Shown: positions 1-53,585 of the stretch, in pieces | How positions within the stretch are numbered: the first letter of the stretch is position 1 | How the letters are laid out: each line of letters opens with the position of its first letter | Assembly: GCA_021648725.1 (NCBI GenBank) | Contig: JAKISF010000024.1 | Coordinates: 1-53,585 of the forward strand | DNA length: 53,585 nt | Source of the DNA: Bacteroidales bacterium | GTDB taxonomy: Bacteria > Bacteroidota > Bacteroidia > Bacteroidales > JAADGE01 | Direction: 5' to 3' | Program-made: the position numbers and the translations under genes | Notes under the pieces: model-generated | Databases searched by the model: none | What the model was told of the DNA's origin: nothing | The model's input: only the letters and a program-made list of their open reading frames with translations

Positions 1-5
1 TCGGC

Positions 6-121
6 TGTCCGATAAAATTTGTATCTTTGTTCATATCTTAATTTTTATAGTGAAAAATAAAGATATAAAAAAGTGGGATTTCTCAATCGAGTTTCCCGCT
101 TTTAAAAAGTTTTATCGGACA
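6..121. repeat. Inverted-repeat leader element with internal hairpins
   Basis: A 12-base perfect inverted repeat (TGTCCGATAAAA at 6-17, TTTTATCGGACA at 110-121) encloses two further hairpins: an AT-rich stem at 33-46/53-66 with one mismatch, and a stem near 71-80/95-105 (AAAGTGGGA against TCCCGCTTT with one G-T pair). Together they can fold as a three-way junction directly before the barrel gene. It may be a small palindromic repeat, a structured 5' leader, or the terminator of an upstream gene plus a promoter. No second copy was noticed in this window. Confidence 0.5.
22..29 (+). promoter_or_regulatory. Bacteroidota -7 promoter box
   Basis: TATCTTTG matches the phylum -7 consensus TAnnTTTG. 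The matching -33 box would fall at or before the window edge. It would give a transcript starting around 35 and a leader of about 90 nt carrying the hairpins before the preferred start codon at 125. Confidence 0.5.
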
Positions 122-124
122 ACA

Positions 125-1540
125 ATGATTAAAAATATAAAATTTGCAAAAAAGTTATCTTTACTTGTGTTATTTGCATTATTATTTTATTCTGCAAATT
201 CTCAAGTGAATCATGATTTTTATATTAAAACCGTAGATATTAAAGGTAATAATAAAACTAAAACTGAAACTATATTAAGAGAGTTGACCTTTTCGGAAGG
301 AGACAGTATTTCTAAAAAAGAACTGTTGCAAAAAACAGAAGAAAGCAAAAAAAATTTACAGAACACGCCTTTATTTAATTTTGTAGATATTAATATTTTA
401 AACGATTCGACTTCTAACATTGAAATAGAAATAAATGTAGAAGAACGTTGGTACTTATGGCCGCAAATTGCTGTTTATTATGCCGACAGAAATTTCAGTA
501 ATTGGATTAAAAACAGAGATTTTACAAGAACTGATTTCGGAGCCGGATTGGAAAAATATAATTTCAGAGGAAGAAATGAAAAGTTGAGCTTTTATTCAAT
601 TTTCGGATATGATGAGGAGTTAATGTTGAATTACAGAGATATATTTATTGATAAAAACAGACAACACTCAATAGGAATATTTTTAAAGCAATTAAAAAGA
701 AAAGAAACAGGTTGCAAAATTGAGAATGATAAATTAACACAAATTAAATTACAGAATGAATATGCTTTAAAATCTTATAGTTTAAGTGTAAAATACAGTT
801 ACAGAAAAGATTTTTACAACTCACATTCAATTTATTACGGTTTTGAGAACAGAAAATTATCGGACAGTTTATTATTTTTCAGTCCGGATTATACAGTAAA
901 TTCTCAAACTGAAATTAATTACTTCTTTTTAAAATATATTTTTAAACGCGACAAAAGAAATTCCAGAATATTTCCTACGGAAGGGCATTATATCAAAATA
1001 ACAACTGTAAAAAACGGATTATTTTTATTACCTGAGGATGAGATTAACTCTTTTTATATTAAAAGTGAATTCTCAAAATATACTAAATTATCTGAAAAAC
1101 TTTATTTAGGAAACCATATTACCGTTAAATTTAAAGCAAATAACAAAACGGCTTTTTTCTTAAATTCGGGCATAGGTTACAATTCAAACATAAGAGGTTA
1201 TGAGTATTATGTAGTTAACGGAACTAACTTTGCATTAACCAAAAACACATTAAATTTTAAACTTATTCCGAAAAAGGTTATTTACTTAAAAAAAATACCG
1301 TTTAAACGCTTTAATAAAATTCATTTTACTGTTTATGCAAGCATTTTTGCTGATGCTGCTTATGTGAAAAATTCTGATATCTCTTACAGTCAAACCAATA
1401 TATTAGACAATACATTGTTGTACAGTTCGGGGTTGAGTTTAAATATATTAACTTATTATGATGCTTTGTTAAGGTTGGATTACTCAATAAACCACTTAAA
1501 GGAAAGAGGTTTTTATTTGCATTTTGAAGCTCCCTTTTAA
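125..1540 (+). CDS. BamA/TamA-family outer-membrane barrel protein with one POTRA domain
   Basis: Predicted outer-membrane protein of the Omp85 surface-antigen superfamily. After a signal peptide ending near ANSQ there is one POTRA-like domain of about 80 residues (starting FYIKTVDIKGN), followed by about 370 residues of alternating strands rich in aromatic residues, as in a 16-strand barrel. With a single POTRA it is much shorter than BamA itself, which has five, so the core assembly factor is unlikely; a TamA-like or patatin-associated type is possible. I start at the ATG at 125 because the signal peptide begins there; a GTG at 50 lies inside a hairpin leader. The gene stands alone, facing the leftward engB group, and a strong hairpin follows its stop. 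The substrate is unknown. Confidence 0.72.
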   Translation: MIKNIKFAKKLSLLVLFALLFYSANSQVNHDFYIKTVDIKGNNKTKTETILRELTFSEGDSISKKELLQKTEESKKNLQNTPLFNFVDINILNDSTSNIEIEINVEERWYLWPQIAVYYADRNFSNWIKNRDFTRTDFGAGLEKYNFRGRNEKLSFYSIFGYDEELMLNYRDIFIDKNRQHSIGIFLKQLKRKETGCKIENDKLTQIKLQNEYALKSYSLSVKYSYRKDFYNSHSIYYGFENRKLSDSLLFFSPDYTVNSQTEINYFFLKYIFKRDKRNSRIFPTEGHYIKITTVKNGLFLLPEDEINSFYIKSEFSKYTKLSEKLYLGNHITVKFKANNKTAFFLNSGIGYNSNIRGYEYYVVNGTNFALTKNTLNFKLIPKKVIYLKKIPFKRFNKIHFTVYASIFADAAYVKNSDISYSQTNILDNTLLYSSGLSLNILTYYDALLRLDYSINHLKERGFYLHFEAPF

Positions 1541-1567
1541 TATTATTTGCAATAATATTAAAAAGGG
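1532..1567. terminator. Bidirectional hairpin terminator
   Basis: A perfect 13-bp stem (1535-1547 with 1551-1563) and a TGC loop lie between two convergent genes. A CCC/GGG pairing extends the base if one A is bulged. The A and T runs inside the stem can serve as U-tracts in either direction. The 5' arm covers the stop codon of the barrel gene. Confidence 0.75.
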
Positions 1568-1584
1568 CTCGATATAAGAAACAG

Positions 1585-1923
1585 CTAAATTCTGTTTATA
1601 AAAACTTCCGTTTTTTCTTTAATTGCAAAAGCTTCAACTATCAGATCAACTTTTTCGTTTATAAAATCATCTTTGCATTTAAGATTTTTAAATTGCTTTA
1701 ATATCTTACCTGCCAATATATGAGCCTTTTTCAATTCTTGTTTTTGCTCTTCAACAGCTTTATCTTCTATTGTTTTTAAAAAAATTCTATATAATAAATC
1801 AGCATCTTTAATAATATCATCAATATCAGGTTCTTCGTAATCGGAATCTTTTAGCTGCTTTGCAAAGTACTTAATATCAAATAGGTACCTGTATGTCTCA
1901 TAGCTTAATTCTGATAACTTCAT
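1585..1923 (-). CDS. Small all-helical hypothetical protein
   Basis: A 112-residue protein without signal peptide or membrane segment, rich in Lys, Glu, Asp and Ile and probably all-helical. It has an acidic stretch near residues 27-42 and a Lys/Glu-rich middle (KAVEEQKQELKKAH). I do not recognise the family. It starts 17 bases after the engB stop on the same strand, so the two are probably cotranscribed. That hints at a cytoplasmic housekeeping role but is not evidence for one. The reading frame looks genuine because codon use resembles neighbouring genes and it is bounded by the terminator at 1532-1567. Confidence 0.6.
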   Translation of the reverse strand: MKLSELSYETYRYLFDIKYFAKQLKDSDYEEPDIDDIIKDADLLYRIFLKTIEDKAVEEQKQELKKAHILAGKILKQFKNLKCKDDFINEKVDLIVEAFAIKEKTEVFINRI

Positions 1924-1940
1924 ATCATTTATTTAAAAAA

Positions 1941-2537
1941 TTAAAATAATTTATTTGTTTTATCAATAAAATCTAAAATTTCATCTTTCCCTCTTTTATC
2001 TGTTGCTGAACTTATAAAATATTCAGGCATAGTTTCCCATGTTTCAGCCATATGCTTTTTATAAGTATTAATATTCTTAATTAATTGCTTGTCAGAAAGT
2101 TTATCAGCCTTTGTAAAAATTATAACAAAAGGAATGCCGTTTATTCCTAATTGCTCCATAAACTCAGAATCGTTCTTTTGCGGTTCTATCCTGGAATCAA
2201 TTAAAACAAAAAGATTCAGTAAATTCTCTCTTTTCAAAATATATTCTTTAATAAAGCCTGCCCAATTTTTTCTTGCTTGTTTTGATACTTTTGCATAACC
2301 GTATCCGGGCAAATCAACTAAATACCATTTTTCGTTAATAATAAAATGGTTTATCAGTTGTGTTTTTCCGGGTTTTCCTGAAATCTTTGCCAATTTTGTT
2401 CTGTTTGTAAGCATATTAATTAATGAAGATTTCCCTACATTTGACCTGCCGATGAATGCATATTCCGGTTTATCCGGTTTCGGACATTTTTTTATGTCTG
2501 TGTTACTTATTACAAAATCTGCTGTTTTAATTTTCAT
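1941..2537 (-). CDS. engB: Ribosome-biogenesis GTPase EngB (YihA/YsxC)
   Basis: GTPase of the YihA/YsxC family, which acts in assembly of the large ribosomal subunit. The G motifs are complete: P-loop GRSNVGKSS at residues 30-38, the G3 motif DLPGYG with the following YAKV that marks this family, G4 TKAD, and a G5-like ISSA. Length (198 residues) is normal. It leads a two-gene unit with the helical protein downstream. A terminator at 2606-2641 separates it from the next leftward gene upstream, so it should have its own promoter, although I saw no clear -7 box in the short gap. Confidence 0.95.
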
Positions 2538-2605
2538 GTATTTAGTTTACGAATAGTATCTAAAATAAGTTTCATTATTTTTTTTTAAAATAAAAGTATA
2601 AATAT

Positions 2606-2641
2606 AAAAAAGTCCTGATAACTGTTATCAGGACTTTTTTA
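2606..2641. terminator. Intrinsic terminator after the TPR gene
   Basis: A perfect 11-bp stem (AGTCCTGATAA at 2611-2621 with TTATCAGGACT at 2625-2635) with a CTG loop, flanked by A5 on the left and T5-6 on the right. For the leftward TPR-protein gene the A-run on this strand is a U-tract in the transcript. Confidence 0.9.
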
Positions 2642-2656
2642 TCAAAAATTCGACAA

Positions 2657-4426
2657 TTAATATCTTGCTTTTGTTGTTTCATTAATCCAACATCCTACCT
2701 TAACGGTATTTCCTTCATAAACACCTCTCATAAAACCTTCTTCTTGACTGGGGTATCTTCCGCTGTATTTGTTAATAAGGCCGTTAGCTTCTTTAATTAC
2801 GTCTTCATCTTTTGAAACAGATTTTGCTTTAATTAATTTATCAACAGCAGTCCAATATACAGTTGCTTTATCAAATGATTTTTCACCGCATGAACCGGCA
2901 CTTCCTGCATATAGTTTAGCAATAAGAACATACGGTTTACCATAATTTTCTTTTAATCCTGCTGCTTTTAATGCTAATGTTCGAGCTTTGCTTTTTTGGT
3001 TTTGAGCAAATGCAACAACTGCACCGTAATAATAATACTCAGCTTTTCTTTCAACATCTTCTTCCCCGTTATATGCTTCTTCAAAATACTTGCCGGCATC
3101 AGAATAGTTTTTATTTTTTAATGCACCGAAAGCAATCATTGCCGCAGCATTTGCAGAAGGTTTAAGTTTATATAAATCTTTTGCGGCTTCTAAATAAAAA
3201 GGATCTTCTGTACATTCTTTCCATTTTAATATGCCTAATATTTTTTCTAACCATTCAATATTTGTTTTGTTTTCATCAAAAGTTTCTTTGAAGGCAGGAA
3301 CTAAATATTCACATTTTGAGAATTCTGATTTTGCAAATCTGGCTGTTACATATTGAGAAACCTTATTGTTATTATCAACTATTTTTTGCCAATTTTTTAT
3401 TTTCTTTTCATTAGGTTTTGATTTCTTTTTTTCTTTCTCGATGTAACCTGAGTATTTATCAGTACTTGCCTTAAGAAAACCTGTTGATACATTATAGTCG
3501 TTAACTAATTTTTCAGCTCCTATTTTTTCAGCCTTTGTCATATCCATACTTACATCAAAGAAAGTTTTTATTATTGTAAAACGAGATTTTTCTTTTTCTG
3601 ACATAACAGAGCTTTCAAGAAGTTTATATGCTTCGCTTAAAGCAGTATCTTTTCTGTATTTATACAGGTAACTTCCTTTTTTGCCTTCCGAATATGCTTT
3701 TCCGTATTTTTTTGAGTTTCCGAAATATTCAATTCTTTTGTCATATATATATAGTAATGTATCAATCCAAAGTTCTCTTTCTGTTATTAATTCTTTTTGT
3801 TTTTTAACAAATTCTTTTGATTCGTCAAACTTTTTTGCTTCATAAGCTTTCTTTGCTTCATCTCCTACTTTTTTAGCTTCATTTGTAACCGTTTGTATTT
3901 TCTTTCTCATTAACACATCACCTTGCGAATATAAACCGGAGAATGACATCGGGTAATAAGTCATTAGTTCTCTCCAAAAACTGCACGCAGCTTTATAATC
4001 TTTTTGTTTCATTCGCATTTTAAAGTTAGAATATTGTTGAATACAATCAATACTGTCAACTCCCCACTTATTTTTATCACTTAAAAAAAGTTTCATATCA
4101 ACAATATATTTCTTAATTTTTGCTTCTAAAACTAACAATTGATTATTTTTTTGAAGTGATTTTAATTCCTTGTCTTCAAAAATTTCTCCTCCGTCAACAG
4201 GGAAACCTCCGAATTTAAACATTTCAATTTCATCTACGGCAGTATTAAGTTTTTTATATTGACTTCTGAACATCTCAATATTATTATCTGTTACTTTTGT
4301 ATTTCCGTTTGGTTTTAGATTTCCGAATAATTCAGGAAATTTTTGTTTAAAAACTTCATCTGCTGTTTGAGCATTAATATTAAATGCAAACAATAAACTT
4401 ACAATTACAATTACATACTTTTTCAT
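2657..4426 (-). CDS. Exported TPR-repeat protein, third gene of the coaX set
   Basis: A 589-residue protein with a signal peptide ending at NINAQ. It is mostly helical, with TPR-like repeats clearest from about residue 425 on. The C-terminus has the closing pattern EEGFMRGVYEGNTVKVGCWINETT, seen at the end of a family common in Bacteroidota. A Lys-rich coiled segment lies near residues 185-215. It follows the outer-membrane barrel gene by 69 bases on the same strand, which in turn overlaps coaX. From memory this order (coaX, barrel protein, TPR protein) recurs across the phylum, often before lptC and surA-like genes, suggesting an envelope role. Those later genes are absent here; a terminator follows. 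Exact function is unknown. Confidence 0.75.
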   Translation of the reverse strand: MKKYVIVIVSLLFAFNINAQTADEVFKQKFPELFGNLKPNGNTKVTDNNIEMFRSQYKKLNTAVDEIEMFKFGGFPVDGGEIFEDKELKSLQKNNQLLVLEAKIKKYIVDMKLFLSDKNKWGVDSIDCIQQYSNFKMRMKQKDYKAACSFWRELMTYYPMSFSGLYSQGDVLMRKKIQTVTNEAKKVGDEAKKAYEAKKFDESKEFVKKQKELITERELWIDTLLYIYDKRIEYFGNSKKYGKAYSEGKKGSYLYKYRKDTALSEAYKLLESSVMSEKEKSRFTIIKTFFDVSMDMTKAEKIGAEKLVNDYNVSTGFLKASTDKYSGYIEKEKKKSKPNEKKIKNWQKIVDNNNKVSQYVTARFAKSEFSKCEYLVPAFKETFDENKTNIEWLEKILGILKWKECTEDPFYLEAAKDLYKLKPSANAAAMIAFGALKNKNYSDAGKYFEEAYNGEEDVERKAEYYYYGAVVAFAQNQKSKARTLALKAAGLKENYGKPYVLIAKLYAGSAGSCGEKSFDKATVYWTAVDKLIKAKSVSKDEDVIKEANGLINKYSGRYPSQEEGFMRGVYEGNTVKVGCWINETTKARY

Positions 4427-4495
4427 CTTTCTTGTATTTTTGATTCTTTTTTACTTTTGTTAATATTATTATTTCATTAATTATGCCGGTTTTTC

Positions 4496-5776
4496 TTAGA
4501 AAAATTTTCTTCTTACAAACCAACGGTCACTCATATTAAAATTCAGATTTATATTATAATAAGTTTCTTTAATAAGATTATTTTCTGTTGTTCCTCTTTG
4601 TCCCACCCCAAAGGCAATATTAACTTTTGTTCCGATTTTAGTCGGAATTCCGATACCGAAATTAATACCTAAATCTTTAATTTGTGTATTATTAATAAAT
4701 AAGTTTGAATTTCTGTAATAACCGCCGAGTCTGTAATTTATAGTTTTGAAATACTGTTTTGATGTATAATCATTTGTATATTCAACCCCAAAAGAAAATT
4801 TAGAGCTATTTGTTAATCCGGTTTGATTTTCTCCGAACATTAAGATATCTTCCCATTGGCTAACAGCATAGTCAAAACCGATTATAAATTGCTTTGAAAT
4901 AAAAGTAAATCCTGCACCGTAAGACATTGGCAACCCTATTTGTCCTGAACTGATTGTATCATTAAGAATAGTATCTGAAATACTGGTAATTCCTCCTATA
5001 GTTAAAGTCCTGTTTGAATATTTAAATATTTCAGCTTTTAAATCAGTTTTGTTTTCAAAAAAACCGCCTATTGTAAAATTGTATTTTTTGAATAAAGAAT
5101 CACTATATTGAATTCCGTATTTAAATCGAAAATCTTTAATTTTAACATCTTCAACATCAAGTAAAGAAGAGATATAATTAACATCTGTCATTAATGACTC
5201 AATTCTTTTACTCAATGTTCCGAAATAATAAGAGGCATTAAACCCGACAGATAAACTCTTATATTTCAACGAATTGCCAAAATACACCTGAGAAATTCCT
5301 CCGTTACCGATATAGTGATTTTCAAATTTTGATGTATAATCATCAAGAGTGACGGAGTCTTGCGTTTGTATATTATATCCTACATTGCTGACAGGGGTTA
5401 ACCCAAAACTTACTCCCCAATATTTATTTGCTTTGAATGCTGCATTTAATGAGGATAAGCCGAAATCATAGTTAGTTATTTTTGAATTTTCGGTTGCATA
5501 ATCAGTTCTTTGAGATTTTATGCCTACTTGAAAAAGAAAGATGTTTTGAGGAATTGCAGTATATGAGGCAGGGTTATTTATATTTATTTCAAAAGGTAAT
5601 CTTAAACCGTAAGAAATTCCGCCCATCCCTATTGATCTTCCCAGCGATTGATTTGCAATTTCTCCAATTCCGTATCGAGAATAAGGTGAACTTGTATTAA
5701 CTTGTCCTGCTGCCTCAAAAATTAACAAAAACAGAAAAATTGTTATAATCGGAAATTTATGTCGCATTATATTCAA
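4496..5776 (-). CDS. Outer-membrane beta-barrel protein downstream of coaX
   Basis: A 426-residue predicted barrel with a signal peptide ending near EAAGQ, then the N-terminal segment SSPYSRYGIGEI typical of a Bacteroidota family of FadL/PorV-like barrels. The body alternates short strands and turns and ends in Phe (RRKFF), as many outer-membrane proteins do. The start overlaps the end of coaX by 20 bases; a second Met three codons in would cut this to 11 and still leave a good signal peptide. Either way the genes are translationally coupled. The transported substrate, if any, cannot be told from sequence. Confidence 0.78.
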   Translation of the reverse strand: MNIMRHKFPIITIFLFLLIFEAAGQVNTSSPYSRYGIGEIANQSLGRSIGMGGISYGLRLPFEININNPASYTAIPQNIFLFQVGIKSQRTDYATENSKITNYDFGLSSLNAAFKANKYWGVSFGLTPVSNVGYNIQTQDSVTLDDYTSKFENHYIGNGGISQVYFGNSLKYKSLSVGFNASYYFGTLSKRIESLMTDVNYISSLLDVEDVKIKDFRFKYGIQYSDSLFKKYNFTIGGFFENKTDLKAEIFKYSNRTLTIGGITSISDTILNDTISSGQIGLPMSYGAGFTFISKQFIIGFDYAVSQWEDILMFGENQTGLTNSSKFSFGVEYTNDYTSKQYFKTINYRLGGYYRNSNLFINNTQIKDLGINFGIGIPTKIGTKVNIAFGVGQRGTTENNLIKETYYNINLNFNMSDRWFVRRKFF

Positions 5777-6491
5777 GTATTATGTTTAAACCCTTCAGTA
5801 CAATATTCGGGTCTGTAAATATTTTATTTTTTATTCGTTTTTCAAAGAAATATGTATCACCTCCCGTAAAAACGACTTTTAACTCGGGGTACTTTATCAA
5901 ATATTTCTCAATATATTTTTCAACTTCATTTAATATTCCGTTTTGTACACCGGTAATAATTGACTCATTTGTGTTTTTCCCTGTTAAACTGTCAATATTT
6001 TCATCAATTGTAAGTTTTGGTAATTTTTTCGTAAAATAATGCAATGCTTCATATCTCATATTTATACCGGGAGAAATACTGCCGCCTAAATATTCATTGT
6101 TTTGATTTATAAAATCAATTGTTAAAGCTGTTCCTGCATCAAAAACTAAAACGTCGGTATTCGGAAAAATATTGCTTGCTGCAATAACTGCTGCAAGTCT
6201 GTCTTTACCGAGTGTTTCAGGTGTTTCATAAAAATTTTTTATCGGAACTTTTGTTTTATGATTTAGTTTTAAATAAAAATCAAAGTTTTCAGATAAAAAA
6301 TTATCTAATTCAATAAATTCAGAACTTACACTTGATAAAATAACTTTTTTTACTGATTGTTGCTCTGTTAGCTTCTTAATTTTATCTGTAATCTCTTCAC
6401 ACGTTTTAAATGAAGACAAATGAGAAATCTCCCCCCTTCTGAACAATGCTGCTTTTGTATAAGAATTTCCTAAATCTAAAATTAAGTTCAT
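5757..6491 (-). CDS. coaX: Type III pantothenate kinase
   Basis: CoaX phosphorylates pantothenate with ATP in the first step of coenzyme A synthesis. The ASKHA-fold motifs are present: DLGNSYTK near residues 6-13, ETLGKDRLAA (family TLGxDR), DAGTALTIDF, GGSISPG, and FTGGD near the C-terminus. The length of 244 residues is usual. The gene heads a leftward unit with the overlapping outer-membrane barrel gene and the TPR gene. The downstream genes have no obvious link to CoA, so the coupling is a conserved arrangement rather than a pathway. Confidence 0.95.
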   Translation of the reverse strand: MNLILDLGNSYTKAALFRRGEISHLSSFKTCEEITDKIKKLTEQQSVKKVILSSVSSEFIELDNFLSENFDFYLKLNHKTKVPIKNFYETPETLGKDRLAAVIAASNIFPNTDVLVFDAGTALTIDFINQNNEYLGGSISPGINMRYEALHYFTKKLPKLTIDENIDSLTGKNTNESIITGVQNGILNEVEKYIEKYLIKYPELKVVFTGGDTYFFEKRIKNKIFTDPNIVLKGLNIILEYNAT

Positions 6492-6545
6492 TAATAAAGA
6501 ACAATTGAAATAAATACTATATTTCTAAAAAGTTGCGAAGATAAA

Positions 6546-6581
6546 AAAAGACATTGAAACAGAAAAAAATCAATGTCTTTT
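6546..6581. terminator. Intrinsic terminator after the YDYQA-repeat gene
   Basis: A perfect 12-bp stem (AAAAGACATTGA at 6546-6557 with TCAATGTCTTTT at 6570-6581) encloses a 12-base A-rich loop. It lies downstream of the leftward gene at 6637-7017 and upstream of coaX. The A-run at the left provides the U-tract for leftward transcripts. Confidence 0.8.
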
Positions 6582-6636
6582 AATTGCATTTTTTATTAAA
6601 AAAGCCGAAAAGCAAACCAAAATTTTAAAAAATGAA

Positions 6637-7017
6637 TTAGTACAGTAAATGAGTTTTAGAATTATTATTCCATCCTGCTTGATAATCATAATCAACAAAA
6701 TAAATTTTTAAATCTGCCTGATAATCATAGTCTGTAAAAAAAATCTTTTTATCGGCTTGGTAATCATAATCAGTAAAAAACCAAATTCCGTCTTTATTTG
6801 CCTGATAATCATATTTTGATTTAAAAACTTTTAAATCGGCTTGATAATCATAATCGACTACATATACTTTTATATCCGCTTGATAATCGTAGTCAACTAC
6901 AAAAACTTTTGTTCCGCCGTTAGTTTTATTAATGTTTAAATTATTTTTTTTTGAAGGAACAAATGAAGAAATAAATAATGCACCTAAGAAAAACAGGATA
7001 ATGTATCGAATTTTCAT
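6637..7017 (-). CDS. Exported six-repeat YDYQA protein (DUF6150-like)
   Basis: A 126-residue protein with an N-terminal signal or anchor segment (about residues 5-20, ISSFVPSKK following) and then six near-identical units of about 13 residues centred on YDYQA: VVDYDYQAD twice, KYDYQAN, TDYDYQAD twice, and VDYDYQAG. The spacing fits short beta strands alternating with turns. It resembles proteins I remember annotated as DUF6150 in Bacteroidota; function is unknown to me. It is likely periplasmic or surface-exposed. It stands alone, with a terminator after it and no recognised promoter box before it. Confidence 0.75.
   Translation of the reverse strand: MKIRYIILFFLGALFISSFVPSKKNNLNINKTNGGTKVFVVDYDYQADIKVYVVDYDYQADLKVFKSKYDYQANKDGIWFFTDYDYQADKKIFFTDYDYQADLKIYFVDYDYQAGWNNNSKTHLLY
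6640..6915. repeat. Six in-frame YDYQA-coding tandem repeats
   Basis: The read strand shows recurring cc/gc-TGATAATCATA-type segments every 36-45 bases, the reverse complement of codons for YDYQA. The amino-acid motif is almost invariant while the DNA differs at synonymous sites, so selection on the protein, not recent slippage, seems to maintain the repeats. Confidence 0.7.
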
Positions 7018-7087
7018 AATACCTTTTTTAATTAATAAACATTTCAGTAAATATAAGATGCTAAATTGAATCGATTTCCATAAAAAA

Positions 7088-7936
7088 TTAGTTATTTCTT
7101 ATAAATTCTTGCAAGCTGTACATTTCATTTGTTTTTACACCTTTCTCAGTTTCAATTAAATTGCAACATTCGTTATATAAATCGTGTTCAAAAAATATTG
7201 TGTAATTATTTTTTACTGCATCATCAAAAAATCGTTTTTTATCATTCAAGGTAATTAAAGGTTGTGTATCGTAAGCCATAATATAAGGCATGGGAATATG
7301 AGCAGTTGAAGGAAATAAATCGGCACCGAAAATTATTTTCGTATTATTATATTTTACGTAAGGAATAATTTGCCCTATTGTATGCCCGTTAAAAATTTTT
7401 ATTTCTATACCGGGTAATAATTCTCCTTCGCTTTCAATTAAATTAAGTTGATTGTATTCTTGCAAAGCTGAATAATTTTCAGGTAAAAATGATGCTTTTT
7501 CTCTTCTGTTAGGGTTATTTGCAAGTTCCCAATGAGTTTTACTGACATGATATATTGCATTAGGAAAAGTCGGAGCAAGTTCTTTGTTTTCGCTATATTT
7601 TACTGCTCCGCCTACATGGTCAAAATGCAGATGTGTTAAAATTACGTCTGTTATATCTTCATAAGTAAAACCATTTTGCTTTAATGATTTTTCCAGAGTT
7701 TCATTTCCGTCAGGAAAGTAATGGTTAAAAAACTTATCACTTTGCTTGTTGCCCATTCCGGTATCAATCAGCACCTTATGCGTATCAGTTTCGACAAGCA
7801 AACATCTCATAGCCCAGTTACAAAGATTATCTTCATCGGCAGGATATACTTTCTGCCAAATAACTTTCGGCACAACCCCGAACATTGCTCCGCCGTCTAA
7901 TTTTAAATTTCCTGTTTCAATTTTGTATAATTTCAT
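7088..7936 (-). CDS. Metallo-beta-lactamase-fold hydrolase
   Basis: A 282-residue cytoplasmic enzyme of the MBL superfamily. The zinc motif HLHFDH (in ILTHLHFDHVGGA) is intact, with later ligands in FNGHTIGQ, FGADLFPS and FEHDLYNE. This set fits a two-metal hydrolase of the group that includes AHL lactonases and YtnP-like proteins, but the substrate cannot be inferred: similar proteins are lactonases, phosphodiesterases or of unknown use. It is divergent from the alpha/beta hydrolase gene with only 31 bases between the two starts, and that gene's promoter overlaps this start region, so expression may be linked. Confidence 0.82.
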   Translation of the reverse strand: MKLYKIETGNLKLDGGAMFGVVPKVIWQKVYPADEDNLCNWAMRCLLVETDTHKVLIDTGMGNKQSDKFFNHYFPDGNETLEKSLKQNGFTYEDITDVILTHLHFDHVGGAVKYSENKELAPTFPNAIYHVSKTHWELANNPNRREKASFLPENYSALQEYNQLNLIESEGELLPGIEIKIFNGHTIGQIIPYVKYNNTKIIFGADLFPSTAHIPMPYIMAYDTQPLITLNDKKRFFDDAVKNNYTIFFEHDLYNECCNLIETEKGVKTNEMYSLQEFIRNN

Positions 7937-7952
7937 GTATTGCTTACTTTTG
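7922..7952 (+). promoter_or_regulatory. Bacteroidota -33/-7 promoter for the alpha/beta hydrolase
   Basis: TTTG at 7922-7925 and TACTTTTG at 7945-7952, with 19 bases between them, match the phylum consensus TTTG-N19-21-TAnnTTTG. The start codon at 7968 lies 15 bases after the -7 box, giving a very short leader. The -33 box lies inside the start of the divergent MBL gene. Confidence 0.65.
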
Positions 7953-7967
7953 AAGAAATAAAATATT

Positions 7968-8768
7968 ATGAAAAAACAAATATATAAAAATAATAAAAAT
8001 ATATTTTACAAAGACGAGGGAAAGAAAAATGACAGTACTATTATTCTAATTCACGGTTTTTTGGAAACATCTGATACTTGGACAGATTTCAGCAAAGAAT
8101 TATCAAAAAAAAACAGAGTTATTTCAATTGATTTACCCGGACACGGAAACAGCGATTTGCACGAAGAACCTTACACAATGTGTAAATATGCCGAAGCAAT
8201 AAAATATATAATTGATGAAGAAGAAACAGAGAAAGCATTTATTATCGGTCATTCAATGGGAGGTTATGTTGCGTTGGCATTTGCTGATAATTATCCGGAC
8301 AGATTATCAGGATTGTGCTTGTTTCATTCAACACCGTTTGCTGATGGTGATGAAAAAAGAGCAGCTCGAACAGAAATGATTAAGCAAATTGAAAACGGAG
8401 AACTAAATAATATATGTTCTGTTCACTCAAAGGCTGTATATTCAAATGAGAATAAGAGTATTTTTGCAAAAGAAATTGCTTATGGTGAAAAAATTGCAAA
8501 AAGTTTATCCCCTGAAAGTGTAATCGCGTCTCTTTTAACTATGAAAAACAGAGATGACCGTTCTCATATCGTAGAAATCTCAGATGTTCCTTTTCTGTAT
8601 ATTATCGGCAAAAAAGATAACTTCATTCCTTTTGATGTTATAAATGAAATTGATTTTCCGGAAGATTATTTAGTTGCTGTTTTGGATAATTCAGGACATA
8701 TGGGAATGGTTGAAGAAAAAGAAAAGTCATTAAAATATATCAATGACTTTTGTGAAAATTATTTGTAA
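7968..8768 (+). CDS. Alpha/beta-fold hydrolase
   Basis: A 266-residue alpha/beta hydrolase with a complete catalytic triad by motif: nucleophile Ser in GHSMGG, acid Asp in GKKDNFIP, and His in NSGHMGM. The oxyanion region ILIHGFLETS and the DLPGHGNSD segment are typical of the MhpC/BioH-like group. It has no signal peptide and is probably a cytoplasmic esterase, thioesterase or C-C hydrolase of unknown substrate. It is divergent from the MBL hydrolase and convergent with the small Cys-containing gene at 8777, which begins its stop only 8 bases away. Confidence 0.85.
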   Translation: MKKQIYKNNKNIFYKDEGKKNDSTIILIHGFLETSDTWTDFSKELSKKNRVISIDLPGHGNSDLHEEPYTMCKYAEAIKYIIDEEETEKAFIIGHSMGGYVALAFADNYPDRLSGLCLFHSTPFADGDEKRAARTEMIKQIENGELNNICSVHSKAVYSNENKSIFAKEIAYGEKIAKSLSPESVIASLLTMKNRDDRSHIVEISDVPFLYIIGKKDNFIPFDVINEIDFPEDYLVAVLDNSGHMGMVEEKEKSLKYINDFCENYL

Positions 8769-8776
8769 ATTTTAAC

Positions 8777-9001
8777 TTACATATCTTTTATTATATCTTC
8801 TGCGGTTCTGTCATCATTCGGCATTAAATCAGGATTTGGCTTATAGCCTTCTTTTACCAATTGGAATCTTTTGCATCTGTTTCTTCCTGTTTCTCCGGAA
8901 GTGCAATATATTCTCATATATATTTCTTGTGCTTTTTTACTTGCTAACATTTCGCCTCTAAATAAAGGACAATTTTCAGTTTTAGGACAGTTTTTACTCA
9001 T
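8777..9001 (-). CDS. Small four-cysteine protein, possible metal binder
   Basis: A 74-residue protein with four Cys: CPKTENC at residues 5-11, YC near 33, and CKRF near 43. The N-terminal CPxxxxCPLF pattern and basic centre suggest a small metal- or cluster-binding protein, but I do not recognise a named family. The C-terminus (PNPDLMPND) is acidic and probably flexible. It has no signal peptide. Upstream on this strand TAATTTTG (reverse complement at 9046-9053) could be a -7 box, though this is weak in AT-rich DNA. It is not close enough to def to be surely in its operon. Confidence 0.6.
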   Translation of the reverse strand: MSKNCPKTENCPLFRGEMLASKKAQEIYMRIYCTSGETGRNRCKRFQLVKEGYKPNPDLMPNDDRTAEDIIKDM

Positions 9002-9102
9002 TTTAATTCAATTATAATTATGAGTATAGTTAATATTACAAAAATCAAAATTACAAAGTAAAGTGGTACATATTTAATGTTCAAACAAAAACTGTACAAT
9101 TT

Positions 9103-9666
9103 TCACCTGAACTTTTCTCCGAGTATAAATTTATATCTTTTATTAAAATTTCCTTTTGCAATATTTGCAAGTCTTCTTTTTAAAAATTTCTTTCGTAATG
9201 CTGATACTTTATCAGTAAACAATATACCGTCGAGATGATCATATTCATGTTGAATAATAACTGCTGCCATTCCTTCCAGCTTTTCTGTTATTTTTTCGAA
9301 GTTCTCATTATAATATTCAATTGTTAAACTTGTGTGCCTTTCAACATCTTCTCTTACTTCGGGAATGCTTAAGCAGCCTTCTTCCGAGCGTGTTTTCTTA
9401 GTAGATTTTTCTATAATTTGAGGATTTATAAAAGTTCGTTTAAAATCTTTTAATTCAGGAATATCCTCTGCCATCGGTTCTGCATCAATTACAAAAAGCC
9501 TTATTGCTTTTCCTGCTTGCGGTGCTGCTAAACCGACACCTTCTGAACTATGCATTGTTTCGTGCATATTTTCAATAAATTCTTTTAAACCGGGGTAATT
9601 TTCATCAATTTCAACGGCTTTTTTTCTTAGTACTGATGAGCCTATTATATGAATCGGGTATATCAT
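9103..9666 (-). CDS. def: Peptide deformylase
   Basis: Removes the N-formyl group from new polypeptides using a metal ion. All three motifs are present: GVGLAAPQ at residues 43-50, EGCLS at 96-100 (Cys ligand 98), and HEYDH at 140-144 (two His ligands and catalytic Glu). The length of 187 residues is normal. It starts 3 bases after the ruvX stop, so the two are cotranscribed, an arrangement I recall in other Bacteroidota. Confidence 0.96.
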   Translation of the reverse strand: MIYPIHIIGSSVLRKKAVEIDENYPGLKEFIENMHETMHSSEGVGLAAPQAGKAIRLFVIDAEPMAEDIPELKDFKRTFINPQIIEKSTKKTRSEEGCLSIPEVREDVERHTSLTIEYYNENFEKITEKLEGMAAVIIQHEYDHLDGILFTDKVSALRKKFLKRRLANIAKGNFNKRYKFILGEKFR

Positions 9667-9669
9667 CTT

Positions 9670-10104
9670 TTATTTTTTTGACTCCATAAAGGATTGTAAA
9701 ATAATAGTTGCACTGATTTTATCTGTCAATGCTTTGTTTTGTCTGTCTTTTTTTTTCATTCCTCCTTCAATCATTGCAATTTTAGCTAATTTTGAAGTGA
9801 AGCGTTCATCATATATTTCAACGTTCAAGTCGGGGAATTTTTTTTGTAGCTTCTTTAAAAAAGGATTTACATATTTTAAAGATTGTGCTCCTTCGTTTTT
9901 TAAGGTTAAAGGGTACCCTACTACAATAGTTTCTACATCTTCTTCTCTACAATACTTCTCTAAAAAAGAAAAAATATCTTTTGAGTGAACTGTTGTTAAA
10001 CCGTTTGCAATAATTTGCAAGATGTCGGTAACGGCTATTCCGACTCTTTTTTGCCCGTAATCTATTGCTAAAATTCTTCCCAAATTTGAAATTTTGAAAT
10101 GCAA
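9670..10104 (-). CDS. ruvX: Holliday-junction resolvase-like RuvX (YqgF)
   Basis: YqgF/RuvX-family RNase H-fold nuclease, linked in bacteria to 16S rRNA 5'-end maturation and Holliday-junction resolution. Visible motifs are AIDYGQKRVG (Asp15), VGYPLTLKNEG (62-72), YDERFTS (98-104) and the C-terminal Asp in LTDKISA, which form the usual acidic site. Length is 144 residues. It sits between the vsr-like gene (29 bases upstream) and def (3 bases downstream), probably one transcript. Confidence 0.92.
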   Translation of the reverse strand: MHFKISNLGRILAIDYGQKRVGIAVTDILQIIANGLTTVHSKDIFSFLEKYCREEDVETIVVGYPLTLKNEGAQSLKYVNPFLKKLQKKFPDLNVEIYDERFTSKLAKIAMIEGGMKKKDRQNKALTDKISATIILQSFMESKK

Positions 10105-10133
10105 AATTATAATTTTCTTTTAAATACGGAACT

Positions 10134-10559
10134 TTAATACTTTGATTTTCTTGTTTGTATTGCCTTTTCAATAATTTGCAAACATTTTTGCGTGTTATTT
10201 AATATTTCTTTACCCCAAAATCTTAACACAATCCAGCCTTGTGAAATTAATGCAGCATTTACTTCTTTATCTCTTTGAATATTTCTTTCAATTTTTTTAT
10301 GCCAAAATTTTTGATTAGATTTTATTTCTGACCTTTTTGTATCCCAGTTTTTACCGTGCCAAAACTCACTGTCGCAAAATATTGCTATTTTATATTTTCT
10401 AAAAGCAAAGTCCGGTTTCCCTAATATGTTTTTTACTTGTTTTCTGTAACGCAACCCCTTTGTCCACATAGCTTTTGCAAGCACATCTTCAATCTTAGAA
10501 CCTGACGACTTAACAGCTTGCATATTTTTTCGCCTTTGCTCGGGGCTGTGCTTATCCAT
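10134..10559 (-). CDS. Vsr-like very-short-patch repair endonuclease lacking zinc ligands
   Basis: A 141-residue PD-(D/E)xK-fold nuclease of the Vsr family, which nicks next to T:G mismatches. Visible are GKPDF (Asp50), the aromatic-His core FWHG near 66-69, FWHKKIERN, QRD (Asp97) and GWIVLRFWGKEI. In the E. coli enzyme, Cys66, His71, Cys73 and Cys117 bind zinc; the aligned positions here read Glu, Lys, Trp and Lys, and the active-site Thr63 is Cys. The structural zinc site is therefore missing. No dcm-like cytosine methyltransferase is in the window, so the usual partner is absent. It precedes ruvX and def and may be transcribed with them. A general mismatch or restriction-type nuclease is equally possible. 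Confidence 0.8.
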   Translation of the reverse strand: MDKHSPEQRRKNMQAVKSSGSKIEDVLAKAMWTKGLRYRKQVKNILGKPDFAFRKYKIAIFCDSEFWHGKNWDTKRSEIKSNQKFWHKKIERNIQRDKEVNAALISQGWIVLRFWGKEILNNTQKCLQIIEKAIQTRKSKY

Positions 10560-10610
10560 TAATTGTACAATAATTGTAATAATAGTTTCTTTAATTATTG
10601 CAAATAACTT

Positions 10611-11969
10611 CTATTCATTAGCTTTAAAAAAAGATTCTATTGCAACATTTCCTTCTTTTATAATTGAAACAGGCGGATATGTAATAGGATTGTTTTGCAG
10701 AATAATACCGTCTTCATTTGCATCGAAGTTAATTTGCAGGTTTAATTTTAAAATAAAAGCAGGTAAAAATTCCATATTATTGTTTGATAAATCAATTTCT
10801 TTCAGATTTTTTAATTCAGAAATTGCAACCGGTAACAGTCTTATAAAGTTATCTGCGAGTGAAATTGTTTCAATTTGTTTTAATTTATTAATTGAATCAG
10901 GTATTTTACTGATAGCATTCATCCCCAATTCAAGATGTATAAGATGTTGTAAGTCACAAATTTCCTCAGGAATTGTTTCAATTTGATTTCCCATCAAAAG
11001 CAAAACCCTTAAATTTTGCATTTTATTTATATCTTTCGGTATTTCAATAAGTTTTGTATCAATCATGCTCAACTCTTGCAAATTTTCTAACTCAGTTAAA
11101 GCTTTCGGGAAATTTACAAGTTTATTACCTGCTAAATCTAATTTACGAAGTGTTTTTAACTTATTTATATTACTCGGAAGTTTTGTTAATTTATTATAAT
11201 CAAATGCAAGAGTTCTGATAATACTTAAATTATCAATAGTTTCGGGAATAGTTGAAATTTGATTAAAGCCTAAATTCAAAAACTCAAGCTTTTCGGAAGA
11301 AAAAATACATTCGTTAATTTCAGTTATCCTATTATCTGTCATATACAACCTGTACAAAATAGGTAATTTACACAAAACTTCGGGGACTTCAGTAAATTTG
11401 TTATTGCTTAAGTCTAATTCTTGTAAATTATGAAGATTTGAAAAATTTTCAGGAAGCTTACTTAAATCGCATTGCGAAATATTCAAATATGATAAATTTG
11501 AGTAGTTATTTATACATTCGGGAAGTTCATTAAATCTGTTTTGGCTTATATTTAATTCTAATAAATTTTTAATATCTTTTATTTCACAGGGTAACTTTGT
11601 AATATTGTTATTTGTAAGTATTAAAGTTTCAAGTTTTTCAATACTCGCAACTTGCATCGGAAATTTCTCAAAACTGTTATGTGCTAAATTTAAATATCTA
11701 AGGTTCTTTAGCAATTTCAAATCGTCGGGAATTGATGAAATATTGTTCTCTTCCAAAGACAATTCTTGTAAAGTATCAATTTCAAAAATTAATTTAGGTA
11801 TTTCGGTTAATTTTGCTCCTGTTAACTTTATTTTAATAATTTCATCTTTCTCATTTACTTGAAATCTGCCAAATTCATCAAAAATCCAACCGTCAATATT
11901 AAACTTGCAATTTTTAAACTTTTTTCCGGTTAGTTTTTCTAAATTTGTGATTTGATTTAAAGTTGACAT
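10611..11969 (-). CDS. Cytoplasmic leucine-rich-repeat protein with Roco-like end
   Basis: A 452-residue protein with no signal peptide. An N-terminal segment of about 57 residues leads into 15 full and one partial 23-residue LRRs of the form IPxxIxxLxxLxxLxLxxNxIxx. After the last repeat the sequence ends NPITYPPVSIIKEGNVAIESFF, which resembles the connector between LRRs and the Roc GTPase in Roco proteins, but the ORF stops there and no Roc or COR domain follows on either side. It is probably a protein-interaction scaffold. The gene is divergent from the nuclease gene at 12029. Confidence 0.8.
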   Translation of the reverse strand: MSTLNQITNLEKLTGKKFKNCKFNIDGWIFDEFGRFQVNEKDEIIKIKLTGAKLTEIPKLIFEIDTLQELSLEENNISSIPDDLKLLKNLRYLNLAHNSFEKFPMQVASIEKLETLILTNNNITKLPCEIKDIKNLLELNISQNRFNELPECINNYSNLSYLNISQCDLSKLPENFSNLHNLQELDLSNNKFTEVPEVLCKLPILYRLYMTDNRITEINECIFSSEKLEFLNLGFNQISTIPETIDNLSIIRTLAFDYNKLTKLPSNINKLKTLRKLDLAGNKLVNFPKALTELENLQELSMIDTKLIEIPKDINKMQNLRVLLLMGNQIETIPEEICDLQHLIHLELGMNAISKIPDSINKLKQIETISLADNFIRLLPVAISELKNLKEIDLSNNNMEFLPAFILKLNLQINFDANEDGIILQNNPITYPPVSIIKEGNVAIESFFKANE

Positions 11970-11977
11970 TTTTACGA

Positions 11978-11985
11978 TATGTTTG
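11978..11985 (+). promoter_or_regulatory. Possible -7 promoter box for the nuclease gene
   Basis: TATGTTTG fits TAnnTTTG and lies 43 bases before the start at 12029. A TTTG at 11951-11954 is 23 bases upstream, slightly wider than the usual 19-21, so the -33 element is uncertain. Confidence 0.4.
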
Positions 11986-12028
11986 ATGTTGACGAAAGAA
12001 ATATTTATTGTAAAATTACATATATATT

Positions 12029-13306
12029 ATGAAACATAAAAAGCTTAGATTAATTTTCTTAATTATTTTTTTATCAAGTATAGGTATTGCACAAAATAAT
12101 GAAGAAAAAATTGACAGTATTAAGCGTATAGTAAAAAAAGTTGAACTTGAACGAGAACTGTTATTGTCTGAAATAAAAGGAATCAGACTAAATATAATTC
12201 AAAAAGACCTATTGGAAAACGGTATGCCCGCAATAAAGGAGGGAGAAGAAATAATTCATCATTCGGCATTATCTTTATCATATAATGAGAAACACGAACA
12301 AGCTAATTGGGTTGCCCATATTATTACACCCGACATTAAAGGGAAAGGTTTTTCCCGAACAAATGATTTCAGAGAAGATACAGCCGTAAAAACCGGTTCA
12401 TCTTGCGAAAAAGATTTTTTCCTGAAATATTTACAAGCTGACAGCACATACAAATATGACGGATTTGGTTATGACAGAGGGCATTTAGCTCCCTCGGCAG
12501 ATTTCAGATGGTGCAAAGAAGCCATGAGCGAATCTTACTATTATTCAAATATGTCACCGCAGCGTCCGGAATTTAACAGAGAAATTTGGGCAAAACTAGA
12601 GAGCTTTATAAGAGAGTATGTTGCCGAAAGCGATGAAAAAGTATATGTTGTTACCGGCGGTATTTTAAAAGATGACTTGAAAAAGATTGAAAGAGGTGTT
12701 AACAAAGTTAGTATTCCCGAAGAATTTTATAAAGTTGTTCTTGATATTGACGGAGACTCAAAAGCAGGAATAGCTTTTATAATTCCTAATGAAAAATGTG
12801 AATATCCTGTTATTAGTTATGCGGTATCAATTGATGAAGTTGAAAAGAAAACAGGAATTGATTTTTTCCCTGCATTATCCGATGATATTGAAAATAAACT
12901 TGAATCAAATTTTGATGTAAAACATTGGCAAACCGAAAACAGAAAGAAAAACCTGGCACCAATAAACAGAAATAAATTACCTAAGAATGCAATAAACACA
13001 GTTCAGGCAAGATCTTATTTTGACAGCAAAGCAAAAGTTTGCGGAACTGTTGTTGGTGTTCACGAAACTAAAAGCGGTAATATTTTCTTAAATTTTGATC
13101 AAGATTTTCCGGAGCAACTGTTTTGGTGTACAATCTGGAAAGATAATATTGTAAATTTCAGTTATAATCCGGAAGAATATCTTTTAAATAAAAAGATTTG
13201 CATTAAAGGAACAGTAAAGAAAAAATACGGGAAACCCTCAATGAGTTTATATAATGATAACCAAATTACATTATATGACGAAGAAATGGCTAAAAAGAGA
13301 AAGTAA
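12029..13306 (+). CDS. Exported DNA/RNA non-specific endonuclease with C-terminal OB-like domain
   Basis: A 425-residue exported nuclease of the beta-beta-alpha metal (NUC1/Serratia nuclease) family. A signal peptide ends near IGIAQ. The catalytic motif DRGHLAPSADF is at residues 149-159 with His152, and the metal Asn and following helix are in NMSPQRPEFNREIW (about 174-187). The remaining C-terminal part, from about residue 320, carries a second domain (VCGTVVGV, IFLNFD, LFWCTIW, KICIKGTV) with the strand pattern of an OB fold that may bind nucleic acid. The role could be nutrient scavenging of extracellular DNA. It precedes the Sir2 gene by 43 bases. Confidence 0.87.
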   Translation: MKHKKLRLIFLIIFLSSIGIAQNNEEKIDSIKRIVKKVELERELLLSEIKGIRLNIIQKDLLENGMPAIKEGEEIIHHSALSLSYNEKHEQANWVAHIITPDIKGKGFSRTNDFREDTAVKTGSSCEKDFFLKYLQADSTYKYDGFGYDRGHLAPSADFRWCKEAMSESYYYSNMSPQRPEFNREIWAKLESFIREYVAESDEKVYVVTGGILKDDLKKIERGVNKVSIPEEFYKVVLDIDGDSKAGIAFIIPNEKCEYPVISYAVSIDEVEKKTGIDFFPALSDDIENKLESNFDVKHWQTENRKKNLAPINRNKLPKNAINTVQARSYFDSKAKVCGTVVGVHETKSGNIFLNFDQDFPEQLFWCTIWKDNIVNFSYNPEEYLLNKKICIKGTVKKKYGKPSMSLYNDNQITLYDEEMAKKRK

Positions 13307-13349
13307 TTGTACTGCGAATTAAGTAATATCAAAATCATATTATTATAAA

Positions 13350-14183
13350 ATGCAATATTTCAAACAAGCAGCCGAAGCAATAAAAAATGCAGATGCATTA
13401 ATAATAACAACAGGTGCAGGTATGGGAGTTGATTCCGGTCTGCCTGATTTTAGAGGCAACTCAGGCTTTTGGAAAGAATATCCCGCAATTTCACACCTCG
13501 GAATTTCATTTTCTGAAATGGCAAACCCTCGTTGGTTTGAGGAGAACCCAAAACTTGCCTGGGCTTTTTACGGACACAGGTATAACCTTTATAATGAGAC
13601 TGTTCCTCATAAAGGTTTTGATATGTTATTGGAACTCGGAAAAGCAAAAACTTATGGTTATTTTGCATTTACTTCAAATGTTGACGGGCAATTTCAACAT
13701 GCCGGTTATTCCGATGAATTTATCGAAGAAGTTCACGGTTCAATAAATCACATGCAGTGCAGTATTCCCTGCACATCTGAGATTTGGGAAGCAACGGATT
13801 TACACATTGAAATTGACAAAGAACTTTTTGAATCCCAAGAACCTTTGCCGAAATGTCCTGAATGCGGAGCAATTGCTCGCCCGAATATATTGATGTTCGG
13901 TGATTGGTCTTGGTTATCACAAAGATCAAACGAACAAAACACAAATTTTCATCATTGGTTAAATAATTTGAAAGAAAATTCTGCAAAAACTATTATTATT
14001 GAAACGGGAGCCGGAAGAGCCGTGCCTACCGTAAGAATGAAATCTGAACGATTAGCACAAGATTTTAATGCAACATTAATTCGTATAAATCCTCGTGATT
14101 TTCAAATTCCCTCTTACATAAAAGGTGTTGAAGTTCAAACAGGAGCTTTGCAAGGAATTGAAAGGATTATTGAATATTTGTAA
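13350..14183 (+). CDS. Sir2-family NAD-dependent protein
   Basis: A 277-residue sirtuin-like protein. NAD-binding motif GAGMGVDSGLPDFRG at 22-36, TSNVDGQ at 108-114 (family TQNID), catalytic His129 in VHGS, zinc Cys at 137, 141, 169 and 172 (CSIPC, CPEC), and RPNILMFGD at 177-185 (family RPxVVxFGE). The last Rossmann segment reads ETGAGRAVPTVR where classic sirtuins have a GTSxxVxP motif, so this is a divergent bacterial branch. Activity could be deacylation, ADP-ribosylation or NAD cleavage. It sits 3 bases before the pentapeptide gene, so the pair is surely cotranscribed. Confidence 0.85.
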   Translation: MQYFKQAAEAIKNADALIITTGAGMGVDSGLPDFRGNSGFWKEYPAISHLGISFSEMANPRWFEENPKLAWAFYGHRYNLYNETVPHKGFDMLLELGKAKTYGYFAFTSNVDGQFQHAGYSDEFIEEVHGSINHMQCSIPCTSEIWEATDLHIEIDKELFESQEPLPKCPECGAIARPNILMFGDWSWLSQRSNEQNTNFHHWLNNLKENSAKTIIIETGAGRAVPTVRMKSERLAQDFNATLIRINPRDFQIPSYIKGVEVQTGALQGIERIIEYL

Positions 14184-14186
14184 ATT

Positions 14187-14762
14187 ATGGATGACTTTTT
14201 TACAGAAAACAAAACGTTCAATTTAATTGATTTCTCAAAAGAAGAATTAAGGAAAGGAGAATATGAAAATTGCACTTTTGAAAATTGCAAATTTGTTAAC
14301 TGTAACTTATCAGAATTTAGTTTTGCTGAATGTGTTTTTGAAAATTGTGATATAAGCAATGTCCTGGTTATAAATACAATATTCAGAGATGTCAGATTTG
14401 AAAATTGCAAAATGTTAGGTTTGCGATTTGATGATTGTAATAAATTCTTATTGTCTTTTCAATTTATTTCTTGTCAATTAAATTTATCTTCGTTTTATAA
14501 ATTAATGCTGAAAGAAACTTATTTTTCAGAATGTAATTTGAGTGAAGTTGATTTTTCCGAAGCAAATTTTTCTCAAAGTAAATTTAGTGATTGCAATTTA
14601 TCCGGAGCAATATTTGAAAATACGAAACTTGAAAAAACTGATTTTATTTCTTCATACAATTATTCAATCAACCCTGAAATAAACCGGATTAGAAAAGCAA
14701 AATTTTCATTTCCCGGAATAACCGGACTATTGGATAAATATGACATTGAAATTGTTAATTGA
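14187..14762 (+). CDS. Pentapeptide-repeat protein
   Basis: A 191-residue cytoplasmic protein made of A(N/D)LxF-type repeats, here with many Cys (CTFENCKFVNCNL, SDCNLSGAIFENT). Two repeat blocks are separated by a short less regular part near residues 80-95, and the chain ends in a conserved-looking helical tail (FPGITGLLDKYDIEIV). Qnr and MfpA proteins, which mimic DNA and protect gyrase, share this fold and layout, but many pentapeptide proteins have other or unknown roles, so gyrase protection is only a possibility. It directly follows the Sir2 gene. Confidence 0.88.
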   Translation: MDDFFTENKTFNLIDFSKEELRKGEYENCTFENCKFVNCNLSEFSFAECVFENCDISNVLVINTIFRDVRFENCKMLGLRFDDCNKFLLSFQFISCQLNLSSFYKLMLKETYFSECNLSEVDFSEANFSQSKFSDCNLSGAIFENTKLEKTDFISSYNYSINPEINRIRKAKFSFPGITGLLDKYDIEIVN

Positions 14763-14790
14763 TTTGCATCAAAACAGTTCATATTACATC

Positions 14791-16077
14791 CTACTGAAAA
14801 TCAACATATAATAAATATTTTTTTCGCAACTTCTTATAATTATCTAAATCTTTTTGCCAAGTTTCTCTGATTTGCTCTTCGGTCATTCCTTCAATAATTT
14901 GCTCTGCCAACTCTCCGTTACCTGCTAACAAATTAAACCAATTCTTCTTTGTAATAAATTCATCTTTATTTTTAAACTTATCGGCAAAATCAATGATGTA
15001 TTTTAAAGTAAAATAATTATTCATTTCCTCTTTTCTTAAATCAATACCGTAGCAAATTTTATTCTCTTGTATGGGGTTCATTTGCATTCCGGTAATATCC
15101 TCAGGAACAAAAGTGAAAGAACCGAAAGACTTATCGGGATAACCTATTACCTGAAAAGGAAAACTTGTCCCCCGCCCTATGCTTACATCTGTTGCTTCAA
15201 AAAAGCACAAAGAAGGATACAGTCTTACAGACAAATCATTAGGCAAATTCGGTGAAGGTTTCACGGGCAAAGACCAAGATTTTGAATGATCGTAATTCTT
15301 TACTTTTACAACTTCCAAATCACATATTATTCCGTTCTTTAGCCAGCCTTCTCCGTTTATCATCATTGCTAATTCACCAACAGTAAGACCATGTACAACA
15401 GGTATTTGATGCATCCCCACAAAAGATTTATATTTTAATTTAAGAACAGGTCCGTCAACATAATCGCCGAGAGGATTTGGTCTGTCCAATACAATAAATT
15501 TCTTGTTATTTTCAGCACAAACTTCCATCATGTAATGCATACTGCTGATATATGTGTAAAATCTGACACCGACATCTTGAATATCAAACATAACAACATC
15601 TAAATCTGCTAATTGTTCTTTTTTAGGTTTACGGTTTTTACCGTACATTGCAATTATAGGAAGCCCTGTTTTCTCATCAATATTTGAATTAAAATGTTTA
15701 CCTCTGTCAATATTTCCTCTGAAACCGTGCTCCGGAGCAAATATTTTAACAATATTAATATCTTGCATCAATAAAAAATCAACAAGATGAATATTGTTTA
15801 CAAGAGCCGATTGATTAACAACTAATCCTACACGTTTGTCTTTTAAAAGATGTATATACTTATCCGTACATTCGGCACCGGTTAAAATTGTTTCTGTATC
15901 AGATATAACTAAAGGTGTACGTTTTTCAATATCGGAAATTTCAGGCAGTATTTCGTTAAATTCATTTTTAACAAAAATGTGCTCTGTTGCCTTAGGGGAA
16001 CACGATGTAAAAAGAATAATAACAATTAATATGACAGAAAGCCTAATGTTAAGGTAGTTTATAAACAACAAAATCAA
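14791..16077 (-). CDS. NamZ-like exo-beta-N-acetylmuramidase lipoprotein (DUF1343)
   Basis: A 428-residue protein of the DUF1343 family, whose characterised members (NamZ, GH171) remove terminal N-acetylmuramic acid from peptidoglycan fragments. Family stretches seen are VGLVVNQSALV, IFAPEHGFRG, DVVMFDIQDVG, VLDRPNPLG and PSPNLPN. An N-terminal hydrophobic segment ends in the lipobox FTSC with Cys26, so it is probably a periplasmic lipoprotein recycling cell-wall material. It is convergent with the pentapeptide gene and starts 31 bases after the cyclase stop. Confidence 0.88.
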   Translation of the reverse strand: MILLFINYLNIRLSVILIVIILFTSCSPKATEHIFVKNEFNEILPEISDIEKRTPLVISDTETILTGAECTDKYIHLLKDKRVGLVVNQSALVNNIHLVDFLLMQDINIVKIFAPEHGFRGNIDRGKHFNSNIDEKTGLPIIAMYGKNRKPKKEQLADLDVVMFDIQDVGVRFYTYISSMHYMMEVCAENNKKFIVLDRPNPLGDYVDGPVLKLKYKSFVGMHQIPVVHGLTVGELAMMINGEGWLKNGIICDLEVVKVKNYDHSKSWSLPVKPSPNLPNDLSVRLYPSLCFFEATDVSIGRGTSFPFQVIGYPDKSFGSFTFVPEDITGMQMNPIQENKICYGIDLRKEEMNNYFTLKYIIDFADKFKNKDEFITKKNWFNLLAGNGELAEQIIEGMTEEQIRETWQKDLDNYKKLRKKYLLYVDFQ

Positions 16078-16108
16078 AGAAATTAATATGTAATAAAAAA
16101 CAGATTAT

Positions 16109-17293
16109 TTAAAACTTTGCCAGTTCTTCCTGAAATTTCTGATTTGGCATGGTAGAATCATCTTTCTCTCTGTATTTATCTTTTAAACCGTCAACAAAAT
16201 ACATATCAATATCTCCTTTATTTTTTACTGAAATTTTACCTCTGTAAGTACAATTAAAAAAGTCTTTTATGTATTCATAGGTTACTCCGGATATATTCAC
16301 TTTTCCTGCTTCGCCGGATGATTCTAATCTGCTGGCAGTGTTAACTGCATCACCCCAAATATCATACGCAAACTTTTTGCTGCCGATAACACCAGCAACA
16401 ACTTTGCCCGTATGTATTCCGAGCCTTAAACTCCAACCGGTTAAACCTTTTGCCACTCTTGATTCATTATATTCTTTCATAAACTTTTGAATCTCTAAAG
16501 AAGCTAAAACAACGTCAATCGGGTTACTTTTATTTCTTAGCGGCAAACCACCTACAGCCATATATGCATCTCCGATTGTTTTAATTTTTTCAATAAAATG
16601 ATCTTCTGTTATTTCATCAAACTTGCGAAAATATACACTGAGTTCTTTAATAATCTCTTCAGGTTCTAATTCGGAAGATATTTTAGTAAAACCTACAAAA
16701 TCTGTAAACATAATACTTACCATACGATACTTCTTGGCTTTTACAGCTCCTTTATTTTTTAATTGTTCGGCAATTTCATACGGCAGTATATTTTGCAGTA
16801 GTTCATCTGTTTTATTTTTTTCAATTTCAAGTTGGTTCTTTTGTCGTTCAAGTTCATTTGATTGTTGCTCTAAATCTCTTGCTTGCCCTGTTATTCCTTC
16901 AATTAACTTAAATAACGACAAAATTGACTTAACCCTGACAGTTAATTCTAATCTTTCAAAAGGGACTTTTAAAAAATCAGCAGCACCGAACATTACGGCT
17001 GTTTCAATATTTTTATTATCATTTGAAATAACAATAACCGGAATTTGTACAGAAATATCAATTTCTCTCAAATCAAAAAGAATATCAAGACCTTTTGTAT
17101 CATCTTCATAATTTATATCTAATAATATTATATCGGGTTTATATTCTTTTATAATATCAAAAGCTTCGCCTGAAATCTTTGAAACAAGAATTAAATATGA
17201 CTGAACCTCATCGGTAAAGCTTTTTTTAATAAGCCCTATAACATCTTGATTGTCAGATATAATAAGTATAGTATATTCAGCGTGATTAATCAT
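16109..17293 (-). CDS. Response-regulator class III adenylyl cyclase
   Basis: A 394-residue protein: an N-terminal receiver domain (about 1-125, phosphoacceptor Asp59 in ILLDI), a Gln/Glu-rich coiled coil (about 135-165), and a class III cyclase domain (about 188-370). Metal-binding Asp198 is in FTDFVGFT and Asp242 in IGDAYM. The base-selecting residues Lys238 (KIKTIGD) and Asp311 (YDIWGD) favour ATP over GTP, and the catalytic Asn318 and Arg322 are in VNTASR. It therefore probably makes cAMP when the receiver is phosphorylated. The cognate kinase may be one of the nearby kinases, but that is inference. Confidence 0.88.
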   Translation of the reverse strand: MINHAEYTILIISDNQDVIGLIKKSFTDEVQSYLILVSKISGEAFDIIKEYKPDIILLDINYEDDTKGLDILFDLREIDISVQIPVIVISNDNKNIETAVMFGAADFLKVPFERLELTVRVKSILSLFKLIEGITGQARDLEQQSNELERQKNQLEIEKNKTDELLQNILPYEIAEQLKNKGAVKAKKYRMVSIMFTDFVGFTKISSELEPEEIIKELSVYFRKFDEITEDHFIEKIKTIGDAYMAVGGLPLRNKSNPIDVVLASLEIQKFMKEYNESRVAKGLTGWSLRLGIHTGKVVAGVIGSKKFAYDIWGDAVNTASRLESSGEAGKVNISGVTYEYIKDFFNCTYRGKISVKNKGDIDMYFVDGLKDKYREKDDSTMPNQKFQEELAKF

Positions 17294-17456
17294 CCGTTCT
17301 TAAAACTGAAAGTTATTATTAAAATTAGTAATTGTTACTACAAATATTTTGCCTCTAATGTAGATATTGTAAATTGATTTTAAAAATTCAATTTATATAT
17401 TTTTAAGTTTTAAGTTTTCAATCAACAAATAACAACAATACACACAAAAAGGGATA

Positions 17457-18542
17457 TTACTTTACGAAATTATTTTTTATTGCAAAAGCAACAAGAGAGG
17501 CTGTGTTACCTGTGCTTGTTTTTAATAATAAATTGGCTCTGTGGTTATCAACTGTTCTGTTGCTGATAAAAAGTTTTTCGGCAATTTTTACATTTGTAAA
17601 ACCGTCGCATATAAGTTGTAAAACTTCTAATTCCCTTTTTGTCAATTTTACTTTTTCTTTAATTTTGTTTCGATTTGTTTCTTCGTCGAATGTTAAAATA
17701 TTTTTGATATTAAGAATTTCTTCGGCGATTTTTTCTTTTCCGGTTGATAACAAAAAATCTACAATTTTTCGAAACTCATTGTTTTCGATATTATAAGTTT
17801 TTGTATTTTCAGAAGCATTATTAATTTGTTTTACGGTTCCGATAAGAGAGCTCCGGTTTCCTATTTCAATATGTTTTGCAAAAACATCAATAAAAACAGC
17901 TTTTTTAGTTTTGTTGATAAAAGAAATTTTCAATTGGACCGAGTCGTGTATTTTATTAAGAACGGATTTTAATTTTGCCAATATTAATTCGGGATCATTA
18001 ATAATAATTTTACTCAAAGAGATATTGTTTAGTACTTGTTTTGAGTATCCGGTTATTTCTTGCAATTTCTCGTTAATAAGAAAGAAATGATCTTCTTTAA
18101 ATATAAAAATACCTATGAACGGATTATGCAGAAGTGATTCAAATTCTTTTTTATGGGTATTTTTAAGGTGTTCATGTTTTTCAAGTCTTTTTTTTACACA
18201 AAACAAAAGGTTATCCATTTCCAGAGGTTTTGTAATGTAATCGTCAGCACCTAATTTCAGACCTGCTTTAAAGTCCTCCACTTGAGCTCTGGCTGTTAAG
18301 AAAATAAAAGGGGCGGAATATGAAGGAATTTTCTCAATTGTCTTAAGCACCTCATAACCTCCCATCTTAGGCATTTCTATATCGCATATAATTAAATCCG
18401 GACTGTGTTGTATTACCATTTGAACACCCTCTACTCCATTCTTTGCAGTATAGGTTTTAAAGCCTTCAAATGTTAAAAAGTCAGAAACCTCTTCCAAAAG
18501 TGGAGCAAAATCGTCAATTATTAGAATTCTTTTTTTCTTCAT
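17457..18542 (-). CDS. Receiver-PAS-LuxR response regulator
   Basis: A 361-residue DNA-binding response regulator. The receiver (1-120) has phosphoacceptor Asp54 (CDIEMPKMGG) and Lys105 (ITKPLE). A PAS-like domain follows (about 135-245, GIFIFKEDHFFLINEKLQEITGY) and then a LuxR/FixJ helix-turn-helix (about 295-355: LTKRELEVLQLI, ISNRTVDNHRAN). An intermediate PAS between receiver and HTH is less common and suggests a second input. It is encoded 12 bases downstream of the single-domain receiver gene and is probably the transcriptional output of the kinase at 18949. Confidence 0.9.
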   Translation of the reverse strand: MKKKRILIIDDFAPLLEEVSDFLTFEGFKTYTAKNGVEGVQMVIQHSPDLIICDIEMPKMGGYEVLKTIEKIPSYSAPFIFLTARAQVEDFKAGLKLGADDYITKPLEMDNLLFCVKKRLEKHEHLKNTHKKEFESLLHNPFIGIFIFKEDHFFLINEKLQEITGYSKQVLNNISLSKIIINDPELILAKLKSVLNKIHDSVQLKISFINKTKKAVFIDVFAKHIEIGNRSSLIGTVKQINNASENTKTYNIENNEFRKIVDFLLSTGKEKIAEEILNIKNILTFDEETNRNKIKEKVKLTKRELEVLQLICDGFTNVKIAEKLFISNRTVDNHRANLLLKTSTGNTASLVAFAIKNNFVK

Positions 18543-18554
18543 ACTGATATTCTC

Positions 18555-18929
18555 TTATTTGTTACCAATCAAGATTAATTTAATTTTATTTATTAATATT
18601 TCTGAGCTGACAGGTTTGATTATGTATAAATCGTTATTTAGACATTTTGCTTTTTCGACAGCAGTTTTTTCTGCTTTAGCCGAAAGGAATATAACCGGAA
18701 TATCTCGTGTTTTTGGATTCTTTCTGATTTGCCGGAATAGTTCAAATCCGCCCATTTCGGGCATTACAATATCAGTTATCACTAATTTTGGTCTTAATAT
18801 TCTTATTTCTTCAAGACCGATTTTCCCGTTTTTTGCTTCTGTAACATTATAGCCTTCCATTGACAGTATATCACATATTTCTTCTCTAACGGCTATATTG
18901 TCTTCGACAACTAGTATTTGATTTTTCAT
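18555..18929 (-). CDS. Single-domain response regulator receiver
   Basis: A 124-residue stand-alone receiver with acidic pocket VVEDN (9-11), phosphoacceptor Asp53 in ITDIVMPEMGG, the conserved Ser in LSAKAE, and Lys in IIKPVS. There is no output domain, so it may act as a phosphotransfer relay or phosphate sink between the multi-PAS kinase and other regulators. It lies 19 bases after the kinase stop and 12 bases before the LuxR regulator in one leftward unit. Confidence 0.9.
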   Translation of the reverse strand: MKNQILVVEDNIAVREEICDILSMEGYNVTEAKNGKIGLEEIRILRPKLVITDIVMPEMGGFELFRQIRKNPKTRDIPVIFLSAKAEKTAVEKAKCLNNDLYIIKPVSSEILINKIKLILIGNK

Positions 18930-18948
18930 AATATATATTGATTAGTGA

Positions 18949-21900
18949 TTAACTCTCAATAAACTGTTCTGATATGTTACGGAATCTGATTTGTTGTTGT
19001 TTTTGTAATATTATCGTAAATTTTGTTCCTTTTCTTTGGTCGCTTTCTACGGTAACATCACCTTTTAGTAATTCTACAGATTCTTTTACTATGGCAAGTC
19101 CGAGTCCTGTTCCTTGTATTGTTTCAACATTTCTTCCTCTTCTGAATGGATTAAAAATGCTTTTCAGTTCTTCTTCTTTTATTCCGATTCCTTTGTCTAT
19201 GACTTCGAATTTGATGTCTTTTTTGTTTACAGATACATTAAATATTACTTCATCGGCATCAGGCGAAAATTTTATGGCATTACTCAGCAAGTTTATAAAA
19301 ATATTTCTTAGAATCTTTGTGTCTGAGGTTATTATACATTTATTTTTATTGCATTTGAAATTAATCTTATGAGAGTTTTTTGTTGCTATTATAACATCTT
19401 CAATGATAGTTTCAAGTTCTTCTATCATATCAATTCTTTGCGGGTTGTATTTAATTTTACCGTTTTCTATTTTTCCTATTGTCAAAACGTCTTCAAGTAA
19501 TTTAGTCATATGGTTGACTTGTGTTTCAATTTTTTCGGCTTTTTTCAATATTTTTTCCTTTTCGGCTCTGTCGTAATATTTTTTTACAAAACCGGCTGCA
19601 AATTTTATTGCTGACAGAGGTGTTCTGAATTCGTGAGAAGCCATTGATACAAACTGTGATTTTAATTCGCTTAGTTCTTTTTCTTTTTCCAGTGCTTCGA
19701 TTAATTTATGTGTTCTTTCTTCAACTTTCTTTTCTAAATCCGCTTTGTATATTTCTCTTTCTGTAATATCTTGTGCTATGCATATTATACGACTTACGTT
19801 TTCGTTTTCATCAATTTGTGTTGTGCTGCTTATAAGCATTCTTATAAGTATTCCTTTTTTTGTTTTTATATCTAATTCTTCGTTTGTAATACTGTTACCG
19901 GATAAAATATAGCTCATTAAGTTAGAAAACACAGAATCTTCTCGTATAATAAAAATGTCTTTAAAGTGTTTGTTTTTTACTTTATTTCTGCTGTGCCCCG
20001 TAAGCATTTCGGCGGCATTATTCCATTCTTTAATTTTTCCGAAAATATCTATTCCGAAAATAGGAAGGTTTATGCTGCCTATTAAGCTGAGATATTCTGA
20101 TTTAGTTTGAATTTGTTTTCTTTTAGCTCTCATATAAGACGAGATATCTTTTATTATAACCAATAACCTCGGCTCTACCCCTTTGTATATTCTTCTGAAA
20201 TTAAGTTCTATCCAAACTTCTTTATTGAAGTTTGACGTTCCTTCTATAAGTCTTTTTTCCGATGAGCCGGTTTTTATGCATTCTATGGCAATATTAATAA
20301 GTTGAAGTTTTTTCCAATTTCTTTTTTCTCTGAAATTTTGGTTTAAGATACTTTCGGTATCAGTCCCGAGAATTGTTGCATAATTATCTGAAACAAAAAC
20401 ACATTCTCCGTTTCTTTTGTATATGGCATAGCCCAGTTCTCCGACATTGATTATTTGCTTATTAAGTTCGTGTATTTCTTGAAGCTCTTTTTCTTTTCTT
20501 TTTTCTTCCGTAATATTTTCAACAATTCCTTCAAAATATATATCTCCTTTTTCGTCTTGCAATTCAACGACATTTTCTCTTACATATTTCAGTTTATTTT
20601 TTTTATCTTTCCATATACTCTCAAAACCTGTAATATAACCGTTCTTTTCTATGGTGTTTTTAATTTTTAATCTGTTTACGGTAACATCACAGTCTGTTTC
20701 AAGGTTACAGTTTTTAATTTCAGAAAAAGAATTATATCCCAGTATTTTACAAAAAGCTTTATTTGCTTTAACTATTTTACCGTTTGGGGTTGTTCTGTAC
20801 ATTCCCAATATTGAGTTTTCAAAAAGCAAACGAAAGTGTTTTTCCGATTTTATCAGTTTTTCTCTTATTATTTTATATGCAGTTATGTCTTCTTTTACGG
20901 AAACAAAAAAAATTATTTCTCCTTTGTCATTGATAATAGGTTTTATACTTGCTTTTTCCCAGTATAATTCTCCGTTCTTTTTTCTGTTGCAAAATTCCCC
21001 GTTCCAGGTATAACCGAGAGTAATGGTATCCCATAATTTTTTGTAGAAAGTGTCTGTTTGTTTTCCTGACTTTAAAATTCCGGGGGTTCTTCCTATCACA
21101 TCTTTGGCTGTATAGCCGGTCATTTCCGTAAATTTGGGATTTGTATATTTTATTTTTCCGTTAGTATCTGTTATTATTATACCTACCGGGCCTTGTGTTA
21201 CTGCAGCTGATAACAACCTAATTTTTTCTTTCGTTTTATTTTTTTCTGAAATATTATTTACAAATGCCAAAATTACTTGTTTATTACCTTTTTTAACTAA
21301 TTTCAGATATACAGATACGGGATATTTTTTATTGTTTAAGGTTTTATGTGATGTTTCAAAATAAACCTCTTTATTAGCTTTAAGCTTTTTAAGATATTTT
21401 ATGTATGTTTTTTTATTTTGACCTGATTGAAAATAGTAAATTTTATGTTTTAAGATATCAATATTTGATATTCCGAGATTTTTATACGATTTAGAATTTG
21501 CATACATTATATTAAAGGATGAAGGGTTTATAATGTAAACTTCATTTAATCCGGTTTCTAAAGCACTCAATAGGTCAAGTCGTTCATTTTGCAATGATTT
21601 TAATTCTGTAATATCTTTATATAAGCATAAGTAGTCAGTTGTTTCATTATTATTTATTTTAGAGAATGTTCCCAGCAAGTACCTGTAATCACCAGGAAAA
21701 ACGACTTCATTTTGAAAACATCCGTATTTGTCTGCATATTCGTGTCCGCACCAACTACAAACTTTTTCAAAACCGAAAAGTGCCTTATAGCAAGTTACTC
21801 CGTTTTCTTTGTATCCAAACTTATTAACCGCTGCTGTGTTCATGTATTGCAATTTTTTATCTTTACTGCAAATTGTAATAATATCCGGATTTGCATTCAG

Positions 21901-23190
21901 TATTGAGCGATATTTCTTTTCACTTTCTTGAAGAGCTTTTTGTTTTTTAATATTTTCACTTATATCGTAAACAATTACTTCGAAGTTTGTTGTTTCTCCG
22001 TTTTTTTGTATAATGAACGTGCTGCCTGTTACCCATTTTATGGTTTTGTTTTTTGTAATAATCCTGTAAGGCTTATGATTTATTCTTATACTATTGCCTG
22101 TATTATTTGTTTTAATTTCATTTTTTAAGTAAGGCATGTCTTCTTTATATATTATATCCTCAAAGGTTATATTTTTATTAATAAAGTCAGAAATCCGATA
22201 ACCGAAATTTCTGTATATATTATCGGAAACATAAGATACAGGCCATCCCGGTTTATTCTTCAAAGAAAAAGAAACAATAGGACTGTTGTTAATAATATCT
22301 ATTTTTTCTGTAAGTGCTTTTTGTGTTTTTTTTTGTTTTATTATTTTATCAAATAATTTGATGTTTTGTTCCAAGTAAGTTTTATTCCGTTTTTTTAAGG
22401 TTTCTTTTTGCTTTGAGATTTTAGTGTGATAATAGTGTCGTTCAGTAATTTCTCTTGATTTGATTATTATATATTTTTTATTGTTAATTATTATAATGTT
22501 TGCAATAAAGTCAAAAAGAATAAATTTACTATTTTTATTATTGGGGATATTAACGGATATTTTTTTTCTTATTTTTTTTTCTTTTAATATTAGGGTTACA
22601 CACTCAATTATTTCTTTTTTTGGAATATGAGGCACTATTTTGTTTAAAGGGCTGCCTGTTATATCTGCTTTTTTGAATTTAAATACTTTACTTACGGCAT
22701 TATTTACTTTCTTTACTACAGGCATTTTGTCTTTTGCAACATCAACTATTATAATAGGGTCTTCAAATTCTTCAAAAATAAATTCGAATTGTTTCTCTCC
22801 GAAAGTATCGATTGTTTTATTTTGCTTTAAAGCCCTTTTAATAGTTGGCAACAGACGTATTAAATCTTCTTTTAGAATATAATCTGTAATGCCTTTTTGA
22901 TAAAGTTTCTCAATTGTTTTGTCGGTTAAAGGATCTGTAATAATGATAAAAGGGATGTTATTTTTATACTGTAAAATAATTTCTGAAATATTAGAATTTA
23001 AAAATTCTGAAAAATTACAGCCTAACAGTATAATGTCTGGTTTAAAGGTGTTTAAAGTATTTTTTAGTTTATGTAAACTATGTACATATTCAACAAAATA
23101 CTTAAAATCCGATTTCTTCAAGTAGTGTTCAATTTTCAGAATTTCAGTTTTGTTATTCTCTACAATTAAAATTTTTATTGTGCTGTTCAT
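18949..23190 (-). CDS. Eight-PAS histidine kinase with degenerate N-terminal receiver
   Basis: A 1413-residue probable soluble sensor kinase; no membrane segment is seen. Order: a receiver-like domain (1-125) in which the phosphoacceptor position reads Gly (IILLGCN) although the Lys in ILKED remains; about eight PAS domains (from about 140 to 1150), one holding a Cys cluster (CYKALFG, VCSWCG, YGCFQ) and one with the NifL-like GILKSGKQTDTFYKKLW; HisKA with His1186 in ASHEFRTPL; and HATPase_c with N-box NLLSNAIKFS, GIGIKEE and GTGLGLAI. It heads the leftward unit with two regulators and is divergent from the T9SS operon. Ligands are unknown; several PAS may bind redox or haem cofactors. Confidence 0.88.
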   Translation of the reverse strand: MNSTIKILIVENNKTEILKIEHYLKKSDFKYFVEYVHSLHKLKNTLNTFKPDIILLGCNFSEFLNSNISEIILQYKNNIPFIIITDPLTDKTIEKLYQKGITDYILKEDLIRLLPTIKRALKQNKTIDTFGEKQFEFIFEEFEDPIIIVDVAKDKMPVVKKVNNAVSKVFKFKKADITGSPLNKIVPHIPKKEIIECVTLILKEKKIRKKISVNIPNNKNSKFILFDFIANIIIINNKKYIIIKSREITERHYYHTKISKQKETLKKRNKTYLEQNIKLFDKIIKQKKTQKALTEKIDIINNSPIVSFSLKNKPGWPVSYVSDNIYRNFGYRISDFINKNITFEDIIYKEDMPYLKNEIKTNNTGNSIRINHKPYRIITKNKTIKWVTGSTFIIQKNGETTNFEVIVYDISENIKKQKALQESEKKYRSILNANPDIITICSKDKKLQYMNTAAVNKFGYKENGVTCYKALFGFEKVCSWCGHEYADKYGCFQNEVVFPGDYRYLLGTFSKINNNETTDYLCLYKDITELKSLQNERLDLLSALETGLNEVYIINPSSFNIMYANSKSYKNLGISNIDILKHKIYYFQSGQNKKTYIKYLKKLKANKEVYFETSHKTLNNKKYPVSVYLKLVKKGNKQVILAFVNNISEKNKTKEKIRLLSAAVTQGPVGIIITDTNGKIKYTNPKFTEMTGYTAKDVIGRTPGILKSGKQTDTFYKKLWDTITLGYTWNGEFCNRKKNGELYWEKASIKPIINDKGEIIFFVSVKEDITAYKIIREKLIKSEKHFRLLFENSILGMYRTTPNGKIVKANKAFCKILGYNSFSEIKNCNLETDCDVTVNRLKIKNTIEKNGYITGFESIWKDKKNKLKYVRENVVELQDEKGDIYFEGIVENITEEKRKEKELQEIHELNKQIINVGELGYAIYKRNGECVFVSDNYATILGTDTESILNQNFREKRNWKKLQLINIAIECIKTGSSEKRLIEGTSNFNKEVWIELNFRRIYKGVEPRLLVIIKDISSYMRAKRKQIQTKSEYLSLIGSINLPIFGIDIFGKIKEWNNAAEMLTGHSRNKVKNKHFKDIFIIREDSVFSNLMSYILSGNSITNEELDIKTKKGILIRMLISSTTQIDENENVSRIICIAQDITEREIYKADLEKKVEERTHKLIEALEKEKELSELKSQFVSMASHEFRTPLSAIKFAAGFVKKYYDRAEKEKILKKAEKIETQVNHMTKLLEDVLTIGKIENGKIKYNPQRIDMIEELETIIEDVIIATKNSHKINFKCNKNKCIITSDTKILRNIFINLLSNAIKFSPDADEVIFNVSVNKKDIKFEVIDKGIGIKEEELKSIFNPFRRGRNVETIQGTGLGLAIVKESVELLKGDVTVESDQRKGTKFTIILQKQQQIRFRNISEQFIES

Positions 23191-23215
23191 TTTTACATTA
23201 ATTTATTAAACTTTT

Positions 23216-23223
23216 CAAAGTTA
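23216..23223 (-). promoter_or_regulatory. -7 promoter box for the multi-PAS kinase unit
   Basis: Read leftward this is TAACTTTG, a match to TAnnTTTG, 25 bases before the kinase start codon at 23190. No convincing -33 box at the expected distance was found. Confidence 0.45.
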
Positions 23224-23545
23224 TGTTTTTAAAACAATATAATTTTAGGTGAATCTACTCAAAAAACATTAAAGATAAAAGTAAGTATTTATACCTATTT
23301 CTGATAAATTTAAGAAAAAAAAATGATTTTTTAAAATAATTATGTGTCAAACTATGAAATTGTTCCTTCCGGTATAATATACTAATTATTGTTTTGATTG
23401 TTAGTGCGTAAAAAAACCTACTGTATCCGTAATGGACAATCAAACAGTGCATTGCGACGATTCTGTGATTAGGTGTTTTAACATGCTTTACATTTACTTG
23501 TTTTTATTGAGTTTTTTATCTCTTAAAGTGTAATGGTTGCAGGTG

Positions 23546-23553
23546 TACCTTTG
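23546..23553 (+). promoter_or_regulatory. -7 promoter box for the T9SS operon
   Basis: TACCTTTG matches TAnnTTTG and is followed by a leader of about 45 nt before the start codon at 23605. No -33 box at the canonical distance, which may point to an activator such as the nearby LuxR-type regulator (inference). Confidence 0.5.
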
Positions 23554-23604
23554 TAAAAGCAAAATTTAATTCAGAATTATTAACTTATTATAAAATATAC
23601 AATC

Positions 23605-24096
23605 ATGAAAAGAATAGTCAGTTTAATATTAACAGTAGCTTTACTGAGCATGTCAGTAAGTTCATTCGCTTTATCAGCAAAATTATTTCCGACTCGGAAA
23701 CCTGATAAATCATTTAAAGTCAGCAGTAAGTCCCGAACAATAGAGATGAGAAAAGGACAGACTTATCACCTGAAAATGAAGTTGCGTAAAAACAGATACT
23801 ATTTTATATACTTAAAAGGTAAAAAGAAACTGGGCCCCGTTCAGTGTATAATTACTATACCGGAGGAAAGTAACAAAGTAGTTTTTGATAACGCAGCCTA
23901 TGAGTTTGAAAAAAATATTCTTTTCTATAACAAGGATGAAAGAGATGTAGTTGTTGAAATCAAAACTATGCCTTGTTGCTACGAAAGTAAACTGTCAAAA
24001 AAACAAACTGTCAAATTAGTATTTGCAAATAAAAAAATAAAAAAAGATGAGATATATAATACTGACAACAGTTATAATCTTTATGCTGTCAACTAA
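23605..24096 (+). CDS. Small exported protein, first gene of the T9SS operon
   Basis: A 163-residue protein with a signal peptide (cleavage near SSFA), a basic linker, and a probable beta-rich domain (KGQTYHLKMKLRKNRYYF, VVFDNAAYEF, CC near residue 125). I cannot name the family. Its pattern of strand, Asn-rich turn and Cys-containing C-terminal part reminds me of small exported proteins seen beside T9SS-related genes, but only loosely. The last 50 bases overlap the start of the giant PKD gene, so the two are translationally coupled and probably made together. Confidence 0.65.
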   Translation: MKRIVSLILTVALLSMSVSSFALSAKLFPTRKPDKSFKVSSKSRTIEMRKGQTYHLKMKLRKNRYYFIYLKGKKKLGPVQCIITIPEESNKVVFDNAAYEFEKNILFYNKDERDVVVEIKTMPCCYESKLSKKQTVKLVFANKKIKKDEIYNTDNSYNLYAVN

Positions 24097-27000
24097 ATTA
24101 AAAGCACAAATAATTGCAGATTTTTCATCAAACATTACATTTGCTTGCAATTCTGCTGTTATATCTTTTACAGACAACTCAACACCATCATCCGGTTTAA
24201 CATATCAATGGGATTTTGGTAACGGGAGTACATCTGTTCTGAGGAATCCTTCGGTAGCATACACAATGCCGGGTAGTTACACGATAAAGCTTGTTGTATC
24301 AGACGGAGTAAGTACAGATACTGTTATAAAAAATGATTACATAAATATTCATAGAATACCGGATGTCCAAATTTCCTTGGATGACAATAACTACTCGGGG
24401 TGTGCACCTTTAATTAAACAATTTGGCGATCAAACAATTTTGGGTGACGGAAATATTATTGATTGGATTTGGGATTTTGGAGACGGTAATTTAAGTAATG
24501 AACAAAATCCTCAACACGTATATTTATTTCAAAGTAATTATAGAGTATCTCTTACCGTAACCGATATTAACGGTTGCAGCGATGTGGGGTATTTAGATAC
24601 ACTTATTTCCGTATATAAACCATATGCCGATTTTTTGGCAGGTTATACTTATTCTTGCACCTCTGAACAGAATGTCAGTTTTTATAATAATTCCTATGGT
24701 GATGGTAATTTATTATATTTATGGGATTTTGGAGATTCAAATATTTCGAATGAGAAAAATCCTGTTCATACATATAATTTTAACGGAAATTTTGATGTAT
24801 CTCTTGTAGTAACCGATGAACACTCCTGCACAGATACATTGTTGAAAGAAAGCTACATAAACTTATCGGGAGTTGATGCAAGTTTCACAATTAACGAGGA
24901 TACTTTATGTTATGGTGAAGAATTAAAAGTTACGAATACTTCTGTAAATGCTTATAGTTTTTTGTGGGATTTTGGAGACAGTACAGTTTCCGAGCAGAAA
25001 AATCCCAGCCATATTTATACTGAGTCCGGAAATTATAAACTTACTTTAAAAGCAATACATATTTCAGGATGTGTAGATTCCTGCTCCGTTGATATTAATG
25101 TGGAAAAAGCTACTGCTGATTTTAGTTTGTCGGACAATTATGCTTGTGAAGTTCCCGTTACTATAAATTACGAAAATCTTTCACAAAATACCGTAAGTTA
25201 TGAATGGCATTTCGGAAACGGAGATATTTCGTATGAAAAAGACCCTTCTGTAGTATATACTAAAAACGGGATTTATAACGACACCCTTATCGTATACAGT
25301 TCTAAGGGATGTAAAGATATAAAAATAATAGACAGCAGCTTGGTTATTCGTGTTCCTAAAGCCTATTTTACACCTAACCAATTTGCTGACCCCTGGGAAA
25401 TTAAGGGATGTGCACCACTAAGTTTGAATTTTTACGATAATTCATATTATAATAGCGAATTTGACAGTATTGCTACTTTTGTTTGGAATTTTGGTGACGG
25501 GGTACAAAGCAACGAAAAAAACCCTTTACATATTTATGAAGATGTCGGAGAATATCTTGTCGAACATTATTATATTACATATAGGGGGTGCGTTTCTTCA
25601 CCTTATTATTCTGAAATAAAAACAGGTACTAGACAAACAGCTGATTTCTATAAAAATATGCCGGATACAATTTGTGCATCCCAAGCTGTCGATTTTTTTA
25701 ACAACTCTCAAGATTCAGTATTGGTAAACGAATGGTATTGGCGTTTCGGTGATGGGGAATATTCCTTGAAGGAAAATCCTACACATATGTATATCGATAC
25801 AGGCTATATGAATGTTAAGTTACAAGCATATCACAATGGTTGCGGTGTTGCTGAAGAGAAAAAAAACTTTATTTACGTGAAGGGCCCTGTTTTGAGCCCG
25901 GAGTATAGAATAGATTGTGACATGCCTTATGTTGTTACATTTGACGGAAATGTTAAAGATGCAGATAGGCTTATATGGGATTTTGGTGACGGCTCTTCGA
26001 TTGACTCTGTTAATTTTTATCCGTCTCATTCATATCCTGATAATAAAGCATATACGTACAGCTTGACTGCAGTTAATTATAAAAACGGTTGTTCGCATAA
26101 TTCAAGTAATATAGTTGTTATTAAAGACATAAAATCTGATTTCTATATGGATACCACATATGGCTGTGAGAATCTAAGAGTCAAAATAAACAGTAAAACT
26201 TCTCAAGATGAGTATTATTTTAAAAATGATAATACTTACGCTTTATATCTTTGGGATTTTGGTGACAGTACAAGTTTGCATACAAATTCTTACGAAATTT
26301 ATCATACCTATAAAAAGAAGGGAACTTATAACTTAAAATTATTTGTAAAAGATTTCAGAGGATGTGAAGACAGCCTGACTCGAATAATTAAAATTTATAA
26401 TCCGGAACCGGAATTTAATGTAAAAAATATTGAAGGATGTGTGCCTATGAATGCTTCCTTTGAAAACCTATCTATAAATGACACTTTGGTTGCAAGTTGG
26501 CTTTGGGATTTTGGAGACGGTACATTTTCTGATGCAGAAACCCCCCTTCATATATATAATAAACACGGAATCTATGATGTAAAACTCAAAATTACAGACA
26601 CCTTAGGCTGCATAAATGAAATGCTTAAACCTAATTATATAGAAGCAACAAATCCTATACCCGGTTTTATTGCTGATGATAATACAGTCTGTTTTAAAGA
26701 TACGATATCATTTATTCCTAATGACACAAGTAAGGTATCATCTTATTTTTGGGATTTTGGAGACGGAAATTATTCTTCCGAAGCTTTTCCGAAGCACATA
26801 TACGATTCGACAGGTTATTATACAGTTTCTTTGACTCTGGTAGATGATAAAGGCTGTGATTCTGCAAAATATATAAGTAATTATATAAATATACAAAATT
26901 ATCCGGAACCTAAATTTTCGGTAACAGATTCTGAGGCGACTTGCTACCCTTTGTTTGTAAGTTTCTCGGATACTACTAATAATTCGGATATTGCTGATTG

Positions 27001-28384
27001 GCAATGGGACTTTGGTGATGGAGAAACATCTTCACATCTTAAATTTCCGGAACATATTTATACAAAACCGGGAGAATATGACGTATCTTTAAAATTAACG
27101 TCCACAAATGGATGCAAAGGAAATAATGTTAAAAATCAATATATTGTAATAAACGGACCGTATGCTCAAATTAATGTGACGGATACTGCATGCAAAAATT
27201 CGGAAATTACTTTTATTGCCGAAAATCAAAAAGATATATTTGAGAAGCAATGGATATTCGGCGACGGAGCTGCTTCAAATAATGATACCGCTGTCCATGC
27301 TTACAATAATACAGGCTATATATACCCTGTTTTGTTATTAAAAAGTGATAATCTGGGAACTTGTGATATCTACCTTAAAGATTCAATTTATATTCCGATA
27401 CTAACCTCTGATATTAACTCTGTCAACAATCAATTTTCAGGATGTGTTCCTTTTAATTTTAACGGATATAATAATTGTGATGGTGCAAACACTTGGTCAT
27501 GGAACTTCGGAGACGGAGCATACTCCTCAATATCAGCTCCCGAACACATTTATCAAAATGCAGGCAATTACAACATACAATTAATAACAGCAAATGATTT
27601 TGGCTGTACAGATACATCCGAAGCAGAGGTAGAAGTCTTTAATTTACCAAACATAACAACTCTTAAAGATACTTTAATATGCAGAGGAGACAAAATAAAA
27701 CTTGAAGCAAATGGAGCACAAATATATGAGTGGCTGCCAAAAATATATTTAGATAATCAAAATACAGATACTCCCTATGCACAACCCGATTCTACGATTA
27801 CGTATTATGTTACGGGAACTGATTTACATTCTTGTAAAAACGAATCTTCCGTAACAATTAAAGTACAACAAGAACCAAGGGTAAATCTGTCAGACACAAC
27901 TGTAATTATAGGAGAACCTGTTATCTTAAATGCTTATTCAAAAGATATTGCAACATATAGTTGGTTTCCGGACTATAACATATCTTGTAATGACTGTCCG
28001 ACAGTAACTGTTACACCTTTTGAACAAACATCTTACGAGGTAACCGTAACTGATACAGCAAAATGTTTTACTCTGACATATAATGCTGATATTGACATTG
28101 TAAGAGAATATACCGTAGATGTTCCGAATGCCTTTACTCCTAATGGAGACAGGATTAATGATGTTTTGTATGTCAGAGGATGGGGTATTGAAAACCTAAA
28201 TTTCTTTAAAATTTTTAACAGATACGGAGAAATTGTTTTTGAAACAAACGATAAGAACAAAGGATGGGACGGAACTTACAAAGGAAAACCGCAAGGGGTT
28301 GAAACATACACTTATTGGGTTACCGTAAGAACTTATGATAACAGTCTTCTAAGCAAAAGAGGGACAGTCAAACTATTAAAATAA
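24047..28384 (+). CDS. Giant PKD-repeat surface protein with type B T9SS sorting domain
   Basis: A 1445-residue exported protein. A signal peptide ends near KLKAQ, followed by about 14 PKD domains, each marked by a W(D/N/H/R)FG(D/N)G-type motif (for example YQWDFGNGST, IWDFGDGNLS), then two Ig-like segments, and a C-terminal domain VPNAFTPNGDRINDVL ... GWDGTYKGKPQ ... YWVTV of the gliding-motility-associated/CHU_C type, the type B signal for type IX secretion. Each PKD has paired Cys typical of these proteins. It is probably an adhesin or surface fibre. It is immediately followed by PorP/SprF and a PorE-like protein, the usual partners of type B cargo. The start overlaps the upstream gene by 50 bases, and no shorter start would keep the signal peptide. 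Confidence 0.93.
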   Translation: MRYIILTTVIIFMLSTKLKAQIIADFSSNITFACNSAVISFTDNSTPSSGLTYQWDFGNGSTSVLRNPSVAYTMPGSYTIKLVVSDGVSTDTVIKNDYINIHRIPDVQISLDDNNYSGCAPLIKQFGDQTILGDGNIIDWIWDFGDGNLSNEQNPQHVYLFQSNYRVSLTVTDINGCSDVGYLDTLISVYKPYADFLAGYTYSCTSEQNVSFYNNSYGDGNLLYLWDFGDSNISNEKNPVHTYNFNGNFDVSLVVTDEHSCTDTLLKESYINLSGVDASFTINEDTLCYGEELKVTNTSVNAYSFLWDFGDSTVSEQKNPSHIYTESGNYKLTLKAIHISGCVDSCSVDINVEKATADFSLSDNYACEVPVTINYENLSQNTVSYEWHFGNGDISYEKDPSVVYTKNGIYNDTLIVYSSKGCKDIKIIDSSLVIRVPKAYFTPNQFADPWEIKGCAPLSLNFYDNSYYNSEFDSIATFVWNFGDGVQSNEKNPLHIYEDVGEYLVEHYYITYRGCVSSPYYSEIKTGTRQTADFYKNMPDTICASQAVDFFNNSQDSVLVNEWYWRFGDGEYSLKENPTHMYIDTGYMNVKLQAYHNGCGVAEEKKNFIYVKGPVLSPEYRIDCDMPYVVTFDGNVKDADRLIWDFGDGSSIDSVNFYPSHSYPDNKAYTYSLTAVNYKNGCSHNSSNIVVIKDIKSDFYMDTTYGCENLRVKINSKTSQDEYYFKNDNTYALYLWDFGDSTSLHTNSYEIYHTYKKKGTYNLKLFVKDFRGCEDSLTRIIKIYNPEPEFNVKNIEGCVPMNASFENLSINDTLVASWLWDFGDGTFSDAETPLHIYNKHGIYDVKLKITDTLGCINEMLKPNYIEATNPIPGFIADDNTVCFKDTISFIPNDTSKVSSYFWDFGDGNYSSEAFPKHIYDSTGYYTVSLTLVDDKGCDSAKYISNYINIQNYPEPKFSVTDSEATCYPLFVSFSDTTNNSDIADWQWDFGDGETSSHLKFPEHIYTKPGEYDVSLKLTSTNGCKGNNVKNQYIVINGPYAQINVTDTACKNSEITFIAENQKDIFEKQWIFGDGAASNNDTAVHAYNNTGYIYPVLLLKSDNLGTCDIYLKDSIYIPILTSDINSVNNQFSGCVPFNFNGYNNCDGANTWSWNFGDGAYSSISAPEHIYQNAGNYNIQLITANDFGCTDTSEAEVEVFNLPNITTLKDTLICRGDKIKLEANGAQIYEWLPKIYLDNQNTDTPYAQPDSTITYYVTGTDLHSCKNESSVTIKVQQEPRVNLSDTTVIIGEPVILNAYSKDIATYSWFPDYNISCNDCPTVTVTPFEQTSYEVTVTDTAKCFTLTYNADIDIVREYTVDVPNAFTPNGDRINDVLYVRGWGIENLNFFKIFNRYGEIVFETNDKNKGWDGTYKGKPQGVETYTYWVTVRTYDNSLLSKRGTVKLLK

Positions 28385-28390
28385 AAGATT

Positions 28391-29407
28391 ATGAAAAAAT
28401 ATTTAGCAATAATATTTATACTCAATTTGGCGATATTATCATCGTGTACATATGCACAGGATATCCATTTCTCTAAGTTTTTCTCAGCACCCTTAATATT
28501 AAACCCTGCAAATACAACAAATTATCACGGAAACTGGAGCCTTATTTCAAATTACAGAAGCCAAGGAGCAGAGATAGGTAATGCCTATATTACTTCAACC
28601 GTTGCTTTTGATTTTCCCGTATATATAAATAAGGAAAGGGCAGGATTAGGTTTTATTTGGATAAATGACAAATCTTCAAACAACAGTATATTTGTTAACA
28701 AACTATTTTTAAGCAGTGCTTATTTTATTAGAATCTCACATAGATCATATCTGCATATGGGCTTGCAAGCAGGTTATGTGAGTAAAAAGATAGATTATTC
28801 AAATATCACATTCCCTGATCAATTTGATATGTCAATAGGGTATTTCAATCCCGACATACCTTCAATAGAAATTTTACAAAATGAATCTATATCTTATTTA
28901 GACTTAAATTGGGGACTAATTTGGAGTTATAAAACTCAGAAATTCACATCAGAAATCGGAATGTCAATGTTTCATTACAATAAGCCCGTAGAATCTTTCT
29001 CTTCGGCAGATTATCGCTTAAATCCGAGATATGTTTTTCATGCATTTACGGAAAAAGCATTTTTAAACAATTATTTTATAAAACCGAAATTAATTTATGT
29101 CAATCAAAATAAAGCATCCGAATTATTAATAGGCTTCGATACCGGACTTCTGTTTTTCGATAATAAAATCTCAAAAAATGCCTATATCGGAACATTTTTC
29201 AGAGGCGGTTTAAAAAGAAATCCCGATGCATTTATTGTAAAAACAGGTTTTAATTACAAAAATTTTGACTTTGCAATCAGTTATGATATCGAAATTCCGG
29301 GATATGAATTTTACTCATATACTAAAAGTTCTTTTGAACTGTCAATAAGCTACAAAAGACCGGAAACAAATATTAAAAATAAAACAATACCATGTACCGT
29401 TTTTTAA
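28391..29407 (+). CDS. PorP/SprF-family type IX secretion outer-membrane protein
   Basis: A 338-residue barrel protein with signal peptide ending CTYAQ and the family N-terminus DIHFSKFFSAPLILNPANT, which is diagnostic of PorP/SprF. The rest is barrel-like with many aromatic strands. Family members act with type B sorting-domain cargo such as SprB at the cell surface. It begins 6 bases after the PKD gene stop, consistent with a dedicated partner for that cargo. Confidence 0.93.
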   Translation: MKKYLAIIFILNLAILSSCTYAQDIHFSKFFSAPLILNPANTTNYHGNWSLISNYRSQGAEIGNAYITSTVAFDFPVYINKERAGLGFIWINDKSSNNSIFVNKLFLSSAYFIRISHRSYLHMGLQAGYVSKKIDYSNITFPDQFDMSIGYFNPDIPSIEILQNESISYLDLNWGLIWSYKTQKFTSEIGMSMFHYNKPVESFSSADYRLNPRYVFHAFTEKAFLNNYFIKPKLIYVNQNKASELLIGFDTGLLFFDNKISKNAYIGTFFRGGLKRNPDAFIVKTGFNYKNFDFAISYDIEIPGYEFYSYTKSSFELSISYKRPETNIKNKTIPCTVF

Positions 29408-29420
29408 AACCCGTAAAATC

Positions 29421-31493
29421 ATGAAAAAACTAATTATATTCACTGTTGTTTTTTTATATGCAGAAATTTGTTTTTCTCAAACAGACAACTTTAAAGAACT
29501 TAAAGACTGGCAATTAAAAGGCTATGCTCAAAGTGCGGAGTTATATAACGATGATATAACTGCTATAAAATATTATTCGGAATATTACAACCGAAAAAAA
29601 GACGACTTTGACATTGCATATAAACTTGCCGACCTTTATTTTAGCGTTAAAGATTATAAAAAAGCAAAACCTCTTTATTACATTGTCTATAAAAAAGATA
29701 AATTTAAATACCCCAAATCAATCTTTAAATACGGACAAACTTTAAAAGCTGAAGAAAACTTTGACAGTGCTGCCGTTTGTTTTCAAATATATATAGATGA
29801 GTTTATATACAGACTAAAAAAAAATGAACAAAATCAAGAACTTTTTTTAGTCGAGAAAGAGCTTAAAGGATGCGAAGATGCAGATTTTTTATCAGAATCT
29901 GATTCCGAAAAAATCACGATACAAAAATTAAATCAATCAATTAATACTTCATATAAAGAAGCATCTCCCGTAATCTGGAATGACACTACTTTAATATACA
30001 CTTCATATATGATAGACTCTGTTCCCGTAATAAACATTAATACCCGCAATTTACCGAATGAGAAATATTACTCTGCAAAATTAACAGGCAACTATTGGCA
30101 AGGTGGCTTCCCCGCTCCTAAACCTTTTATTAACTTAAAAAAATTAAGTATGTCCGGGGGGGCTTTTTCTGATGACCGACAACGTTTCTATTTTGCCGCA
30201 GGAAAAAAAGACATATACGGAAGAATACACAGCTCTATTTATGTAAGTACATTTAAAAATGGGAAATGGTCAAAACCGGAAAAACTAAATGAAAAAATTA
30301 ACCTGAAAAAATATATATCAACACAACCTGCCGTAGGCAAATGTTACAATCCCGACCTTGATGTCATTTATTTTGTATCCGACAGACCCGGAGGATACGG
30401 CAAAACCGATATTTGGTATACGGTTTACGATAAAACAACCCGAGAATATAAAACTCCTGTTAATGCCGGAAGTTACATTAATACACCCGGAAATGAAATT
30501 ACCTCGAATATTAATAATGATACAAAAGCCCTTTATTTTAGTTCTGACGGACATTCCGGATACGGAGGATATGATATTTATAAAACATTCGGTGAACTTG
30601 TAAATTGGATTCCTCCCAAAAATATGGGTAAACCTGTAAATTCCTCTTTTGATGATATCTGGTTTACACAATTTAAAAATAATTCAGCCGGCTTTATTGT
30701 CTCAAACAGAGACAGTAACATAAATACGCAAACAGGACATTGTTGTTATGATATTTTTAAATACGGAGTTATAAATAAAAAAATAATTGAAATTTCTGAT
30801 ACTATTTTTGAAACTGACAAACAAATTTACAACGAACTGGCAAAAAACAAAAAAGCAAAAAACAAAATAAAAAAGATATCTGCTAACACAATAGTTAAAC
30901 TGCATATTAAAAACAACGATAACGGTAAATATATTTGTTTAGCAACCGATACAACCGATAATAACGGCAAGTTTCATTTTAAAATTGATAAAAATCAGAA
31001 TTACAAATTGACAATTGAAAAAGAAAATTATACACCAATGTCTCTTATTCTAAACTCTGATAATTTAATTCACAATAAATCTGATTTAAAATCTCTGACA
31101 ATTATCCCCGTGCAAAAAAATCCTGTTACTCTGCACAATATATATTTTGAATTCAACAAATGGGACTTAACAGAAAAATCAAAACTCTATTTAGATACTT
31201 TTCTGTATAAAGTTATGGAAAAAAATAAAGATATAGTAATTGAGGTTAGTGCACATACCGACGGAATAGGCGATTCGGGATACAACTTAGCATTATCTGA
31301 AAAACGTGCAGAAAGCGTTGTTAAATATTTAATGCAAAAGGGTATCAATAAAAACAGGCTTATTGCAAAAGGCTACGGAGAAGAAAGTCCTATTGTACCG
31401 GAAGTTTTAAAAAATGGTGAGGATAACCCTAAAGCTCGTGCAAAAAACAGAAGAATAGAATTCAGAGTCATTAGTGTGTTAATTAACCAATAA
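29421..31493 (+). CDS. PorE-like OmpA-family protein (TPR, beta-propeller, CRD, OmpA)
   Basis: A 690-residue exported protein with four parts in the order known from PorE of Porphyromonas gingivalis: TPR-like helices (about 25-150), a WD40/PD40-like propeller (about 170-440, with blades such as YFVSDRPGGYGKTDIW and LYFSSDGHSGYGGYDIY), a carboxypeptidase-regulatory-like domain (about 480-550), and a C-terminal OmpA peptidoglycan-binding domain (IEVSAHTDGIGDSGYN, ALSEKRAESVVKYL, NRRIEFRV). It would anchor the secretion-related complex to peptidoglycan in the periplasm. It starts 13 bases after the PorP/SprF gene. Confidence 0.9.
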   Translation: MKKLIIFTVVFLYAEICFSQTDNFKELKDWQLKGYAQSAELYNDDITAIKYYSEYYNRKKDDFDIAYKLADLYFSVKDYKKAKPLYYIVYKKDKFKYPKSIFKYGQTLKAEENFDSAAVCFQIYIDEFIYRLKKNEQNQELFLVEKELKGCEDADFLSESDSEKITIQKLNQSINTSYKEASPVIWNDTTLIYTSYMIDSVPVININTRNLPNEKYYSAKLTGNYWQGGFPAPKPFINLKKLSMSGGAFSDDRQRFYFAAGKKDIYGRIHSSIYVSTFKNGKWSKPEKLNEKINLKKYISTQPAVGKCYNPDLDVIYFVSDRPGGYGKTDIWYTVYDKTTREYKTPVNAGSYINTPGNEITSNINNDTKALYFSSDGHSGYGGYDIYKTFGELVNWIPPKNMGKPVNSSFDDIWFTQFKNNSAGFIVSNRDSNINTQTGHCCYDIFKYGVINKKIIEISDTIFETDKQIYNELAKNKKAKNKIKKISANTIVKLHIKNNDNGKYICLATDTTDNNGKFHFKIDKNQNYKLTIEKENYTPMSLILNSDNLIHNKSDLKSLTIIPVQKNPVTLHNIYFEFNKWDLTEKSKLYLDTFLYKVMEKNKDIVIEVSAHTDGIGDSGYNLALSEKRAESVVKYLMQKGINKNRLIAKGYGEESPIVPEVLKNGEDNPKARAKNRRIEFRVISVLINQ

Positions 31494-31511
31494 TTAATTA
31501 AAAAAAATTCT

Positions 31512-32597
31512 ATGGAAACAATACTTATTGTTGAGGATAATCAGCAAATCAGAAGTGAAATGACTGATTTATTTAAAATGGAAAATTTTGAAGTAATTGA
31601 AGCTGCCAACGGATTAGATGGTTTTATAAAGGCTGTTAACAATTTACCCGACATAATAATTTCAGATATAATGATGCCGGTAATAGACGGTTATAAAATG
31701 TTCCAAGAATTGAAAAAGAATCCTATGACAGCACAAATCCCGATAATATTTTTGTCAGCTCTTTCTACTAACGAGGATATTCGAAAAGGAATGAATATGG
31801 GGGTTGAGGATTATCTTACCAAACCGGTTGATTATGACGATTTAGTAACAACAACGGAAAATAAATTAGAGAAATATTCAGAATTTGAAAAAAAGTACGA
31901 AATAATAAAAGCAGATATTACTAATATTCTGTACCATGAAATAAACACGCCATTAAATGCCGTTATCGGCTTTTCAGATTACTTAAAGACACAAGTACAT
32001 GTACTTTCAAAAGATAATATAAAAAAGATTGCCGACAATATATATAGCGGAGGAAAAAGGTTACATAAGTTGGTTAAAAGATACTTAATCTATTCTGAAT
32101 TAAGAATGAATTCAACAAACATTTCCGGAATAAAAAAAATGAGAAACTGCGATTATATAGATACAGTTAAAGTTATTAACGAAGTAACTGATTTAGAAAA
32201 ATTTAAACACAGAAAAGAAGATTTTGAAATTTCGACAGAACCTGTTGAATTAAAAATAGAAGAGCACTTATTTAGACTTTTAATTGAAGAACTGACAGAT
32301 AATGCTGTCAAATTCTCTTCTTCCGGAAAAAAAATATCTATAAATACATACATTGAAAACGGCAGCTATATCCTTAAAATTAAAAATCAAGGATCAGGCT
32401 TATCAAAAGAAGAAGTTATGCAAATTAACGACTTTAACCAAATAAACAACCACAAATACGCACAAAACGGATCCGGCATAGGTCTTTCAATTGTAAAAAT
32501 GATAACAGATATCTACGGCGAAGACTTTGAAATAGAAAGTATTCCAAAAACATTTTTCAGTGTAATTCTTTCTTTTAAAAGATTTATAAAGAAATGA
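31512..32597 (+). CDS. Receiver-histidine kinase hybrid
   Basis: A 361-residue cytoplasmic protein: receiver domain (1-120, phosphoacceptor Asp52 in SDIMMPVIDG, Lys in LTKPVD) joined to a kinase core with His142 in YHEINTPLNAV, N-box ELTDNAVKFSS and GSGIGLSIVK. Most HisKA sites read HExR(T/N)PL; here the Arg is Asn (HEINTPL). It closes the T9SS operon 18 bases after the PorE-like gene and before the terminator at 32652. It probably links phospho-signalling to surface-protein expression or function. Confidence 0.88.
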   Translation: METILIVEDNQQIRSEMTDLFKMENFEVIEAANGLDGFIKAVNNLPDIIISDIMMPVIDGYKMFQELKKNPMTAQIPIIFLSALSTNEDIRKGMNMGVEDYLTKPVDYDDLVTTTENKLEKYSEFEKKYEIIKADITNILYHEINTPLNAVIGFSDYLKTQVHVLSKDNIKKIADNIYSGGKRLHKLVKRYLIYSELRMNSTNISGIKKMRNCDYIDTVKVINEVTDLEKFKHRKEDFEISTEPVELKIEEHLFRLLIEELTDNAVKFSSSGKKISINTYIENGSYILKIKNQGSGLSKEEVMQINDFNQINNHKYAQNGSGIGLSIVKMITDIYGEDFEIESIPKTFFSVILSFKRFIKK

Positions 32598-32651
32598 TAA
32601 ACTAAACGCTGCACAAAACGATTTTCATAATTCAACAAAGTTTAGTTTGAT

Positions 32652-32683
32652 GAGGGTGAATACAATTTTCACCCTCGTTTTTT
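32652..32683 (+). terminator. Terminator of the T9SS operon
   Basis: A 9-bp GC-rich stem (GAGGGTGAA at 32652-32660 with TTCACCCTC at 32668-32676) followed by G and six T. It closes the operon that starts at 23605. Confidence 0.88.
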
Positions 32684-32772
32684 ATACATAAAACCTGTTA
32701 GGTATTAATACTCAATTAGAAATATACTGTAATTTAGGTTTTTCCGCCCTTAAAAACAGCTTGAAAACAGTC

Positions 32773-32780
32773 TATATTTG
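32773..32780 (+). promoter_or_regulatory. -7 promoter box for the first type A cargo gene
   Basis: TATATTTG fits TAnnTTTG, 48 bases before the chosen ATG at 32829. It overlaps a TTG in frame with the gene, which argues against an earlier start. Confidence 0.55.
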
Positions 32781-32828
32781 TATAAAAAGAAACTGTTAAT
32801 TATTTATATAAATTTAAATCTCAAAGTC

Positions 32829-34868
32829 ATGAAAAACTTATTTTACAATCTCAGATTAAAAAGCACTTTATTATTTTTAAGTATAATAATGTTAAATGTT
32901 AACGTAAATGCACAAAATTACTGGACAGGAGGGAGCAACACAGACTGGAATAATACGGCAAATTGGTCAAACAGTACAGTTCCGGATATAAATACCGATG
33001 TTATTATTGAAGGTACTGCAACATATTTTCCCGTAATAAATACCCTCGGAGACTCTTGTAATTCGTTATTAATTAGAGATGGGGCAAGTTTAGATATTCA
33101 ATTAGGAGGATACTTATATATAGGAACAGACTTGACCGTAGGAGAAGGCATATCAGGAATATTAAATTGTTCTGATGAAACGATAGACGTGTCCGGAAAT
33201 TTAATTTTAAATAACAGTGCAGGTATTTATATGACAAATTGCAATATTAATGCACAAAGCACTTCCTTAAACGACACAAGTTCTGTTACATATTCCGGAA
33301 CCGATATGCTAATATGTAATTGGAACTACGGAAACCTTGTTTTAAACGGTAGCGGAATAATGCAAATTACCGGAGATAATGTAACTCCTACAATATGCAG
33401 AAATCTAACAATAAACAATACGGGAAATTCTTTAGTTATACCTGTAAATAAAGCTATTACAGTAACAGATACGATTATTAATAATGTAGGTTATTCCGGA
33501 ATTATTATAGAATCAGATACCTCAGGAGACGGCTCTTTAATTAGTAATAGTCCAAATATTAATGCCACAGTAAAAAGATATATTGCAGGAAACAGATGGT
33601 ATTATCTTTCTTCTCCTATTGATGCTGCACCTGTCAGCCTTTTTAATACAAACAATCTGCTCTGGTGGGATGCCTCAATCGAATGGACGGGAGTAGGAGA
33701 TTACACTCCGTGGAAAGGAGTATCCGACACAAGCCTGCAAAATGCAACAGGTTACGCATACTATTTTTATGAAGACACTATCGAATATAAAGGCAATATA
33801 AATGTCGGCAACTACACAATTACATTAAGAACAAGTGCAACAGGATTATCCGATTATCAAGGCTGGAATTTAATAGGAAACCCCTACACTTCTATCTTAG
33901 ATTGGGATGTTTTAGTAGCCGACGGTGCTGTTCCTGCAGATGCCGAAGATGCAATATACTTTTTTGACGATGATGCCGGTGACGGTTCACAAAACAATTA
34001 CAGGTATTATGTTCCTTCAACAGGCGGTACATACGGTGTAGGAACAGCAGATGCTACAGGTAAAATCCCTCTCGGACAAGCTTTCTTTATTAAAACAAAT
34101 ACAGATAATGTAAATTTAACAATTAACAATACATACAGAAATCATAACACACAAGCATTTTACAAAAATAAAACCTTAGAAATAATCAAATTGCAAATTA
34201 CGGGAAATAACAAGTCTGATGAACTGATATACAGAATAGTAAAAGATGCATCTCCTTATTTTGACGGAAAATATGATGCAATAAAACTGTTTTCCGGTAA
34301 CGAAGATATACCTCAAATATATAGTTACAACAAAGAAAATGATGAGAAAATTGCAATAAACTCAATACCTGCTATAAATAAAGACACAAAACTTTTCATA
34401 GGATTTAAAGCCCCTGCCGGTCAATACAGTATAAACATACAAGATTTTACTCTTCCGGATACTGACGGCAAATTATACTTATTTGACAGCTACCTTAAAA
34501 ACTATATTGATATTATTCAAAATAAAGAATACACCTTTGAACATCAAGGCGGAGAAAACAATGACAGATTTGTTCTTACTTACAAGAATACATACTCTGA
34601 CATTAGTGATTATGACTTAAATGAAATAAAAATTTATCCGAATCCCGCAAAAGATTTCTTAAACGTAAAATACATAAATAATTATTTATCCGAAGAAACC
34701 AAAACTATAGAAATTTTATCAGTTACCGGTAAAACTGTTTACTCTTCGGAGCTAAACAATAAAACAACGACAATAAACCTTAGAAACTTTTCCGACGGAA
34801 TTTGGTTTTTAAAACTGACAGACAGCAACAATAAAACTTATACAGAAAAATTTATTATCCGTAAATAA
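32829..34868 (+). CDS. Type A T9SS-sorted surface protein
   Basis: An exported protein of about 679 residues from the ATG at 32829. A signal peptide ends at NVNAQ; a segment rich in W and N (GSNTDWNNTANWSNSTVP) opens a beta-helix-like region of short glycine/asparagine repeats, followed by a block shared with the next gene (SSPID.APxxLFNTNN, YRYYVPSTGGTYGVG), and a C-terminal type A sorting domain (EIKIYPNPAKDFLNV ... NLRNFSDGIWFLKL ... KFIIRK). It is likely delivered to the cell surface by type IX secretion. Function is unknown. It has its own promoter box and terminator, so it is separate from the operon upstream. Confidence 0.9.
   Translation: MKNLFYNLRLKSTLLFLSIIMLNVNVNAQNYWTGGSNTDWNNTANWSNSTVPDINTDVIIEGTATYFPVINTLGDSCNSLLIRDGASLDIQLGGYLYIGTDLTVGEGISGILNCSDETIDVSGNLILNNSAGIYMTNCNINAQSTSLNDTSSVTYSGTDMLICNWNYGNLVLNGSGIMQITGDNVTPTICRNLTINNTGNSLVIPVNKAITVTDTIINNVGYSGIIIESDTSGDGSLISNSPNINATVKRYIAGNRWYYLSSPIDAAPVSLFNTNNLLWWDASIEWTGVGDYTPWKGVSDTSLQNATGYAYYFYEDTIEYKGNINVGNYTITLRTSATGLSDYQGWNLIGNPYTSILDWDVLVADGAVPADAEDAIYFFDDDAGDGSQNNYRYYVPSTGGTYGVGTADATGKIPLGQAFFIKTNTDNVNLTINNTYRNHNTQAFYKNKTLEIIKLQITGNNKSDELIYRIVKDASPYFDGKYDAIKLFSGNEDIPQIYSYNKENDEKIAINSIPAINKDTKLFIGFKAPAGQYSINIQDFTLPDTDGKLYLFDSYLKNYIDIIQNKEYTFEHQGGENNDRFVLTYKNTYSDISDYDLNEIKIYPNPAKDFLNVKYINNYLSEETKTIEILSVTGKTVYSSELNNKTTTINLRNFSDGIWFLKLTDSNNKTYTEKFIIRK
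33575..34167 (+). repeat. Paralogous segment, copy 1 (copy 2 at about 35697-36282)
   Basis: About 200 residues are closely alike between the two neighbouring type A cargo proteins, with long runs of near identity such as DYQGWNLIGNPYTS and YRYYVPSTGGTYGVGT. The flanking parts differ much more, so the shared block looks like a conserved domain or a region homogenised by recombination. Confidence 0.75.
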
Positions 34869-34915
34869 CAAAACAATTAAGTTTTTTCATAACAGCAGAT
34901 AGTTTTTAATTAATA

Positions 34916-34944
34916 ACGAGGGTGAATATATCATCCTCGTTTTC
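34916..34944 (+). terminator. Terminator after the first type A cargo gene
   Basis: A 10-bp stem with one G-T pair (ACGAGGGTGA at 34916-34925 with TCATCCTCGT at 34931-34940) and TTT after it. Its core GAGGGTGA...CCTCGTTTT is nearly the same as the terminator at 32652. Confidence 0.8.
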
Positions 34945-35039
34945 TATTATAAGAAATAAAGTTCTGAGTATTATTACCCAATTTATAAACGCTGTTTTAT
35001 ATGGTACTTTTTACTGTAAAAATAATATCTGCAAATATA

Positions 35040-35047
35040 TAACTTTG
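35040..35047 (+). promoter_or_regulatory. -7 promoter box for the second type A cargo gene
   Basis: TAACTTTG fits TAnnTTTG, 47 bases before the ATG at 35095. No clear -33 box. Confidence 0.5.
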
Positions 35048-35094
35048 AAAATGATTTTAAACATAAAATATTTATTCATTTAAAAAAATATAAA

Positions 35095-36966
35095 ATGAAA
35101 ACATTACAAAAACAAAAACTTACGGCTGTTTTGACAGTGTTTTTTATTTCAATCTTGGTTTCCTTTACCTCAGAAGCTCAAACGGAACTTAAAATCCCCG
35201 ATAACAGAAATTTTATAGTTTCAACAGGCACTTACTTAAAAATACCCGGAAATATAACAATAGGAAACGGAACTTCAGGAACATTTAAAACAAACGGAAC
35301 AAATATTACCGTAACAGGACAACTTAACCTCAATGCAGGCTCTCAGTTAAACTTAACATCAGGAACATTTACAATAGGAAGCACAAACATAAATGCTTCA
35401 AGTACCGTTATTTATGACGGAAATAACCAAAATATTAATAATTGGGCATACGGCAATTTAATCCTAAACGGAACAGGGAGTATGACTGTTACGGGCGATA
35501 CCGCAAGTCCCACAATTACACGCAATTTAACCGTAAACAATACCGGAAACATATTAAAAATTCCGGAAAACAGAGCTTTAACTGTTCTTGATACACTTAC
35601 CAACAATGCCGGAACAAACGAAATTTCAATTGAATCAAGTTCTTTGGGGGACGGCTCTTTGATATCATATACAGAAAATGTTGATGCTACCGTAAACAGA
35701 TACCTTACGGGATACCGATGGCACTATATATCATCCCCGATTGATTCTGCGCCGCTGACACTCTTTAATACCAATAATTTTATGTGGTGGGACGCATCAA
35801 TGGACTGGGCAGGAACAGGAGATTTTAATCCGTGGAAAGCTTGGAATACAAACCTGGAAAATGCTCGCGGATATGCCTATTACTACTACGATACAACAAT
35901 TCCTTACGAAGGAAAAATAAATGTCGGAGATTATAATATTACTCTGAGAATGTATACTTCCGGAACATTAGATTACCAAGGTTGGAATCTTATAGGCAAT
36001 CCTTATACATCCGTATTAGATTGGGATGCAGCAGTTTCAGGAGGAGCTGTTCCTGTCGGTGCAGAAAATGCAATATATTTTTTTGATGATGAAACAGGAG
36101 ACGGAGCCCAAAGTAATTACAGATATTATGTCCCGTCAACAGGAGGCACATATGGTGTAGGAACTGAAGATGCTAACGGAAAAATTCCGATGGGACAGGG
36201 TTTCTTTGTTAAAACAAATACTGATAATGTAGTTCTAAGCCTAAATAAAACATACAGAACACATGCTGTTCAAACATTTTATAAAACACCTTCAGATGAA
36301 TATATAAAACTTCAAATTGCAGGTGATAAGCATGATGAAACAATTGTTCGTATTATTGATAACTCAACAAACGGTTTTGATCCCGATTTTGATGCAAGGA
36401 AACTGTTTCCGTTTGACGAAACAATACCTCAGATATATATTATCGGCACAGATTATAAAAAAACAGCTATTAACTCCCTGCCTGTTATACTGCCTAACAC
36501 AGTTATAAAATTGGGAGTAAAAGCAAGTGAAGGCGAATATGATATAAAAATTAAAGATTTAAACTTCTTCAAATATGATGTTTTTTTAGTTGACAAACAA
36601 GAAAATACTTATACTGATCTTAGCGAAGATATTTCTTACAAATTCAACTATTCCGGAGGACAAAATGAAAATAGATTTTTTCTTACTTTTCGCTTACCCG
36701 CATCAGACATTATAACCAATTTATCAGAATCTATAAAAATATACCCGAATCCTACAAACAGATATATTAAATTCATAAATAATTCAAATGTGCTGTTTGA
36801 ATCCGTAAAAATAAATTCAACCGACGGAAAAATATGTTATTTAAATAATCATCCTGAATCAATCAATGAAATTGACTTATCAAAATTGTCAAACGGAGTA
36901 TATTTTCTGGAAATAAAATTATCTGACGGAAACTCATACAGAAACAAAATTATATTAAAAAAATAA
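35095..36966 (+). CDS. Type A T9SS-sorted surface protein, paralogue of the preceding gene
   Basis: A 623-residue exported protein. Signal peptide ends near TSEAQ; a Gly/Asn/Thr-rich beta-helix-like stretch (about 30-190) is followed by the shared block and the type A sorting domain (SIKIYPNPTNRYIKF ... DLSKLSNGVYFLEIKL ... KIILKK). Compared with its neighbour it lacks the N-terminal W-rich segment of about 60 residues. It is followed after 27 bases by the LamG-like gene, likely on the same transcript. Substrate or partner unknown. Confidence 0.9.
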   Translation: MKTLQKQKLTAVLTVFFISILVSFTSEAQTELKIPDNRNFIVSTGTYLKIPGNITIGNGTSGTFKTNGTNITVTGQLNLNAGSQLNLTSGTFTIGSTNINASSTVIYDGNNQNINNWAYGNLILNGTGSMTVTGDTASPTITRNLTVNNTGNILKIPENRALTVLDTLTNNAGTNEISIESSSLGDGSLISYTENVDATVNRYLTGYRWHYISSPIDSAPLTLFNTNNFMWWDASMDWAGTGDFNPWKAWNTNLENARGYAYYYYDTTIPYEGKINVGDYNITLRMYTSGTLDYQGWNLIGNPYTSVLDWDAAVSGGAVPVGAENAIYFFDDETGDGAQSNYRYYVPSTGGTYGVGTEDANGKIPMGQGFFVKTNTDNVVLSLNKTYRTHAVQTFYKTPSDEYIKLQIAGDKHDETIVRIIDNSTNGFDPDFDARKLFPFDETIPQIYIIGTDYKKTAINSLPVILPNTVIKLGVKASEGEYDIKIKDLNFFKYDVFLVDKQENTYTDLSEDISYKFNYSGGQNENRFFLTFRLPASDIITNLSESIKIYPNPTNRYIKFINNSNVLFESVKINSTDGKICYLNNHPESINEIDLSKLSNGVYFLEIKLSDGNSYRNKIILKK

Positions 36967-36993
36967 GATATTAACCCTATAAATATTTAAGTC

Positions 36994-39048
36994 ATGAAAC
37001 AAATAAAATTAACATTTACTATTATTTTGGCAATCTTCTTACAAACTAACATTTCTTTTTCACAAGGAATAGCCGTAAATGATGACGGGACCGATGCCGA
37101 CCCGTCTGCAATTTTAGATATAAAAAGCAATGCAGGAAATCAAGGTATCCTATTGCCTCGCTTAACAGAACTTCAAAAAAACGGTATAACTACACCTGCC
37201 GCAAGTTTACTTGTATATCAAACCGACGGTACGAAAGGTTTCTACTATTACAACGGAACAAGTTGGCAATTACTGGGACAAGACATAAAAAAATATGCAG
37301 ACGTAGCAAGTGCAGAAGCAGCAGGAGGTAACGATAATGATTTATGCTATGTAATTTCAAATGAAACATTTTATAGATACGAATCTTCTGCCGCAATTTA
37401 TACCGATGATAATAAATACATACTGTCCACAGCCGACGGTTTAGATTCAAGATGGTTAGGAATTTCGGGAAAATACAATCTTTTTGATAATTCATTAGAG
37501 CCCATAACACATTTAGATGCAACATCAGGAAGTGCAGTCATAACCGAATTAAATAAAATTTATTATATCATGGCAGATACAACCACAACTACCATTACAA
37601 TTCCTGATGCTACATTAGCTAAAGAAGGATTTTATCTGAGACTTTATAAATGCTCCGGCGATGGCATTTTGAATATACAGACAACCGGAGGACAAAATAT
37701 TGACGGAGACAACCCTGCACAGATAGTAAGTATAGGAAAAGGTTTCTTTATAAAGTCAGACAGCGGAACAGAATGGCTAAAAATTCAAGACAGCAGAAGG
37801 TATATACCTATAGTTATAACAACATCTGTTGATTATACTGCTACGGATAACTGGAATTTTGACTATTTGCTTGTAAATACGGATGCCGGAGATGTTAATG
37901 TTACCTTACCTGCTGATATATCAGATTTTCCTGAAGGCTCTTCAAGAATGTTTTTTAATACCGGCTCAAACAGATTATTTGGGATACCTAACGGACATAC
38001 AATCGATGGTTCTACCGAAACACGAGTTATTGCTCCGGGAGGTTACGTTGAATTACAAAAAATTAACGGCTTAATAAGAATAGTAAGAGAAAAAAATCTG
38101 ACAATCAAAAAAACGCCGACAGATATTGCCAATTTAGAATGCTGGCTGGATGCATCACAACTAAGCGGAACTGACGGCACAGCAATACCTTCTTGGACAG
38201 ATCTGGCAAACGGACATATATTTTCAGCCCTCAGCGGAGAGGAACCTGTATTAAAAACAGGTATTCAAAATAATAAAAACGTTGTTCGTTTTGACGGTAT
38301 TAATGATGTAATGAGTGCCGGAGACATAGAACTCCACAATAACTTGCAGGGACTGACAATAATTGCTGTTGTTAAACCGGCAGATACCAAAAGAATGGCT
38401 ATATTATCTAAATATTTAACCTCTCCGGACAACAGAGAGTTTGCCTTCGGTAACTCTAATAACTTTTTGTTTGAAGATTTAACATGGGGAAGTTACACTT
38501 ACACAAATATGAGTATGAACCTTGACGATTATCAAATTGCCGAATTCGTATGGACTCCGGGAAAACCATTCGAGTTATATATAAACGGAGTATTAGTTGC
38601 AACAGCCAACAATCCTGTAACTGATATCTCTGACGGAACGGCAAATTTAAAATTGGGTTGCGGAGATTATACAAATGTCGGTTTTTGGGACGGTGATTTT
38701 GCAGAAATTATGATTTACTCAAATGCTGTTTCGGAAACAGAAAGAAAAGCACTTAGAGATAACTTATCCGTAAAATGGGATATAGACCCAATTGTAATAG
38801 CAAACGGAGGTGCAAAATATTGGCAAAGAGACGGAAATACAAATACTATAAGTCCTGATGTGGCAAACGATAACCTGGATATAGGAACCGGAACTTTTAC
38901 CGGCGGCACTATAAATGCGACACAATTACTTAATGCTCCGGTTTTATCAGCCCCTCCGACAAGCCCGCAAATAGGAAGTATATATTTTGATACGACCGAC
39001 AGTAAGTTAAAAGTTTGGACAGGTATTGCTTGGGAACTTTTAAATTAG
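36994..39048 (+). CDS. Exported LamG-like lectin-fold protein with tail-fibre-like ends
   Basis: A 684-residue protein with signal peptide ending SFSQ. The N-terminal part (DPSAILDIKS, GILLPRLTE, LLVYQTDGTKGFYYYNGTSW) and the C-terminal part (QIGSIYFDTTDSKLKVWTG) are of the kind found at the ends of many Bacteroidota tail-fibre-like or surface proteins. The middle (about 380-600) is a concanavalin-like LamG domain (LECWLDASQLSGTDG, VVRFDGINDVM, GDFAEIMIYSNAVS). No T9SS sorting domain is seen, so the export route after the inner membrane is unclear. A long hairpin follows. Confidence 0.75.
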   Translation: MKQIKLTFTIILAIFLQTNISFSQGIAVNDDGTDADPSAILDIKSNAGNQGILLPRLTELQKNGITTPAASLLVYQTDGTKGFYYYNGTSWQLLGQDIKKYADVASAEAAGGNDNDLCYVISNETFYRYESSAAIYTDDNKYILSTADGLDSRWLGISGKYNLFDNSLEPITHLDATSGSAVITELNKIYYIMADTTTTTITIPDATLAKEGFYLRLYKCSGDGILNIQTTGGQNIDGDNPAQIVSIGKGFFIKSDSGTEWLKIQDSRRYIPIVITTSVDYTATDNWNFDYLLVNTDAGDVNVTLPADISDFPEGSSRMFFNTGSNRLFGIPNGHTIDGSTETRVIAPGGYVELQKINGLIRIVREKNLTIKKTPTDIANLECWLDASQLSGTDGTAIPSWTDLANGHIFSALSGEEPVLKTGIQNNKNVVRFDGINDVMSAGDIELHNNLQGLTIIAVVKPADTKRMAILSKYLTSPDNREFAFGNSNNFLFEDLTWGSYTYTNMSMNLDDYQIAEFVWTPGKPFELYINGVLVATANNPVTDISDGTANLKLGCGDYTNVGFWDGDFAEIMIYSNAVSETERKALRDNLSVKWDIDPIVIANGGAKYWQRDGNTNTISPDVANDNLDIGTGTFTGGTINATQLLNAPVLSAPPTSPQIGSIYFDTTDSKLKVWTGIAWELLN

Positions 39049-39125
39049 CATACCAAACATTTCATAAAATTGTTTAGATGTTACCTTAAATTTAAATAGT
39101 AGATTCCTACAAATGTGTAAAGTTG

Positions 39126-39173
39126 ATTCCCTCAATCTTTTATTTGACGTCAAATAAAGGATTGAGGGGAATT
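39126..39173. terminator. Long perfect-like hairpin after the LamG gene
   Basis: A 22-bp stem (39127-39148 with about 39151-39173) with a loop of only CG, one G-T pair and one bulged G: ATTCCCTCAATC ... GATTGAGGGGAAT. It is much longer than the other terminators in the window and lacks a strong T-run, so it may be a terminator, an mRNA-stabilising hairpin or a small palindromic element. Confidence 0.65.
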
Positions 39174-39288
39174 TATTATATTTATCAACTTAAAACACAG
39201 AGTCATAACAAAATAATTGTTAAATTTAACGAGGTTGCTGTTGGCAACTTGTTTCTAAATATAGACCCTAAATTTGACAATTAAATTG

Positions 39289-39296
39289 TATCTTTG
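39289..39296 (+). promoter_or_regulatory. -7 promoter box for rlmD
   Basis: TATCTTTG fits TAnnTTTG, 31 bases before the ATG at 39328. A TTTG lies at 39273-39276 but at only 12 bases, so it is probably not the -33 box. Confidence 0.55.
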
Positions 39297-39327
39297 CACT
39301 TAACAAATTTATTAAGTTAAGTATAAA

Positions 39328-40767
39328 ATGGCAAGACGAAGAAGAAGCAAATTTCCTAAATATGAAAATGTTGAAATAATTGACCTTGCTCTTGAAGGCA
39401 AAGCAATAGGCAAAGTAAAAAATATTAATTCCGAACAGGGCGATTTAACAATTTTTGTAAGTAAAACAGTTCCCGGAGACATAGTTGATGTTCAGATTAA
39501 CAAAAAAAAGAAAAATTACAGAGAGGGCTATCCCGTAAAGTTTCATAAATATTCTGAAAAAAGAACAGAACCGTTTTGTGAACACTTCGGTATTTGCGGA
39601 GGTTGCACAAGGCAACAATTAAGTTATGACGACCAAGTTCATTACAAACAAAAACAAGTCATCGAAACTTTAAAACGTATCGGAAAGATTGAGCTTCCGG
39701 AAATAATGCCTATTTTGAAAGCACCTGAGATAACTTTTTACAGAAATAAGTTAGAATATACTTTTACAAACTCTCGTTGGATAACACAAGAGGAAGTAGA
39801 TTCTGATATAGAAATTGAACGATTTAAAGGCATCGGCTTCCATATACCCGGTAAATTTGATAAAATTTTAGATATCGAAAAATGTTGGTTGCAAGCAGAA
39901 CCATCAAATAGTATTCGTCTGTTTATAAGAGATTTTGCTGTTAAAAACAATTATGATTTTTTCAATCATTACAAAAAAACCGGATTCCTGAGAACATTAA
40001 TAATCAGAACAAGTACAACCGGCGAAGTAATGATAATTCCTACTTTTTTTCATAATGATAAAGAAAAAATGGAAAAGTTGTTAAATGCAATATCCGAAAA
40101 GTTTCCTGAAATCACATCTGTAAACTATGTAGTTAATGAAAAGCTAAACGACAGCATCACAGATCAAGAAGTTCTTCATTACAAGGGGAAGGAATATATT
40201 ACAGAAAAAATGGATGATATTATTTTTAAAATAAGCCCTAAATCATTTTATCAAACAAATTCTGAACAAGCATATAATTTATATAATGTAGTAAAAAAAT
40301 TTGCAAACTTTAAAGGCGGCGAAACAATTTACGATTTATATACCGGCACAGGTACTATTGCAAATTTCATTGCAAAACACGTAAAAAAAGTAATAGGAAT
40401 TGAATATGTAGAAGATTCAATTAAAGATGCAAAAATTAATTCAGAAATTAATTCTATTAACAATACTGAATTTTATGCCGGAGACATGAAAGAAATTTTG
40501 ACAGATGAGTTTATTTCCGAAAAAAACAAGCCGGATATTATGATAACTGACCCTCCGAGATCAGGAATGCATAAAAAAGTTATAGAAACAATATTAAATG
40601 CTTTTCCTGAAAAAATTATTTATGTAAGTTGTAATGTTGCAACACAAGCAAGAGATATTGAACTGTTAGCCGAAAAATACAGAGTAACTAAGGTGCAACC
40701 CGTTGATATGTTTCCGCATACACACCATGTTGAAAATGTTGTTTTATTAGAAAAAAATGATTTTTAA
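39328..40767 (+). CDS. rlmD: 23S rRNA (uracil-5-)-methyltransferase RlmD (RumA family)
   Basis: A 479-residue TrmA/RumA-family enzyme that methylates uracil in 23S rRNA with S-adenosylmethionine. An N-terminal TRAM-like domain (about 10-75) is followed by the [4Fe-4S] Cys set C84, C90, C93 (CEHFGICGGC) and C186, then the methyltransferase domain with DLYTGTGTIANF, DPPRSGMH and catalytic Cys435 in VSCNVATQARD. Family members include RlmC, RlmD and RlmCD; the exact uracil cannot be told, so the symbol is tentative. It has its own promoter box. Confidence 0.85.
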   Translation: MARRRRSKFPKYENVEIIDLALEGKAIGKVKNINSEQGDLTIFVSKTVPGDIVDVQINKKKKNYREGYPVKFHKYSEKRTEPFCEHFGICGGCTRQQLSYDDQVHYKQKQVIETLKRIGKIELPEIMPILKAPEITFYRNKLEYTFTNSRWITQEEVDSDIEIERFKGIGFHIPGKFDKILDIEKCWLQAEPSNSIRLFIRDFAVKNNYDFFNHYKKTGFLRTLIIRTSTTGEVMIIPTFFHNDKEKMEKLLNAISEKFPEITSVNYVVNEKLNDSITDQEVLHYKGKEYITEKMDDIIFKISPKSFYQTNSEQAYNLYNVVKKFANFKGGETIYDLYTGTGTIANFIAKHVKKVIGIEYVEDSIKDAKINSEINSINNTEFYAGDMKEILTDEFISEKNKPDIMITDPPRSGMHKKVIETILNAFPEKIIYVSCNVATQARDIELLAEKYRVTKVQPVDMFPHTHHVENVVLLEKNDF

Positions 40768-40848
40768 ACACCGAAATTGCATATTAAGTAAAAAAAATTT
40801 TCTTTTTAACTCTTAATGTAATATTTTTACGACAAATAAATAAATACT

Positions 40849-41934
40849 ATGACTACAAAAACAATATTTGATTTCTACAAATTACTGGAAAAGGATAATA
40901 TAAGTTTCAGTTACAGAGGAAGTTTTTCGAATAATGTTCTTACTATGGCAACACAACTTTTCAAAGAAAATTTGGGAGAAGAACATGACAGGCTCAGAAA
41001 TAAATTATCATTCTTAATGATAGAAAGCTTCCAAAATATATCAAGGTATGCCGATAAAGAAGACAATATAAATCTTGATGAAACAAGTGAATTTTTCATG
41101 ACCCGAAATATAGGCGATACATTTTATATTATCTCCGCAAACTTAATTGACAACGATAAGATACCTACGGTAAAAGAAAAACTTGAACGAGTTAATACCC
41201 TCGAAAAGAAAGAGTTAAATATGCTTTACAGAGAAGTTCTTACCAATAAACAAATAAATGAGAAAGGAGGAGCAGGCTTAGGTTTTATTGAAATGGTAAG
41301 AAAAACTAAAGGAAAATTACCTTTTGATTTTGTTAAAGTAGATGATAAACAATCTATGTTTTTTATGCAAATTGAATTAAAAAATGCTTCTGTTGATGAC
41401 GGTTTTGACCCCATTCCTTTATCAGATGCAAAATTTGTTCAGGAAATGGTTGCAGAAGAAAACATTTTAATGATGCATAAAGGAGATTTTTCTGAAGAAG
41501 CAGTAGGACCTATGCTCAGGATGGTAGAAGAAAATATGCAAAGTGTTTCTTTAAAAGTGCACAAAAAAATATTTCATTTTTTAGTTGAAATACTTCAAAA
41601 CATAAGTAAACACAGCTATAAAATAAATGATAAACATGAAGGAATATTCCAAATCGGTTTTGATAACAATAAATTTCATATAGGAACCGGAAATTTTATC
41701 GCAAATAATGAGATTGAAAATTTAAGATCTCAAATTGATATGGTAAACAGTAAAACTCGTGATGAATTAAACGAATTATACAGAAAATTTCTTCGTGAAG
41801 GAAAAATGACAAAAACCGGAAGTGCCGGATTGGGATTAATTGACCTAGCTCGCGAAACAGACGATGATATTAAATATGAATTCACAGAAGTAAATGATGA
41901 TTATTCTTTCTTTTCACTAACCGTTAATTTTTAA
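40849..41934 (+). CDS. Tandem SiaB-like GHKL protein kinase (DUF6272)
   Basis: A 361-residue cytoplasmic protein made of two SiaB-like domains (about 1-185 and 195-361). Both have the GHKL features: N-box E59-Q62-N63 (MIESFQNISRY) and E247-Q250-N251 (LVEILQNISKH), and a glycine box GGAGLG (140-145) and GSAGLG (324-329). In Pseudomonas, SiaB phosphorylates the regulator SiaC and the two act as a partner switch controlling a diguanylate cyclase; there SiaB has one domain. Here both domains look intact. Five SiaC-like genes follow directly, the first after 2 bases. Phosphorylation of those proteins is inferred, not shown. Confidence 0.82.
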   Translation: MTTKTIFDFYKLLEKDNISFSYRGSFSNNVLTMATQLFKENLGEEHDRLRNKLSFLMIESFQNISRYADKEDNINLDETSEFFMTRNIGDTFYIISANLIDNDKIPTVKEKLERVNTLEKKELNMLYREVLTNKQINEKGGAGLGFIEMVRKTKGKLPFDFVKVDDKQSMFFMQIELKNASVDDGFDPIPLSDAKFVQEMVAEENILMMHKGDFSEEAVGPMLRMVEENMQSVSLKVHKKIFHFLVEILQNISKHSYKINDKHEGIFQIGFDNNKFHIGTGNFIANNEIENLRSQIDMVNSKTRDELNELYRKFLREGKMTKTGSAGLGLIDLARETDDDIKYEFTEVNDDYSFFSLTVNF

Positions 41935-41936
41935 TT

Positions 41937-42329
41937 ATGTTGGAACCTATTATAAGAGAAAAAACAAAAAACAGTCCGGAAGTTATTCTGGATAAAGAAA
42001 ACAGTACCTTTAAAATTGCAGGGAGATCCATAGTTGAAGACCCCGGAGAATTTTATTCGCCGATATACAACTGGTTAGAAGAATATGTAAAATCACCGAT
42101 TAATTTTACCGATTTTACCTTTGATTTAGAATATTTTAACTCCTCATCTGCCAGGCAAATTATGGAAATTATTATGGTATTAGAGAAAATTAATGAAACT
42201 GACAAAAAAGTTAAGGTTAATTGGCTGTATGAGGAAGGCGATGAAATGTCAAAAGAAAGAGGAGATGAAATTAAGTTAGTATCTAAATTAGATTTTGAGA
42301 TTAAAGAATACCCGGCTGAAGAATTCTGA
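41937..42329 (+). CDS. SiaC-like regulatory protein 1 (DUF1987)
   Basis: A 130-residue protein of the SiaC/DUF1987 fold, an STAS-like small domain. Family signature: SPEVILDKEN, IAGRSIVED, FYSPIYNWLEEY and LEYFNSSSARQIMEI. The phosphoacceptor in Pseudomonas SiaC is a Thr in LNTSS; the aligned residue here is Ser69 in FNSSS. It ends in a short acidic tail (PAEEF). It starts 2 bases after the kinase gene, so the two are translationally coupled, and it is the most likely primary partner. Confidence 0.85.
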   Translation: MLEPIIREKTKNSPEVILDKENSTFKIAGRSIVEDPGEFYSPIYNWLEEYVKSPINFTDFTFDLEYFNSSSARQIMEIIMVLEKINETDKKVKVNWLYEEGDEMSKERGDEIKLVSKLDFEIKEYPAEEF

Positions 42330-42367
42330 CATCTTTAGTTCTGAATATTTATAATACTCAAGGCAAT

Positions 42368-42781
42368 ATGATTAAACCAATTATTTTAGGAAAAACCGAA
42401 AATACACCTGAAGTAATATTGGATAAGGAAAATAGTGTTTTTCAAATTTCAGGCAGATCAATAGTTGAAAATGCACATGAATTCTATGCTCCTATATTAT
42501 CTTGGCTAAAAGAATATTTTAAAAACCCGAATAACAGTACCGAATTAGTTTTAAACTTAGATTATTTAAATTCATCATCTTCCTTACAAATTATGAAGAT
42601 GATTTTTTTATTTGAACATAATAAAAATGATAGCATTAATTTAAAAATAACTTGGAAATATGATAGTGAAGATGAAATGTCTAAAGAAAGAGGAGAAGAG
42701 TTAATGCATTCAACTTCGATTAAATTCGAACTGGAAGGTTTTGAAAATGAAGAATTTGAAGAATTCGATTTTCAATTTTGA
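42368..42781 (+). CDS. SiaC-like regulatory protein 2 (DUF1987)
   Basis: A 137-residue paralogue. It aligns with the first copy without gaps over residues 1-70 (TPEVILDKENSVFQISGRS, FYAPILSWLKEYF, LDYLNSSSSLQI, Ser69). Its C-terminal tail is longer and strongly acidic (ENEEFEEFDFQF), unlike copies 1 and 5. It follows copy 1 by 38 bases on the same strand. Divergence from copy 1 is well beyond a recent duplication. Confidence 0.85.
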   Translation: MIKPIILGKTENTPEVILDKENSVFQISGRSIVENAHEFYAPILSWLKEYFKNPNNSTELVLNLDYLNSSSSLQIMKMIFLFEHNKNDSINLKITWKYDSEDEMSKERGEELMHSTSIKFELEGFENEEFEEFDFQF

Positions 42782-42868
42782 CAATAAAAATTTCGGCACA
42801 CTAAATAGTTTTCTGTAAAAAACTTTTTTGAGATATAAAACTCTGTTTTCAAAAAAAGAATACAAAAA

Positions 42869-43282
42869 ATGTTTAAACCGATAATTTTAAATAAAACAGA
42901 GCAAACACCCGAAATAATCCTAGATAAAGAAAACAATGTTTTTCATGTTAAGGGAAAGTCGATTATTTTAGATGCTTTAAATTTTTATACACCGATATTA
43001 AAGTGGTTTAAAGAATATTTTGAGAACCCGAATAAAACGACTGAATTAGTTTTTAATATTGAATATTTGAATTCCCCCTCTTCTTTGCAAATTATTAAAA
43101 TAATAAATTTATTTGAACTAAACAGAAATAAAAAAAACATACTGAGCATAAAATGGTTATATAATAAAGAGGATGAAAGAGCAAAAGAAAGCGGAGAAGA
43201 GTTCAGACAATTAACAGAAATTAATTTTAAGTTAAAAAGTTACAACGCTGATTTAAATGAGGACTTTAATTTTGAAATATAA
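42869..43282 (+). CDS. SiaC-like regulatory protein 3 (DUF1987)
   Basis: A 137-residue paralogue of the same family (TPEIILDKENNVF, GKSIILDALNFYTPIL, IEYLNSPSSLQI). It keeps Ser69 but has Pro70 just after it where the other copies have Ser, which may alter phosphorylation or kinase recognition (inference). The tail is acidic (NADLNEDFNFEI). It follows copy 2 by 87 bases, the widest gap in the cluster, so an internal promoter is possible although no box was recognised. Confidence 0.83.
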   Translation: MFKPIILNKTEQTPEIILDKENNVFHVKGKSIILDALNFYTPILKWFKEYFENPNKTTELVFNIEYLNSPSSLQIIKIINLFELNRNKKNILSIKWLYNKEDERAKESGEEFRQLTEINFKLKSYNADLNEDFNFEI

Positions 43283-43325
43283 CCACTAAAATAATTAAAT
43301 TTTATAGTAATTAAAAAATTAAAAA

Positions 43326-43727
43326 ATGCTTGCTCCGATAATAATAAAAAAGGACTCACTTTCTCCTAAAGTAGTATTAGATCAAGAATCAGGGGTTTTC
43401 TGTTTGTCCGGAAAATCTATTGTTGAAAATGCACATGATTTTTATACCCCGATACTGAATTGGTTTAAAGAATATTTTAAAAAACCGAACAAAAGCACAC
43501 ATTTAATATTTTATATTGAGTATCTTAATTCTTCATCGGCACTTCAAATATCAAATCTTATATTCTTATTCTCAGAAAACAAAAAGGGTAATCAGCTAAA
43601 AATCACATGGTTATATGACGAAGATGATGAAGCCATGAAAGAAACGGGCAAAGAATTTCAATATTCAAATACTCTGAAATTTGATGTGAAAAAATTTAAT
43701 GCCGAAGAATTTGATTTAGAATTTTAA
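43326..43727 (+). CDS. SiaC-like regulatory protein 4 (DUF1987)
   Basis: A 133-residue paralogue (SPKVVLDQESGVFCLSGKS, FYTPILNWFKEYF, IEYLNSSSALQI with Ser69) with an acidic tail (NAEEFDLEF). The acidic segment YDEDDEAMKE takes the place of the YEEGDEMSKE and YDSEDEMSKE segments in copies 1 and 2, pointing to a shared interface. It follows copy 3 by 43 bases. Confidence 0.83.
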   Translation: MLAPIIIKKDSLSPKVVLDQESGVFCLSGKSIVENAHDFYTPILNWFKEYFKKPNKSTHLIFYIEYLNSSSALQISNLIFLFSENKKGNQLKITWLYDEDDEAMKETGKEFQYSNTLKFDVKKFNAEEFDLEF

Positions 43728-43804
43728 TTGTTAAACGCAAAATCTAAAAACAAAATTAAACACACATAAAAACCTACTATAGAATAACACCAAAAACAAA
43801 ACGT

Positions 43805-44194
43805 ATGTTAGAACCTTTAGAAATTCACAAGTCAAAACTTATACCGGAAGTTATCTTAGATAAACAAAAAAATATTTTTAAAATTTCGGGCAAATCAATA
43901 ACAGTTAATACAGCCGAATTTTATTCACAAATAATACTTTGGTTTGAAAAGTATCTTACAAATCCTAATAAATGCACCAAATTAGAGTTACAACTTGAAT
44001 ATTTAAACTCATCATCTTCAATACAAATTAATCGGTTAATGAGTTTGTTAGAAAAAAATGAAGATGCCGAAAAAGAAATAAAGATAATTTGGCTGTATGA
44101 AAATGATGACGAATTAATATATGAAATAGGCAAAGAGCTTCAAAACTCAACAAAACTTGATTTTAAACTGCAAGAAATAGAACTAAGCAATTAA
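43805..44194 (+). CDS. SiaC-like regulatory protein 5 (DUF1987)
   Basis: A 129-residue paralogue, the shortest, lacking the acidic tail (IPEVILDKQKNIF, GKSITVNTAEFYSQIILWFEKY, LEYLNSSSSIQI with Ser69). It is the last gene of the cluster, 77 bases after copy 4. Its stop overlaps the stop of the convergent GGGP synthase gene by 4 bases, so there is no room for a separate terminator between them. Confidence 0.82.
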   Translation: MLEPLEIHKSKLIPEVILDKQKNIFKISGKSITVNTAEFYSQIILWFEKYLTNPNKCTKLELQLEYLNSSSSIQINRLMSLLEKNEDAEKEIKIIWLYENDDELIYEIGKELQNSTKLDFKLQEIELSN

Positions 44195-44913
44195 AAAGAA
44201 TGGATTTTCTCTGAAAATTGCTTAATTAACTCCGGTTTTCTTTCAAAAGCAGTTCCTGTTACAATAATATCTGCTCCCGAGCGGCAAACCTTTTCAACAG
44301 ATTCAACATCTTTAAATCCGCCTCCGACAATTAACGGAATATTAATAGAGCCTTTGACTTCTTTAACCATTTCTTCGGCAACATGATTTATTGCACCGCT
44401 TCCGGCTTCCAAATAAATTAATTTATTACCTGTTAATTCTCCGGCAATTGCAGTAGCAGCGGCAATATCAGGTTTATTAAACGGAATAGGTTTTGTGTTA
44501 CTCATATATTCAACAGATGATTTATTACCTCCGTCAACCAAAATATAACCGGTTGAAATAATCTCTAATTTGCTTTTTTTAAGAAAAGGTGCGGCAATTA
44601 CATGATTTCCTATCAATAAATCCGGGTTTCTTCCCGAAATTAAGGACAGAAGTAAAATTCCGTCTGCTTTATCAGAAATTTGCAAAATACTGCCGGGGAA
44701 AAGTATAACCGGCAAGTCTGAATTTTGTTTAATAATTTCAATTGTATCATCCAAACCGGAAGAAACAAGGCTTCCGCCTACCAAAAAAAAGTCTGCACCG
44801 TCATTCTGCGATTTCTCTGAAACAAATGCAAGCCTGTCATTCGATTGTTTATCAGGATCTATTAAAACTGCAAGTTTCTTTCTGTTCGAATTAAATATAG
44901 AATTATATAACAC
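44191..44913 (-). CDS. Geranylgeranylglyceryl-phosphate synthase (group II)
   Basis: A 240-residue TIM-barrel prenyltransferase of the GGGPS/PcrB family. Visible motifs are VLIDPDK near residue 16-22, LVGGSLVSSGLDD, ILFPGS, YILVDGGNKSS, IYLEAGSGA and IVGGGFKD with IIVTGTAFE. It joins a polyprenyl group to sn-glycerol-1-phosphate; group II enzymes occur in Bacteroidota, where the product's fate is still poorly known. It is convergent with the last SiaC-like gene, with overlapping stops. Confidence 0.9.
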   Translation of the reverse strand: MLYNSIFNSNRKKLAVLIDPDKQSNDRLAFVSEKSQNDGADFFLVGGSLVSSGLDDTIEIIKQNSDLPVILFPGSILQISDKADGILLLSLISGRNPDLLIGNHVIAAPFLKKSKLEIISTGYILVDGGNKSSVEYMSNTKPIPFNKPDIAAATAIAGELTGNKLIYLEAGSGAINHVAEEMVKEVKGSINIPLIVGGGFKDVESVEKVCRSGADIIVTGTAFERKPELIKQFSEKIHSF

Positions 44914-45072
44914 TTTATAGTTTAATTTTATAACATAAGCATTATCAAAAATAAATATTTTTTTCGGAAAACATAACTTTTAATTTGAATTATGAACGAA
45001 AGTTTAAAGGTAAACTTAAAAATACAACAAAGCATAACATTTTATACGATTAATAAATGCTTATTGCTTCAA

Positions 45073-48000
45073 TTATATAAAAAACTGACTCAAATCATCA
45101 CTTGATATAAGGTGTCCGCCGTTGTTACCGCCTTCCGGACCCAATTCAATTACATAATCAGCATAACGAATAATATCTCGATTATGCTCGGTAAGAATAA
45201 TTGAATTTCCTTTATCGCACATATAATCCATTAGTTTTAAAAGCGTTTCCGTATCTTTAAAATGAAGCCCGGTTGTCGGTTCATCAAATAAATACAGGGT
45301 TTTACCATGCTGCTTTTCAGATAATGATAAAGCTAATTTTATACGTTGCAATTCTCCTCCGGAAAATGTGTTAAGACTTTGCCCGAGTGTTAAATAATCA
45401 AGTCCGATTTGCGAAAGCACATAAAAATAAGACAATAGCTTTTTATTATCTGAAAAAAACTTACTTGCTTCTGAAACCGTAAGATGCATAACTTCAAAAA
45501 TTGATTTATCTTTATATTTGATATTCAACACCTTATTCTGAAATCTTTTTCCTTTGCATTCCTCACAAATTGTATAAACATCTGCCAAAAAATCCATTGC
45601 GGTTTTTATCTTTCCTGTTCCTTTGCAGTTTTCGCACCTTCCGCCTTTTGTATTAAACGAAAAATCCGTTTTTTTAATGCCTTGTTCTTTTGCCGATTCT
45701 TCTTCTGCAAATAAAGTTCTGATTATGTCAAAAAAGCCGATATAAGTTGCCGTATTGCTTGACGCACTTTTTCCCGGAAGGTTTTGATTAACATAAATAA
45801 TTTTACTGAACTTTTCAAAACCCTTAATATTTTTACAATTTACCGGACGTTTTGCATTTGCCGACTTATAAAGCACATCAAATAAAAGGCTTGATTTTCC
45901 GCTTCCCGAAACACCTGTAATTGCCGTAATTCCGCCCGAAGGAAACTCAACATTAATATTTTTCAGATTATTGGCATAAGCATTTTCAATTAAAATACCC
46001 TTGCTTAATCTTCGTTTCTTAAAATTTAAACTTATCGGATTTCTCAGATACTTACCTGTTAATGAGCCTGATGCAGAAATAATATTTTGCAGGCTTCCTT
46101 CTGCAACTATCTCCCCTCCTCCGCTTCCTGCTCCGGGTCCGAGGTCAATAATATTATCGGCACAAGAAATTATATCAGCATCGTGTTCAACAACAATTAC
46201 CGTATTGCCCTCATTACGAAGCTTGTATAATAAGTTTATCAGTTTTTTCGTATCTTTATAATGAAGCCCTATGCTCGGTTCATCCAAAATATAAGTGATG
46301 CCGGTTAAACCCGAAACAAGTTGTCCTGCAAGTTGCATACGCCTTGATTCTCCGCCGGATAATGTATTGCTTCTTCTGTCAATTGTAAGGTACGAAAGAC
46401 CGATGTCATTTAAAACATTTAATCTGTTCAGAACTTCGACACGTATATTTTTAATTATCTTCAGAGTGCCTTTATCTTTAATTATATTTTCAAGCGAATT
46501 AAAAAAAGTAATGCTTTGTTTAACCGATAAAGCTGATAGTTCAGCAATATTTTTTTCTGCAAATTTTACCGAAGTTGACTCTTTTCTAAGACGTGTTCCT
46601 TTGCATATTTTACATTGTTCTTGTTTCATAATCGGCAGCATGCTGTCGCCTCTTTTATCTGCATGTTTTCTTTCAAATTCTTCATTAACAAGTTTTAAAA
46701 ACCCAAGCCATTTTGTCGTGAATTTGTGTGAGCCTTCAACATTTTTCCGTTTATATTTCCAATCAACATCATAAGTTTGCTTACCTGTTCCGAACATTGC
46801 AATATCCTGTGCATCAGAGCTTAGCCTGTTCCACGGAAGTGTAAAATCAATTAAGTGTGTTTTACCGACTTCATATAAAATTGCAATATATTGACCGAAA
46901 TAATCATCGTAAAATTTACCGGTTTTATGCCCGCTCATTGCACCCTTCCCGAAAGCAAGTTCAGGATTTGAAATTAATTTTTCAACATCGCAAACAATAC
47001 TGTAACCCAAACCTTTGCAAGTAGAACAAGCTCCTTGTTCATGATTAAATGAAAACATTGAACTTGTTAAAATTTCATGTTCTTCTGAATTACATTTTCT
47101 GCACCTTCTTTTGTTAAGTTTGCTTCCGCAATCGGAACAATAAGTTGTTCCCGCTCTTGAAAACAGAAGTCTGTAATAATCATAAATTTCTGTTTGTGTT
47201 CCGAGTGTTGATCGTTGATTTTGTGTTTTCGACTTACTGTTTATTGCAATTGCCGGCGTAATTCCTTTTGCTTCTTCAAAAGAAGCATCTTCTTTTTGTT
47301 TTATAAAAGTTCGCAAATAGGTTGAAAGACTTTCGAAATAACGTTTCTGACCTTCTGCAAAAATTGTATCGAATGCCAAAGAAGATTTTCCGCTTCCTGA
47401 TACACCGGTAATAACAGTTAGTTTATTAACAGGAATAGAAACATTAATGTTTTTTAAATTGTGCGTTGTAACCCCCTTAAATTCAATCGGTTTTGATGTA
47501 TTAAAATGATTTCTCTTAATTGATTTAGAATGCTTATTTTCAAATATTTGTTTTAATTCTTTTCCGATAACTGATTTTTTGTTTTCAATAAGTGCTTCGG
47601 GGGTTCCTACTGCAATAATTTTACCGCCTTTATAACCGCTTCCCGGACCTATATCAACCACATAATCGGCCGATTTAATAATATCGATATTATGCTCGAT
47701 AATAATAACCGTATTTCCTGCATCGACTAAATTATTTAATGACTTCAGCAAAATTTCAATATCATAAAAATGCAAGCCTGTGGTTGGTTCATCAAGAATA
47801 TAAAGTGTATGCCCTTTAGCTTTTTTACTTAATTCGGAAGCTAATTTAACGCGTTGAGCCTCACCGCCAGACAGCGTTGTTGCCGGTTGTCCGAGTGTAA
47901 TATATCCCAAGCCCAGTTCTTTCAAAGTTGATAAATACTGCATCAACTTCGTTTGGTCTTTAAAAAATTCGCAAGCTTCATTTACGGACATTTCAAGAAC

Positions 48001-49983
48001 TTCGTATATGCTTTTACTATTATATTTAACGGAAAGTGTTTCATTATTAAATCGTTTTCCGTTACATTCAGAACAAATAATGCTCACGTTTCCCATAAAG
48101 TGCATTCCTATTTGTTGTACACCGGCACCTTCGCAGGTTTCACATCTTCCGCCTTTGTTATTAAAAGAAAAGCGACCTTTTTTCCATGTTTTTTCTTTTG
48201 ATTCGGGTAAATCGGCAAATAAATCTCTTATATAATCAAACAGTTTTGTATAAGTTGCGGGGTTGCTTCGCGGCGTTCTGCCGATGGGTGACTGATTAAT
48301 TTCAATGATTTTTGAAATATGCCCAACACCCTGAATATCAATATGCTTTCCGATAACCAATTTTGTTGCTTCTTGCAATTCGGCTTTTAATTTGTTTGCC
48401 AGAATATCATGAATTAAACTTGATTTCCCCGCACCCGAAACCCCGGTTACAACATTTAACACACCAAGCGGAAATTCAACATTAATATTCTTTAAGTTAT
48501 GGTGAGATGCTCCGGTTATTTTAATGAATTTACCGTTTCCTTTTCGTCTTTGTAAAGGAATTTTAATTTGCCGTTTTCCGGAAAGAAAATCGTGTGTGAT
48601 GCTGTCTTTTATATCTTTTGTCAGAAAATCATTCATACTGCCGGAAAACAATAAGTTTCCGCCGTTTATACCGGCAAAAGTTCCTATATCGATAATCCGG
48701 TCGGCATTTCTGATTGTATCTTCATCATGTTCAACAATTAAAACCGTATTTCCGTTGGCGGTAAGTTCTTGCAATACTGACAACAACTTTTTATTATCCT
48801 TCGGGTGCAAACCGATTGAAGGTTCGTCTAAAACAAATAAAGCTCCCCGAAGTTGTGATGCAACTTGATTTGTCAGTCTTATTCGTTGTGCTTCTCCGCC
48901 CGAAAGTGTTGTTGATTCTCTGTTTAAAGTTAAATATTCTAATCCGAGGCGTAAAAGTAAATCTGTTCGTTTTAAAATTTCATTGCGAACAGGGTTTACA
49001 ATGTTCTTTTTCTCAGAATCAAATAAGGTTATTTTAAAGAAGTGATGTAATTCTGAAATATTCAGTTCTGTAAAATCGGCAATTGTTTTGTCGTAAAACA
49101 TTACGTTTAAAGCATCTTTATTCAGTCGTTTACCTTTGCATACCGAACATTTTTGCGTTGTAACGAATCGTAATATGTTTTTATTTCTGTCTCTTTTAAG
49201 GATGTCGTCCATTACCGGAATTATTCCTTTATAAAAACCTTCTTCACGAGGTTTTACGGTAATACCGCTCCATTTCATACGACTTTCTAAAGAGTGTTTT
49301 CCGAAAAGAACTTTTATTTTATCGGTTCCGTAAAGTATTATCTTTTTCTGTTCTTCTGCTAAGTTTTTCCAGGGAATATCTACGTTAAACCCGTGTGCAT
49401 TGCAGACTTGATTCATTACATCAATGGTAACTTGTGAATAAACGGTATAACCACTCGGTGTTGTGATAACTAATGCTCCTTCGCGTAAAGTTTTTGAATC
49501 ATCTTCAATGAGTTTATTAACATCAATTTTATCCTCTACACCTAAGCCCTTGCAATTGGGACAAGCTCCGTAATGTGAATTAAATGAAAATAATCGGCGT
49601 TCAATCTTTTTTTTGGCAGGTTGTACAGGTTTTCCTAAGCGAGCAAACAGTAATCGTAAATAATCGTACAATTCAGACATTGTTCCGACCGTTGAACGCG
49701 GATTGCGAATAACAGTTTTTTGATTAACTGAAATTGTAGGCGGTAACCCGGTTATTTTAATGACTTCGGGACGATTAAGCCGTTTAAAGTATTGTCTTAC
49801 GTGCGTTGAAAATGATTCAAGGTAACGTCTTTGCCCTTCGTTGCAGATAATATCATAAACCAAAGATGATTTTCCTGACCCTGAAACACCGGTTACAACA
49901 GTAATTTTATTATGCTCAATTTCGACATTAATATTTTTAAGGTTATATTCGGATGCTCCGGTTATTTTCAGCTTTTTATTCAA
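45073..49983 (-). CDS. Tandem-fused UvrA-like ATPase lacking the UvrB-binding domain
   Basis: A 1636-residue protein with four ABC ATPase domains, where normal UvrA (about 940 residues) has two. Walker A motifs GVSGSGKS or GVSGAGKS occur near residues 32, 510, 855 and 1355, each with LSGGE- or FSGGE-type signatures. Each half keeps the UvrA zinc modules ([47 protein letters not shown]) but passes from [10 protein letters not shown] almost straight to the second zinc module, so the UvrB-binding domain is missing. This matches fused UvrA2-like proteins linked to drug or damage tolerance rather than core repair; a normal uvrA is expected elsewhere in the genome. Confidence 0.9.
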
Positions 49984-50097
49984 ATTAGATTAAATTATTA
50001 ATACAAAGGAAGTACAATACTTAGGTATGGTGGTACATCAAGTTAAAAAGTAAAAAAATAATTTATTTTGCTGCTTATATATTCCGGAAAGAGATTA

Positions 50098-50658
50098 TTA
50101 ATAATCCAAAGCACCTCTCATCGGTTTTGTTCCGTTAAGGTAAACTCTTATTCCGGCTTTATTTCCTATAATATTTCCTTCATCGTCATATCTGAAATAG
50201 GCCAGCATTATTGAATTTACTTGTTTATACATTTTTAATTGTTTTTCATCGAAATACCAATCTTCAGTAAATAATATTTGTCCTATATCTTTTCGGCTGT
50301 ATTGACTATCTAACTCCTTTACTTCTTCAATTGTCATTTCTTTACCCGTAGTATATTCGTATGCTTTGAGTTTTCCGTCATATACGGCTTTAAAAATATG
50401 GTTTGCAAGTATTTCGGTTTTTGCACCTCCCAGCCAATCTTTCATATAGTATTCTTCTGAGGGCTCGGGGTTAATAACATTTGTAATATACATTATGCTG
50501 TCAGCAATAACAACTGCCGAGTCACTTGCATTAACAAGTTCGGTATTTATTTTTTTGTTATCTCCGGTATCTGTTTTTTGTATTTTGTCTGTTTTTTCAG
50601 ATTTGCATGCAAACAAAATAAGAAAAATTAATGTTGAAATGATTTTAAAGAATTTCAT
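50098..50658 (-). CDS. Lipoprotein, possibly GldN/PorN-like
   Basis: A 186-residue lipoprotein with lipobox LFAC (Cys18) and a Lys/Thr-rich linker. The rest (IFKAVYDGKLKAYEYTTGKEMTIEEVKEL ... the EDWYFDEKQLKMYKQV segment ... DDEGNIIGNKAGIRVYL) has the order of features I associate with GldN/PorN, a periplasmic T9SS ring component: a GKIxAY strand, then a W(F/Y)FD motif, then a DxxG turn. It is shorter than GldN and is not near gldKLM, so a distant homologue or unrelated lipoprotein is also possible. Confidence 0.55.
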   Translation of the reverse strand: MKFFKIISTLIFLILFACKSEKTDKIQKTDTGDNKKINTELVNASDSAVVIADSIMYITNVINPEPSEEYYMKDWLGGAKTEILANHIFKAVYDGKLKAYEYTTGKEMTIEEVKELDSQYSRKDIGQILFTEDWYFDEKQLKMYKQVNSIMLAYFRYDDEGNIIGNKAGIRVYLNGTKPMRGALDY

Positions 50659-50734
50659 TTTATCTAAATTAGAATTGTTAAATAATATGTTGCAAATTAA
50701 TAAAGAAACTTTTTTATAAAAAATATTCTGTTAT

Positions 50735-51385
50735 TTATTCTTCAATTATTATATCATTTTTAAGTTCATTAGTATCATTAGGTTTAATTGAGTAACCATT
50801 TTTTAACAAGAGGTTGCCGTACAAATGTATGGCCGTTATTATTCCCTCGGCTGTTTTATTCTTTTTTATTCCTGAAACAATAGTATCTACAAGCTCTTTA
50901 TGTTCCTTATCTTCAATTTTTTGATTAATTCCGGAATCTGCAATAATTTTTACCCGGTGTTCAAATTCGCTGATAAAAATTAATATTCCGGTTCTGTCTT
51001 TCGTATTAAAAACTTCTTCGTTTATGAAAGCTTCGGTTGCTTTTTTATGAACAGCTTCTTCTTTCTTTTTCGAACTTATTAATACTCTTTTAATAAACGG
51101 AATAAAACTTACCGAAATAAATGTTAAACCCATGAGTACAATCTGGAAAATACTGTAATTAAGAATGTTAAACTTAAAAGGCAAAAGCCAGAAGTAAGAA
51201 AGAGCATTAATAATTATAAGGAATAAAATACTTGCAAACAGACTTGCCCATGCAACCGTTCCGTTATAATTATCACTTTTTTTTACAAAAAAGGTAACTA
51301 TTTCTCCCGAAGTTGTTTTTTCGACTTTTCTTACCGCTTCTTTAATATTTTGTTTTTCTTGTTCGGTAAATTTTATTTTTTTCAT
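50735..51385 (-). CDS. TPM-domain membrane protein 1
   Basis: A 216-residue protein with a TPM (TLP18.3/Psb32/MOLO-1) domain split by two membrane helices: N-terminal TTSGEIVTFFVKKSDNY, hydrophobic segments about 47-70 and 78-98, then VFNTKDRTGILIFISEFEHRVKIIADSGI. No Gly-rich tail. TPM proteins are linked to membrane-protein quality control or photosystem repair in other organisms; in Bacteroidota the role is unknown. It lies 22 bases after the second TPM gene. Confidence 0.82.
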   Translation of the reverse strand: MKKIKFTEQEKQNIKEAVRKVEKTTSGEIVTFFVKKSDNYNGTVAWASLFASILFLIIINALSYFWLLPFKFNILNYSIFQIVLMGLTFISVSFIPFIKRVLISSKKKEEAVHKKATEAFINEEVFNTKDRTGILIFISEFEHRVKIIADSGINQKIEDKEHKELVDTIVSGIKKNKTAEGIITAIHLYGNLLLKNGYSIKPNDTNELKNDIIIEE

Positions 51386-51407
51386 TTTCTTTATTTTTTA
51401 ATTTTAA

Positions 51408-52325
51408 TTACCAAGAACCCGAAGCTCCTCCGCCTCCGAAACTGCCTCCGCCTCCGCTGTAACTTGAACTTGAGCTGCTTGATGAGGAGCTCCAACTACT
51501 TGATGAATAAGAGCCGCCACTATATGAGCTTCCGCTTGAAAAGTTCCAGTATTTCTTTTTTCCTGTTAATGTTCCGATCAAATTAATTAAAAACGGAATT
51601 ATATTTATAAAGCCTGTAGCCCACATAAATGCGTATGCCACACTAAAATCATTACTAATAATTCCTGCGAGCAATTGGATTCCTAAAATTCCGATAATAA
51701 CCAAAGACATTACCCAAAACTTTGATTTAAGCAAAAAGTAGGGAACAAACATTGTCAGCACTATTATAATAAATAAAGTTATAATCAAATTATCTGCGGA
51801 AGAATTTTCAGGAGTACTAATCTCTGAAATTTCATCAACAGTAGGCAATACTCCTGAAATTAATCCGATAATTCTGTCAATCCCGGCGTCAATGCCTTCA
51901 TAAAAATCTCCGCTTTTTAATTGAGGAGTTATCTTATTATCTATAATGTATTGTGCTTCGGCATCTGTTATTATTGCCTCAAGTCCGTATCCGACTTCGA
52001 TTCTGAGTTTTCTGTCATTTTTTGCTATCAGTAAAATTATTCCGCCATCGTTTTCCGCCGATCCTATTTTCCATTTTTCAGCTAATCGTATTGAATATTC
52101 CTCTATACTTTCTTCGCCTGTTGTAGGCAACATAAACACAACAATTTGCCCGCTGTTATTTTGCTCAAACTGCATTAGTTTATTTTCAATGTTCTTAAGT
52201 TGAAAATCATACAGCGTATATGTTAAATCAGTAACCGGACCTTTAAGGTCAGGAATAGGAATCTTTTCAGCAAAAGAAAGGTTGCAAATTATTAATGTTA
52301 TTATTATCAGTATTGTTTTTTTCAT
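51408..52325 (-). CDS. TPM-domain protein 2 with Gly/Ser-rich tail (YgcG-like)
   Basis: A 305-residue protein of the YgcG/TPM type. Signal peptide ends LSFAEK; the TPM domain (about 20-150) has VTDLTYTL, QIVVFMLPTTGEESIEEY, NDRKLRIEVGYGLE; two or three membrane helices follow (about 176-260), and the C-terminus is Ser/Gly-rich, ending SFGGGGASGSW. It lies 32 bases after the third TPM gene and 22 before the first, so the three form one leftward unit. A lemA gene, a frequent neighbour, is not in the window. Confidence 0.85.
   Translation of the reverse strand: MKKTILIIITLIICNLSFAEKIPIPDLKGPVTDLTYTLYDFQLKNIENKLMQFEQNNSGQIVVFMLPTTGEESIEEYSIRLAEKWKIGSAENDGGIILLIAKNDRKLRIEVGYGLEAIITDAEAQYIIDNKITPQLKSGDFYEGIDAGIDRIIGLISGVLPTVDEISEISTPENSSADNLIITLFIIIVLTMFVPYFLLKSKFWVMSLVIIGILGIQLLAGIISNDFSVAYAFMWATGFINIIPFLINLIGTLTGKKKYWNFSSGSSYSGGSYSSSSWSSSSSSSSSSYSGGGGSFGGGGASGSW
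51411..51530. repeat. Ser/Gly-codon low-complexity tract
   Basis: The end of the second TPM gene is about 40 codons of Ser, Gly and Tyr (runs of Ser, then GGGG) ending GSW. A similar tract closes the third TPM gene at about 52361-52500. The shared ending SFGGGGA(S/T)GSW suggests selection on the terminus. Confidence 0.7.
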
Positions 52326-52357
52326 ATAAACTTATTTTAAAATGTATCTGTTTGTTT

Positions 52358-53338
52358 TTACCACGAACCGGTTGCACCGCCTCCTCCGAAACTGCCCCCT
52401 CCTCCGCTATAGCTTGAGCTGCTTGATGAATTTGAACTGTATGAGCCCGAACTGTACGAACCGGAAGAAGAACTCCAACTTCCTGACGAACCTGGATGAG
52501 AACTCGAACTTCTTGAGAAAAAACCTGACGGATCATTTCCGGTTCTCTTTCCCCAAATATATGCAGCTGTCTTTATTATTAAAATAATTAAAATAGGGAA
52601 TACAGAAAATACGGAATAGATAAAACCAAATAGTAATAATCCGGATGAGAAACCTAATAACAGATTAATTCCGACTATCAATATCATTAGTATCAGGTAA
52701 AAAAGTATACCTTTCTTTAAAAAAACATATGGCATAAAAGCTGTTAACGACATTAATATAATAGCTGTTACATACCACAGCATACTAACATCTTTTGTTT
52801 CTTTTTCAGGCTTTTCTTTTACTTTAAGTTCGACAAAAGTTTCTTGAATATTAATATTTCCTTTTATTGATTCTGAAATTGCATCAATTCCGTTATAAAT
52901 TCCGTTATAAAAGTTACCGTTTTTAAATTCCGGTGTTATGATGTTATCAATAATGTATTCAGCATCTGCATCAGTGATTTTATTTTCGAGTCCGTAGCCG
53001 ACTTCAATTCTTAATTTTCGGTCGTTTTTTGCAATTAAAAGAATGATACCGTCATCATTTTCTGCTGACCCTATCTCCCATTTTTCGGCTAATCGAATTG
53101 AATATTCTTCAATACTTTCTTCTCCGGTAGTAGGCAACATTAATACAGCAATTTGCCTTGAACTGTCTTTCTCAAAATTCAATAATTTGTTTTCTAATTG
53201 AATTATCTCAATTTGGCTTAGGGTTTCGGTTAAATCAGTAACAGGGCTTTTTAATTCCGGAATAGGGATAGTTTGTGCCGAAATAAAATTTGTGATATTT
53301 AAAAATAGATAAACTATAAAAAATTTCGCAATTTTCAT
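52358..53338 (-). CDS. TPM-domain protein 3 with Gly/Ser-rich tail (YgcG-like)
   Basis: A 326-residue paralogue of the second TPM protein. Signal peptide ends FISAQ; the TPM domain shares the long stretch MLPTTGEESIEEYSIRLAEKW and the NDRKLRIEVGYGLE segment with its neighbour. Membrane helices lie about 180-260 and the tail is Ser/Gly-rich (SSSSSYSGGGG) ending GATGSW. It is the first gene of the leftward TPM unit; the 247 bases beyond it to the window end hold no recognised gene, promoter box or RNA. Confidence 0.85.
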   Translation of the reverse strand: MKIAKFFIVYLFLNITNFISAQTIPIPELKSPVTDLTETLSQIEIIQLENKLLNFEKDSSRQIAVLMLPTTGEESIEEYSIRLAEKWEIGSAENDDGIILLIAKNDRKLRIEVGYGLENKITDADAEYIIDNIITPEFKNGNFYNGIYNGIDAISESIKGNINIQETFVELKVKEKPEKETKDVSMLWYVTAIILMSLTAFMPYVFLKKGILFYLILMILIVGINLLLGFSSGLLLFGFIYSVFSVFPILIILIIKTAAYIWGKRTGNDPSGFFSRSSSSHPGSSGSWSSSSGSYSSGSYSSNSSSSSSYSGGGGSFGGGGATGSW

Positions 53339-53585
53339 TTATGGTTTCTTTGCATTAAATTCGAAAAATAATGAAAATATTGTAAACAAAAAAATATTAC
53401 AAATTGATAATGCAGTTTTTTTTGAGGAGAACAAAAAACGGTATAATTCTTATATAGCAGAATCAATGTCGTTTAGTTAAGGATTAATCATAACTGTGTA
53501 AAAATAAGAAAAATATAATAAAAAGTTCTTTGAAATTTTGCTTTTTAAAAATAGTATTTATTTTTACGGTATATATAGGGGGTAA

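Follow-up and report, generated by a model that had tools for sequence, protein, structure and literature searches.

In Pseudomonas aeruginosa, the kinase SiaB phosphorylates SiaC at T68, within the peptide LLYLNTSSIK, and SiaA reverses this by dephosphorylation, as stated in extracts of PMC7647112. Unphosphorylated SiaC activates SiaD according to extracts of PMC8457831, and in these portions of the P. aeruginosa papers SiaC is described from one system with one target. Nothing on point was found for DUF6272 or for SiaC in Bacteroidota in the open-access literature searched, judged from listings. The locus analyzed here lies in a window of 53,585 nucleotides (the whole stretch of DNA studied, equal to contig C24 of its genome). 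It shares with P. aeruginosa SiaABC(D), as covered by extracts of PMC7647112 and PMC8457831, the SiaB kinase fold and motifs, the SiaC fold, and a phosphorylatable residue at the T68 position, as well as SpoIIE/PP2C phosphatases, which are encoded elsewhere in the genome. Unlike that system, it has two kinase domains per chain, five tandem SiaC genes, Ser in place of Thr, and no phosphatase at the locus, in a genome that gave no GGDEF match. The predicted arrangement, in which a GHKL Ser/Thr kinase targets a STAS-like protein, also resembles SpoIIAB/SpoIIAA and RsbW/RsbV; in contrast to those systems, SiaC has no Pfam STAS match, and neither a STAS nor a sigma-switch gene turned up in the array locus.

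The two-domain kinase and its five SiaC genes

The first gene (40849..41934, + strand) encodes a 361 aa two-domain SiaB-family kinase (DUF6272 x2), assigned by Pfam, by NCBIfam, and by the SiaB chain 6KKO_A in both sequence and fold. Pfam placed two DUF6272 (PF19788) stretches in the protein (E = 3.7e-64), and the NCBIfam SiaB family protein kinase model (NF038262) was passed in two stretches with 246.8 bits vs. a subfamily cut-off of 85, whereas the SiaB equivalog NF038264 was not reached (103.4 bits vs. 225). Domain 1 carries the N-box MIESFQNISRYAD (41017..41055, + strand) and the glycine box KGGAGLGFIEM (41263..41295, + strand), and domain 2 the N-box LVEILQNISKHSY (41581..41619, + strand) and the glycine box TGSAGLGLIDL (41815..41847, + strand). 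When the window kinase was aligned with 20 relatives, E..xxxN and the glycine boxes were kept in both domains of all 21 sequences: E..xxxN in 21/21 for either domain, GGAGLG in 21/21 for domain 1, and AGLG in 20/21 for domain 2, with GGLG in genome G036. Domain 1 was more conserved, with 55 invariant columns vs. 36 in domain 2. Judged by these motifs, the ATP sites of both domains are intact, with loss in neither, and ATP binding and kinase activity are predicted. A sequence-only reading of this DNA had described one protein with two intact SiaB domains, and the two DUF6272 stretches with both motif boxes in each bear this out. Among solved structures, sequence search linked the kinase only to chain A of 6KKO, the P. 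aeruginosa SiaB-SiaC complex; the reported stretch was domain 2 (E = 1.6e-7), and a separate search with domain 1 matched as well (E = 6.8e-7). The kinase model, built with six closely related sequences, was weaker (pLDDT 71, pTM 0.67) than the SiaC 5 model described below. Fold search with it gave E <0.001 only for the two SiaB chains of 6KKO (target TM 0.81–0.83). SpoIIAB ranked next and RsbW below it, at E values of 0.02 or weaker.

SiaC 1 (41937..42329, + strand), the copy kept beside the kinase, starts 2 bases past the kinase stop and has a predicted phospho-Ser69 at 42141-42143. SiaC 2 (42368..42781), SiaC 3 (42869..43282), and SiaC 4 (43326..43727) follow on the + strand, with predicted phospho-Ser69 at 42572-42574, 43073-43075 (then Pro), and 43530-43532, respectively; these four assignments draw on Pfam, the tree, and the phosphosite. 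SiaC 5 (43805..44194, + strand; predicted phospho-Ser69 at 44009-44011) is the most diverged copy and was assigned by Pfam and a structure model. All five copies matched the Pfam SiaC family (PF09345) with 105.7–120.6 bits, against a cut-off of 24.5, and all five read N-S in the columns corresponding to N67-T68 of P. aeruginosa SiaC, with Ser rather than Thr. Two of the five, copies 1 and 5, were run against the SiaC equivalog NF038265 (score 150) and fell short of it (71.3 and 77.3 bits). By sequence, SiaC 1 matched 6K4F and chain C of 6KKO. The AlphaFold2 model of SiaC 5, the copy modeled of the five, was of high quality (pLDDT 91, pTM 0.84), and its eight best Foldseek matches in the PDB (entries 6KKO, 7E6G, 6KKP, and 6K4F) were all P. 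aeruginosa SiaC, at TM 0.84–0.92 and 25–26% identity; by this comparison, SiaC 5 has the SiaC fold rather than another. The five same-strand SiaC-like (DUF1987) genes reported earlier, the first at a 2-base gap, were thus recovered as open reading frames, each with its family match. Curated family models and conservation in relatives rule out chance or a frame artefact. A scan of the array returned 28 promoter-like sites vs. 20.1 expected and 0 terminator-like sites vs. 1.2 expected, and no recognizable target gene was found beside it.

Sia components in the genome and a proposed mechanism

The window's genome encodes 19 SiaC, 14 of them beyond the array, and 11 DUF6272 domains in eight SiaB-type proteins, seven of which are additional to the array kinase. 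Ser occupies the T68 column in the array five and in five others, and Thr in nine; Ser at the site is therefore not special to the array (5/14 of the other SiaC). Ten SiaC have a SiaB neighbor (including the window's five and a fusion) and nine do not, so that pairing of kinase and SiaC by position is not assured. The absence of a SiaA or GGDEF protein from the window, reported by the earlier reading, was confirmed, as none of the genome's 27 SpoIIE matches falls on this contig and GGDEF had no match in the genome. The 27 SpoIIE domains elsewhere answer for the missing phosphatase; in their alignment three Asp columns were invariant and others were Asp in 22–26, with L031 departing at several. 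Without a GGDEF match, the known output, the diguanylate cyclase SiaD, is not available to this genome. A SpoIIE-SiaB-SiaC run at another locus (L065) is followed by an ABC-2 transporter at the position expected for siaD.

Sia-type components were also counted in a set of 40 genomes including the window's, 19 of which came from other families. GGDEF was found in 0/40 (the control was positive in 8/14), and on this evidence, with its absence from the window's genome, a SiaD/c-di-GMP output was rejected. Within the window's family, 20/21 genomes had 10–19 SiaC, whereas 10 of the 19 other-family genomes had none. SpoIIE numbered 0–1 in these 10 genomes and 4–65 in the 30 with SiaC; SiaC and SpoIIE counts correlated with a Spearman coefficient of 0.89 over the 40 genomes and 0.90 when only the 19 other-family genomes were taken, a correlation confounded by ancestry. 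An order-wide draw found SiaC in 122/295 genomes, 34 of them with at least 14, and a phylum-wide draw in 22/395, where the 21 besides the window's had 1–4 matches, each on a different contig; high counts in these draws are lower bounds (at least 14 and at least 11, respectively). Large SiaC sets are therefore a trait of part of the order. Given 10–19 SiaC in nearly all genomes of the family, matching SpoIIE numbers, and no GGDEF, SiaC must have other outputs, and the locus belongs to a bacterial signaling network that is unusually extensive and has received little study.

Our best explanation, which we hold with about even confidence, is a partner-switch sub-module with one kinase, several SiaC, SpoIIE in trans, a non-cyclase target, and copies that have partly different partners or affinities. 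The two-domain SiaB kinase would phosphorylate a single Ser, located where helix 2 begins, in several SiaC paralogues, and sensor phosphatases of the SpoIIE/PP2C type, whose genes lie at other places in the genome, would take the phosphate off. Unphosphorylated SiaC would then bind and switch a target other than a diguanylate cyclase, with SiaC 1 as the copy always beside the kinase and copies 2–5 as tandem duplicates. The proposal builds on what can be read from sequence, namely domains, motifs, phosphosite, array history, purifying selection, the genome's phosphatases, and the lack of a GGDEF match. Copies 2–5 have diverged while retaining the phosphosite, so that a single kinase probably controls the state of several SiaC adaptors whose partners or affinities partly differ. 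We infer that the array kinase phosphorylates all five, that the phosphatases act in trans, and that the targets are distinct. The family assignments, the intact kinase motifs, and the phosphosites hold up, and a kinase with several substrates is plausible. The one-kinase, many-switches idea of the earlier reading is likewise plausible but unproven, above all as to different targets for the five copies, and it is not unique to this genome. The array offers a small, experimentally tractable example in which a single kinase faces multiple paralogous substrates. More tentatively, a greatly enlarged SiaABC network could serve as a general signaling layer where no GGDEF is found, with dozens of SpoIIE sensors acting on a SiaC bank and the array kinase driving one constant and several diversifying adaptors, each switching a different target.

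The array in relatives and competing explanations

Kinase orthologues were found at 79–87% identity in 12/13 other genomes of the window's genus that were searched (one cut by a contig end) and at 63–68% in all seven other genomes of its family; none was found in G010, which is 70% complete. G036, from another family, has a relative at 44% identity. Including the window, 21 regions were compared, 20 having been fetched around kinase relatives. Arrays were cut in G006 and G009, and in the 19 showing an array end the kinase is followed by 2–5 SiaC: five in the window, the longest seen, four in three genomes, three in nine, and two in six, G036 among them. A Uma2-type gene sits inside the array of G015. 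The gap between the kinase and SiaC 1 is 2 bases in 18/20 regions, 4 in G001, and 99 in G036, and N-S is present at the phosphosite in 57/57 SiaC of the array loci. With arrays in relatives and large SiaC sets in other genomes, an expansion unique to this genome is ruled out.

In a SiaC tree of 71 sequences and 135 columns, in which many forks were unresolved, the family's SiaC 1, with 19 rows, grouped in a single clade (99/93). A second clade (96/96), subdivided by lineage, held the copies that follow SiaC 1 in the window's genus, and two further groups (98/96 and 100/98) comprised copies 2 and 3 from other genera. When three closely related pairs within the genus were compared, SiaC 1 had dN/dS values of 0.018, 0.000, and 0.043 vs. 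0.062–0.218 for the other copies; a fourth pair, involving the cut array of G009, gave 0.195 for SiaC 1. The order was reversed in G018/G020, of one other genus, at 0.159, 0.102, and 0.051 for copies 1, 2, and 3, so SiaC 1 can be regarded as a core only within the window's genus, which slightly lowers our confidence in the explanation given above. Values were 0.00–0.28 in the 20/23 comparisons with usable dS (undefined in three, several above 1), which rules out pseudogenes. By these sequence comparisons, SiaC 1 is the constant copy, slowest-changing within the window's genus, and the copies after it are lineage-specific tandem duplicates under purifying selection. SiaC 1 columns had a mean entropy of 0.69 bits, compared with 1.66 when the other copies were pooled, a pool of several paralogue groups. 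Sites separating SiaC 1 from the rest include 10, 71, 75, and 103 (P. aeruginosa numbering). Divergence between SiaC 1 and the rest affected 4/12 SiaD-contact positions vs. 11/102 elsewhere (one-sided p = 0.05, marginal), the 12 positions being drawn from extracts of PMC8457831, where two of them were only mutated.

The fast change and varying copy number also fit dosage or buffering, which counts against our explanation. Copies 2–5 might share the target of SiaC 1 or compete as decoys for kinase and phosphatase, making the array a threshold or buffer rather than a set of separate outputs. Such a role, which we consider possible though on the unlikely side, agrees with copy numbers that differ between relatives, with extra copies changing faster than SiaC 1 in the window's genus, and with a phosphosite kept by all copies. 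The window copies are, however, only 40–56% identical to each other, which is much divergence for simple dosage, and the two groups formed by copies 2 and 3 of other genera are old.

It is more doubtful that SiaC 1 is the sole cognate substrate and that the later copies, placed here by tandem duplication, depend for their phosphorylation on other SiaB kinases that the genome encodes. The usual 2-base spacing, the strong conservation of SiaC 1 in the window's genus, and the seven other SiaB-type proteins would suit such an arrangement, but the extras stay beside the array kinase in 19/19 regions, N-S is kept in every one of them, and in G018/G020 it is copy 3, not copy 1, that shows the stronger conservation.

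Under the partner-switch explanation, the phosphatases would act in trans, which fits a TPR-SpoIIE protein that lies tail-to-tail with the array in G018 and G020; no clear orthologue of it was found in the window's genome, where the best full-length matches were 31–32%. In G036, one strand runs SiaB-SiaC-SiaC-HATPase_c_2 (RsbW-like)-STAS with gaps of 99, 12, 17, and 30 bases, an arrangement suggestive of a connection with classical partner switches. A second tier, in which SiaC acts on an RsbW/STAS-type switch with an anti-sigma-like output, is suggested by this run but highly improbable, as it occurs in one genome only and the window's genome has one STAS match (on C15, in a 115-aa ORF not adjoining a SiaC) and its best HATPase_c_2 match in a 295-aa ORF.

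Two-headed kinases at other loci

Eleven further loci with unfused double kinases were fetched around matches of the kinase search in other families of the order. The kinase has two domains as in the window, but these loci have one SiaC (9/11) or none (L141 and L143), and Thr was found at the site in the eight SiaC read by script, excluding fusions, L140, L148, and one row of L150, for which script labels were unreliable. One locus (L139) carries two double kinases. By eye, the domain 2 glycine box of other-family double kinases mostly lacks the first glycines, while the script flagged 2/19 as altered. The survey of neighborhoods suggested earlier thus yielded 2–5 SiaC beside the kinase in the 19 family and G036 regions and usually one elsewhere. 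Among the regions compared, a long array following a double kinase occurred in the window's family, and a pair of SiaC in G036.

In a tree of 27 chosen double kinases, the 27 first and 27 second domains each fell on one side of a branch (SH-aLRT 94 and 86), a grouping that fits one old fusion. The two-headed kinase is, on this evidence, an old architecture usually found beside one SiaC, and the domain tree rules out the double kinase as the novelty. The earlier description of the network as unusual is tempered by the age of the double kinase, by arrays that vary from 2 to 5 copies in the family, and by the 14 further SiaC and seven further SiaB-type proteins of the genome. A second double kinase in the window's genome, on C17, has a convergent SiaC with Ser at the site. 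All seven long frames picked for testing were SiaB-SiaB-SiaC fusions, which supports physical pairing of such kinases with SiaC. Small clusters of other make-up were seen at L147 (two single SiaB and three SiaC) and L148 (two SiaC).

Candidate outputs of SiaC genes elsewhere in the genome

The genome from which the window comes (G000) encoded a SiaB-SiaB-SiaC fusion on its contig C6, followed by a protein whose C-terminus carried an ion-channel domain and by a polyphosphate kinase (Pfam; locus L072:5127-10796, in the locus's own coordinates, as for the loci below). In the related genomes G001, G018 and G020, the fusion was likewise trailed by genes of similar length and N-terminus, as judged by eye. 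Polyphosphate may be an output of SiaC. A consecutive run on contig C11 encoded a GAF/PAS protein, SpoIIE, SiaB, SiaC and a TerB/ABC-2 transporter (L065:2663-11707). This run shared the siaABC gene order with siaABCD of Pseudomonas aeruginosa, but held the transporter at the position of siaD.

SiaC genes with phosphatases or partner-switch genes

Contig C6 also contained two SiaC genes, four hemerythrin-like genes (Pfam was run on one of the four) and a GAF-SpoIIE phosphatase, all consecutive (L071:7458-12560); an oxygen-linked input is possible for this row. On contig C50, two single SiaB genes, both with an altered glycine box, shared one strand with genes for SiaC, the small subunit of exonuclease VII and a SpoIIE protein of the two-component-propeller type (L064:5929-12398). 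In G036, a genome from another family, a SiaB-SiaC-SiaC-RsbW-like-STAS run brought SiaC and classical partner-switch genes together (L125:1925-4701, contig C662).

The five-SiaC array and other window genes

The top-scoring promoter-like site in the scan of the array, CTGACA-18-TATAAT (42326-42355), lay between SiaC 1 and SiaC 2 and matched 11 of 12 consensus positions, a consensus that may not hold for Bacteroidota. A PcrB-family gene (44191-44913) was convergent with the array. The 1636-aa protein with UvrA features (45073-49983) looks like two fused UvrA units. Elsewhere in the window, a 1445-aa protein with PKD repeats (24047-28384) carried a type IX secretion signal of the CHU_C family, and two other proteins (32778-36966) carried Por_Secre_tail signals.
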